Positions 1-40,875 of a stretch of DNA of 40,875 nt are shown here, piece after piece (within the stretch, counting starts at the first letter, position 1; each line of letters opens with the position of its first letter). The translations under genes and the position numbers were made by a program. The notes under the pieces are model-generated. The model saw nothing but the letters and a program-made list of their open reading frames with translations, made no database searches and had not been told where the DNA came from. The stretch comes from a virus, in IMG/VR virus record IMGVR_UViG_3300022885_000041, positions 1-40,875 of that record; one strand, 5' to 3'.

Positions 1-1955
1 TTACCTTTTAGCATCCAATTTAGAATACCAGGTAGCTCTTGAGCTAGTAATCCTCCGTCATATCGTAGGTCTACGTTTGTGTTTATCCTGAAGTTGTTTC
101 GGAACTCTACAGTCGCGATACGTCGCTCTGTTGCTGTCGAGGTATCGTCTACTCTAGGCATAGTGTTTACTGCAAAGATAAACTTTGCTTCTGGTCGGAA
201 TGTAAACTGTGACTTGTATTTTACTTTAATAGTTACCTCCTCTCCTGAAATAAGTTTTTTAAGCTTGTGTGACTCGTAGTAGTTTCCAGAAATTTCTTCT
301 ACAATATTTAATCGCTTTCCAATAAGTCCTGCAAAACCAAAGTCGCTGTATAGGTCGTCAAGATCGATATTAGATGTTGCTTTCTTTCCAAGTACCATAG
401 CTACTGTATCCGCGAATGTACTCTTTCCATTTCCTCCATCTCCAATTAAGAAGAGTGCGCAAGAATACTTTGTTGATGGCGACAGTACATATCCACAGTA
501 CTGCTGTAGCAACTGTATTTTTTCTTTACTTTCTGGTCCGTCCATCCATTGTTCGATACACCTGTCCCAAATATGCGACACCGCGTTTACGTCATACTCT
601 ACTGGTGACTGAATAAGTGATACATACTTCGGCGTGTGAGGGTTAAGTTCTCTCGTCTTCATGTTGAGTAGTCCGTTCTTTACATTTAATATATCTCCTT
701 TGTCTCTCGTAATTTCAAAGTCTGGAATAATAGCAATCAAACAGGCTACCTTGTCGCTCACGTTTCTTTTAGTTCTGTATCCCCACAACATATCGTCATA
801 AAGATTATTAAGAATAAGGTTTGAAATCTCTTGTTCTGACATCATATTGTATACTCCTTCAGCATAATCAAAGATAACTCCTGATTCATTCTTTTTTAAG
901 TTAGGGTGTCGAGCGTGAAGTTCATACTCATAGTTAGAAAACCTTGTCTTGTCTACTTCTTTCTTTTCTTTTCCAACGTTTGTGTATGCTAGGGCAATCT
1001 TCTGTTGCTCTGTGTGGTCCATATTGTGTGCAATAACGTAGTTTTTATACGAATATGTATAACCTCCCTGATATGCACTCTCGATAGTTTTCCGTAACTC
1101 CATTGCTCCACCTGTTTCTTTTTCAATCCCGTGCCAACCAATCTTTTTAATATGGTCGTTCATTTTTTTGCTTGACCAACCTGCTTGTCTTGCTAGCGAA
1201 GACGTAATCAGTAGGGCTTCGTTTCTACTTCCTATATCTACTGGCAATGTACCCTCTTTTCCTGACATAAGGGCAAGAAATGATCCGCGCTCCTCAATAG
1301 GATACTTCTCATTGACTCTGTTGAAAAAGTCTTTCTTTTCTGCGTCTGCATATTTTGTAGTACTCTTGTCCTGCTTGTCTTCCTTAATAGGAAAAATTTT
1401 CTGCACATGATCCATTGAGTACGTGTGTGCTGGTTTTTTATATAGTCCTTTAATTTTGAATGCGGTCTTTGCTTGCTTCCAGTGTTTACTTCCTGGAATT
1501 CTTAGCACTCTTGTTACGTCTTTAACAACCTTGTCGCCGTCAAGCTCTGTAACTATAGATTGCTCGATCTGTTCCCACTGTCTTAGGTCGCTCTCCCAAT
1601 CCTCGTTATCTTCTTTATAGATTGTTTCGTCAAGTACCCAGTAAATATGGTAGCCGTTACGTGTTTCTATAATGAATGTAGGATCAAGCTTTTCTTTAAT
1701 ATCCTCTAGTTCTTTTAGATCTTTTCGTCCGTCTATATCTATAAAGAAAGAGTTGATATTCGTACACTGATCTTTCTTTGCGTCCCGTTTTCCTTCAAAT
1801 CCGTTTACTGTGAAATATGCCTCGTACTTTGCGTCGTTTAATTCTGGTTTTGGTGTAAGTGATGATACTGCTGGTCTGCCTTGTCCACTTTGGTCTATGT
1901 ATCTATACACATGACCTTGGAAGCTGTCCAGAAATGGTTGTTTTTTATTAGTCAT
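1..1955 (-). CDS. AEP-type primase fused to D5/P4-family SF3 helicase (partial, C-terminus outside window)
   Basis: About 651 residues are visible; the frame runs off the left edge. The N-terminus has primase-like features: FIDIDG with D73 and D75, then RNGYHIYW with H103, matching the DxD and xxH metal motifs of archaeo-eukaryotic primases, and later RVLRIPGSKHWK. A long linker leads to the helicase part with Walker A GDGGNGKST at about residues 503-511, followed by the FAVNTMPR and ERRIATVEF segments typical of phage/plasmid P4-family primases. It should prime and unwind DNA at the phage origin. It lies downstream of the SSB-like gene in the same minus-strand unit. The start at 1955 has no Shine-Dalgarno site and follows a large RNA hairpin by 17 nt. 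The family call is firm; primase activity is inferred. Confidence 0.92.
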   Translation of the reverse strand, partial: MTNKKQPFLDSFQGHVYRYIDQSGQGRPAVSSLTPKPELNDAKYEAYFTVNGFEGKRDAKKDQCTNINSFFIDIDGRKDLKELEDIKEKLDPTFIIETRNGYHIYWVLDETIYKEDNEDWESDLRQWEQIEQSIVTELDGDKVVKDVTRVLRIPGSKHWKQAKTAFKIKGLYKKPAHTYSMDHVQKIFPIKEDKQDKSTTKYADAEKKDFFNRVNEKYPIEERGSFLALMSGKEGTLPVDIGSRNEALLITSSLARQAGWSSKKMNDHIKKIGWHGIEKETGGAMELRKTIESAYQGGYTYSYKNYVIAHNMDHTEQQKIALAYTNVGKEKKEVDKTRFSNYEYELHARHPNLKKNESGVIFDYAEGVYNMMSEQEISNLILNNLYDDMLWGYRTKRNVSDKVACLIAIIPDFEITRDKGDILNVKNGLLNMKTRELNPHTPKYVSLIQSPVEYDVNAVSHIWDRCIEQWMDGPESKEKIQLLQQYCGYVLSPSTKYSCALFLIGDGGNGKSTFADTVAMVLGKKATSNIDLDDLYSDFGFAGLIGKRLNIVEEISGNYYESHKLKKLISGEEVTIKVKYKSQFTFRPEAKFIFAVNTMPRVDDTSTATERRIATVEFRNNFRINTNVDLRYDGGLLAQELPGILNWMLKG

Positions 1956-1972
1956 AATATTTGCGCGTTATT

Positions 1973-2058
1973 AACTTCATAACAAAAAAAACAGAACCAG
2001 TTGACACAAGCTCGCGAAAGCTCAAAAATACTGATCCTGTTTTCCTTGCTATGAAGTT
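1973..2058 (-). promoter_or_regulatory. Long RNA hairpin in the leader of the primase-helicase gene
   Basis: Arms 1973-2000 and 2031-2058 form a 28-bp inverted repeat. All five deviations from Watson-Crick pairing become G-U pairs when the minus strand is transcribed, so the stem is complete only in the minus-strand RNA. The 30-nt loop holds a small nested hairpin around AGCT-TTCGCG-AGCT. It lies between the SSB-like stop and the primase start. No U-run follows the stem, so it is not an ordinary terminator. It may tune translation or processing of the primase message. Confidence 0.7.
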
Positions 2059-2101
2059 GTATGTTTCGCGATTTAATGTCATTTAATTCTTGTTTTAACT
2101 T

Positions 2102-2635
2102 CTAAAAGTCTAGTCCGTCTTCGTTTGCTTCGTCAGATCCTGCTGTTTCTTCTGGTGCTACTGTATCTTTCGGTGCTTTTAGTACTTCTGGTTCTGTATC
2201 TACAATAGTTCCTGCCTCTCGTCGTTTCTCTAGGTCTGGATTGTAAAATTTAACAATCTTTGCAGGTTGAGGTTTCCCTGTGTCCTTGTCTGCTTCGTAC
2301 TTGATACCAACTACATCTCCAATAACACTTGGTGCGATACGTTCTCGCATGTATGACGTATCACTTAGTGAGATACCTAATACTTCTCCCTCTTTTACTT
2401 CTAGTGCTTCTCCTTTGTTGTTCTTAAAATTTTGCTTTGTGTTAGTAATCTTTAACGCTACTCCGATCTGATCATTGTAGTTACTATCTGTTGCTGGACT
2501 GATCCACCAACCTAGAAACTCTCCCATAACCTTATCTCCAATTTCTTTCTTAACGTTTGCCCATTGGCTTACTTGTTCTCGAGGTGGTAATCCATCTTGA
2601 GAAAATACGTCTTCTTCTTTATATTCGTTGCTCAT
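2102..2635 (-). CDS. Putative single-stranded DNA-binding protein (SSB-like)
   Basis: 177 residues. The central part (about 30-130) looks rich in beta strands and could be an OB-type fold. It is followed by a low-complexity linker (about 145-165) and a very acidic tail ending DEANEDGLDF. A short acidic tip with a terminal hydrophobic-aromatic pair is the signature by which SSB proteins recruit replication partners. Location just upstream of the primase-helicase fits the role. No sequence match to a named SSB family is claimed; a recombination accessory protein is an alternative. It is the first gene behind the promoter at 2688-2723. Confidence 0.5.
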   Translation of the reverse strand: MSNEYKEEDVFSQDGLPPREQVSQWANVKKEIGDKVMGEFLGWWISPATDSNYNDQIGVALKITNTKQNFKNNKGEALEVKEGEVLGISLSDTSYMRERIAPSVIGDVVGIKYEADKDTGKPQPAKIVKFYNPDLEKRREAGTIVDTEPEVLKAPKDTVAPEETAGSDEANEDGLDF

Positions 2636-2687
2636 ATAATTGCTTTGTTACTTTACTACTTTTTAATAATTGCCCTTTCGACGGGGA

Positions 2688-2723
2688 CTGTCATAGTATA
2701 CTATAAAAAGATATATACTCCAA
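2688..2723 (-). promoter_or_regulatory. Early promoter with palindromic -10 region (SSB-primase unit)
   Basis: Read on the minus strand: TTGGAG (2723-2718), a 17-nt spacer, and TATACT (2700-2695), with transcription expected to start near 2688, about 53 nt before the ATG at 2635. The -10 lies in the near-palindrome ATAGTATACTAT (2693-2704), which recurs in the promoter at 7482-7517 with the same spacing. The palindrome could also be an operator. Confidence 0.6.
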
Positions 2724-2733
2724 GTTATTCTTT

Positions 2734-2988
2734 TTATAAACTACTAATAAACTCTTCTTCGTTTATTCCGTTGATCTTTGCGTCTAACATTTTGTGCATA
2801 ACTTTCTCCCAGTAGCTTGTTACGTCCTCCTCTTTAACGAAATGTCCACACTGTGAACACTGATTAGATGATCCCCAGCCTCGTGTTTTTGATACTGCTT
2901 GCCAAAGTTCTGGGTCATAAAGCATTACGTGTGATGACTGTCTTATGTTGTATCCTCCTTTTTTTGCGTCGTTAAGTAGTTGTTCCAT
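2734..2988 (-). CDS. Hypothetical small early protein with a CxxC motif
   Basis: 84 residues, not recognised. One zinc-knuckle-like half site CSQCGH (about residues 44-49) is visible; the second pair of ligands is not obvious, so zinc binding may need a dimer or partner. It is the last gene of the long early cluster before the second early promoter and starts 2 nt after the stop of the upstream gene. An early host-takeover function is possible, but nothing in the sequence defines one. Confidence 0.65.
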   Translation of the reverse strand: MEQLLNDAKKGGYNIRQSSHVMLYDPELWQAVSKTRGWGSSNQCSQCGHFVKEEDVTSYWEKVMHKMLDAKINGINEEEFISSL

Positions 2989-2990
2989 AT

Positions 2991-3257
2991 TTAATCATTT
3001 AATAATTCTAATAATATCTGTCGTGTGTCTTCTCTTTTTACTCGCAACAGTAGCTTGCCTTTGTTTTCCATATCAAACATAGCTACTATCGCCCACGCGT
3101 TATCTTTTATGTTGGTAATATCCTCGACCCGTAATATCTTTTCTGTTGAGTATCCGTAGGTGTCGTCATAACCTCTCCAGATTGCAACGGCTGTCTTTTG
3201 TATGTCGTCGAAGATCTCTTGGCTTGGTGCTGTGTAATATTGCTCAATAGGTATCAT
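2991..3257 (-). CDS. Hypothetical early protein (88 aa)
   Basis: Not recognised. It is a soluble acidic-to-neutral protein with an aromatic N-terminal half (residues 5-35 contain several Tyr and one Trp) and a C-terminal stretch alternating basic and hydrophobic residues. No membrane segment or Cys cluster is visible. It sits 2 nt upstream of the next gene in the leftward cluster and has an A/T-rich leader without a Shine-Dalgarno site. Confidence 0.65.
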   Translation of the reverse strand: MIPIEQYYTAPSQEIFDDIQKTAVAIWRGYDDTYGYSTEKILRVEDITNIKDNAWAIVAMFDMENKGKLLLRVKREDTRQILLELLND

Positions 3258-3261
3258 AATG

Positions 3262-3408
3262 TTAACAGTTAGTTATAATAACTGCTGTATGTCCGCTCTG
3301 TTCTGTTACATATTTTAGATACTCTACTTGATACTTCATATCGAATTGAAAGAATGTTTCTTCGTTGTCTTTTGTTACTGCTAGTGTATATTTTTTATTC
3401 ATATCCAT
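3262..3408 (-). CDS. Hypothetical very small early protein (46-48 aa)
   Basis: Small reading frame filling an otherwise empty gap. Translation gives MDMNKKYTLAVTKDNEET and onwards to ITNC. Two ATGs are possible (3408 and 3402); both overlap the end of the upstream gene (stop 3399-3401), as expected for translational coupling. It begins with beta-like residues and has Phe-rich centre FFQFD. No family is recognised. It is supported by position and tight packing rather than by similarity. Confidence 0.5.
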   Translation of the reverse strand: MDMNKKYTLAVTKDNEETFFQFDMKYQVEYLKYVTEQSGHTAVIITNC

Positions 3409-3599
3409 ATTTTAATTATTTGTAATGTTCGTCCACTTTGGAAGTTTTCGTCATGGTCGTCTAAAATTATTCCGATTGCCCGCTTCTCGTTATCGAAAAA
3501 TTTGGCTTCTTCAAAGTCGCTTGAAAATCCACTCCCGTACATCCATTGGCAATAGTATTGTTTGTTTTGTACGTCCTGTATGATATATTTTTCTTCCAT
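3399..3599 (-). CDS. Hypothetical early protein (66 aa)
   Basis: 66 residues. The pattern MEEKYIIQDVQNKQYYCQ followed by EEAKFFDNEKRAIGII resembles short alpha/beta phage proteins that carry a residue display of one strand, one helix and another strand, but no named family is recognised. It starts 4 nt after the next upstream gene and overlaps the start of the small gene downstream. Confidence 0.6.
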   Translation of the reverse strand: MEEKYIIQDVQNKQYYCQWMYGSGFSSDFEEAKFFDNEKRAIGIILDDHDENFQSGRTLQIIKIWI

Positions 3600-3603
3600 A
3601 AAA

Positions 3604-3975
3604 TTACATGTATTTATTAAAGTTGTTAATGATTGTACTCCAGTCGTCGCCCTCGTATGTTTTTTCTGTAAGTATTTCCTGCAACTGTGTCATTTGTTCA
3701 TGGGTATATTCAAGTGTATCATCTCCAACGGCTTGCTGTACGTCTACCATTTGTAAGCCTTGCACTAGATAGATTTTGCCGTCGAGGTTGTCTTCTTCTA
3801 GCTTGTTGATAAAAGTGCGTAGTAGTTGCCTTGCGTTGGCTATTTCGTCCCAGTAGTCTTTGTCGTAGTCGTTTTCACCTTGTAGTAAGTCCTCGTATGA
3901 GTTGTTTATCTCGATTGTTGCGTTGTCGAGTACGTCCACGGCTTCGAGTAGTAGGTTTTTTTGTAGTGGTGTCAT
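3604..3975 (-). CDS. Hypothetical acidic early protein (123 aa)
   Basis: The frame is open as far up as 4128, but that would overlap the neighbouring gene by about 150 nt. The ATG at 3975 (MTPLQKNLLLEAVDVLDN) leaves a 4-nt gap to the previous stop at 3980, like the other gene junctions here, and is preferred. The protein is acidic and mostly helical, with ENDYDKDYWDE in the middle. Function unknown. Confidence 0.65.
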   Translation of the reverse strand: MTPLQKNLLLEAVDVLDNATIEINNSYEDLLQGENDYDKDYWDEIANARQLLRTFINKLEEDNLDGKIYLVQGLQMVDVQQAVGDDTLEYTHEQMTQLQEILTEKTYEGDDWSTIINNFNKYM

Positions 3976-3979
3976 GATG

Positions 3980-4486
3980 TTATTTATTATAGCTGTTAAT
4001 TTGTTTAATAAAGTAGTCTTGAACGTCCATGCGCGAAAGTTTGTACCCTTTTGATCGCTTTCCTTTAGGTATAAACCATGATTGATCTTCATGTTTTTGA
4101 ATACGCCCTTGCATAGTTGTATCTCCAAACATTGATCCTGATTGCGTATATATTTCTGCTTTGTCCCATGTTGTAAAGTCTTTGATTTCTTTTATTAGTG
4201 TGTAGTCTTTTGTCTTCATCTCTTTTACTAGTTCCTGCTTTTCTTTTTCGTGATGGCGTTGACTTGCGCAATACCAAAATGTTTCCATGTCTTCATTGTC
4301 GGTTATGATCTTTCCTATATATGATCGTTCCAGTAATTCCACGCAGTTAGTCTTATAGCAAGCGTTATGCTCTTTATATACTTTTGCGCATATATTATCT
4401 GCGGTAAGGCAAGCGCTTGAGAAGTTGTCTTGTTCTGTAAAGTGTTTCTCGTATATTTCGTCAAGTCTTTTTTGTTCATATGTCAT
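3980..4486 (-). CDS. Hypothetical early protein (168 aa)
   Basis: 168 residues. Four cysteines lie in the first 50 residues (C26, C33, C43, C48), then a His-rich SQRHHEKEK segment, and a basic C-terminal third with PKGKRSKGYK. This could indicate a metal site and nucleic-acid contact, but no family is recognised. It is packed between genes with gaps of 1 and 4 nt. A reading frame inside it on the same strand (4089-4277) is treated as a shadow. Confidence 0.65.
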   Translation of the reverse strand: MTYEQKRLDEIYEKHFTEQDNFSSACLTADNICAKVYKEHNACYKTNCVELLERSYIGKIITDNEDMETFWYCASQRHHEKEKQELVKEMKTKDYTLIKEIKDFTTWDKAEIYTQSGSMFGDTTMQGRIQKHEDQSWFIPKGKRSKGYKLSRMDVQDYFIKQINSYNK

Positions 4487-4487
4487 G

Positions 4488-4733
4488 TTATTTGTTGATT
4501 ATAGTTAACCACTCTTTCATATTTTCCGTAAGCTCTTCATTTGTGTACTTACTATAACTTTTTTGTAGTATCTTTTCTATGGCTTCAGATATAATTGCTT
4601 CATTTTCCATAAGTTCTTCATCTGTTAGTAGGGCAAAAAATCCTTTAGGGTCGTTATCCGTTTCAACTTCAGCATGGAAGCTCGCAAGCCTTGCAATATA
4701 CTCTTCTCTTTTTTCTTTTTGTAGGGTTGTCAT
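4488..4733 (-). CDS. Hypothetical small helical early protein (81 aa)
   Basis: 81 residues, charged, mostly helical by composition, beginning MTTLQKEKREEYIARLAS. Near the middle is an acidic LLTDEELMENEAI stretch. No transmembrane segment, Cys or known motif. Junctions of 1 nt on both sides place it firmly in the early transcription unit. Function unknown. Confidence 0.6.
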   Translation of the reverse strand: MTTLQKEKREEYIARLASFHAEVETDNDPKGFFALLTDEELMENEAIISEAIEKILQKSYSKYTNEELTENMKEWLTIINK

Positions 4734-4734
4734 G

Positions 4735-5067
4735 TTATAAAGTAATTAGCTCGTTTCTGTTAATAAAGTCCGCTATGATTTCATCCGTTGTGCTTCCTTT
4801 TAGGTTTATCTGATCTAGTTGCACCATGTACTTCTTGCCTTTAATCTCGTGCCATGTGTTAGCTGTTATTATATAGCTTGTTTCGTCTGTTACGCTTTGA
4901 TTTTCTACGCCGTAGCTGTGTTTTAATTCTACGAGGTTACATAAAAACTCGTCAAGTTCCCATGCTTCCCCCCAGTTCGCAATAAACTCGTTCAATGTTT
5001 CTCTTTTTTCTCCGTTGTCGTCCATGCTTAGTTCTTGCCATTTTTTTTCTAGTGTTGTTGTTGTCAT
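4735..5067 (-). CDS. Hypothetical early protein (110 aa)
   Basis: 110 residues. The N-terminal half is helical and acidic (DDNGEKRETLNEFIANWGEA) and the C-terminal half has strand-like segments (TSYIITANTW, KYMVQLDQINLKG). No recognised family. It begins MTTTT, similar to the starts of neighbouring early genes, and is spaced 1 nt from the downstream gene. Confidence 0.6.
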   Translation of the reverse strand: MTTTTLEKKWQELSMDDNGEKRETLNEFIANWGEAWELDEFLCNLVELKHSYGVENQSVTDETSYIITANTWHEIKGKKYMVQLDQINLKGSTTDEIIADFINRNELITL

Positions 5068-5072
5068 GATGA

Positions 5073-5129
5073 TTATTTGATTAAGTTTAGTTTTTTAATA
5101 ACGTCCTCGAGATACATATCGTGTATCAT
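5073..5129 (-). CDS. Possible 18-residue peptide
   Basis: A very short frame, MIHDMYLEDVIKKLNLIK, fills part of the 83-nt gap between two early genes. Its ATG is preceded by an A-rich leader like those of its neighbours. The length is too small to trust; it may equally be leader sequence for the following gene. Confidence 0.2.
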   Translation of the reverse strand: MIHDMYLEDVIKKLNLIK

Positions 5130-5150
5130 TTTATTTTTACCTGTAATTGG

Positions 5151-5321
5151 TTAGATCTTTATTCTAGGTGTAAACTTCTTAAGGTTTCCAATATGAACGC
5201 CCTCATCTATACGGATTGACAGTATTCGATACTTGCGAAGTGGTATATTTTCCATGTCTTGTATACCTCGAGGGGTAATGTGTAGGTTTCGAGGTAGTGT
5301 GATAATGTCGTTTATTGTCAT
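5151..5321 (-). CDS. Hypothetical small early protein (56 aa)
   Basis: Short frame MTINDIITLPRNLHITPRGI and onwards, ending FTPRIKI. It is 56 residues and basic, with alternating hydrophobic residues suggestive of strands. It starts 2 nt after the stop of the upstream gene, matching the spacing of the cluster. No family recognised. The coding call rests on spacing, leader type and absence of any alternative use of the region. Confidence 0.5.
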   Translation of the reverse strand: MTINDIITLPRNLHITPRGIQDMENIPLRKYRILSIRIDEGVHIGNLKKFTPRIKI

Positions 5322-5323
5322 GA

Positions 5324-5491
5324 TTAGTTAGTGATTATCTGATAGCATGTTGGGCATTGATAGCCCATGTGATGTTTTAATTGTACGCTGTGCGGGCAAT
5401 TAGCTTTCTTTAGCTCTTGAGCGTTGTAGGTGTCAAAAATAGCGTCGAGGCGTTTGTTGTATTGGTATGATTTTGTTTGTTTGTGTGACAT
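5324..5491 (-). CDS. Small zinc-finger-like early protein (55 aa)
   Basis: 55 residues. The N-terminal half is basic and aromatic (HKQTKSYQYNKRLDAIF). The second half has a compact C-P-H and C-P-T-C arrangement: C32, H34 and then C46, C49, plausible zinc ligands. Small zinc proteins are common among early phage genes and may bind nucleic acid or a host enzyme. It is 1 nt from the upstream gene and 2 nt from the downstream gene. Function is inferred only at the fold level. Confidence 0.55.
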   Translation of the reverse strand: MSHKQTKSYQYNKRLDAIFDTYNAQELKKANCPHSVQLKHHMGYQCPTCYQIITN

Positions 5492-5492
5492 G

Positions 5493-5816
5493 TTAGTTTT
5501 TTAATAATTGCTTGATCCCTAGCCGTAGCATTGCGCCCGCCTGTAGCTCGTTCTTAATCCCGAAGCGCCTCATGTAGTCTTGAATACTGTGTATTCCGTT
5601 GCTTGAGTCGTCAAACATTTGTGCCATTTCTTTGAGGTCGCTTTTTTGTAATTCTGTATGGTTTGAATAGTATCGCGTGTTTACTATTCCGCCCGCCTGC
5701 TTCTCCTGTGCGATATTGTCAACGTAGTCCATAGCTTCCTCGCGTGTCCTGTATATTCGATCTAGCTTGTATGTGTGCATCTGGCGCACGATAAAATAGT
5801 TTTGTTCTGTTGTCAT
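5493..5816 (-). CDS. Hypothetical early protein (107 aa)
   Basis: 107 residues. The first third looks alpha/beta (NYFIVRQMHTYKLDRIYR, then an EEAMDYVDNIA helix). The last third, about residues 75-107, is helical with IQDYMRRFGIKNELQAG and could be a small helix-turn-helix-like bundle. No family is recognised. It starts one nt after the stop of the next upstream gene. Confidence 0.6.
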   Translation of the reverse strand: MTTEQNYFIVRQMHTYKLDRIYRTREEAMDYVDNIAQEKQAGGIVNTRYYSNHTELQKSDLKEMAQMFDDSSNGIHSIQDYMRRFGIKNELQAGAMLRLGIKQLLKN

Positions 5817-5817
5817 A

Positions 5818-6213
5818 TTAGTATTGAAATTTATCTTGGTTTTTCTTATAAACTTCCCGCACTTCTTCTTCTGTGACGTTGTGCATTGTTTCCTTTAGTA
5901 ATTGCATTGTGTCCGTAATGTCGCCCGTATAGTATGCCTCGTGATTGTTTAACTCGTACGCAATAATCCCCTCGCGTGCCTCTTCGTTGCTTGCGTAGTC
6001 TTTGCGTGCCTTGTTGATCGCTTCCATTCCGCTTTCTAGCACGTCGAAATTATCTTGCGGGCATAGCATGCCCGCGCCTAGTGAGTAATACTTCACGCCC
6101 TCTTTTTTCTGCTCGGTGAATTGCTTGTCACCAAAAGCAAAAAATGTCCCTGTTTCTTTCCATAGCTTACTATATTCTTTCTCCTCGTGTGTTTTATATT
6201 CTGTGTATGTCAT
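5818..6213 (-). CDS. Hypothetical early protein (131 aa), FFAFGDKQF type
   Basis: 131 residues. It carries a characteristic FFAFGDKQF segment (about residues 24-32), then a Gly-rich SLGAGMLCP (about 44-52), and an acidic helical C-terminus. I recall similar short proteins with FFAFS-DKQF and a Gly-rich glyGxGM element in mobile elements and phages of Bacteroides-like bacteria, annotated only as a domain of unknown function. That comparison is from memory and not tested. Confidence 0.6.
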   Translation of the reverse strand: MTYTEYKTHEEKEYSKLWKETGTFFAFGDKQFTEQKKEGVKYYSLGAGMLCPQDNFDVLESGMEAINKARKDYASNEEAREGIIAYELNNHEAYYTGDITDTMQLLKETMHNVTEEEVREVYKKNQDKFQY

Positions 6214-6217
6214 GGTT

Positions 6218-6388
6218 TTATTGGTTATTAAAGGTTTCTAATAATTCGCTTGCTTGTGTCATTGCTTCCATTTGTGCCATATCGTCGTATTCTGCCGTGA
6301 ACTTCTCGAGCATTTTGTGAAATGCAATAAGAAATTCGGGGCTATATACGTCGCTTTCTAGGATCTGGCTTAGTGTTTTTGTTTCCAT
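6218..6388 (-). CDS. Hypothetical small acidic helical protein (56 aa)
   Basis: Short frame METKTLSQILESDVYSPEF and onwards, 56 residues, ending ETFNNQ. It is Met-rich and acidic and should be mainly helical. It lies in a 180-nt gap between two longer genes with spacing of 4 and 6 nt, as is normal in this cluster, with an A/T-rich leader. No family recognised. Confidence 0.5.
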   Translation of the reverse strand: METKTLSQILESDVYSPEFLIAFHKMLEKFTAEYDDMAQMEAMTQASELLETFNNQ

Positions 6389-6394
6389 ATAGTT

Positions 6395-6580
6395 TTATTT
6401 GGTTAGTTTTTTAATTATAAAGTGCGTTAGCTCTTCGCTTGAAACTTCGCCTCTGTATATACATGATTGCTTTTCGTCTTCATCAAGACCTAGTTCATGC
6501 GCTACATGGTCAAGCATTTTCATATCGTTATTACTAAAGGTTCTGATATGGCATATTATTTGAAATAATTTATCTTGCAT
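6395..6580 (-). CDS. Hypothetical small early protein (61 aa)
   Basis: 61 residues, helical, with two cysteines (C10, C40). It begins MQDKLFQIICHIRTFSNND. It is the first gene after an 85-nt intergenic region holding a strong hairpin (6628-6660), so its translation could be controlled separately from the genes upstream. The predicted RNA contact site with the late leader (6624-6642) lies about 44 nt upstream of its start. Confidence 0.55.
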   Translation of the reverse strand: MQDKLFQIICHIRTFSNNDMKMLDHVAHELGLDEDEKQSCIYRGEVSSEELTHFIIKKLTK

Positions 6581-6627
6581 ATGATTATATATAGTTACTT
6601 TATAAATTGAGGTTGTTATAGCCTCTA

Positions 6628-6660
6628 TATATACCGCAAGCCGTATGCTTGTGATATATA
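6628..6660 (-). promoter_or_regulatory. Intergenic hairpin of the early transcript, antisense to the late 37-kb leader
   Basis: In the minus-strand RNA the arms pair CAAGC with GCTTG around a 5-nt loop and continue, after one mismatch, for eight more base pairs (one G-U). The region 6624-6642 matches 37026-37044 at 18 of 19 bases on the plus strand. The early RNA is read from the other strand, so the two transcripts are complementary. A separate GAGGTT/AGCCTC repeat (about 6609-6625) lies beside it. Confidence 0.6.
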
Positions 6661-6665
6661 AGAAG

Positions 6666-7067
6666 TTACGCCGTCGCTAGCTCTTCTACTTGATCGGCGT
6701 GAAATAGTCGGTATTCTTTCGGGAATAAAAAGCCGTCGTCGTTGTCTTCTCCTCCTGCTTTGATCCACGTCACGCCTGATATTGTACTCTTAGATCCTTT
6801 CTTCACGTTGTAGCCGTTTTCTTGCCACCCTTTATAAGTCTTTGCATGTACGTATGGCACGCCTATTAACTCTTGATCTTGCATAGTCTTGAGCGTGAAG
6901 TAAAAACTGGTATATGATATTTTCAAGCTCGGGGCTTGTTCTAGTATCGCCTGATACTTTGCTTTCGCGTCTTCATCCTGCATACTTGCTACTTTGCACG
7001 CCTGCCACTTGTCGCGTAAGTTCTGGAAGTATTGCTTTTTTTCTTCTGGTGTATGTTTCTTTTTCAT
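6666..7067 (-). CDS. ArdC N-terminal-domain-like protein (single-domain)
   Basis: 133 residues. The C-terminal half follows the ArdC-N pattern: GVPYVHAKTYKGWQENGYNV, then KKGSKSTISGVTW, and finally YRLFHADQVEEL, which corresponds to the family's VrkGekgt and yrvFN-eQ elements. ArdC N-terminal domains bind single-stranded DNA and occur in plasmid and phage anti-restriction and early-entry proteins. Here the usual metallopeptidase half is missing and the first half is an unrelated charged helical segment. An anti-defence or ssDNA-protecting role early in infection is a reasonable inference. Family assignment is by eye. Confidence 0.6.
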   Translation of the reverse strand: MKKKHTPEEKKQYFQNLRDKWQACKVASMQDEDAKAKYQAILEQAPSLKISYTSFYFTLKTMQDQELIGVPYVHAKTYKGWQENGYNVKKGSKSTISGVTWIKAGGEDNDDGFLFPKEYRLFHADQVEELATA

Positions 7068-7068
7068 A

Positions 7069-7293
7069 TTATTTATTGATTATTACTTCTATTTTTAAAA
7101 AATAACTAACTACTTCCGCGCGCATGTCGTTTATAAAGTCTTTTTCCGCTTGTCCTAGTAGTCCCGCCTTGTTAAATTGTTTTTCCATGTTGTCGATTGC
7201 GCCAGTAGCGGTTTCGCTTGTCATGCCTCTTCTTAAGTTTTCTTTTAGTACTTCGATGTTTCTCTGGTAGTTTGATTGTATAGTCTTTGTCAT
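7069..7293 (-). CDS. Hypothetical early protein (74 aa)
   Basis: 74 residues, helical, with MTKTIQSNYQRNIEVLKENL at the start and a C-terminal hydrophobic stretch (about 60-73, VVSYFLKIEVIIN) that is too charged for a clear membrane segment. It is 1 nt upstream of the ArdC-N-like gene. No family recognised. Confidence 0.6.
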   Translation of the reverse strand: MTKTIQSNYQRNIEVLKENLRRGMTSETATGAIDNMEKQFNKAGLLGQAEKDFINDMRAEVVSYFLKIEVIINK

Positions 7294-7307
7294 AGTATTG
7301 ATTATGA

Positions 7308-7439
7308 TTATTGATTAAATGCGCAACGTTGCGCGACGTGATCGGGGATACAGTTATCCATGATATACGTTGTGTATTTGTTAGATAATGCAAGCCAGAT
7401 TGACGTGATAATAATTGCAAAAAAAATATATTTCTTCAT
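7308..7439 (-). CDS. Small signal-anchored or secreted peptide, first gene of the early operon
   Basis: 43 residues. MKKYIFFAIIITSIWLALS is a textbook signal or anchor sequence, followed by a 24-residue tail with two cysteines (C30, C39) and a near-neutral charge. It is the first gene after the promoter at 7482-7517, so it should be among the first proteins made. Small exported early peptides can block superinfection or alter the envelope; that role is only a possibility. A longer frame on the same strand (7172-7420) is out of frame and treated as a shadow. Confidence 0.55.
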   Translation of the reverse strand: MKKYIFFAIIITSIWLALSNKYTTYIMDNCIPDHVAQRCAFNQ

Positions 7440-7481
7440 ATAGTATTATATAATTATTAATTGATAATGTGTCCTTTTCTT

Positions 7482-7517
7482 CTCTTATAGTATACTATAC
7501 TTCTATAAGATAAACAA
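7482..7517 (-). promoter_or_regulatory. Main early promoter with palindromic -10 region
   Basis: On the minus strand: TTGTTT (7517-7512), a 17-nt spacer, then TATACT (7494-7489); start expected near 7482, giving a 43-nt leader to the ATG at 7439. The -10 is embedded in the perfect 14-bp palindrome TATAGTATACTATA (7486-7499). The same arrangement is found at 2688-2723, supporting a shared early promoter or operator. Confidence 0.65.
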
Positions 7518-7558
7518 GCGTTTTAGGGATAACTAATCCTGTACGGGGGGACTTTTTA

Positions 7559-7839
7559 GTGGCACGTGGCGTAAGTAAATGTTACGCCACCGCTTGTGCC
7601 ACTTTGTTATAACGTTATATTATAAAGGCGATAGCGTAAATGGTGGCGTGTGGCGTAACTTTTTATATAAAAAAAGTTTTAGAAATAATAATAAATAGAT
7701 ATATATATATTCTAGGAACTTTCTTTTACGCCACTTTTACGCCACTTGTGCCACCATTTGGGCTAATACGTTACACAGCAAGGCTTTTCAGCTGGTGGCG
7801 TAAGTGGTGGCATAAGATTTTGTAAAGCCACCACGCCAC
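7559..7839. repeat. Cluster of GTGGC-type repeats in the divergent intergenic region (candidate origin, packaging or control site)
   Basis: The 518-nt gene-free zone 7440-7957 contains about a dozen copies of GTGGCGTAA, GTGGCAC and shorter variants. Full GTGGCGTAA copies start at 7566, 7650 and 7795; inverted copies start at 7582, 7726 and 7737; GTGGCAC-type copies are at 7559, 7596 (inverted) and 7748 (inverted); a GTGGCATAA is at 7807. The set 7559-7602 is a symmetric inverted arrangement. Spacers include AT-only tracts such as 7661-7675 and 7704-7711. Iteron-like repeats plus AT-rich DNA beside replication genes suggest an origin; closeness to the terminase genes also allows a packaging site. 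No small ORF here is convincing. Confidence 0.7.
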
Positions 7840-7931
7840 TTTGGGGGTTGTCAAGAGTTTTAGCTTGCTTTTATGGTAATTTGTGGCATTTTATGGTATT
7901 ATATTTATATAAACGTTATACGTTATATAAA

Positions 7932-7948
7932 GGTATTATTTTTTAATC
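7932..7948 (+). repeat. 17-nt direct repeat, copy 1 (upstream of AT-hook gene)
   Basis: GGTATTATTTTTTAATC ends 10 nt before the ATG of the gene at 7958 and recurs exactly at 8282-8298, just after that gene's stop. Two exact copies flanking one small gene suggest a binding site, for example autoregulation or terminase recognition, or a remnant of a duplication. The copies are AT-rich, so chance is less unlikely than the length implies. Confidence 0.5.
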
Positions 7949-7957
7949 ATTTACATT

Positions 7958-8272
7958 ATGGAAACAACAAAGAAAAAGGGACGTGGACGTCCAAAGGGTA
8001 GCAAAGCAAAGCATACGATCAAGGCGGAGGAAGCACGGCGATACGTAATCGACCGCGTTGTTACCGAGCTTGAGGATATCACCACGGCACAAATTGAAGC
8101 AAGCAAGGGGCTATATGTAGAACAACTAGATAAAAAGACAGGCGAAGTGATCAGAGTATACAGAGAGAAGCCCGACTTGAAAGCGGGTGAGTATCTTCTT
8201 AATCAAGGAATAGGTAAAGCAAAAGAAAATGTTGAAATCGCACAGGTTAAAAAATTATCTATTGACTTTTAG
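7958..8272 (+). CDS. AT-hook protein, candidate terminase small subunit
   Basis: 104 residues. The N-terminus KKKGRGRPKGSKAK contains a classical AT-hook core (GRGRPKGS, residues about 7-14) for minor-groove binding. Residues 20-100 are mainly helical and charged, ending KKLSIDF. Small DNA-binding proteins immediately upstream of the large terminase are usually the small terminase subunit, which recognises the packaging site; the GTGGC repeat cluster just upstream would be an available target. No conserved TerS family motif is recognised, so the call rests on synteny plus the AT-hook. It is the first gene of the rightward late block. Confidence 0.55.
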   Translation: METTKKKGRGRPKGSKAKHTIKAEEARRYVIDRVVTELEDITTAQIEASKGLYVEQLDKKTGEVIRVYREKPDLKAGEYLLNQGIGKAKENVEIAQVKKLSIDF

Positions 8273-8537
8273 TCAATCAATGGTATTATTTTTTAATCTT
8301 TTTAAGTTAATCTTTGATTAACTGTTAGATTAAGAGCGTAGCTCCTTAGATTGGTTGATACTGTGAACACAACGGAATTACTTGAGGGACTTTGACATTT
8401 TTACCACGATCCATGTTATTAGCCCCCATCAAATATATGAACCTCAAATTTCAAACCCCTTATAGAATTATAGAAGTAATACCTACTCTACATAATAAAG
8501 TAATAACTAACCTAAGACGCAGCTCTAACATATATAT
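8273..8537 (+). promoter_or_regulatory. Intergenic region before terminase: repeat copy 2, hairpins, candidate promoter
   Basis: 265 nt without a gene. It holds the second copy of the 17-nt repeat (8282-8298); a hairpin AGTTAATC-TTT-GATTAACT (8305-8323); a second weak hairpin around GAGC-GTA-GCTC (about 8334-8344); and a perfect TTGACA at 8392-8397 followed at 19-nt spacing by an extended -10-like TGTTATTAG (8414-8422). The -10 is poor and the spacing long, so the promoter is tentative. Nothing else is seen. Confidence 0.35.
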
Positions 8538-9959
8538 ATGGCAAAAATAGATGACATAAACAAAGCGAAAAAAGATAGTAAGATTAAACTAAGCGAAGTT
8601 GTTAATCCTTCTCCAAAGCAAATAGAATTTATCAATGAATCTGATAGAGTTAAATTCGTTATGTATGGTGGAGCGAAAGGAGGAGGTAAAAGCTATATTA
8701 TTCGATGGGCATTAGTACGAATGCTTGTTAAGTGGGCAATGGAAGGCCATCACAAAGTTCGTGTCGGTCTTTTTTGTGAGAACTACCCAGCGCTGAAAGA
8801 TAGGCAAATCACTAAAATCAAGCAAGAGTTCCCGGAATGGCTAGGAAAATTATCGGATTCTAACATCGAAGGTATGTCTTTCGTGTTAAAACCTGAATTT
8901 GGGGGCGGAATTATCGCGCTGCGTAATCTAGATGATCCATCTAAGTATGCGTCTTCGGAATTTGCTGCGATTGCTATCGATGAGCTTACTAAGAATAGGC
9001 GACCAGTGTTTGATCAGATACGATCTATTATGCGATGGCCGGGGATTGAAAATACAAAGTTTATTGCAGGGACTAACCCTGGTGAAATAGGGCATGATTG
9101 GGTAAAAAAGCTATTTGTGGACAGACAATTCACTGAAGAAGACCCTTTACCTGAACAAGTAGCGTTTGTTAAGTCATTACCGACGGATAATCCGCACAAT
9201 GCCATGAGTTATATCGAGGAATTGAAGCGATTACCTGAAAAGTTACGTAAAGCATACATGGAAGGGAGTTGGGATGTGTTCGAGGGGCAATATTTCTCAG
9301 AATGGAACCAAGATGTGCATGTTATTAAGTCATTTGAGATTCCAGAGCATTGGATTCGATTAAGGTCTATTGATCCAAGTGGACGTAGCGGTGTTACGAG
9401 TTGTCACTGGTACGCATTATCTACAAATGGAGAAGTTTATGTATATCGAGAGTACTTTGAAACAGGAAAAGACGTCGATGAACACGCAAGAGCTATCGCC
9501 ATGCTCTCCGAAGGTGAATATTACCCGTACACTTGTATCGATACGTCTGCTTTTTCTCAATTAGGTATGCCAGAAACAACTGCAGAGGTATTCCAGAGGT
9601 ACGGAGTCGAAGGATTGATACCAAGTATGAAGAATCGTATCATGGGATGGGACATGGTTCACCAATATTTACGTTGGGACAAGAATACAGAACCAAAACT
9701 AAAGGTATTTGATGTTTGTCCTGACATGATTCGTACTATTCCACTTGCGATTCATGATAAGAACAAGCCAGAAGATGTGCAAAGTGTTTATAGTGGAGCT
9801 GAACACCAAGATGCGCTAGATGATCTGCGATATTTACTCCAAACACTAAGAGAACAGTCGTCACCAAAAACTTTAACTGCGGCGGAAAAAAGAATTAAGG
9901 AATTGAAAACAAGAGAAGGAGGTGGATCAAATAGTTATCGGTATAATAATGTGGTATAA
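8538..9959 (+). CDS. terL: Terminase large subunit (packaging ATPase and nuclease)
   Basis: 473 residues, a usual length. ATPase: Walker A GGAKGGGKS (44-52), Walker B AIAIDE (144-149, D148 and E149), and the AGTNP coupling motif (177-181). Nuclease: first acidic residue in RSIDPSG (D279), next in the CIDTSAFS segment, and the final acidic cluster HQDALDDLRYLL near residue 430. It pumps DNA into the prohead with the portal and cuts the concatemer. Its last codons overlap two tandem TATAAT-like boxes that serve the portal gene. The assignment is secure. Confidence 0.97.
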   Translation: MAKIDDINKAKKDSKIKLSEVVNPSPKQIEFINESDRVKFVMYGGAKGGGKSYIIRWALVRMLVKWAMEGHHKVRVGLFCENYPALKDRQITKIKQEFPEWLGKLSDSNIEGMSFVLKPEFGGGIIALRNLDDPSKYASSEFAAIAIDELTKNRRPVFDQIRSIMRWPGIENTKFIAGTNPGEIGHDWVKKLFVDRQFTEEDPLPEQVAFVKSLPTDNPHNAMSYIEELKRLPEKLRKAYMEGSWDVFEGQYFSEWNQDVHVIKSFEIPEHWIRLRSIDPSGRSGVTSCHWYALSTNGEVYVYREYFETGKDVDEHARAIAMLSEGEYYPYTCIDTSAFSQLGMPETTAEVFQRYGVEGLIPSMKNRIMGWDMVHQYLRWDKNTEPKLKVFDVCPDMIRTIPLAIHDKNKPEDVQSVYSGAEHQDALDDLRYLLQTLREQSSPKTLTAAEKRIKELKTREGGGSNSYRYNNVV

Positions 9960-9960
9960 T
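9952..9960 (+). promoter_or_regulatory. Extended -10 promoter close to the portal start
   Basis: TGGTATAAT with the -10 at 9955-9960; the ATG at 9972 is 11 nt further on, so a transcript starting about 7 nt after the -10 would have a leader of only about 5 nt. A second GGTATAAT lies at about 9939-9946. No clear -35. Confidence 0.5.
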
Positions 9961-9971
9961 ATTAATCATAT

Positions 9972-12170
9972 ATGAAAAAAACAAAAGATCTAGAACCAGA
10001 AGAAAAAGTTAAAATATATAATCCTGATAAGGATGAGAAAAAGCTGCAGTCCTTTGTTAAAAAACGAAAGGATGCTATGCAAGCTTATCGTGCTAGCTTA
10101 GGTGTTGAAAAAGACTGGAAAGAAGCTGATTCTGAATACATACCTCACGAATTAGAACTAGGTACAACTAAAAAAAGATTTGAACAAGACCAAGATACAG
10201 GACTACGTTCTCGAATGGTTCCTATTGGAGATCAAACACAAAACTGGAGGAGTAATAACTCTTCACCTTCTCTGTTGGTTAAAATCCAAACAGCTTTTTC
10301 TGTATTGATTGAAAATGATCCAGAAGGAATGCTTACTGAGCTTTCTAAAAAGTATGAAGCTAATACTCAAATTGCTTATGCACTGTGGAAAAGAAACTGG
10401 GCTGTTACCGACTCGAAGCAAGTGCTACGCCTTTTCATTTTTGACCTACTAAAATACGGATGGGCAGTTGGAAGATCGTTTCCTAAGAAGATTGCTTACA
10501 AAAAAGACATACTTACTGAGTACGATTCTGCAGATCCAAAAAATAATGTTTATGAAACCAAGGAGCTTGTTTGGTTTAACGACGTTGCTAAAGAAAGAAT
10601 GTCTCCATACAAAACATGGATAGACGAACAAACAAAACCTTACAACACGTACTCAACAAATGATTGTTACTACGAGATGGACTATTCTTACGACGAAGCT
10701 GAAGTAGAGTTTGGACAATACGAAAATTTTAAATACATTAAAAGAAACTCTAAGGTCTCATACGACTTTGAAAAGAATGGGCAAAAAGAAGACGGGGATG
10801 TTTCAGCTGAACGTTCGGACATTGTAACTATTGGATTCTACGAAAATAGACTTAAAGATACTTACGTTATTGTAGTTCCTATAGGAGATATAGTTCTACA
10901 CAAATGCCCACTTCCTAATGATGATGGATATCTTTCTCTATGGCACACACCATGGATTCTTCGTAGTTCAGATAGCCCTTACGGTATCTCAATCTGGAAG
11001 ATCATTAAACAAGATAAAGCATTGTACGACAAAATGGACAATATGACGTCTGACCAGTTGGTACTTTCTATTATGAAGTTCGGATTTCATACAGGTACAT
11101 CAGGAGTACTTGGAGATGGAGTTATTAAAATCGTTCCAGGGCAGTCACAACAAATTACAAATGGTAAGTTTGATTGGATGGAAATTCCTGGTCCCGGAGC
11201 TGAAGCTTGGAAAGGATTAGATTATAGACAGAGCCGTATTGACGGAAGCTCTGGTATTTCACCAACACTAGAAGGTGAAATTACAGGAAAGACTCTTGGT
11301 GAAGTGCAGCTTGCTAGAGAGGCTTCACTAAAACGACTAAAGGTTCCATTAGATAACATCGCATGGGCTATCGAACAAGACGCATACGTTACACTATCGT
11401 GGATGAAACAAATCTACTCAACTCCAGAAGTAAAAGAGTTCGGTAACGAATCTGAAATGATTGCTTTTGAAAAAGAAAATCAAATCGAACGTAATGAATT
11501 ATTTTCTAAAAACAACGAAGAGACAGGAGAGCAAGAAGGTGTAACAGCAACGTATCTACCCGAGCTTTCACTTAAGCTAGACGAAGAAGACGGTAAACTA
11601 TTTGAGTCTGATAAGAATAAATATTTCCAAATAGGATCAGGAATCTCTATTGATCAACTTAACTGGAAGGGAATCTTTAAAGTTATCCCTCGATCAATCC
11701 TTGATAAGTCTGAAACTATTATGAAGCAAATGAAGACGGAAATGGCAAACATGCTTATTCCACTATTACAGCAACCACCTGAACTTGTAATGAAGTCAGC
11801 AATTCAATTATGTAAAGTAAATGAAGAGGATCCAAAAGATTGGCTACCTGACGCATGGTTCCAACCTCCCGCACCTCCAGCACCTCCAGCACCTGAGCAA
11901 CCAAAAATAAGTGTAAGTGTTAAAGCAGATGCTAATACAGATGTTGGACAAGCTCTCTTGAAAGACACAAGAGTTATTGACCAGGAACAAGAAACACCAG
12001 CACCAGAAATTCAAGACACGACTAACCAAACAGGAGCAAAAGAAGGCCACACAATGCAAGGTAATACTGGAAACACAAAACAGTTGTCACCTACAGTGGT
12101 TCCACGTGAACAAATTAGCGCACCAACTGGGAAAAATCTATTAGGAGGATTATTCGTTGATAAGAAATAA
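9972..12170 (+). CDS. Portal protein
   Basis: 732 residues directly downstream of the large terminase and upstream of the scaffold and capsid genes, the standard portal position. The length fits the long portal group. Internal segments typical of portals include a charged helical region with LAREASLKRLKVPLDNIAWA around residues 440-460 (long helix of the stem/wing) and GISPTLEGEITGKT just before it. The C-terminal 150 residues are Pro-rich (PPAPPAPPAPEQP) and low-complexity, probably flexible and inside the capsid. It forms the ring at the packaging vertex. Call by synteny, size and pattern. Confidence 0.8.
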   Translation: MKKTKDLEPEEKVKIYNPDKDEKKLQSFVKKRKDAMQAYRASLGVEKDWKEADSEYIPHELELGTTKKRFEQDQDTGLRSRMVPIGDQTQNWRSNNSSPSLLVKIQTAFSVLIENDPEGMLTELSKKYEANTQIAYALWKRNWAVTDSKQVLRLFIFDLLKYGWAVGRSFPKKIAYKKDILTEYDSADPKNNVYETKELVWFNDVAKERMSPYKTWIDEQTKPYNTYSTNDCYYEMDYSYDEAEVEFGQYENFKYIKRNSKVSYDFEKNGQKEDGDVSAERSDIVTIGFYENRLKDTYVIVVPIGDIVLHKCPLPNDDGYLSLWHTPWILRSSDSPYGISIWKIIKQDKALYDKMDNMTSDQLVLSIMKFGFHTGTSGVLGDGVIKIVPGQSQQITNGKFDWMEIPGPGAEAWKGLDYRQSRIDGSSGISPTLEGEITGKTLGEVQLAREASLKRLKVPLDNIAWAIEQDAYVTLSWMKQIYSTPEVKEFGNESEMIAFEKENQIERNELFSKNNEETGEQEGVTATYLPELSLKLDEEDGKLFESDKNKYFQIGSGISIDQLNWKGIFKVIPRSILDKSETIMKQMKTEMANMLIPLLQQPPELVMKSAIQLCKVNEEDPKDWLPDAWFQPPAPPAPPAPEQPKISVSVKADANTDVGQALLKDTRVIDQEQETPAPEIQDTTNQTGAKEGHTMQGNTGNTKQLSPTVVPREQISAPTGKNLLGGLFVDKK

Positions 12171-12175
12171 TTATT

Positions 12176-12403
12176 ATGACTGAGATAGATAGAAAGCAAT
12201 TAGAAAGATTAGTTAGAAACAGTGATTTTGAAATCATCTACCGAATGCAAGCAACGATGGTGGAACTATGGAATAAGGGAACCCTTGTCGGGGATACAGA
12301 ATTTCAAACAGTAAAAAATGCTATTGAAAGAGAGTCGAAAATATCAGCATTGAAAGAATTTATAAATACAATGGAGCGAGTAGCTCTCGATAAAAATGAT
12401 TAA
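12176..12403 (+). CDS. Small head-region protein (75 aa)
   Basis: 75 residues, helical and charged (MTEIDRKQLERLVRNSDFEI at the start). It begins 6 nt after the portal stop and overlaps the next gene by 8 nt, so it is translated in the head operon. No family recognised. Small proteins in this place are often portal- or scaffold-associated; nothing specific is visible here. Confidence 0.65.
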   Translation: MTEIDRKQLERLVRNSDFEIIYRMQATMVELWNKGTLVGDTEFQTVKNAIERESKISALKEFINTMERVALDKND

Positions 12404-12755
12404 TAAACCAGCTTCAGCAGAAATAAAAGATCAGAACGAAATCAATGATGTAGGTCTTGATATTAATTTTGACGAAAAATATCCAGAATCTGTACGTATC
12501 GCTATTGGGGATAACGTATCAATCGTAAAATATTCAGACTTGTTTTCATTTATGTTTGTACTTGCAACAAAGGAACAGCAATCACTAATGATGCCAGTAA
12601 AACAAGAGCTTGGACACCAGTATATGAAAGAGATACAGGTTAAGTTAACAAAAGATTTAAAGAAAGGAGAGTTTATGGTTGTTCAAGTTCCAATTAATGT
12701 TCCGAACATTGTTGCACAGGAAATTAAGGAAAAGGAACTTTCTTTACCAGAATAA
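12396..12755 (+). CDS. Hypothetical head-region protein (119 aa)
   Basis: 119 residues, acidic N-terminus (IKDQNEINDVGLDINFDEKY) followed by alternating strand-like segments and a helical end (IVAQEIKEKELSLPE). It overlaps the preceding gene by 8 nt. Function not recognised; a small virion or assembly protein is likely from context. Confidence 0.6.
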   Translation: MINKPASAEIKDQNEINDVGLDINFDEKYPESVRIAIGDNVSIVKYSDLFSFMFVLATKEQQSLMMPVKQELGHQYMKEIQVKLTKDLKKGEFMVVQVPINVPNIVAQEIKEKELSLPE

Positions 12756-12762
12756 TTAAAAA

Positions 12763-12771
12763 TGATATAAT
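12763..12771 (+). promoter_or_regulatory. Extended -10 promoter giving a leaderless transcript
   Basis: TGATATAAT, -10 at 12766-12771. With the usual 7-nt step the start falls on the A of the ATG at 12778. A weak -35 TTTACC sits 17 nt upstream (12743-12748). Confidence 0.55.
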
Positions 12772-12777
12772 ACTAGT

Positions 12778-13335
12778 ATGAAGGCAATAAAAAAAATAAT
12801 TGATAAAACTTCTGACGTGTTGTCATTCCCTGCTCGTAGGAAAGCTCGGAACATGATTAGACGTGATAGCAAGCTTGTTGAAGACATGAAGATGGTCCGA
12901 GGAGCAAAAGGATCTGAACCAGTGAAGAATGATCATACTGATCCTTTGTTTAGAGTAAGAGCTAATGTAATTAATGCAAAGATAGACCGAGAAGAAAAAA
13001 ACAAAAAAGATGCAAAGAAAAAAGCAAAAAAGCCTTCTAAAAAAGTTCAAGAAGCTGCAAATAAAGCTTACAACGAAGCTCGGAAGTCAACAAAAGGACA
13101 GGTAGCGACAAGAAGGGTATCGGTTTCTATAGCAAGAGAAGCAGCATACAAAGCTAAGACAGGAAGAAATCCAGTACAGTACGTAACTCCAAGAGGGCAA
13201 GAACCACTAACTCGCAAGACAGTAAGAAAGGCTAACCGAATTTCAAATAAAGCAGCTCGAGGAGCCTCAAAAAACTACCGACAAGAAAAAAGACGAGGTC
13301 GAAGAGGTACGTCTGACGGTGGAATGGTAAATTAA
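12778..13335 (+). CDS. Highly basic, histone-H1-like protein
   Basis: 185 residues with very high Lys, Arg and Ala content, for example KKDAKKKAKKPSKKVQEA in the middle and RRGRRGTSDGG near the end. Such composition indicates nucleic-acid binding. It has its own promoter placed for a leaderless mRNA. Located between portal and scaffold it could condense the packaged DNA, coat the head interior or bind host DNA. It is not a member of a phage family I can name. The basic charge contrasts with the acidic proteins encoded on either side. Confidence 0.6.
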   Translation: MKAIKKIIDKTSDVLSFPARRKARNMIRRDSKLVEDMKMVRGAKGSEPVKNDHTDPLFRVRANVINAKIDREEKNKKDAKKKAKKPSKKVQEAANKAYNEARKSTKGQVATRRVSVSIAREAAYKAKTGRNPVQYVTPRGQEPLTRKTVRKANRISNKAARGASKNYRQEKRRGRRGTSDGGMVN

Positions 13336-13395
13336 TTAGTAGTCGTTAATAATCTTCCCCTCTTCAGGAAGTAAAATAAAGAAGTAAAAAATATT

Positions 13396-13941
13396 ATGGC
13401 AAATAAGAAAAAAGACGATAAGGTAGTAGACGAAAAGATTGAAGATTCAGTAGTAAGTGAAGCAATGGATTTAGACGATGGATTTGAAGAAAATGAACCA
13501 TCTGAAGTACCATCTGTTTCACGTGAAGAATTTGATAGTTTGAAAGGTGAAATGAATAAGTCATTTGCACAGATTGTAGACCTAATAAAAGATAAGCCTA
13601 AAAGCGCAGAGGTAGATGCAGTATCATCAGCTAAGGAAGATAAAAAGATCGACGAAGCTTCAAGTGATATGTCAGAAATTAATCCTCGATATAACGCAAA
13701 AGCTAAAGAAGTATTAGGTGAGCGACTAGCACGAACATACACAGTGTATCCAAAAGAAGGAGGACTATTGTTTACAATAGTTGTAGCAGAAAAATTCTCT
13801 AACGCTCCAAAAGAATACTTAGCTGAAATGAAAGAAGATAGGCGAACAGTAAACTTAGAGCGAGAAGAATTCAGAGGAGAAGACGGTGTGGAAAAATGGG
13901 CTAAGTTAGTTTTACAAAATCTTAATCGACCAGTTCGATAA
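13396..13941 (+). CDS. Acidic head-region protein (181 aa)
   Basis: 181 residues. A Lys-rich start (MANKKKDDKVVDEKIEDSVV) leads into a strongly acidic, Ser/Glu-rich region to about residue 100. The C-terminal third looks folded, with ARTYTVYPKEGGLLFTIVVA and a charged helical end. It could be an accessory scaffold or capsid protein. The frame on the opposite strand (13332-13961) is judged an antisense shadow. No family recognised. Confidence 0.65.
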   Translation: MANKKKDDKVVDEKIEDSVVSEAMDLDDGFEENEPSEVPSVSREEFDSLKGEMNKSFAQIVDLIKDKPKSAEVDAVSSAKEDKKIDEASSDMSEINPRYNAKAKEVLGERLARTYTVYPKEGGLLFTIVVAEKFSNAPKEYLAEMKEDRRTVNLEREEFRGEDGVEKWAKLVLQNLNRPVR

Positions 13942-13969
13942 ACCTTTAACAAATTAATCAATTTAAATT

Positions 13970-14314
13970 ATGTCAAAAACAATAAAAATAGGAATAGCAG
14001 AACGAGTCCAACTGATAGGAGTTTTCAATCAAGTGAAAGGAGATGTTGAAACACTGGAGGCAGTACTAAAGGATATTCCTCAGGTTTCACTTAGTGAAGA
14101 AGATAAAAAGAAATGTAAGTTTGCTGAAGTTTTAGATAAAGACGGAAATCTTACTTCATACAAATGGGACACACCATTTGAAACAGACATCGAACTTTCA
14201 GACAAATCAGTTGCGTTCTTTACAAAGCATTTTAAAGAAAAAAATAAAGCTCAACAGTTGTCACTTGCTGATGCGCCATTAATGGAAATTAATAAAAAAA
14301 TAAACAATGAATAA
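13970..14314 (+). CDS. Hypothetical head-region protein (114 aa)
   Basis: 114 residues: MSKTIKIGIAERVQLIGVFN at the start, then a helical segment with DVETLEAVLKDIPQ, then EEDKKKCKF and YKWDTPFETDIELSDKSV, ending in Lys/Asn-rich sequence. The layout resembles small phage proteins of unknown function found near capsid genes. It overlaps the following gene by 8 nt, implying coupling. Confidence 0.6.
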   Translation: MSKTIKIGIAERVQLIGVFNQVKGDVETLEAVLKDIPQVSLSEEDKKKCKFAEVLDKDGNLTSYKWDTPFETDIELSDKSVAFFTKHFKEKNKAQQLSLADAPLMEINKKINNE

Positions 14315-14567
14315 TTGCGAAACATGCGCAGGTGAAGGCCTTGTAGGATCAGGAGCTTTTCCAATCTTACGACAAGGGTCAGTTACAACTTGTAACAACT
14401 GCGAGGGAACAGGAAAAGTAATTCCTGCGGAACCTACAGAAGAACCACTTAATATTGTAGACGATACAGTAGAAGTGCCTGAAAAATCTGACGCTGACGT
14501 TGACACTGAAAGAGAGGACGACGAAAGTGCAGATGTTCAGTCAGAAATAGAAGACGATAAAGAATAG
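14307..14567 (+). CDS. DnaJ-type zinc-finger protein with acidic tail
   Basis: 86 residues. Two CxxCxGxG motifs, CETCAGEG near residue 4 and CNNCEGTG near residue 32, form the Cys-rich zinc module known from DnaJ/Hsp40. There is no J domain and no substrate-binding domain; instead the last 45 residues are strongly acidic. The isolated module plus an acidic tail could act as an assembly or folding helper for head proteins. It overlaps the preceding gene by 8 nt and precedes the structured intergenic RNA. The zinc-module call is firm; the role is not known. Confidence 0.75.
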   Translation: MNNCETCAGEGLVGSGAFPILRQGSVTTCNNCEGTGKVIPAEPTEEPLNIVDDTVEVPEKSDADVDTEREDDESADVQSEIEDDKE

Positions 14568-14589
14568 AAAGTTTGTCAATTTATTAGTT

Positions 14590-14722
14590 AAACTGCGATT
14601 ACTGGGGAGAGCTGTATAGCTCTTGCTTGAAAGGTTTTACGTCGCAGTTTTACCTCTATAGTGAGAGTTACACAGCCCTTCCCAGTAAAGGGCTGTTTTT
14701 AATTCCCGCTCTCTCCAGCGGG
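14590..14722 (+). ncRNA. Structured intergenic RNA upstream of the scaffold gene (attenuator-like)
   Basis: Elements in order: stem P1, AAACTGCGA (14590-14598) with TCGCAGTTT (14642-14650); inside it a hairpin AGAGCT-GTAT-AGCTCT (14608-14623); an intrinsic terminator (14672-14700); and a further hairpin CCCGCT/AGCGGG (14705-14722) 23 nt before the scaffold ATG at 14746. The segment TTACTGGG (14599-14606), in the P1 loop, is perfectly complementary to CCCAGTAA (14681-14688), the terminator loop plus one stem base. This permits a pseudoknot or an alternative antiterminator fold. Confidence 0.7.
14672..14700 (+). terminator. Rho-independent terminator before the scaffold gene
   Basis: Stem ACAGCCCTT (14672-14680) with AAGGGCTGT (14688-14696), loop CCCAGTA, followed by a run of U's starting at 14696. 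It lies inside the head operon, so partial readthrough or regulated readthrough must feed the scaffold and capsid genes unless another promoter lies downstream. Confidence 0.75.
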
Positions 14723-14745
14723 TAACAAAAGGGAGTAAAAAAATT

Positions 14746-15597
14746 ATGGAAACAGAAAATAATAACGAGGAAGTAAAAGACTTTGTTGATACAGTAAAAA
14801 TTGATCCTTCAAAGGACGATGAGCTAGTCGATGAAGATGAGAGCGAAACTCACGAGGATTCTTCTACTCAAGAAAACGATACTGATGATAATCCAGATGA
14901 AGAAGATGAAGACGAATCAGAGGAGTCTGAAGAAGACACCGAAGATGAAGACGAAGATTCTACAGAAGAGGATGAAGATCATCAGGAAGAAGAGACAAAA
15001 AAAGATGAACCAAAACCAGTTGAAGGTGAGACACCAAGAGAACGCGCATTGCGTCTAGAGACTACGAGGCTAAAAGCTCTCTTACGAAAAGAACGACAAG
15101 ACGAATTGTTTGTAAGTAAGAAATCAAAGAAAGATGATTCAGACGACGAGCTGTCAGGATATGATCCAGATGAGTTAAAGCGTTTTGAGCAAATAGCTAC
15201 AAAGATGGGGTTTGCAAAGAAAGACGAAATTGCATCGGATAAAAACAATAGCGAATTCGATTCTTTCCTTGAAGCACATCCAGAGTATCTTCCAGAAAAC
15301 GATTCAGACGGTGTTCTATGGGACCAGTTTAAATCAGAGTTTAACCTCTATGTTGCACCTTCAGATCCCAAGTCTTTGAAAAAAGTACTTAACAAGGTTC
15401 ATAAAGAAATTTTTGGAACTCAACCACAAAAAAACCTTAATAAAATTAATGCTTCACGTGAAAAGATAAAAGTCGCTTCTCACACCGGAGCATCAGCTGA
15501 AAAAACTCCTAAAGTAAAAAAATCAGTAAATCATGATCTACGCATAGATGCGATGAAAGGGTTTACAGATGAAGAGAAAGAGGAATTATTTAGCTGA
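14746..15597 (+). CDS. Scaffolding protein (acidic, head assembly)
   Basis: 283 residues. Residues 1-95 are extremely acidic (Asp/Glu runs such as EDEDESEESEEDTEDEDEDS), then a Lys/Arg-rich helical zone (RERALRLETTRLKALLRKER), a middle folded-looking region to about 230, and a C-terminal basic-to-mixed tail ending FTDEEKEELFS. Placement just before the cement-like and major capsid genes, and this composition, are typical of phage scaffolds. It probably templates procapsid assembly. A frame in another phase inside it (14831-15058) is a shadow caused by the biased composition. Confidence 0.7.
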   Translation: METENNNEEVKDFVDTVKIDPSKDDELVDEDESETHEDSSTQENDTDDNPDEEDEDESEESEEDTEDEDEDSTEEDEDHQEEETKKDEPKPVEGETPRERALRLETTRLKALLRKERQDELFVSKKSKKDDSDDELSGYDPDELKRFEQIATKMGFAKKDEIASDKNNSEFDSFLEAHPEYLPENDSDGVLWDQFKSEFNLYVAPSDPKSLKKVLNKVHKEIFGTQPQKNLNKINASREKIKVASHTGASAEKTPKVKKSVNHDLRIDAMKGFTDEEKEELFS

Positions 15598-15613
15598 TAA
15601 CTTAACAATAAAT

Positions 15614-16045
15614 ATGTTTAAACTTATTAAAGAGTCAAATGAGACTGTATACAAAAAAGTACGTATAGATTCTCAAGCGTACACACTTGGAGACCTTGTG
15701 ATGTTAGACCGAACAGCAGACGCTATTGACGTAGTGCCAGCTACCGCTGCAACAACATCAACAAACGTTTTCGCCGTAGCAATGGAAACAGTAGCCTCAA
15801 ACGCAACTGAAATATTGGTATGTATCGTAGACGCATCTCAAGAATGGACAGTTGGAGCTTCTAACACACCTACACTTGCAGATAATTATCAGAAAATGCT
15901 ACTTGCAAACAAATCTGAAGTAAATAACACTCACTCTAACAACACGACTGACGAAGCTGTGTTCTTACAAACAGGTGTTATTGGAGCTGTTGCCGACAAA
16001 GTTATTGTTGGAAACATTCTTCGAGTAGCAACAGTAACCGCATAA
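15614..16045 (+). CDS. Capsid cement/decoration-like protein (DUF2190-like)
   Basis: 143 residues. The frame is open to 15569 but that would overlap the scaffold gene; ATG 15614 (MFKLIKESNETVYKK) has a normal A-rich leader and is preferred. The pattern AYTLGDLVMLDRTADAIDVV, then Ala/Thr-rich strands and VFAVAMETV resembles head-stabilising proteins of the DUF2190 type that sit beside the major capsid gene. It ends 4 nt before the capsid start. The family call is by pattern from memory. Confidence 0.55.
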   Translation: MFKLIKESNETVYKKVRIDSQAYTLGDLVMLDRTADAIDVVPATAATTSTNVFAVAMETVASNATEILVCIVDASQEWTVGASNTPTLADNYQKMLLANKSEVNNTHSNNTTDEAVFLQTGVIGAVADKVIVGNILRVATVTA

Positions 16046-16049
16046 TATT

Positions 16050-17039
16050 ATGTCAGCACCACTTTCAATCAACCAAGCAGCAGACTTAGTAGATCTTTCG
16101 ATCCAAAAAGTTTTCTCAAAAGAAGCAGAACCAGAAAAGCTATACCCTCAGTACTTTAATGTACGAACAACTGAAGATTATTACGAGAAAGATTCATCTC
16201 TATCAGGTCTAACTCAAGCTGATTTCGTTGACGAAAACGGAATTATCTTTGCAGATACACCAGTGCAAGGGTATAAGAAAACTTATACACAAAACATGGT
16301 AGGAATTATCGTTCCTTTTACATTTCAAATGTGGAAATTCGGTATTAGAAAGCGAGACCTAGAAAATACGGCTCGACAACTTAAGAATTCAATCGCACAA
16401 CGAAAAGAAAAGCTATGTGCAGAGCGAATCGACAATGCTTATGCTACTTCATACACCGCTTACGGTGCATCAGGTAACAAGGTAATGAACATTGCCGGAG
16501 GTGATGGTCTTGCAGCAGCGTCTAACGCTCATACACGTGAAGACGGAGGGCCAGATATGAACAACATTGTTTACGATGGATCTGACTACAACCTTCCATT
16601 TGATTACGCTGGAGTTAAAGCAGCATACCGAACAGCTGGACTTATGGTAGACCCTCGAGGAAACCCAATGATTCCAGACTTGGATGTGCTTGTAGTTAAG
16701 AAGAACTCAGCTAACCACTTCAAAGCTAAGGAAATTCTTAAAGCTATTACTGGAAACAATCTACCTGGATCTAACACATACGATGGATCAGCTGTAAATG
16801 CTTTCAAGATCGTAGCACTTCCATTTATTGCAAACGCAAATTACTGGGCTATGTTTGACAGTTCATTAATGGCCGATGAATTCGGATTCCAATTTATTGA
16901 ATCACAAGCAGCAATGGTAGATCCTGTAAACGTTGTTTACAAGACAAAAGAAATCCAAACATCAGCAACAACTTTGTTTGATCTAGGATTCAACGACCTT
17001 GCTCGAATGTGGGTATTTAGTAACTCAACGTCTTCATAG
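16050..17039 (+). CDS. Major capsid protein (HK97-fold type)
   Basis: 329 residues, normal for a major capsid protein. It follows the scaffold and cement-like genes. The N-terminal arm SINQAADLVDLSIQKVF is followed by an extended E-loop-like region (TQADFVDENGIIFAD), a long central helix (about residues 108-128, with LKNSIAQRKEKLCAERID) and a strand-rich C-terminal half including KEIQTSATTLFDL. The overall plan fits HK97-fold capsid proteins. A strong hairpin follows the stop. No protease is seen in the head region, so maturation may not require cleavage. Confidence 0.8.
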   Translation: MSAPLSINQAADLVDLSIQKVFSKEAEPEKLYPQYFNVRTTEDYYEKDSSLSGLTQADFVDENGIIFADTPVQGYKKTYTQNMVGIIVPFTFQMWKFGIRKRDLENTARQLKNSIAQRKEKLCAERIDNAYATSYTAYGASGNKVMNIAGGDGLAAASNAHTREDGGPDMNNIVYDGSDYNLPFDYAGVKAAYRTAGLMVDPRGNPMIPDLDVLVVKKNSANHFKAKEILKAITGNNLPGSNTYDGSAVNAFKIVALPFIANANYWAMFDSSLMADEFGFQFIESQAAMVDPVNVVYKTKEIQTSATTLFDLGFNDLARMWVFSNSTSS

Positions 17040-17049
17040 TTATTACTAG

Positions 17050-17110
17050 TTAATACTATCCTGACTTTACTCCTGAGAATGTCTCAGGGGTAACGATCAG
17101 GTTGGTAATA
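17050..17110 (+). promoter_or_regulatory. Strong hairpin after the major capsid gene
   Basis: An 11-bp stem TTACTCCTGAG (17067-17077) with CTCAGGGGTAA (17083-17093), one G-U pair, loop AATGT, is enclosed by a second stem CCTGA (17060-17064) with TCAGG (17097-17101) and a few further pairs. No U-run follows, so it is not a clear terminator. It may protect the 3' end of the abundant capsid message. Confidence 0.6.
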
Positions 17111-17120
17111 TAAAAAACAT

Positions 17121-17459
17121 ATGTCATACGCAGAAAATTCAAGAAAAGCAGATATAGATATTTCTTCAAGTGGTGACAACGCTATTATTGCAGCGCCAAC
17201 TACTCCAGGGAACTTTCTAGCAATAGACTTTATCTCTTTTATGCCAACAACGGCTGTCGAAGTACAATTAAAAGACGGGGCAATGACTGCCTATGGTGGA
17301 CCTCTTCCCTTAGATGCAAAGCAACCACTAACGTGGGAAAACGCTAGTCAGGACGTAAACGGTGTTATAACTCTTAGCCCTAACACAGCGTTTGTAATAA
17401 ATCTAGGTGGAGCTGTTCAAGTCGGAGGCCTTATTAGATACCGTGAAATAGGAAATTAA
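17121..17459 (+). CDS. Small beta-rich virion protein (112 aa)
   Basis: 112 residues, few charged residues, Gly/Ala/Thr-rich with regular strand-like segments (NFLAIDFISFMPTTAVEVQL; ITLSPNTAFVINLGG; GLIRYREIGN). It likely forms a compact beta sandwich. Position after the capsid gene suggests a decoration, head-completion or minor virion protein. No family recognised. It begins after the capsid hairpin, so it may be expressed from readthrough or processing. Confidence 0.6.
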   Translation: MSYAENSRKADIDISSSGDNAIIAAPTTPGNFLAIDFISFMPTTAVEVQLKDGAMTAYGGPLPLDAKQPLTWENASQDVNGVITLSPNTAFVINLGGAVQVGGLIRYREIGN

Positions 17460-17463
17460 TATC

Positions 17464-18333
17464 ATGCAAAAAAAAGTTGATATAGAAAAAGAAATAGTGT
17501 ATGAATTGACTTTTCTCAATCGTGAAGTGACTCGTACAAAAGAAAAACTAGACGCTATCTCTAAAGAGGTAAGTGACTTAGAGGTTGCAAAAACCAGTGC
17601 AGAGAAACAACTTAAAGGGATGGTCTTTCAGGACAACCTAAAGATTGATCAACTTAATGAGCAGATAGAAAAAAAAGAATTATTTTTAAGTAGTCTGATT
17701 CAAAAAATTGAATCAAGCAATGCAACTTTAATTGAAAGGTTTAAAGAAGAAAAAATTGCATCAGACAATCTTGCAAACTTAGAGGAAAAATATAAAAAAG
17801 AGGATCAAGGCATGGATGACAAACGGTCTTCATTGACGTTCCTCAGTGTAAATCTTAGAAAGCGAGAAAAAGAAATCATTGAAAAGGAGCGATTGAGTAA
17901 GGATATTAGTCTAGGCTTAAAAACAAAAGAAGATTATATAGTTAATACAATGAAAACTCTTGAAGAAGAGTCAGAAGAAGTAAAAAACATGAAAGATTCT
18001 TTTGTTCAAAAAATAGATAAAGCAAACGATACTATCCGAACATACGACAGTAAAATAAAATCTTTAGAACATCGAGAAGACCAAGTGCTTCATACTCAGA
18101 GATTTATAAAGTCGGAAGAATTAAGACTTAACAACGTAGAAGAATTTATTAAAACGATTGAAAAGAAATGTGTTGAAAGTAAATTAGCTCTTCAAAGAAA
18201 AGAAGTTAGAATTGAAAACTTAAATGAAAACTCAATAAAAAGAGAGCAGACAGTTATGTTAAGAGAATCTGAGTGCCGACTAAGAGAAAAGAAAATAAGC
18301 ATTGCTTTGCAAGAAAATAACCTTAAAGATTAG
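17464..18333 (+). CDS. Long coiled-coil protein
   Basis: 289 residues with almost continuous heptad patterns and very high Lys, Glu and Leu, no Pro or Gly-rich regions. Segments such as EIVYELTFLNREVTRTKEKL and RLNNVEEFIKTIEKK fit coiled-coil helices. It is followed by another coiled-coil gene, and the pair probably makes a fibrous trimer or dimer. It may be a head fibre, whisker or tape-like component. It lies 4 nt after the previous gene. No enzymatic motif. Confidence 0.6.
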   Translation: MQKKVDIEKEIVYELTFLNREVTRTKEKLDAISKEVSDLEVAKTSAEKQLKGMVFQDNLKIDQLNEQIEKKELFLSSLIQKIESSNATLIERFKEEKIASDNLANLEEKYKKEDQGMDDKRSSLTFLSVNLRKREKEIIEKERLSKDISLGLKTKEDYIVNTMKTLEEESEEVKNMKDSFVQKIDKANDTIRTYDSKIKSLEHREDQVLHTQRFIKSEELRLNNVEEFIKTIEKKCVESKLALQRKEVRIENLNENSIKREQTVMLRESECRLREKKISIALQENNLKD

Positions 18334-18334
18334 T

Positions 18335-18820
18335 ATGACTCAAGTTCCATCAACACAAACATATGCTGACACTCACGCTAAGATTAAAAGTCTTAGAGAG
18401 GAGATATCTAGCCTAAAAAGTGAGAAGGAACTGTCTATGCATCATGCTGAAAACTTAAGTAACAGAGTAAAAGACATTTCAGAACAAAAAGACATTCTTG
18501 TTAAAAAAGTAAACGTACTTTCAGATGTTTATACAGAGGCCATAAAAGAGTCAGACGGTGTTGTAGTAAGTATCCGAGGTGCGATAAACGAAGGAGGAAA
18601 TGTTATGAGGGAATATCTTTCAACCCTTGAAAACATAAGTAAAAAAATTGAAAGAGAAACAATAGAGCTGGACAGCATTTTAAAACAAAAAGAAGAAGCA
18701 CACCTGTTTATTGTAAAAGAAAAAGAAACTTTAGATTTTTATAAGAAAGATCTAGACATTTACAAATCAAGACTTGCAAAAATTATTAGTACCAACAATT
18801 TAAAAATTAAACTTCTATGA
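18335..18820 (+). CDS. Second coiled-coil protein
   Basis: 161 residues from ATG 18335 (MTQVPSTQTYADTHAKIKSL). An upstream ATG at 18302 would overlap the previous gene and is rejected. Heptads such as REEISSLKSEKELSMHHAEN and a KKIERETIELDSILKQKEE stretch indicate coiled coil. It starts 1 nt after the previous stop and overlaps the fibre gene by 4 nt (ATGA), so both coiled-coil genes and the fibre are translationally coupled, suggesting a shared appendage. Confidence 0.6.
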   Translation: MTQVPSTQTYADTHAKIKSLREEISSLKSEKELSMHHAENLSNRVKDISEQKDILVKKVNVLSDVYTEAIKESDGVVVSIRGAINEGGNVMREYLSTLENISKKIERETIELDSILKQKEEAHLFIVKEKETLDFYKKDLDIYKSRLAKIISTNNLKIKLL

Positions 18821-21423
18821 GTAATTTATCCGTCCGTGGAGAACAAAACACAACTTCAGAAGCAACTGCGTTAGCTAACTTAACTGCGTTGAATACTTCA
18901 CCTGCAGGTGAGTATATTCGCAAAACAGGACCTACTACATTTGAAAACTCAACACCAGCAGCAGGTACTGGTGATGTTGTTAAAGTTGGTACTCCAGTAA
19001 ACGAGCAGGTCGCAGTTTGGACAGGAGACGGGACTCTTGCGGGGAGTACAGACTTTGTGAGGAGTTCTTCTAAACTTAAGATTTCAACCAACTTTACAGG
19101 TGGGGTAGTGTTAGAAGACACAAGTGCAGACCTTTTAGGTTTAGGTTTTCCTCTTAAGGGACATGCAACACTCTACATAAACACAGCAACCACAGATATA
19201 CAAACTGGATTTCTATTTGGAGACCTATCACCTATTGGTTTTTCTGGTGATGCTATGATAATTGGTTCTCAGGACTTTTCAGACAATCAAGACCAAGGTC
19301 AAGCAGGTATTGCTATCCAAAATTCATTTACTGATGACGACCAACTTATTGAACTGTCAACTAGAAACAAAGCAGATAGTTCATCTTATAAAGTAAAAAT
19401 AGAGTCAACCGCAGGACTCTCTGTTGAGTCAGCTAGTGGAACTATATTCAATATAGACGATTCATCAGTAACTCTAACAGGTGTAGACCTTGACGTGGGA
19501 TCAAACGATGTAACTATGACTGGCTCACTTGCTACTACTGGAGACAGAGTAACTAAAGGTTGGTTCACTAACTTAGAGATTACTAACATGCCAACAGTAG
19601 GTGGTACTGCTTTAAAGAATTACTCAGACCTTACAGACTTTGTTGATCAAACAGCATGGAGAGTCTTTTACTCTAATACAGACGGGGATGTTACCGAACT
19701 TGCTCTAGGTTCAGATGGAACCTTCCTAAAATCAAACGGAGCCTCTGCAGCTCCAAGCTTTGCTGTACCTGCTGGTTCAGGTGACGTTTCTAAAGTCGGA
19801 ACGCCAGTAGATAATCAAGTAGGAGTCTGGACTGGAGATGGAACACTTGAAGGAACTTCAGGACTTACTTACGATGGAAACAATTTGGTAATTTCAGGTG
19901 ATCTTGGAAGCGCTTTAAGTAAAGTAACAAAAGGTTGGTTTACAGACTTGGAAATTACAAATATGCCAACAGTAGGTGGTACTGCTTTAAAGAATTACTC
20001 AGACCTTACAGACTTTGTTGATCAAACAGCATGGAGAGTCTTTTATTCAAATACAGACGGGGATGTTACCGAACTTGCTCTAGGTTCAGATGGAACTTTC
20101 TTAAAATCAAACGGAGCATCTTCAGCTCCAAGTTTTGCAACTCCATCAGGATCTGGTGACGTTTCTAAAGTTGGAACTCCAGCAAACGACCAAATAGGAG
20201 TCTGGACTGGTGATGGAACGATTGAGGGAACTATAGGCCTTACTTACGATGGTTCTAATTTTCAACTTACTGGAGATATTGGTTCAACAGGAACTCGGAT
20301 AACTAAAGGTTGGTTTACAAACTTGGAAGTTACAAACATGCCAACAGTAAATGGTACCGCTTTAAAGAATTACTCAGACCTTACAGACTTTGTTGATCAA
20401 ACAGCATGGAGAGTCTTTTATTCAAATACAGACGGGGATGTTACCGAACTTGCTCTAGGTTCAGATGGAACTTTCTTAAAATCAAACGGAGCATCTTCAG
20501 CTCCAAGTTTTGCAACTCCATCAGGATCTGGAGATGTTTCTAAAGTAGGTACACCAGTAGACAACCAAGTAGGTGTGTGGACAGGAGACGGAACAATTGA
20601 AGGAACTTCAGGACTTACTTATGATGGTTCTAATTTACAATTAATTGGAGATATTGGTTCAACAGGAACTCGAATAACTAAAGGTTGGTTTACAGATTTA
20701 CAGGTAACTAATGCAATAGCTGGTTCTGTTACAGGTAACGCAGCTACAGCTACAGCACTTGAAGATGCTAGAACAATCGGAGGTGTATCATTTGATGGTA
20801 CAGGTAATATAACAGTAGAAACTGCAACAGGAGGATTTACAGTCTCAGGTGGAAACTTAGCTCTTGGAACTAATGATATTACAATGTCAGGTTCTATTGG
20901 GGTAACTGGTACACGTGTAACAAAGCTATGGGCTACAGACATTGAATCAACAAACATGCCGACAGTAGGAGGGACTGTTATCCTTTCTTCTCTTACAGCA
21001 CCTCAATTTACAACTATCGAACTTGGAGCGGCTACAGATACAACGCTTTCACGTACAGCTGCAGGAGTGGTTGCAATCGAAGGAATTACCGTAACGACGG
21101 ACGGATCAACTACAGAAGCTTCAAGCGCCGCAACAGTAGTCGCTATTGCGGGAACAAGACATACTCACACGGTTACAGCGCTTGCAGTAGCAGATACGAT
21201 TGGAGTACCAACCTCAGTAATATCACTGACAGATAAAAACACACTAATTATAAGAATTAAAGACAATGGAACAGCTAGAGTGTTAGCGTGGAACGCAATC
21301 TTCCGAGCTGTAGGTCAAGTTCTTCCTACTACAACTGTTATCAGTAAAACATTATATGTTGGATTCAAATACAACGTTGCAGATACTAAATGGGACTTAA
21401 TAGCTATTTCACAGGAAGCATAA
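18817..21423 (+). CDS. Large tail/receptor fibre protein with tandem 125-residue repeats
   Basis: 868 residues, Thr/Gly/Ser/Asp-rich. Residues about 95-205 (LLGLGFPLKGHATLYINTAT onward) form a module shared with the fibre at 33226. From about 320 there are tandem 125-residue units built on GDVSKVGTPV, NQVGVWTGDG, TKGWFT and NYSDLTDFVD elements. A segment AGSVTGNAATATALEDARTI then follows, typical of phage fibres, and a C-terminal beta domain with TTLSRTAAGVVAIEG. The protein should trimerise and bind a surface receptor. Tandem repeats give a ready route to length variation. The coiled-coil proteins upstream may support it. Confidence 0.75.
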   Translation: MSNLSVRGEQNTTSEATALANLTALNTSPAGEYIRKTGPTTFENSTPAAGTGDVVKVGTPVNEQVAVWTGDGTLAGSTDFVRSSSKLKISTNFTGGVVLEDTSADLLGLGFPLKGHATLYINTATTDIQTGFLFGDLSPIGFSGDAMIIGSQDFSDNQDQGQAGIAIQNSFTDDDQLIELSTRNKADSSSYKVKIESTAGLSVESASGTIFNIDDSSVTLTGVDLDVGSNDVTMTGSLATTGDRVTKGWFTNLEITNMPTVGGTALKNYSDLTDFVDQTAWRVFYSNTDGDVTELALGSDGTFLKSNGASAAPSFAVPAGSGDVSKVGTPVDNQVGVWTGDGTLEGTSGLTYDGNNLVISGDLGSALSKVTKGWFTDLEITNMPTVGGTALKNYSDLTDFVDQTAWRVFYSNTDGDVTELALGSDGTFLKSNGASSAPSFATPSGSGDVSKVGTPANDQIGVWTGDGTIEGTIGLTYDGSNFQLTGDIGSTGTRITKGWFTNLEVTNMPTVNGTALKNYSDLTDFVDQTAWRVFYSNTDGDVTELALGSDGTFLKSNGASSAPSFATPSGSGDVSKVGTPVDNQVGVWTGDGTIEGTSGLTYDGSNLQLIGDIGSTGTRITKGWFTDLQVTNAIAGSVTGNAATATALEDARTIGGVSFDGTGNITVETATGGFTVSGGNLALGTNDITMSGSIGVTGTRVTKLWATDIESTNMPTVGGTVILSSLTAPQFTTIELGAATDTTLSRTAAGVVAIEGITVTTDGSTTEASSAATVVAIAGTRHTHTVTALAVADTIGVPTSVISLTDKNTLIIRIKDNGTARVLAWNAIFRAVGQVLPTTTVISKTLYVGFKYNVADTKWDLIAISQEA
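19110..19415 (+). repeat. Dispersed repeat shared with 34005-34308
   Basis: This stretch of the first fibre gene and 34005-34308 of the second fibre gene are very similar at the DNA level, including exact runs of 20 nt or more. Both encode the GHATLYINTAT to DDSSYKVKIES type module. High nucleotide identity rather than only protein identity suggests recent copying or recombination between the two fibres. A more diverged third copy lies at about 33505-33770. Confidence 0.75.
19550..20720 (+). repeat. Tandem 375-bp repeats inside the fibre gene
   Basis: The same sequence recurs at 375-bp spacing: the ACTGC/ACCGC before TTTAAAGAAT begins at 19606, 19981 and 20356, and the GGTGACGTTTCTAAAG-type start begins near 19780, 20155 and 20530. 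Units are near-identical in nucleotide sequence, with a degenerate relative near 18967 and a partial unit at the end. Likely recent amplification. Confidence 0.85.
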
Positions 21424-21424
21424 T

Positions 21425-22543
21425 ATGGCACTATATGATGTAACAACAGACAGTACTGGAACAGTGGATACTGATGGGGCTTATGGGACACTTATAAAGA
21501 TCACTGACAACATAATTGCTGTAGCCTACATGACGGGGACTGGTGCAGCGGGCCCAGGTGAAGTTAAGACTTATAATATAGCAACAGATTCAGTTATAGA
21601 TACCTTAGAGTTTGACGGTACACAAGCTAGGTACCCTCAAATTTTTTCAATAGACAGTACTCATTTCGGGATTGTCTATACTGGTCCAGGTAATGACGGG
21701 TTTATTAAAACATTTTCGCACTCAAGTGGAACTTCTATAACGCTAGTGAATACCAATGAGTTTGACACAACGCTTTTCTTTTATCCTGGATACGCAGAAA
21801 TTGATAGTGACCACCTTATTGTTGCAGGGTACAACGGATCAAGTGAGTACGATGTTAGGACATTTTCGATAAGTGGTGCTTATGTAACAGCTCAGATAGA
21901 TAGCCATACAATAGCAGGTGCTGGTACAGCTAATAAAAATATTATTGTCAAAGCTTCTGCTACAAAGTTTGTAGGGGCCTTCGTGCAAAACGATAGTGAT
22001 GTACTGCTGACAACCTACACTCTTGACGGTAGTTACAATATTACTAACGTAGACACACTAGAGATAGCTATCACAGGAATAGGTATAGACGTTAATGTTA
22101 TCTCGATAGATGAGACACATTTTATGGTAATTTATGCTATTAATAATGTTAACTATACAATAAAAACATATTCTGTTGACTCAGGTAACGACAATATAAC
22201 ATTAGTGGATACGTACAATGACGCAACAGCACAAGCTTCTGATAATTCTATGGTTTTGTTAGACAGTAGTACTGTCGCTATTGTACGCAGGGACGAGAAC
22301 TCTGATTTAGATATAGACGTAGTAACCGTCGATGGTTCTTACGACATAACAGTAGAGTCAGAAACAATACTTGTCACAGGGACGTTAAATATTGGATTAC
22401 TTAATAGTATGGTCATGCTGAGCGGTAGTACTTTAGCAATAACATACCAGGAAGGCGGACAACCTTATCATCTGTATGCAAAAACAGTGACAGTAGATAT
22501 GGGGGTTACTCCGTCATCCGGGAACTTTATTTCAATCTTTTAA
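21425..22543 (+). CDS. Seven-repeat beta-propeller-like virion protein
   Basis: 372 residues with a repeated unit of about 50 residues, each having a strand core of the form IDSTHFGIVYT. Seven copies can be seen: ITDNIIAVAYM, IDSTHFGIVYT, IDSDHLIVAGY, ASATKFVGAFV, IDETHFMVIYA, LDSSTVAIVRR and LSGSTLAITYQ. Each is followed by an IxTY/TFS-type strand. Seven units are the commonest propeller number. No catalytic motif or signal peptide. It follows the repeat fibre by 1 nt and may be a receptor-binding tip or adaptor for it. Confidence 0.6.
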   Translation: MALYDVTTDSTGTVDTDGAYGTLIKITDNIIAVAYMTGTGAAGPGEVKTYNIATDSVIDTLEFDGTQARYPQIFSIDSTHFGIVYTGPGNDGFIKTFSHSSGTSITLVNTNEFDTTLFFYPGYAEIDSDHLIVAGYNGSSEYDVRTFSISGAYVTAQIDSHTIAGAGTANKNIIVKASATKFVGAFVQNDSDVLLTTYTLDGSYNITNVDTLEIAITGIGIDVNVISIDETHFMVIYAINNVNYTIKTYSVDSGNDNITLVDTYNDATAQASDNSMVLLDSSTVAIVRRDENSDLDIDVVTVDGSYDITVESETILVTGTLNIGLLNSMVMLSGSTLAITYQEGGQPYHLYAKTVTVDMGVTPSSGNFISIF

Positions 22544-22555
22544 CCAATAAACAAC

Positions 22556-23998
22556 ATGAGTAATCAAAAACCACAAATAAGAATAAAGTTAAATAGTCCA
22601 ATCGGAAACGATTTGTTCTTTGCACTACCAAATCTATCAGGTAACACAAGGTCGTTTATCGAAACGGATGTTGCTGCTGGCGGTGGATCACTATCTGCAA
22701 ACGGTACGTTCTTTGAGGTTGATCAGTTTGTTATTGTTGGACAACTTTTACAAGGAAAAAGTGAGATTGTTAAAATATCAGCAGTAGATTCAACCTCAAT
22801 AACTTTAGATACAAACTTAGTTTTCTCACACAATCGAGGTGATGTAATTACTCTTATTGAATACGATCAGCTAACTCCGGAAAGATCAACAAATGCAGGA
22901 GTAAATTTTTCAGCTCTTTCAGCAGTAGATATTAACCCTCAAGTTCCTGAAACATATCTACAAAGGTCTGGAGATAACACTACAGATGTGTATCGATATC
23001 GATTTTACAATAGTGAATCTACGTTGTACTCTGGTTATTCTGACAACGTAACGGCCACAGGATACGCAGATAATAGCGTATATGCTATAAAAGAGCGCGC
23101 TTTGAGTCAATTAGGCGAAGAAACAAACGAATTAATTACAAACGATTTCTTAAACTCTTCTCTTAACGAGGGACGAAGAATCGTAGATACAGGGTCAGCT
23201 GTCGTTGATGGGATATCTCAAAGAGTATTTAGATGGTCGTTCCGTACTAAATTTAATACAGATATCGGAAGCATTATTCCAGGACAATGGAGCATTGCAG
23301 CTCCGACTGATTTACGTGACAGAAATACTTATAAGAACATTTTAAGTTTACGTATTGGACGACAAAACTTTCCTCTTGTTTATCAAGACAATCGAAGGTT
23401 TAGACAAAACTACTTAAACGTTGGACATACAACAATAGCGACTGCTGTGTCAAGTGGAGACACTTCTCTTGTACTTGAATCTTCTGGAGACTTTAACGAC
23501 TCAGGAAACATTATTATTGCTTCACCTAACGTATCGACAGACAAAGACGAGGTGGCCTACACAGCTAACGACCTTTCCGCAGAAACACTTTCTGGTGTAA
23601 CTGGAGCTTTGGATCACGCTGTGGGGACTGATGTTTGGCAAGAAGCAACATTTGGAATACCTACTGCCTTTACTATTGATAAGGGAATGATTTATTTCGA
23701 CATACCTTTTGGTAACGAATATGCAGGTGAAAATATTTACCTAGATTACTACCAAGACCTTACTCCTGTAACTTCAGATTCTGAAGTAGTGGACGAACCA
23801 GTGTACGATTTATACGTTGCTTATCTTAAGTTTAAAATCAAATCACTAAAATCAAACGGAGATCTTAACCCTATGAAAGACGGAGACTACCTACTTTTCC
23901 AACAAGGACTATCTCAATTAGTAGGGCAAGAAGTCTTGGGTCAGAACATTAGCTTTGTCCCTACATGGGGTGGAGGATTTAACGGTCCAATGGATTAA
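22556..23998 (+). CDS. Neck/tail-type structural protein (480 aa)
   Basis: 480 residues, strand-rich, acidic to neutral. The first 200 residues contain three similar compact segments with DVAAGGGSLSANGTFFEVDQ and DSTSITLDTNL patterns seen in phage beta-sandwich domains. A helical stretch around residues 175-205 (YAIKERALSQLGEETNE) resembles head-tail adaptor helices. The C-terminal part ends QNISFVPTWGGGFNG. Placed between fibre genes and the stabilisation-like protein it is likely part of the neck or tail tube. No firm family. Confidence 0.5.
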   Translation: MSNQKPQIRIKLNSPIGNDLFFALPNLSGNTRSFIETDVAAGGGSLSANGTFFEVDQFVIVGQLLQGKSEIVKISAVDSTSITLDTNLVFSHNRGDVITLIEYDQLTPERSTNAGVNFSALSAVDINPQVPETYLQRSGDNTTDVYRYRFYNSESTLYSGYSDNVTATGYADNSVYAIKERALSQLGEETNELITNDFLNSSLNEGRRIVDTGSAVVDGISQRVFRWSFRTKFNTDIGSIIPGQWSIAAPTDLRDRNTYKNILSLRIGRQNFPLVYQDNRRFRQNYLNVGHTTIATAVSSGDTSLVLESSGDFNDSGNIIIASPNVSTDKDEVAYTANDLSAETLSGVTGALDHAVGTDVWQEATFGIPTAFTIDKGMIYFDIPFGNEYAGENIYLDYYQDLTPVTSDSEVVDEPVYDLYVAYLKFKIKSLKSNGDLNPMKDGDYLLFQQGLSQLVGQEVLGQNISFVPTWGGGFNGPMD

Positions 23999-24002
23999 TA
24001 AT

Positions 24003-25466
24003 ATGGCTGATCTTATAAAAGAATTATCACCAATTAGAAACGGGTCTATCAAAAGCGGACTTATTACTAAAAGTGCCGTAGCTGAAAGTGACTACCCTAA
24101 AGATGCTCTTGTTGAGTCATTGAATTTTAACTATGACGTTATCGGAAAAGTTTCTTTAAGAAAAGGTTCTACCGCGCTCGGGAATAGTTTGACAGGTGAC
24201 ATACTAGGGTTATATCAATTTGTAGACTCAGGTGGAACTAACTCTCGCTTGATTATGGTTAACGGAACAGTTGTTTATTATCTAGCAGGTGCAACGTGGA
24301 CATCTAAACGTACAGGACTAACGGCTGCAAGTAAGGCGGACTTTTCAACATACCTTAACTTTGTATTCATGGTTAACGGTACGGAAGCAACGGCTGTATG
24401 GGACGGAGAAACAGGCAACTCTTTTATTACTACAGGTAACGCAGACTCTGCGCCATCAGGAAAATTTGTAGAAAACTTTAGGTCAAGAATGTGGATAGGT
24501 GGAAATGATACCTACCCTGATCGACTTTATTTTTCATCTTTACCAAGCTCTGTTACAACCCCTGTTATTACATGGGACACAAGTGTTGCTACTGGTGACT
24601 GGATTGACATCTCTCCTAGTGATGGAGAGAATATGACAGCTCTACATAGGACTCGAGACGCCTTACTTGTCTTTAAAGAAAACCATATTTATCGTGTGTA
24701 TTCTAAACTTCAGACTGATCCGGACCCACAATTTAACGTTGGAACTTATTCAAAAGATAGTATTGTCGAAACTAAAAACGGAGTTTACTTTCATCACTCC
24801 ACAGGGTTTTATCGATACGATGGTGGAGTAAGTGAAATATCTCGACCTGTTATTGATATTGTAAATAACATCACGCTTGCAAACTTTTCAAAAGTCTCTG
24901 GTTACTTGGAGACTGACGGAGATCATATCTGCTGGTCAGTAGGAGATGTTTCTTATGGCGGTGTAGATTATACAAACCTTGTAGTTCGATATACAATATC
25001 AACACAAGTGTGGACGCACTATTCGTACCCCACTCAACACCTTATAGGAACTCAATATAATGATGGTTCAACTATCAGCTCTATTGCTGGGGATGATGAT
25101 GGAAATGTGTTAATAACTAAAAGTGGAGTTACAGATAAAGGCTCTCCAATTTTTTACTCAGTGACGCATCAGCTATACAATATTGATGGTTATGATTCAA
25201 CTAAAAAGATTATTAACTACATCATGTTTATGCAAGAAGGAATGGCTGGAACTTCTGTAACATACAGAACCTCAGATGACATTGCTAACGACTTTACAAA
25301 ACCAGTAGGAGAAATAACCAGTACAGAAAAAGCTTTTGATAATGTGAATATCTCGGGTCGTCGAATCCAGTTTAAGCTATCTGGAACATCTGAAGGGCAG
25401 ATAATCTCGTACGAAGGTTATGACATAATGAAAGCTACAACACAGCTATTAAACTTTAAGAAATAA
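24003..25466 (+). CDS. Tail/packaged-DNA stabilisation-like protein
   Basis: 487 residues from ATG 24003 (MADLIKELSPIRNGSIKSGL); an earlier ATG at 23955 would overlap the previous gene. Propeller-like repeats with typical elements: RLIMVNGTVVYYL, NFVFMVNGTEATAVWDG, FRSRMWIGGNDTYPDRLYF, and ENMTALHRTRDALLVFKENH. This order of elements (MVNG, VWDG, RxW-xG, LLVFK) is known from P22 gp10-like stabilisation and related short-tail proteins. It would plug the neck after packaging. Comparison from memory. It overlaps the next gene by one nt (TAATG). Confidence 0.5.
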   Translation: MADLIKELSPIRNGSIKSGLITKSAVAESDYPKDALVESLNFNYDVIGKVSLRKGSTALGNSLTGDILGLYQFVDSGGTNSRLIMVNGTVVYYLAGATWTSKRTGLTAASKADFSTYLNFVFMVNGTEATAVWDGETGNSFITTGNADSAPSGKFVENFRSRMWIGGNDTYPDRLYFSSLPSSVTTPVITWDTSVATGDWIDISPSDGENMTALHRTRDALLVFKENHIYRVYSKLQTDPDPQFNVGTYSKDSIVETKNGVYFHHSTGFYRYDGGVSEISRPVIDIVNNITLANFSKVSGYLETDGDHICWSVGDVSYGGVDYTNLVVRYTISTQVWTHYSYPTQHLIGTQYNDGSTISSIAGDDDGNVLITKSGVTDKGSPIFYSVTHQLYNIDGYDSTKKIINYIMFMQEGMAGTSVTYRTSDDIANDFTKPVGEITSTEKAFDNVNISGRRIQFKLSGTSEGQIISYEGYDIMKATTQLLNFKK

Positions 25467-26944
25467 TGGATAACATATTCAACGTATTAAATAGAGACCT
25501 GTACAAGATAAGTCCTGAAGAGGCTTACAGTACGTCTAATCCTATTCCTCCAAGCGCCGTAGGGTCTGGAGCTTCTGTTGATCAGAAGAATCAATACGTT
25601 GGAGCATTAATCAGTGGAAAGCAAGATTTCTCTAACAGTGTTTCTGGATACATACTTGGTGTTGACGAAGGTGTTCCTAAATTTTATATTGGGGATACTT
25701 CTAATTATCTTAACTGGACAGGTACAGAACTTATTGTTTCAGGAAACATTAGTGCCACAACTGGAACCATTGGAGGGTTTACTATTGCGGCTGACGCGCT
25801 TTATGCAGGTTCAGGTTCTTCAAGAATCCAACTTGATACTACGTCAGGGATTCATTTAGGTGCAACTTCGTTTGGTTCAGCTCCTTTCAGTGTAAGCCTT
25901 ACCGGATCTTTAGTTGCAACAAGTGCTACAATCAACGGAACAATTAGAACATCTTCTAGCTCTACACGGGTAGAATTAAACGCAGCAGCAAATGCGCTCT
26001 ATGTTTACGATAGTGGGGTCATCAGACTTGCTTTGTCAGATACTGGTATATTTTTCAATACAGTTTCTGGAGCATCGTCAGGTTCATTAAACGGTTTTGG
26101 GACAAACGACGTTGTGTTAACTGTTGCTTCATCTTCTTTGGTGTACCACTTTAATACAAGTTATTTTTATGCAGACGGTTCCTCTGAACCAGATCTAGGA
26201 ACCAATAGCGACAGGTGGGAAAGACTATATGTAAATTCAATATCACTTAATGGTGATGTTGAGTCATCGTGGCCAGAAGAATTTTCAGGAGATTGGTCTG
26301 ACATCTCTATCGACACCAATAAATCTTTCAGTTCTTACAGTATCTCAGGGCTTGGTACAGTAGAGTCTGTTTTTGGGGATTTTAATATTCTTACAGCTAC
26401 AACATATTTTGAGACAAATGATATCTATGCTGAATCAGGTTCAACTATTGAAGTTCATGATCATTTAGATCTCGGGTCTAGGGATATTGACTGTGGAGAT
26501 ATAGTTGCTTCAACTCTCTCAGCTGGATCTGGAACAATAAGAGCTGGTGGATATCATTATTTTAATTCAGGGAATAATAACGTATATATATATTCAACAG
26601 GTAGCAATCTTAGTTTTAAGGATTCAACTGGTACATATGCTTCAATAGGAGCTATAAAATCAGCAATCGTTCCAACATCTGAGGGACATAATGCACTGTA
26701 TTGTATAGAATCTCCGGAAGTTTGGTTTATGGACTTCTGTGAAAATAAAGACAGTGTAGATACTTTATTTCTTCAGGTGACAGTTGCCCCGTATAAGTTC
26801 ATTCAGTGTGATGATGGTACATATCAAATCTGGGGGAAAAGAAAAGGGCATGAAGAAAAAAGGTTTGAGAATAAGACAGAAGATGAATTTATGGCGAACG
26901 AAAGGTTTTTAAATATGAACAAGCCGAACAATTCAGTTTATTAG
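25466..26944 (+). CDS. Tail fibre/tail-associated protein with conserved C-terminal module
   Basis: 492 residues. Middle: fibre-like strands VSGNISATTGTIGGFTIAAD, SGIHLGATSFG and similar, as in shaft proteins with repeated beta turns. The last 95 residues differ in composition and look like a separate module containing LYCIESPEVWFMDFC, YQIWGKRKGHEEKRF and NERFLNMN. This C-terminal module reminds me of sequences in metagenomic and Patescibacteria-associated genomes and could be an attachment or chaperone domain; the comparison is untested. It overlaps the preceding stop by one nt. A short frame inside (25614-25859) is a shadow. Confidence 0.55.
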   Translation: MDNIFNVLNRDLYKISPEEAYSTSNPIPPSAVGSGASVDQKNQYVGALISGKQDFSNSVSGYILGVDEGVPKFYIGDTSNYLNWTGTELIVSGNISATTGTIGGFTIAADALYAGSGSSRIQLDTTSGIHLGATSFGSAPFSVSLTGSLVATSATINGTIRTSSSSTRVELNAAANALYVYDSGVIRLALSDTGIFFNTVSGASSGSLNGFGTNDVVLTVASSSLVYHFNTSYFYADGSSEPDLGTNSDRWERLYVNSISLNGDVESSWPEEFSGDWSDISIDTNKSFSSYSISGLGTVESVFGDFNILTATTYFETNDIYAESGSTIEVHDHLDLGSRDIDCGDIVASTLSAGSGTIRAGGYHYFNSGNNNVYIYSTGSNLSFKDSTGTYASIGAIKSAIVPTSEGHNALYCIESPEVWFMDFCENKDSVDTLFLQVTVAPYKFIQCDDGTYQIWGKRKGHEEKRFENKTEDEFMANERFLNMNKPNNSVY

Positions 26945-26951
26945 TAAATAA

Positions 26952-26960
26952 TGGTATAAT
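26952..26960 (+). promoter_or_regulatory. Extended -10 promoter upstream of the PG-binding protein
   Basis: TGGTATAAT, -10 at 26955-26960; expected start about 26967, leaving a 3-nt leader before the ATG at 26970. Confidence 0.5.
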
Positions 26961-26969
26961 ATAAGTAAT

Positions 26970-27929
26970 ATGGCGATAACACAACAATTAAAAGTAGGCT
27001 CTCGAGGAAAACAAGTAGAAGAACTTCAAAGAAAAATTGGAGTAAAAGTTGATGGAATCTTCGGTCCAAAAACTCAAGCTGCTGTAAGAGCATATCAGTC
27101 AAGGCAAAACATTGCGGCTGATGGTATTGTGGGACCAATAACTCGAGGAAAGCTTTCAGGAGGTTCTAATTCTGATCGCAAGCCTTCTCGAAACCGCACA
27201 CCAGAACCTAGTAGAAATACAGTAGTTGTTAATGGTCAGTCTTATCAAACACAAAATGAAGAGGATGCTAACTTTATGAACAATGCTATTGTTCCTTACT
27301 TAAACCAACTGCAAAATCAGGGCCTAGCTGTTAAACCAGACATGGATCTTACAGCTGATGTTATTGCTCAAATACTTGATAAAGCAAAAGAAACAGTTGC
27401 TCCTGAGTACGCTCAACAAATAGATGCATTAAAAGAAGACACTTTAAGAAATGCTAACCTAACTATCGATGATTATAACTCACGTATTGCAAGCACTGAA
27501 GCAAGCTTCGGGCGTAACTTAGAAAACTCTAGAGAACGAAACGCAGGATCAGGTACAACGTTCAGCGGTGTAAGAGGCGCTCAAGAACAGGACGCACTTG
27601 CTGAACAGAACAGAAACCTTTCTTCGTTGTCTTCAGCTGCTGGAAATAGTCTTGGTGATTATTCTCGCAACCTTGAAAAGAACTTAGGTACAGACGGAGC
27701 AGCAGGATTTAATCTACCTTCTCTAAATAACTATTCAGCTTCACTGGCAGGCAAGGGAGGATTTGCACAGTCAGGTCAGGCGGATACAAATTACACACCG
27801 GGAACTTATCAGCTAGGGAGTATTCCACAAGCTCAAGAAGCTGCTGGATTAGCATTGCGAAACCAAAACGTTCAAGAAGCGTCAAAGCGTAAAGCTAAAG
27901 GAATTTCATACTCAGATTTATATAATTAA
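26970..27929 (+). CDS. Virion protein with N-terminal peptidoglycan-binding domain
   Basis: 319 residues. Residues about 6-62 are a PG_binding_1 domain: LKVGSRGKQVEELQRKIG, VDGIFGPKTQAAVRAYQ and ADGIVGPITRGKL show its two GxFGPxT repeats. The rest is long, hydrophilic and helical with Asn/Gln-rich segments (DDYNSRIASTEASFGRNL) and a C-terminal KRKAKGISYSDLYN. No catalytic domain is seen, so it may anchor the virion tip to peptidoglycan during entry. It has its own leaderless-type promoter and forms a pair with the LysM gene downstream. Confidence 0.75.
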   Translation: MAITQQLKVGSRGKQVEELQRKIGVKVDGIFGPKTQAAVRAYQSRQNIAADGIVGPITRGKLSGGSNSDRKPSRNRTPEPSRNTVVVNGQSYQTQNEEDANFMNNAIVPYLNQLQNQGLAVKPDMDLTADVIAQILDKAKETVAPEYAQQIDALKEDTLRNANLTIDDYNSRIASTEASFGRNLENSRERNAGSGTTFSGVRGAQEQDALAEQNRNLSSLSSAAGNSLGDYSRNLEKNLGTDGAAGFNLPSLNNYSASLAGKGGFAQSGQADTNYTPGTYQLGSIPQAQEAAGLALRNQNVQEASKRKAKGISYSDLYN

Positions 27930-27933
27930 TAAT

Positions 27934-28896
27934 ATGTCAAGAATAGATAAAAAAACAGGGAATATAATAGTACAGAAAGGAGATAGTCTTTCTCGAATCG
28001 CCAAGTCATCAGGAAGAAGTCTTTCTGATCTTTTGGTTGCAAACCCACGATACAAGTCTAATCCAGACCTGATACAACCTAATGATGTTATTAAGTCTCC
28101 AATAGGGCCGGCGTTACCTTCAGGGCCTAGTTATGACTCACTAACACAGTCATCTAATCAACCTCAAGGACCTGCAAGTTTGCCAGAGAATACTGGAGGT
28201 GGAGAATCAATGTCTGCAATTTTAAAACAAATTTTACAAAGGTCACAACAATCAGCAAGTGATGAGTTTATTGGAAACGATGTTGCATTACGGGCCGGAG
28301 GAGAACAGATTGATCAAACAAATGCTGACATTTATTCACAAGACCTAGAGAATGCAAATATTTCAAACGCTGCTCGACTATCACTACTTGGAAATGATGG
28401 AAGTATTCAAAACTCTGGACTCCGAAGTATAGAAAATCAACAACGAAATAACTTAAATAAATACAACGCAGCTACAGACACCATTGATAGCGCTCAAAAA
28501 GCATATCAAGACGAACAAGACAGGGCCTTCGATGAAAGAAAGTTTGAAGAAGATAAGCGACAGTTTGGAATTAAAGCTGCTCAAGATGCTCAGAAAGCTT
28601 CTGAAAAAGCTAATGAAATAGACTTCGACAAAACAACAAATGTATCTGAGACGGCTAAAATCTTTACTGAAATAAAAGGAGAAGATAATTATATTGATCC
28701 AGCTGTTTGGATGCAGACAAGAGACAGTTGGCAGTCAAACGGAGGATCAGACAGCAGTTACATATCTAACTTTAAAAGGTTCTTAAACCCTCAGAGCTAT
28801 GACCAAGCTGGAATCAAAGACTCTTCAACTAGCGCTTCGATGTTACTTTTACAAAAGATAGAAGAAGCAGTAGCAGCCGAAGAATTAGTTAATTAA
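27934..28896 (+). CDS. Virion protein with N-terminal LysM domain
   Basis: 320 residues. Residues about 10-55 form a LysM domain: IIVQKGDSLSRIAKSSGRS, LSDLLVANPRY, and LIQPNDVIKSP. The remainder is helical and Gln/Asn/Asp-rich, similar in style and length to the preceding PG-binding protein (residues with FDERKFEEDKRQFGIKAAQ), suggesting that both share a role in the virion or ejection apparatus. It begins 4 nt after the previous gene. No lytic domain is visible. Confidence 0.75.
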   Translation: MSRIDKKTGNIIVQKGDSLSRIAKSSGRSLSDLLVANPRYKSNPDLIQPNDVIKSPIGPALPSGPSYDSLTQSSNQPQGPASLPENTGGGESMSAILKQILQRSQQSASDEFIGNDVALRAGGEQIDQTNADIYSQDLENANISNAARLSLLGNDGSIQNSGLRSIENQQRNNLNKYNAATDTIDSAQKAYQDEQDRAFDERKFEEDKRQFGIKAAQDAQKASEKANEIDFDKTTNVSETAKIFTEIKGEDNYIDPAVWMQTRDSWQSNGGSDSSYISNFKRFLNPQSYDQAGIKDSSTSASMLLLQKIEEAVAAEELVN

Positions 28897-28908
28897 TAAT
28901 CACACTAC

Positions 28909-31900
28909 ATGGTAAAATTCTTAGATGACTTAAGGCGAATAACAGGACTAGATCAAACCAGCCAAAACAAGGTGCCTTTTATAGGCCCCGTGCAATCTAG
29001 TATTACTTCTCCTTCACCTAAGGAAACTCCTTTTATTGGACCTAAAAGAACTCCAATGAAGACACCTGATTACCTTAGTAGTCTTTATAAAAACACTCAA
29101 ACATCTCCAGGTATAGTAGATAATCTTTCTAAAAAAGCTACATCGTTTGGCATACCTAAACCAACCCCGTTACCGACCAGCAAACCTGCCTCACAAATGA
29201 AAGACATAACTTTTGGAACCGTTGCTGAATTACCTGCACAGTTCATAGCCCCTGTTGTAAACGCTGGGTGGAACTTCTTATCTTCAAGCAAGCAACTAGC
29301 TGGTGGAAAACCGTTACCTAAACTAAAAACAAAAGGCCCTTTAACTGGCGACTCCTTACTTAATGCAAGTAGTTTTCAAGAGATGTACGACGACGCTTTG
29401 GCCTCTGGAGTTTCAGAGAAAAAAGCTTATTCAAGCACTTTAATAAGTGGGATTCTTGACGCTGTTATGATCGCTAGCCCTGTTAAGGCAGTCACGGGCG
29501 CAGGGTTACGGAAGTTTACACCAACACGTTTAGTTGAAAGAGAGATCCAGAACGTATCTAGGAAGACCTTGTTTGATTATTTCTCTGGACGACAGTCAGC
29601 ACAACAATTAGGTCTGTCACCAAAAGTCACAAACATTATTAGTGAAAAGATGGGGGCAATGAACACAAAACAAAAGGTCGAGTTCCTTAAAGGGTTCGAT
29701 CTTGTTTCTGCTAAACCAAGTTTCTTAGGAAAGATGTTTGGGGTAAGTGAAAAAGAAGCAGCTAAGTTAGCTGGCGTAGCTAACAGTGGAACTCGACCTG
29801 CTTCAGCTGGAGCATTGCCGGGATACCGTCCAGTTCCTGGACAAGGACCTGCGTTTGGACTATCTGTTCGACCTATTGAGCCTGTTGGCTTTGGATCAAA
29901 CTCTGTAGCAGTCAGTCAATCTATACAAGACTCAGTGTCTGGTATTTTTACTGAATTAGATACAGCTGTAAAAGGTGGTCAACTTTCTGAAACACTAGAA
30001 GGTGTAAGAACTAGAAACAAAGGTGTCTTTCCTAACTTTCTTCCTGATGATTTAAAATCTGCTGCTAATGTACGCGCTGCTGAAGATATAACAGCAGGTA
30101 AAGTTCCTGTTGGAAAAAATCAAAAACGTATCTATCAATCAATGATTGATTTTGTTAAAAACAGATCTAGCGACCACGTTATAACACAGGAGGTTATTAG
30201 TAATCTAAAAAAAGAGATTGACGTTTCTGACGATCCTTTTACTATGAAGTTCTTAGATGATTTAATTGATCAAGCTCCAAAACCTACAGGTAAAAGCCAT
30301 CTTAAGTTTAGCGCAGAAGGACGACCACTAGCTCTCACTGCAAGAGAGAGAGCTATCGTTGAGAAAGGTAATACACCAGCTAGATTACCTAAGTCTCTTT
30401 CTGGAGCAAAGCCTCGTTACAATTACGGGAGCAAGTCATACACACTTAAATTTGAAAGCGACGTAGATAAGGCTTTGTATATTGTAGCAAGACAAACAGC
30501 TAGTAAAGCAGAAGCTGGCTATTTGAACTTCCTGAAAGATATTTATCCTGATAAAAAAGTAAGTGAGCTTAAGAGTATGGGTATGGATGTTCGAGAAGCA
30601 ATAAAAGGACAAGCTAAAGCTGGTCAAGGAGGGGAAACTCTAACTATACAAACTAAAAACGGTCAAACCATGAGTGGAAGCTCTTCTCTCGGTACAGACC
30701 AAACTCTTTCTGAATCAACCACATCAGTCGCACCAGCAACACAGTCCCCAGTACCGTTGACAGAAAGTAGGGGTAATATAGAAGGGTCAAAAGTCCCAGC
30801 ATTAAATTCACAAGAAAGTTCTTCATATACAGACAGTATACAAGACCAAATATTAAGTGCAAGAGACGCCGTAGAAAAAGCTAATGATTTTAACAACATT
30901 CTACCTGAACCAACCGAGTTTCCTAATCAGGTTATGATAGCTCGAGAAACAATAAGAGGTTCTGGTATCGATGCAAGAGCAAGTAAATATAAAGACATAG
31001 GAAAAATTAAAGAGAACGCAAGAGATATTTACAGAAACTCGGAACAGGTTTTTGGAAAAGATTTTTCTATTATTGATAAAGAATTTCTTGCGCCATTTGA
31101 TCAGTCTAAAGGTGATTTGATTGACTTTTTTAATATGGAGTTAGAAAGTGTAAGGAAAAACTTGTTTGGAACAATGAAGTTTAAACCAGGAGGGAAAGTA
31201 GATCACGCTATTCGTGATTTTGGTGAAAAGAAAATAACAAAAGAAACTCTCGTGGAAAGGTTCGGGCAGGAAAGAGCTAGCCAAATTGTTGAATTTGATT
31301 CTTTCTTTAGGAATAATTACAATAGGTTGAGTGATGAAATTAACACTGTGCTAAAAGACATTTATCCTAATAACCCAGAGAAGTGGCTACCAAAACTTAA
31401 AAATTACTACAAACACGGAGTGGCAAACAACAACTCTTTTTCCCGACTACAAAACATTTTTGAAAAGCCGATCAAGATTGATCCTCTTCTGGCAGGTAAG
31501 ACAGCCGATACAAAACCTTTAACTAAGTGGGCTTCGTTTAAACAACGAAGACTTGGAAACTCCAACGAGCTGGGAGCGCTTGAAGGTTATTTGGAGTACA
31601 TTAAAAGTGCAGGGTACGCTATTAATATAGATCCGCACATTGGTAAGTTTAGAGGTTTATCTGAGGTTATGGCACAAAGTACACGTAAAACAAAAAACTT
31701 AAATAACTATATTGAGGGTCTTGAAAACTGGACAAACATACTAGCTGGAAAAACTCCAGGGTTAGACAGGGCTGTAAATGAATTGGTCGGAAGACAGGCC
31801 CTGGCTTCAGTGAACTGGCTTAACAACAGAGTAAAGGCTAACACTATATTAATGAACGCTTCTTCATCTATTTCTCAAATTTTTAACGTACCTCAAGGTG

Positions 31901-33222
31901 TAGCAAGCGCTGGTAAGGTTAACTCTATAAAAGCTATCGGACCTTCTCTTTCTGAAATTTTTATTAAAAGCCCTGAGCAAGCAGCTTCAAACTTTTTAAA
32001 AGAACGATACTTTAAATCATTTGATAGTTTTGATGAAAGCTTTTTAAACAAGCCTAAAAAGTTTGCTGTGTGGATGGTAACAGTTCTTGATGAAACCGGA
32101 ACAAGGTTTATATGGAACGGTCAATATCAAAAAGCTTTAGAGCAAGGATTAGAACCTATGAGTAAGGAGGCTATACGTTTTGCTGATACTAATGCTAGGA
32201 AGCTTGTAGCGGGGCGTGGTATTGGTGAAAAACCTTTAATACAAGAATCTCAAGTGTTTCAAGTAGTAGCCCCTTTTCAACTTGAGGTAGGTAACTTATG
32301 GTGGGCGATGGAAGACTTAAATACAGATAATAAAACAATGCTAAAAAAGTTAAATGCTTTTGCTACTTTGTTTGTTTCTATTTATTTAATGAATAGCGCT
32401 ACTGAAGAAGTTACAGGAAACAGGGTTGCCTTTGATCCTATTAATGCAATGCGGGACGCTGTAGGTGAGGTGGTAGAAAATCCTGACGGCAAAGGGGTAC
32501 GAAATGCTTTTGGTAGGATTGCAGGTGAAGTACTATCAAACGTTCCTTTCGGTCAATCGATAGCTTCTGCTTACCCTAAGTATGGAGCTGATATTAATGG
32601 TGTCACACTTCCAACAAGTAAAGAATTGTTTGGAGCTGGTGATCCTTCTCGTTTTGGTTCTGGTTTACTTTCTACAAAAGCACTGTCTGATCCTTTATAT
32701 AAAATAGCATTACCGTTTGGAGGTTCTCAAGTAAAGAAAACAGTAGGAGGCGCTCAATCTATAAAAGAAGGGCAGTCTCAAACAAAAGATGAGCTACCTC
32801 AATTCAACGTAGGTGGAGACTTTAAGAAAAATGTGCAAGCATTGTTGTTTGGAAAGTACTCAGGTAAACAAGCTCAAAAATATTTTGACGGTGATTCTTT
32901 TGCTAGGCAAACACTAGATGCTTTAAACTCTGGAGAAGCGCCGGCGTCTGAAATTCTTCAGTTGGTAAAAAAATATCCTACTTTACTTGACTCTATGGCT
33001 GACGCTGTGCAGGATGACTCGCTTGGTATTACAGACAGAGACCAGACACTACTTAATCTAGGTGTTTCTAATAAAGCTAGATCAAAAGAAATAACAAAAC
33101 AGATGCTTAAATTAAATACATTGCAAGAAAGATTAGAACTGTTTCAAGAGTACATGGAAAAGAAAATTATAACAGATGATGTTGCACTACAGTTACCTTT
33201 ATCAGAAATTTTAGAAAAATAA
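28909..33222 (+). CDS. Very large polyvalent/ejection-type virion protein (1437 aa)
   Basis: 1437 residues, the largest gene here. The N-terminus has repeated PFIGP elements (about residues 23 and 40). Near residues 500-570 the segment NYGSKSYTLKFESDVDKALY, then LNFLKDIYPDKK and MGMDVREAIKG, resembles the LPD22 type of domain found in large phage polyvalent proteins. The C-terminal 600 residues are helical, with amphipathic stretches (ANTILMNASSSISQIF; FATLFVSIYLMNSATEEV) that may contact membranes. Together with the PG-binding and LysM proteins it probably belongs to the internal or ejected set that carries DNA across the envelope. No polymerase or protease motif seen. Confidence 0.6.
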   Translation: MVKFLDDLRRITGLDQTSQNKVPFIGPVQSSITSPSPKETPFIGPKRTPMKTPDYLSSLYKNTQTSPGIVDNLSKKATSFGIPKPTPLPTSKPASQMKDITFGTVAELPAQFIAPVVNAGWNFLSSSKQLAGGKPLPKLKTKGPLTGDSLLNASSFQEMYDDALASGVSEKKAYSSTLISGILDAVMIASPVKAVTGAGLRKFTPTRLVEREIQNVSRKTLFDYFSGRQSAQQLGLSPKVTNIISEKMGAMNTKQKVEFLKGFDLVSAKPSFLGKMFGVSEKEAAKLAGVANSGTRPASAGALPGYRPVPGQGPAFGLSVRPIEPVGFGSNSVAVSQSIQDSVSGIFTELDTAVKGGQLSETLEGVRTRNKGVFPNFLPDDLKSAANVRAAEDITAGKVPVGKNQKRIYQSMIDFVKNRSSDHVITQEVISNLKKEIDVSDDPFTMKFLDDLIDQAPKPTGKSHLKFSAEGRPLALTARERAIVEKGNTPARLPKSLSGAKPRYNYGSKSYTLKFESDVDKALYIVARQTASKAEAGYLNFLKDIYPDKKVSELKSMGMDVREAIKGQAKAGQGGETLTIQTKNGQTMSGSSSLGTDQTLSESTTSVAPATQSPVPLTESRGNIEGSKVPALNSQESSSYTDSIQDQILSARDAVEKANDFNNILPEPTEFPNQVMIARETIRGSGIDARASKYKDIGKIKENARDIYRNSEQVFGKDFSIIDKEFLAPFDQSKGDLIDFFNMELESVRKNLFGTMKFKPGGKVDHAIRDFGEKKITKETLVERFGQERASQIVEFDSFFRNNYNRLSDEINTVLKDIYPNNPEKWLPKLKNYYKHGVANNNSFSRLQNIFEKPIKIDPLLAGKTADTKPLTKWASFKQRRLGNSNELGALEGYLEYIKSAGYAINIDPHIGKFRGLSEVMAQSTRKTKNLNNYIEGLENWTNILAGKTPGLDRAVNELVGRQALASVNWLNNRVKANTILMNASSSISQIFNVPQGVASAGKVNSIKAIGPSLSEIFIKSPEQAASNFLKERYFKSFDSFDESFLNKPKKFAVWMVTVLDETGTRFIWNGQYQKALEQGLEPMSKEAIRFADTNARKLVAGRGIGEKPLIQESQVFQVVAPFQLEVGNLWWAMEDLNTDNKTMLKKLNAFATLFVSIYLMNSATEEVTGNRVAFDPINAMRDAVGEVVENPDGKGVRNAFGRIAGEVLSNVPFGQSIASAYPKYGADINGVTLPTSKELFGAGDPSRFGSGLLSTKALSDPLYKIALPFGGSQVKKTVGGAQSIKEGQSQTKDELPQFNVGGDFKKNVQALLFGKYSGKQAQKYFDGDSFARQTLDALNSGEAPASEILQLVKKYPTLLDSMADAVQDDSLGITDRDQTLLNLGVSNKARSKEITKQMLKLNTLQERLELFQEYMEKKIITDDVALQLPLSEILEK

Positions 33223-33225
33223 TAT

Positions 33226-35181
33226 ATGTCACATTTTAGCACAAGACCCATATCACTAGACGATCAAGCACTGCTTGATTCTTTGCTGAACTTAGGTACA
33301 TCAACAGCAACTCAAGCAATACAAAAAACAAGCGCAACAACCTTTGCTAATGTCGAGGTTGGTGCAGCTGAAACAGACACACTTCAATCAGTCACAGACA
33401 GAGGGCAAACTTTGGGTGTTTCGGTTACAACAAACGATATTAGTGCAAACTCATACCTTGCAGGTTCTTGGTTAAATGTAACAGAAGATTTATTTAGACA
33501 AAACACCAACCTCACAGGGTCAGTAGTTCTTAGAGATGTAAGTGATGACTTGCTTGATATAGGGTTTGATTTGAAAGGATACGCAAACATCTACATCAAC
33601 AGCTCAACGCCAGATATAAACACAGGTATTCTTATGGGAGACCTTTCTCCTATGGGTCTTGACGGAGATACTATGATTATCGGAGTAAGTGATTTCTCTG
33701 ACCTTGAAAACCAAGTACAAGCAAACACAATATATAATGGAGATATTACAGGTAGTGTTGTTAGTGTTTTAACAACAGCAAGACGTGCAGACGGAACATT
33801 ATTTCAAACAAATGTAACACCTGCAGGCTTTGGTGTTTTGAATGATGCAGGTACGCTTTTTGTTGTAGACGCAACTAAAATAAGTGGGCTTTTACCGCTA
33901 GAAATAACTTCATCTATTACTGCAGAATCATATGTTGGAGGAAGTTGGTTGAGTTTTGAACAATCAAGAGCAAGAATGAATACAGCGTGGACAGGTGCTG
34001 TTGTTCTTCAGGACACAAGTGCAGACCTTCTGGACTTAGGGTTTGATTTGAAAGGACATGCAACACTCTACATAAACACAGCAACATCAGACATCAACAC
34101 AGGTTTTCTATTTGGAGACTTGTCACCCCTTGGCTTTTCTGGTGACGCTATGATAATTGGTTCTCAGGACTTCTCAGACAATGGTGACCAAGGTCAAGCA
34201 GGTATTGCTATACAAAATTCATTTACTGATGACGACCAACTTATTGAGATGTCAGTAAGAAACAAGGCAGATGATTCATCTTATAAAGTAAAAATAGAGT
34301 CAGGTAACGGAGTCTCTTTTGAAGATGTAAACGATACAATTCTTCAAATAAACTCATTGGGAATATCTACAATAAAACCCGTTGAAATAACAAACGCATC
34401 AGCTCAACTAAACCTTATAAACAATGGTGCAGTAGCTACTTCGTTTCAAACAACCTCATCAGGCTATCTAAAAGTATTACCGTCAGGAGCAAGAGTAACA
34501 ATTGGAGAAGATGTAGGAAGTCAAAACAATACCTTAAATGTTATGGGTTCAAGTGGTTCAACCTTTATTCGTATTCAAGATACAGGTACAGCAGGTGCAG
34601 CAGGTTTCTTAATGCAAAATGATGACCAGCGTTGGTTCTTTTCAGCAGATGGAAGTTCAGATGATGCGTTTGTGATTAGAGATGGTACAGGTGGAGTTGA
34701 TAAATTAAAGTTTGAAAAAACTCTAACAGGAGATATTTCATTTATAAACTTTGGAAGCCTTGGGGTAGGAACTACATCACCATCGGATAAATTAACAGTT
34801 TTATCTTCCACACCAGGTGACGGAATTGCTCTTAAGCTACCTAATGATACTAATTACGCAGCTAGAATTAGGGCATATAATGGTGGTGGAATACTCCAAT
34901 TATATGGAGCTTCTGGTAATGTTCAAACTTCTATTGGGGGTGCGAATGATGCAGACGCATACTTTAATTCAGGAGGTTCTTTAATTGTTGGTGGAGAAAC
35001 ACCTCACGCCTCAGCAAAATTACAAGCAGACTCTACAACAAAAGGTTTCCTACCTCCACGAATGACTACCACTCAACGAGATGCAATATCATCACCAGCA
35101 GCAGGGCTTGTTATATACAACACAACAACAGCGAAGCTAAATGTTTATACAACAGCATGGGAGGCAATTACAAGTAGTTAA
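33226..35181 (+). CDS. Second tail fibre protein
   Basis: 651 residues. Two related modules (about 85-210 and 255-365), each having SVVLRDVSDDLLDIGFDLKG or the closer VVLQDTSADLLDLG form, match the module in the fibre at 18817. Then comes a fibre shaft (SSGYLKVLPSGARVTIGE; GVGTTSPSDKLTVLS) and a C-terminal motif GFLPPRMTTTQRDAISSP followed by GLVIYNTTT, seen at the end of many phage fibres. It lies 4 nt after the giant gene and just before the lysis region. A receptor-recognition role is likely. Confidence 0.7.
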   Translation: MSHFSTRPISLDDQALLDSLLNLGTSTATQAIQKTSATTFANVEVGAAETDTLQSVTDRGQTLGVSVTTNDISANSYLAGSWLNVTEDLFRQNTNLTGSVVLRDVSDDLLDIGFDLKGYANIYINSSTPDINTGILMGDLSPMGLDGDTMIIGVSDFSDLENQVQANTIYNGDITGSVVSVLTTARRADGTLFQTNVTPAGFGVLNDAGTLFVVDATKISGLLPLEITSSITAESYVGGSWLSFEQSRARMNTAWTGAVVLQDTSADLLDLGFDLKGHATLYINTATSDINTGFLFGDLSPLGFSGDAMIIGSQDFSDNGDQGQAGIAIQNSFTDDDQLIEMSVRNKADDSSYKVKIESGNGVSFEDVNDTILQINSLGISTIKPVEITNASAQLNLINNGAVATSFQTTSSGYLKVLPSGARVTIGEDVGSQNNTLNVMGSSGSTFIRIQDTGTAGAAGFLMQNDDQRWFFSADGSSDDAFVIRDGTGGVDKLKFEKTLTGDISFINFGSLGVGTTSPSDKLTVLSSTPGDGIALKLPNDTNYAARIRAYNGGGILQLYGASGNVQTSIGGANDADAYFNSGGSLIVGGETPHASAKLQADSTTKGFLPPRMTTTQRDAISSPAAGLVIYNTTTAKLNVYTTAWEAITSS

Positions 35182-35184
35182 TAA

Positions 35185-35193
35185 TGGTATAAT
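35185..35193 (+). promoter_or_regulatory. Extended -10 promoter giving a leaderless lysis transcript
   Basis: TGGTATAAT, -10 at 35188-35193, followed by AT repeats and the ATG at 35200, exactly where transcription should start. It overlaps the end of the fibre gene and precedes the lysis region. Confidence 0.55.
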
Positions 35194-35199
35194 ATATAT

Positions 35200-35478
35200 A
35201 TGTCAATAAAAACAGCAAAATTCATAGAAGAAAACGATAATGCAGAAGAACGTAAATTAGAAATAACAGTTTCAGTTGATAGTATTTTAACTACTTCAGT
35301 GGCTCAAATTAAATCAAATATAGCTCAACTTGAAAAAAGAAAACTAGCGGAAGTAGCTCTTATTGAAGATGCAATTGCAGTTGAAATAGCAAAGCTGGCA
35401 AAGCTACAAAAAGATTTTCAAGAATTAAAAGGTATAACTTTGGACTCGGTAAAAAAAGAGTACACAAGTAAGAAATAA
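35200..35478 (+). CDS. Small coiled-coil protein at start of lysis region
   Basis: 92 residues, charged and helical: MSIKTAKFIEENDNAEERKL, then SNIAQLEKRKLAEVALIED with heptads to about residue 75. It could be a soluble partner of the following membrane protein, or a chaperone of the fibre. It is 2 nt upstream of the next gene and is the first gene behind the promoter at 35185. No family recognised. Confidence 0.6.
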   Translation: MSIKTAKFIEENDNAEERKLEITVSVDSILTTSVAQIKSNIAQLEKRKLAEVALIEDAIAVEIAKLAKLQKDFQELKGITLDSVKKEYTSKK

Positions 35479-35480
35479 TT

Positions 35481-35711
35481 ATGGCAAAAGCACCTTCAAA
35501 CGAAACTCTTTCTAATAAAATAGACAACCTCACTAAATTAGTAGAGGATGGTTTTACTGGTGTTCATACACGTCAAGACACTACAAACGGAAAGGTCATT
35601 AAAAACACGGAACATAGAATAAAACTTCAATCTAATCTAGCAACTTTTAAATGGTTGTTTGGTGCATTAGGTATTGGTAACATTGTTATATTCCTTAAAA
35701 CATTTATATAA
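35481..35711 (+). CDS. Small membrane protein, XhlA/holin-accessory-like
   Basis: 76 residues. The first 50 are charged and helical (ETLSNKIDNLTKLVEDGF, RQDTTNGKVIKNTEHR); the last 20 (FKWLFGALGIGNIVIFLKTF) form one membrane segment close to the C-terminus. This plan is shared by haemolysin XhlA-like phage proteins and other holin accessories. It starts 2 nt after the coiled-coil gene and ends just before the peptidase gene, which supports a role in lysis. The call is by architecture only. Confidence 0.6.
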   Translation: MAKAPSNETLSNKIDNLTKLVEDGFTGVHTRQDTTNGKVIKNTEHRIKLQSNLATFKWLFGALGIGNIVIFLKTFI

Positions 35712-35712
35712 T

Positions 35713-36699
35713 ATGAAAACATTTTTTGTAATAACAGAAGACTGGGTATCAATACTAGAGGCAATCAAAACAGCAGAAGACTTTCTATCACGTTTTAACG
35801 TTTCTATTGGTTCAAAATATATGCCTATCAATGTATCAATCGACAGCTTTTATGATGTTGGTCGTTCACATTCACAGCTTACATACAAACAAACTAAATC
35901 ACTTAAAGGCTCATTCGTAAGGAATTTGGGTATAATTGCAGGTGGCAAAGGATATGATGCGTACGGTATTATAGTTGACAAACAAAAAGCAAACGAAGAT
36001 CTTGGACTATATGGTCAACAAAGCTCTAAATACAACACTATGGAGGTGTATGCGTACGACAGAGCACGTACACAGTACGGTATGAGCCAAACAGCCTATA
36101 CACTTGTACACGAATTACTACATCAACTAGCAGACCATTATAACGTAGTAGACAAATTACACGTTTATGTAGACAAGGAAAAAAAAGATTTAAAACCATA
36201 CTTAGATCAACTAGAAAAACTTATTGGTGACAAGCTAGAAAAACCTGAACCAGTTGTAACAGAAGAAACTATCTGGGATAAACTAATAAACTTTAAAAAG
36301 AAAGAGTTTAATTATCCTGACAAAATGGATATAGAGTTTTTATTGAAGATGGATTCAACACGAACAAAGTCAGACTTTCCATTCAAAAACAATTCAGACT
36401 GGCGACCAGACGGTTCTCATTCTTCAGGGCAAGAAATGGATATTGATATTAACGGTGCAACATTCTATCAATTTATAAACATGATGTACTCAAAAGGTAA
36501 AGGTGCATTAATTATGAAGTTTGTAAAACAAAACAAAGAAACTCTCGAATCTATTTTTGGAAAAGATAAACAGTGTATAGCAATGTACTCAGCAATAGAC
36601 TCTGGTATAACTCGGATCGGAATCTACAACGGACACATGCACTTCGGGACTGATCCTAATTCACCGCAACATGTAGTATGGACTGGGAAATCAGAATAG
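35713..36699 (+). CDS. Two-domain peptidase-like protein (HExxH plus M15-like)
   Basis: 328 residues from ATG 35713; an earlier ATG at 35674 would overlap the membrane gene. N-terminal part: zinc-peptidase motif HELLH (133-137) in TAYTLVHELLHQLADHYN. C-terminal part (about 195-328): SHSSGQEMDIDI (235-246) and GHMHFGTD (307-314, H308 and H310), resembling the SxHxxGxAxD and HxH ligands of M15 D,D/L,D-peptidases. No signal peptide. Two metal-peptidase-like halves in one protein is unusual. It may cleave peptidoglycan cross-links in lysis, or act as a virion-associated enzyme. The M15 likeness is weaker than the HExxH motif. Confidence 0.6.
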   Translation: MKTFFVITEDWVSILEAIKTAEDFLSRFNVSIGSKYMPINVSIDSFYDVGRSHSQLTYKQTKSLKGSFVRNLGIIAGGKGYDAYGIIVDKQKANEDLGLYGQQSSKYNTMEVYAYDRARTQYGMSQTAYTLVHELLHQLADHYNVVDKLHVYVDKEKKDLKPYLDQLEKLIGDKLEKPEPVVTEETIWDKLINFKKKEFNYPDKMDIEFLLKMDSTRTKSDFPFKNNSDWRPDGSHSSGQEMDIDINGATFYQFINMMYSKGKGALIMKFVKQNKETLESIFGKDKQCIAMYSAIDSGITRIGIYNGHMHFGTDPNSPQHVVWTGKSE

Positions 36700-36701
36700 T
36701 A

Positions 36702-36710
36702 TGGTATAAT
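36702..36710 (+). promoter_or_regulatory. Extended -10 promoter upstream of the holin-like gene
   Basis: TGGTATAAT, -10 at 36705-36710; start expected at about 36717, one nt before the ATG at 36718, so a nearly leaderless message. Confidence 0.55.
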
Positions 36711-36717
36711 ATATAGT

Positions 36718-36912
36718 ATGAATATAGAATTAAAAAACAGATTAAAATCACTTTTATGGCGAGCAGGAGGAATGGCTTTTGTAGCTGGTGGTGCATATAT
36801 CCTAAATGTAGGGGATGTATTTGCTATTGACCCCAAAGCACTTCTTAATGTGGCGATATTAGCGTTTATGGGTCTTGTTGTCGGTGAAACAACAAAGATT
36901 TTAAACAAATAG
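36718..36912 (+). CDS. Holin-like protein with two membrane segments
   Basis: 64 residues. A basic N-terminus MNIELKNRLKSLLWRAGG is followed by a hydrophobic segment (about 15-35, GGMAFVAGGAYILNVGDVF), a short loop with DPK, and a second segment (about 42-58, LLNVAILAFMGLVVGETT), ending in Lys/Asn. Size and topology fit class II holins. It has its own promoter placed at the start codon and is followed 1 nt later by a second tiny membrane peptide. The holin role comes from architecture and from neighbours (peptidase, SLT lysozyme). Confidence 0.65.
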   Translation: MNIELKNRLKSLLWRAGGMAFVAGGAYILNVGDVFAIDPKALLNVAILAFMGLVVGETTKILNK

Positions 36913-36913
36913 T

Positions 36914-37000
36914 ATGTGTCTTTTTGGTAAGTTTCTTTGCATACTTGCCATTGTTATAACAGTCGGTGCACTTTCATGGCTGTTTAGAGGGTATAAATGA
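36914..37000 (+). CDS. 28-residue membrane peptide next to the holin
   Basis: MCLFGKFLCILAIVITVGAL followed by SWLFRGYK: 28 residues, one membrane segment with a positively charged end, translated from an ATG 1 nt after the holin stop. Tiny membrane peptides beside holins can act as antiholins or spanin-like partners. Its stop overlaps the beginning of the structured RNA region. Short length limits confidence, but the composition is far from random. Confidence 0.5.
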   Translation: MCLFGKFLCILAIVITVGALSWLFRGYK

Positions 37001-37008
37001 TTGTTTGA

Positions 37009-37265
37009 TATTAGAATATGTAATGTCTATAGATACCGCAAGCCTTAATGGTGTAATCGGCTTAGAGGAGTATAACCTTATATAGCCAAGCCGTAAGTTG
37101 CGGTTACCTGTAGATATTGTGTATCCTAATACCAGACTGTCATTTGATTGTTTGAGTCGGAGCAGGTGAGTAGTATCTAGCCGATGACTATAGGGGGTTT
37201 GAATCCTGTAAGAGTGGCGATAGTCTGATACAAGATTATCTAAGTTATAGTCGCTCCGACCCAGA
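37009..37265 (+). ncRNA. Two-domain structured RNA between holin and lysozyme genes
   Basis: Gene-free 37001-37315. Domain 1: arms 37009-37041 and 37098-37131 pair over 33 positions with five G-U pairs (plus-strand sense), two A-C mismatches and one bulge; the loop contains CGGCTT/AAGCCG (37058-37063 with 37088-37093) and a smaller hairpin. Domain 2: GTCGGAGC/GCTCCGAC (37156-37163 with 37253-37260) extended outwards to 37151 and 37265. Inside, GACTATA (37186-37192) can pair either with ATAGTC (37220-37225) or with TATAGTC (37246-37252), a switch-like arrangement. The RNA leads into the lysozyme gene at 37316. A frame on the opposite strand (36974-37306) is rejected as a gene. Confidence 0.7.
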
Positions 37266-37315
37266 CCATCAGTAACGGAAGTAACGGATTGTTTTAGAGA
37301 GCACAACTCTAATTT

Positions 37316-37711
37316 ATGAATAAAATCATAAGAACAGTAATACTCGCTTTACTATTTATAGCAGTATTACTTACATATAAAGTCGCCAGAGCTGAGCACA
37401 TTATTGACTGTAACGCTAGCTATGACATTAAGACTTTTGCAAAATGTAAAGTCACTGAGAAGTGGGATTCTAGTCAATGGAGTGCTTTTGAATACATAAT
37501 TGAAAGAGAAAGTGGATGGGATTATCAAGCTAAAAATCCAACCTCTAGTGCAACAGGTTTAGCTCAGACAATGATGTCTTTGCATGAAACACCAGATGAT
37601 TTTTTAACCAACCCTAGAAGCCAGATTTTATGGGCTATAAATTACATTTCTGAAAGATACGAAAATCCTAAAAAAACAAAAGTTTATTGGAACGCTAACA
37701 AACACTACTAA
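37316..37711 (+). CDS. Secreted SLT-type lysozyme (lytic transglycosylase-like endolysin)
   Basis: 131 residues. Signal sequence: MNKIIRTVILALLFIAVLLT with ARA cleavage-type residues at 24-26. The mature part has YIIERESGWDYQAKNPTSSA then TGLAQTMMS: the catalytic Glu is probably E65 in ERESGW and GLAQ matches the SLT GLxQ element. C32 and C44 could form a disulfide. It should cut the glycan backbone and be exported by the host secretion system, so holin timing may work through activation rather than release. It sits downstream of the structured RNA leader. The SLT-type call is good; transglycosylase versus hydrolase cannot be decided. Confidence 0.75.
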   Translation: MNKIIRTVILALLFIAVLLTYKVARAEHIIDCNASYDIKTFAKCKVTEKWDSSQWSAFEYIIERESGWDYQAKNPTSSATGLAQTMMSLHETPDDFLTNPRSQILWAINYISERYENPKKTKVYWNANKHY

Positions 37712-37712
37712 T

Positions 37713-37835
37713 ATGAACATCACACAAGAACAACTAGACATAGCAAAAGCAAAGCAACAAAAAGATGCTTATGAAGCAGAAAACATGCCAGTAGACCCAG
37801 ATGACTCAGCCAATGTTTGCATCGGTTGTGAATAG
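37713..37835 (+). CDS. Small acidic protein with terminal CxxC
   Basis: 40 residues, MNITQEQLDIAKAKQQKDAY onwards, ending in NVCIGCE with a CxxC pair three residues from the end. It begins 1 nt after the lysozyme stop, so is probably translated with it. Unknown function; a redox or metal contact through the CxxC is possible. It is very short and could also be spurious, but its start, stop and codon pattern agree with the gene packing. Confidence 0.45.
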   Translation: MNITQEQLDIAKAKQQKDAYEAENMPVDPDDSANVCIGCE

Positions 37836-37844
37836 TTGTATAAT
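37836..37844 (+). promoter_or_regulatory. Promoter for the 37851 small RNA
   Basis: TATAAT at 37839-37844 preceded by TTG. A 7-nt step puts the start at 37851, exactly the first base of the first RNA stem. Confidence 0.6.
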
Positions 37845-37850
37845 ATAAAT

Positions 37851-37975
37851 CCTACACCTTAGTTTAGTCACTAAGTTATCCCGTAGGAACAAAATGAAAA
37901 CGGTCTAAGAGATTAGGCAAAAACGTACCTGTGATGGAGTACAATGTGGAAAAGCTACGGTGACGTGGCTTTTTC
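37851..37975 (+). ncRNA. Small structured RNA with own promoter and terminator
   Basis: About 125 nt. Stem 1: CCTAC (37851-37855) with GTAGG (37883-37887), enclosing a second stem CTTAGT/ACTAAG (37858-37863 with 37870-37875). Stem 2: GTCTAA-GAGA-TTAGGC (37903-37918), a GNRA-type tetraloop on six pairs with one G-U. Then a region with GTAC repeats (37925-37942), and a 12-bp terminator with GUGA tetraloop (37948-37975). Promoter, compact stems and terminator together make an independent phage sRNA likely. No ORF of note. Class unknown. Confidence 0.75.
37948..37975 (+). terminator. Intrinsic terminator of the small RNA
   Basis: GGAAAAGCTACG (37948-37959) pairs with CGTGGCTTTTTC (37964-37975) including G-U pairs; the loop is GTGA. 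The descending arm contains five U's. The next promoter starts directly after it. Confidence 0.75.
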
Positions 37976-37977
37976 TA

Positions 37978-37986
37978 TGTTATAAT
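37978..37986 (+). promoter_or_regulatory. Extended -10 promoter for the long structured leader
   Basis: TGTTATAAT, -10 at 37981-37986, immediately after the terminator of the preceding RNA; start expected near 37993. Confidence 0.55.
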
Positions 37987-37992
37987 AATTAT

Positions 37993-38303
37993 ATAAGGTT
38001 TATTGATGGGGGTGTGTCGCGAGGGAAAGAGGGTTATAATCCTGCACAGAGTAACGTTCCTGTGAGCTAGTGTGAGTGAAAATCTCAACACTCCACCATC
38101 AGTAAATCTAATAATACTTTGAATGTAGAAGTGGCGGACAGTGAGCCGTGTAAATAGAACATGCGGAAACCCCTAGTAAGAAACTACTAGCACGCCCAGA
38201 TATGTTGAAATCGTGTGGTAAAAAAAAGACATAACTGTTCCACATCTGCAAGTCAAACCTTGTCTCCTACATTCAGAGTATTAACACACCTTAACAACTA
38301 AAT
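37993..38303 (+). ncRNA. About 310-nt multi-domain structured leader RNA
   Basis: Domain A (38004-38101): TGATGG.GG.GTGT pairs with the ACACTCCACCATCA side over 12 Watson-Crick pairs with two mismatches; inside are AGGGT/AATCCT-type and CACAG/CTGTG (38045-38049 with 38060-38064) hairpins. Domain B (38113-38282): closing stem of 16 pairs, AATACTTTGAATGTAG (38113-38128) with 38267-38282, one G-U. Inside it are a perfect hairpin CTAGTA-AGAAAC-TACTAG (38173-38190) within AACAT/ATGTT (38158-38162 with 38202-38206), and TGTGG/CCACA (38214-38218 with 38240-38244). It ends 21 nt before the ATG at 38304. It may be a leader or a separate RNA. No known RNA class was recognised. Confidence 0.65.
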
Positions 38304-38504
38304 ATGGAACATGAACCAAGTGACTCTACACTTACCAAGATTGATGCCTACATACTTCGTTCTTTAGAACTTGAAACTGACTTAAAACACAGCGAACTTG
38401 AGAAAAGAATAAAAGCACGATATGGCTTTGATATTGACGTTAAAGAAAGGTTGAAAGAATACACACCTCGTAATGATGATAATAACTTTATATTTTGGAA
38501 CTAA
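38304..38504 (+). CDS. Hypothetical small protein (66 aa) behind the structured leader
   Basis: 66 residues, helical and charged: MEHEPSDSTLTKIDAYILRS, then KHSELEKRIKARYGFDIDVKE, ending DDNNFIFWN. The middle looks like a compact helix-turn-helix-sized domain but there is no firm pattern. It overlaps the next gene by one nt (TAATG). Translation follows the 310-nt structured leader, so it may be tightly controlled. Function unknown. Confidence 0.6.
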   Translation: MEHEPSDSTLTKIDAYILRSLELETDLKHSELEKRIKARYGFDIDVKERLKEYTPRNDDNNFIFWN

Positions 38505-38641
38505 TGAAAGCTGAAACACTACATAAAATTATTACTTATCTTATTGATAAGCCACACGTTTTAATGCTGATTTGCTTTATCTGCTTTTGCATTTATTTAA
38601 TTATTCTTGCAATCAGACTTAACAGGTCGGAAAACAGATAA
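38504..38641 (+). CDS. Small single-pass membrane protein (45 aa)
   Basis: 45 residues: MKAETLHKIITYLIDKPHVL, then the membrane segment LICFICFCIYLIILAI (about 21-37), then RLNRSENR. Three cysteines lie in the membrane segment. It begins inside the stop codon of the preceding gene. Possible envelope-targeted or lysis-modulating peptide; no family recognised. It is followed by the third structured RNA segment and a terminator. Confidence 0.55.
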   Translation: MKAETLHKIITYLIDKPHVLMLICFICFCIYLIILAIRLNRSENR

Positions 38642-38795
38642 GAGTAGCTTCACTAATAAAAAGGAGGTAATTTTAATCTACGGAGTGCTAATCCCTCTCC
38701 ACACACAATCGCCAAGGGCAACGCTACCTATGGCATCAATCCCCTGTGGGTGAACACAGGAAAACCCCTAGTCTAATTTAGACTGGGGGTTTGTT
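38642..38795 (+). ncRNA. Structured 3' region of the late transcript, ending in a terminator
   Basis: Gene-free stretch. It contains an isolated GGAGGT (38663-38668), a consensus anti-16S sequence, with no start codon at useful distance; a hairpin CCTGTG-GGTGAA-CACAGG (38743-38760); and the terminator 38762-38792. The 11-mer AAACCCCTAGT occurs both here (38762-38772) and in domain B of the leader (38167-38177). No small ORF is convincing. It may be a 3' UTR or a processed RNA. Confidence 0.5.
38762..38792. terminator. Bidirectional terminator closing the late block
   Basis: AAACCCC-T-AGTCTA (38762-38775) pairs with 38779-38792 over 14 positions including one T-G pair; the loop is 3 nt. There are short T tracts on both strands, and it lies between converging transcription units (late genes from the left, minus-strand genes from the right). 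Confidence 0.7.
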
Positions 38796-38866
38796 ACGTT
38801 TACCATAAATTGTTGACACTCATCATCGCAGTAGGCTTTAAAGAAGTTGGTATGCGTTCTATCATA

Positions 38867-39286
38867 TTAGTATCGGCTAGTACTCATGTTGTTAATAGCA
38901 GTTTGGAACATACCACCCAGCATAGAAGTAAATATTTCAGCCGAATGTTCTTTAATTAACTTCTCTAAGTTTTCACTAATTTTTGAATTATTATTTCCCC
39001 ATTCGTTCGATGTATAGCTTTCCAACATTTCTTTAATCTTAGTTCTTGTTAGTACTTCAAACTCTTCAAAGCATATTTTTTGGAAGTCAGACATCTTTCC
39101 CCAGTCTCTACTGTTCCCACGATATCCATCACCTTCTTTAAAGAATACGTCTATTTCTTTTTGGCAAAGTTGGTCCCAGTGTTCTACTGGTATCAAGCTT
39201 ACAAAGGTTGCTTTTATCTTATCGCGAACACCTTGCATTAGATCCGCCGGGTTAAACTCTGCTACTTCTTTTGTTTTCTCGCTCAT
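38867..39286 (-). CDS. Hypothetical protein (139 aa)
   Basis: 139 residues, acidic and mostly helical: EFNPADLMQGVRDKIKATF, then aromatic DGYRGNSRDWGKMSDFQ (about 53-69), then a long helical C-terminal half and MLGGMFQTAINN near the end. No known motif. It is the last gene of the right-hand minus-strand unit and faces the late genes across the bidirectional terminator. Function unknown. Confidence 0.6.
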   Translation of the reverse strand: MSEKTKEVAEFNPADLMQGVRDKIKATFVSLIPVEHWDQLCQKEIDVFFKEGDGYRGNSRDWGKMSDFQKICFEEFEVLTRTKIKEMLESYTSNEWGNNNSKISENLEKLIKEHSAEIFTSMLGGMFQTAINNMSTSRY

Positions 39287-39290
39287 AATT

Positions 39291-39533
39291 TTATTTTTGA
39301 TTTTTCTTAGCTCTTAAGTTCCTCTGATAAACATTATCTGCACAGTGCTTGCCTATGCAATACTTCCTACTCCCTCCTGTTAACCCATCCCCGCACTCCA
39401 GACATTTTTTTCCGTTAGGTTTTAAGTTGTCGTGACTACTTATTTTCCACTTAATTATTGGTGTCGCATACGAAGCACACCTGCAGACTTGATCGTCGCA
39501 CAGTGGGGATCCTTTGCAGTTTTTTATTGGCAT
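39291..39533 (-). CDS. Cys-rich zinc-binding-like protein (80 aa)
   Basis: 80 residues with eight cysteines: CKGSPLCDDQVCRC in the first 20 residues and KKCLECGDGLTGGSRKYC plus IGKHC in the second half. Two metal clusters are likely. The C-terminus is basic (RNLRAKKNQK). The pattern CxxCGxxL...YC with KxC resembles small treble-clef zinc ribbons that bind nucleic acid. It is one nt from the gene upstream. Function unknown. Confidence 0.6.
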   Translation of the reverse strand: MPIKNCKGSPLCDDQVCRCASYATPIIKWKISSHDNLKPNGKKCLECGDGLTGGSRKYCIGKHCADNVYQRNLRAKKNQK

Positions 39534-39534
39534 A

Positions 39535-39684
39535 TTACTTCTTGTTTACTTTTGCAATTTTTTCAGCTACGGCTTCACGAATAAATAAACTCATTCTAGT
39601 CTTGCCTGTATTTTTGTCTAACCACTCTTTTGTCTTAGTATCTTCTTGGTAATTGATTGATACCCATTGTGTTTTTTCGATCAT
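39535..39684 (-). CDS. Ribbon-helix-helix-like small DNA-binding protein (49 aa)
   Basis: 49 residues: MIEKTQWVSINYQEDTKTKE, then WLDKNTGKTRMSLFIREAVA, ending in Lys. A strand (QWVSINY), a helix and a second helix beginning near TRMSLFIREAVAEKI match the Arc/CopG plan in length and amphipathic spacing. Such proteins dimerise to bind operators and could regulate the neighbouring genes. The start overlaps the stop of the nuclease gene by 4 nt (ATGA), implying coupling. The fold call is by pattern. Confidence 0.5.
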   Translation of the reverse strand: MIEKTQWVSINYQEDTKTKEWLDKNTGKTRMSLFIREAVAEKIAKVNKK

Positions 39685-40370
39685 ATTTGTTGTATAAATT
39701 CTTTATAAGCATCTGATATTTCTATCGCGCTTTTAACTATTAAGTCTTCCATTCTTTTAACTTCTCTTTCGTCTAACTCTCTTTCAAACCTTACAACTTT
39801 TCCAGTTAGTGACAATTTCTTCTCACACTTATTCCAGAAGTCGGCTTCGTCAGTTGCTCCTTCCATAGTTTCAAACCATATTAGTGCGCATTTCTTAGGT
39901 GTTACTCCTTTCTGCCACTTAAGTGCTGTAGCGTAGAAAGGGAATTGTTCATGCTTCTGTACTTTACTGTCGGTCCATGCAATCTTTCCAGACTTGTCGT
40001 CAGAAAATTCATGCTTGTTACTGTCATAAAAATCAATGTATGAAAGTATTGGTACTCCTTTGACGTATGTCTCGATCTTATACTCTGCGAACTCTCCAGG
40101 CTTAAGATCTTGGCTCTCTCGAGCTTCTGCCATTGCCTTACCGAATCGTAAGTACTTTGTGTCTAGCTTTGGTGCGCCTTCAAAGTATTCCTTTCTGAAT
40201 CGTGACTCACTCTTGATCCACATAAACATAGCTGAATAGCTTAAGTAATTACGTGGTAAAAGTATGTCTAACTTTTTAGTTGCAAGCTGTAATCGGCATT
40301 CAGTACAGTACGCTCCTGTCGGTTTTAGTTCTCGCTGTCGAGTAGTACATCTCTCGCAAATATCTTTCAT
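39681..40370 (-). CDS. PD-(D/E)XK nuclease of RecB/Cas4 type with N-terminal zinc knuckle
   Basis: 229 residues. An N-terminal zinc knuckle (C5, C8, C22, C25) is followed by a PDDEXK_1-type domain: YLSYSAMFMWIKSESRF (43-59) as the start, YIDFYD with D113, EFSDDKSGK with D124 and K126 as motif III, and the QxxxY helix element Q142 to Y146 (EQFPFYATAL). RecB/Cas4-type nucleases in phages process DNA ends for recombination or replication. Part of the usual iron-sulfur set could be replaced by the N-terminal cysteines, but only four Cys cluster there. It lies downstream of the partial gene at the right edge. Confidence 0.8.
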   Translation of the reverse strand: MKDICERCTTRQRELKPTGAYCTECRLQLATKKLDILLPRNYLSYSAMFMWIKSESRFRKEYFEGAPKLDTKYLRFGKAMAEARESQDLKPGEFAEYKIETYVKGVPILSYIDFYDSNKHEFSDDKSGKIAWTDSKVQKHEQFPFYATALKWQKGVTPKKCALIWFETMEGATDEADFWNKCEKKLSLTGKVVRFERELDEREVKRMEDLIVKSAIEISDAYKEFIQQI

Positions 40371-40875
40371 TATCCTTTTTTGTTAGCTTTTTCTTCTTTC
40401 ATCATTTTAATCTTAGTGGCTCGAACAACAAGTCTAAAACCTAATACTTTCTTTTCGTTGTCTGTAAGTTTTGCTGATTTTTCAATCTGTTTTTCAATAA
40501 GTGCCAGTGCTTCGTCCGAGTAAGCTGTTTCAACAGCGTTAGACGCTCGTGTCATAGATGCAGATATAGGTGCGTCTTCAGTCTTTGTAATTTCTACTGG
40601 TGGTGCTAACTTAGTTTCTGCTTTTACAGTATGTTTTACAGTAGGTAGTACGGGTTTTGGCTTGTCACTGTAGTTTAGATACTTGTCATTTAATTTAACA
40701 AAGTGATCCATTAGCACATTCTCTGCTTCTTCAAGGCTTGGTGCGTTAACTGTGATCTCTGGCTGGATGTTAGCGTATGCCCCTGTTGGAATAACTGCGC
40801 GTAATGTATAACTTACAAGTTCTACTGCTGGTTTCTTTGTCGCTGTTTTTTTCTTTGCTACTGCTGGTTTCTTTG
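40370..40875 (-). CDS. Partial recombination/replication-associated protein (N-terminus outside window)
   Basis: The frame is open to the right edge. At least 168 residues: a Lys/Ala/Pro-rich start KKPAVAKKKTATKKPAV made of a DNA repeat, then ELVSYTLRAVIPTGAYANIQ, a helical EEAENVLMDHFVKLNDKYL, a disordered region, and a charged helical C-terminus. The middle resembles an unnamed short domain next to PD-(D/E)XK nucleases. The GTG at 40717 and the ATG at 40711 are not the true start. It overlaps the nuclease by one nt. A nuclease partner or ssDNA-related role is only a guess. Confidence 0.6.
   Translation of the reverse strand, partial: KKPAVAKKKTATKKPAVELVSYTLRAVIPTGAYANIQPEITVNAPSLEEAENVLMDHFVKLNDKYLNYSDKPKPVLPTVKHTVKAETKLAPPVEITKTEDAPISASMTRASNAVETAYSDEALALIEKQIEKSAKLTDNEKKVLGFRLVVRATKIKMMKEEKANKKG

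Follow-up and report, generated by a model that had tools for sequence, protein, structure and literature searches.

Does the DNA directly behind the lysis genes of this phage encode a small RNA of its own, and if so, what carries the case for it? The window, that is, the whole stretch of DNA analysed, is the 40,875-base IMG/VR virus record IMGVR_UViG_3300022885_000041 (positions 1 to 40,875). Its late genes occupy the + strand from ~8 kb to 38.6 kb, with the lysis genes last, and the candidate RNA follows directly on a 40-residue ORF at the end of this group. An earlier note had proposed a dedicated small RNA here from the fit of promoter, fold and terminator. The relevant features are as follows:

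37316-37711, + strand: SLT-domain lytic transglycosylase (lysis gene), upstream of the candidate
37713-37835, + strand: 40-aa ORF between the SLT gene and the candidate
37816-37844, + strand: putative promoter, TTTGCA - 17 nt - TATAAT
37836-37848, + strand: promoter core TTGTATAATATAA, a copy of the phage late-promoter motif TGGTATAATAT(AA)
37851-37975, + strand: candidate non-coding RNA, ~120-125 nt long, with its 5' end predicted at 37851 or close by
37851-37887, + strand: predicted 5' hairpin (outer stem CCUAC/GUAGG, inner stem CUUAGU/ACUAAG), not above shuffled sequence
37888-37902, + strand: predicted single-stranded A-rich linker AACAAAAUGAAAACG, a possible pairing or binding site
37903-37918, + strand: predicted hairpin GUCUAA-GAGA-UUAGGC
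37948-37975, + strand: intrinsic terminator (12-bp stem, GUGA loop, U-run), ending at 37975
37981-37986, + strand: next TATAAT, right behind the terminator

The start of transcription anticipated in the earlier note agrees with this layout, as the TATAAT at 37839-37844 lies six bases ahead of 37851, where the CCUAC/GUAGG stem begins. The note also described two hairpins with GNRA loops followed by a terminator. Both the GAGA and the GUGA loop are present, but the GUGA loop belongs to the terminator hairpin itself and not to a separate element; a third hairpin, between the GAGA hairpin and the terminator, is weak. The statement that the segment has no ORF stands, the longest start-to-stop reading being four codons (MKTV* at 37895).

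The promoter is a copy, with one mismatch, of a motif that is used repeatedly by the phage. Exact TGGTATAATAT occurs four times in the window, each copy 6-11 nt ahead of a same-strand (+) ATG, and the genes concerned are those at 9972, 26970, 35200 and 36718. Because the TATAAT is only 6-11 nt from the ATG, the late mRNAs of these four genes should be leaderless or nearly so; gene starts in the window are AT-rich and show no clear Shine-Dalgarno sites. With at most one mismatch, TGGTATAATAT has six matches (1.2 expected), every one on the + strand, and the candidate is among them as TTGTATAATAT. The same tolerance gives nine matches for GTATAATATAA, against 1.5 expected and a number reached in no shuffle. 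A weight matrix built from the four exact TGGTATAATAT promoters was used to score ~82,000 positions: the candidate promoter ranks sixth at 16.8 bits, just below the exact copies, the following site scores 12.0 bits, and the TATAAT at 37981 is the eighth best site in the window.

The single mismatch in the candidate promoter affects the G of its extended -10, and the -35 reads only TTTGCA. The strength of the promoter is uncertain because the mismatch falls on that G. A defective extended -10 and a weak -35 could also mean that AT-rich sequence happens to resemble a promoter and a terminator here and that no transcript is made, all the more as promoter look-alikes are frequent in this DNA (10 found in 2 kb, 6.8 expected). 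We consider such a coincidence very unlikely: at the sequence level the candidate promoter is above chance, in that it matches the phage's own repeated motif and goes beyond a generic consensus.

Promoter and terminator are also arranged with respect to each other in a way that is matched by only 2 of 100 shuffled gaps. A promoter-plus-terminator scan, confined to non-coding gaps and using a stem-matching terminator rule, returns the candidate as the sole unit in the window, and the final scan likewise finds no other there. Read in this way, the segment 37839-37975 (+ strand) is a real promoter-RNA-terminator unit as far as its sequence indicates. Of the features by which sRNA genes are recognized from sequence, the candidate has its own promoter, its own intrinsic terminator and no protein-coding capacity; a stable or conserved fold is not found (body z -0.42, no homologues).

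This value for the body comes from comparison with shuffled sequences. Folding is better than that of the shuffles when the terminator is included (z -2.3) and indistinguishable from them when it is left out, with 61 of 200 shuffles folding equally well. The compact stems of the earlier note can be drawn, but apart from the terminator they do not exceed chance. The body of the candidate folds like shuffled sequence, and its two hairpins therefore do not argue for a functional fold; the folding model lends no support to a compact one.

Four non-coding elements within 1.3 kb flank the candidate and are strongly folded:

37001-37145: element A, z -7.5
37141-37300: element B, z -3.1
37986-38110: element D, z -3.3
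38108-38290: element E, z -4.5

These elements have long closing stems and are placed between the small genes of the lysis region. Rfam has no match to them, and searches with models of B and E returned no homologues. By the folding model they are stronger candidates for structured RNA than 37851-37975. Their strong folding and proximity raise the question of whether the candidate is one piece of a larger structured tract whose parts work or are processed together. We give this very little credence: the terminator ending at 37975 and the new promoter at 37981, which would place a transcription start at the foot of element D, cut the candidate off from D and E, and the SLT gene lies between it and A and B. 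GOLLD and ROOL are large, conserved structured phage RNAs of 600-800 nt. The candidate shares with them a non-coding RNA in a phage late region, but not their size and conservation, and the Rfam search finds neither of them in the window.

Several other sequence features of the window and of related contigs were observed alongside these elements. An unlisted 28-residue hydrophobic ORF at 36914-37000 (MCLFGKFLCILAIVITVGALSWLFRGYK), between the 36718 gene and element A, is possibly a small membrane lysis peptide. The best fold in the window (z about -7) belongs to a structured non-coding segment at 14575-14720 with a terminator-like hairpin just ahead of the gene at 14746. Attenuator-like pairing would be possible there between an upstream ACUGGGGAG and CUUCCCAGU, which lies in the loop and arm of the terminator. 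A small hairpin containing AGTGCTAATC(C/G)CTCT is common to the window (38677-38700) and to the related contig G086 (L243, 3883-3909). It lies in both just before the final late-region terminator, with a compensatory change (GGAG/CUCC versus GCAG/CUGC), and its sequence alone is not above the blast control. Very strong folds in non-coding DNA also occur at 25530-26037 of G052 (L127 5530-6037; z -10) and at 26461-27121 of G046 (L125 6461-7121; z -11), the latter with repeated inverted repeats of the GGTGGTAGATGAA type.

Homology searches place the candidate in no known family. The earlier note had called the class of the RNA unknown, which holds in the sense that Rfam 15 gives no family at or above the gathering threshold in the window, and below-threshold matches in the region are at chance level. 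ARAGORN reports no tRNA or tmRNA at default settings, and relaxed settings yield low-score noise only, so a tRNA or tmRNA origin was rejected. Scans of IMG/VR for exact 25-mers and 17-mers gave no match beyond 25 unrelated ones with dissimilar flanks, and blastn of the candidate against phage and plasmid records gave none. Protein searches for syntenic relatives from the SLT and neighbouring genes returned nothing useful. Pairing between the candidate and the phage's own gene starts is at chance (40 of 120 shuffles equally good), and no antisense target was found among those starts.

Searches with terminase, portal and capsid led to the lineage and yielded about 40 contigs. The relatives have their structural gene order in common and diverge toward the late end; one contig (G006), at first sight related over its whole genome, has only the terminase in common. 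Neither blastn nor a covariance model finds a homologue of the candidate across the lineage contigs. The covariance model matches the candidate itself and, at an E-value of 0.42, one unit in the contig G028. We do not count this second match as homology because A-rich sequence and the terminator account for most of it.

What recurs among the relatives is the layout. Of 13 gaps after lysis genes, counted with the window and across the ~40 lineage contigs, five contain a promoter, a 60-120 nt RNA and a terminator, whereas shuffled gaps contain a mean of 0.32 such units and a maximum of 2. A sixth gap, in G072, carries the exact TGGTATAATAT motif but falls below the promoter threshold of the scan and is therefore outside this count. 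Besides the candidate, the units are:

G028 (locus L114): perfect TTGACA-17-TATAAT, 119-121 nt, terminator; 26 bases behind an Amidase_2 endolysin
G041: 112 nt; preceded by an M23 endolysin and a probable holin ORF of 69 aa
G064: 107 nt; behind an SLT gene
G074: 63 nt; preceded by a peptidoglycan-binding protein and a probable holin ORF of 107 aa
G072: exact TGGTATAATATAA motif, 58-nt hairpin RNA, terminator; at the late-operon end, before a convergent nuclease gene

G072 retains counterparts of the 36718 gene, at 36% identity, and of the 39681 nuclease, at 31%. At the same locus of G028, L114:13546-14607 holds an OrfB_IS605/TnpB-like gene, after which, at 14708-14871, a direct repeat of 36 nt occurs three times with spacers of 28 nt, resembling a mini CRISPR array.

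Such units occur in 30 of 338 longer gap-strands of all these genomes (about 9%), so the excess behind lysis genes is about fourfold. Leaving out the window and G028, the two that suggested the pattern, reduces the count to 3 of 11 gaps and the enrichment to a weak one. On this evidence from sequence, an enrichment of units behind lysis genes is suggestive, not proven.

The six RNAs have no common sequence. Since promoter and terminator alone recur, the sequence is not conserved even in the nearest relatives, and the body is not structured beyond chance, the unit might instead serve as an insulator: the terminator would close the late operon and block convergent transcription, the promoter copy would top up or relay transcription, and the RNA would be a functionless by-product. 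This account is doubtful. A terminator does not need a promoter 100 nt upstream, the next downstream gene is co-directional in both the window and G041, so that convergence is not general, and the relatives' units are similar in length (107-119 nt in four of six).

The lambda 6S RNA, or late-promoter leader, is ended by tR'; it precedes the late genes and is subject to read-through. The candidate resembles it in having a late promoter, a short RNA and an intrinsic terminator, and might by analogy be an attenuated leader on which transcription stops until a factor permits read-through. The order of promoter, leader and terminator would fit, and small same-strand ORFs at 38304-38504 and 38495-38641 could be the genes served. 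Such a role is improbable, as a second promoter, the TATAAT at 37981, comes right after the terminator. Unlike the lambda leader, the candidate stands at the end of the late genes. In two relatives there would also be nothing to read into, the next annotated ORFs in G028 being convergent and a convergent gene lying directly next to the unit in G072.

The reading that we prefer, with a probability of about one in two, is that the candidate is an independently transcribed late small RNA of the phage that acts in trans. Its sequence-level support consists of promoter-motif reuse, the terminator, the absence of an ORF and the same-layout units in relatives. An independent transcription unit is well supported because a late-promoter copy, a terminator and the lack of an ORF coincide at a place where units of the same layout lie behind relatives' lysis genes. 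This much of the dedicated small RNA of the earlier note stands, but the compact functional fold on which it also relied does not. We infer with good confidence from its sequence that the candidate is transcribed; it may also accumulate as an RNA and have a role in trans. Host RNA polymerase, perhaps aided by a phage factor, would start at ~37851 from the late-promoter copy and produce a transcript of ~120-125 nt ending at the intrinsic terminator. Given its own late-promoter copy and self-termination, the RNA would accumulate in time with lysis and tail gene expression. Late in infection it could act through its unpaired A-rich linkers on a host RNA or an RNA-binding protein. It would occupy a slot behind the lysis genes in which related phages carry other short RNAs.

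A broader proposal, which we rate as rather unlikely on present evidence, is that this lineage reserves the post-lysis position for short RNAs transcribed on their own. These would be replaced fast, with only promoter, terminator and size persisting, and would parallel, at the RNA level, the 'moron' genes of phages. Such replacement is perhaps driven by an arms race with the host.

Phage-encoded sRNAs are an established kind, and the candidate appears sRNA-gene-like in layout while belonging to no known family. One described example is svsR, which lies at the 3' end of a prophage cI gene and restricts infection by phages (PMC12803456). A closer parallel is offered by PasA/C/D, the Pas sRNAs of Shiga-toxin prophages: PasA/C adjoin a holin/lysozyme operon, and sequence variants are common (PMC13192938). 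They share with the candidate a short phage-encoded RNA, an intrinsic terminator and the neighbourhood of lysis genes. No sequence relation is seen, as the candidate has no Rfam match, including to Rfam sRNAs near Pas loci. The Pas RNAs also have mapped targets and a conserved fold (PMC13192938). For the candidate, a host search via genome contigs gave no match.

That one late-promoter motif recurs with hardly any leader between it and the gene provides a simple rule for locating transcription starts in these genomes. If the candidate is transcribed, this phage lineage, for which no cultured member was found, would gain a late small RNA, and the region behind the lysis genes would be a place to seek fast-evolving phage RNAs that homology searches miss.
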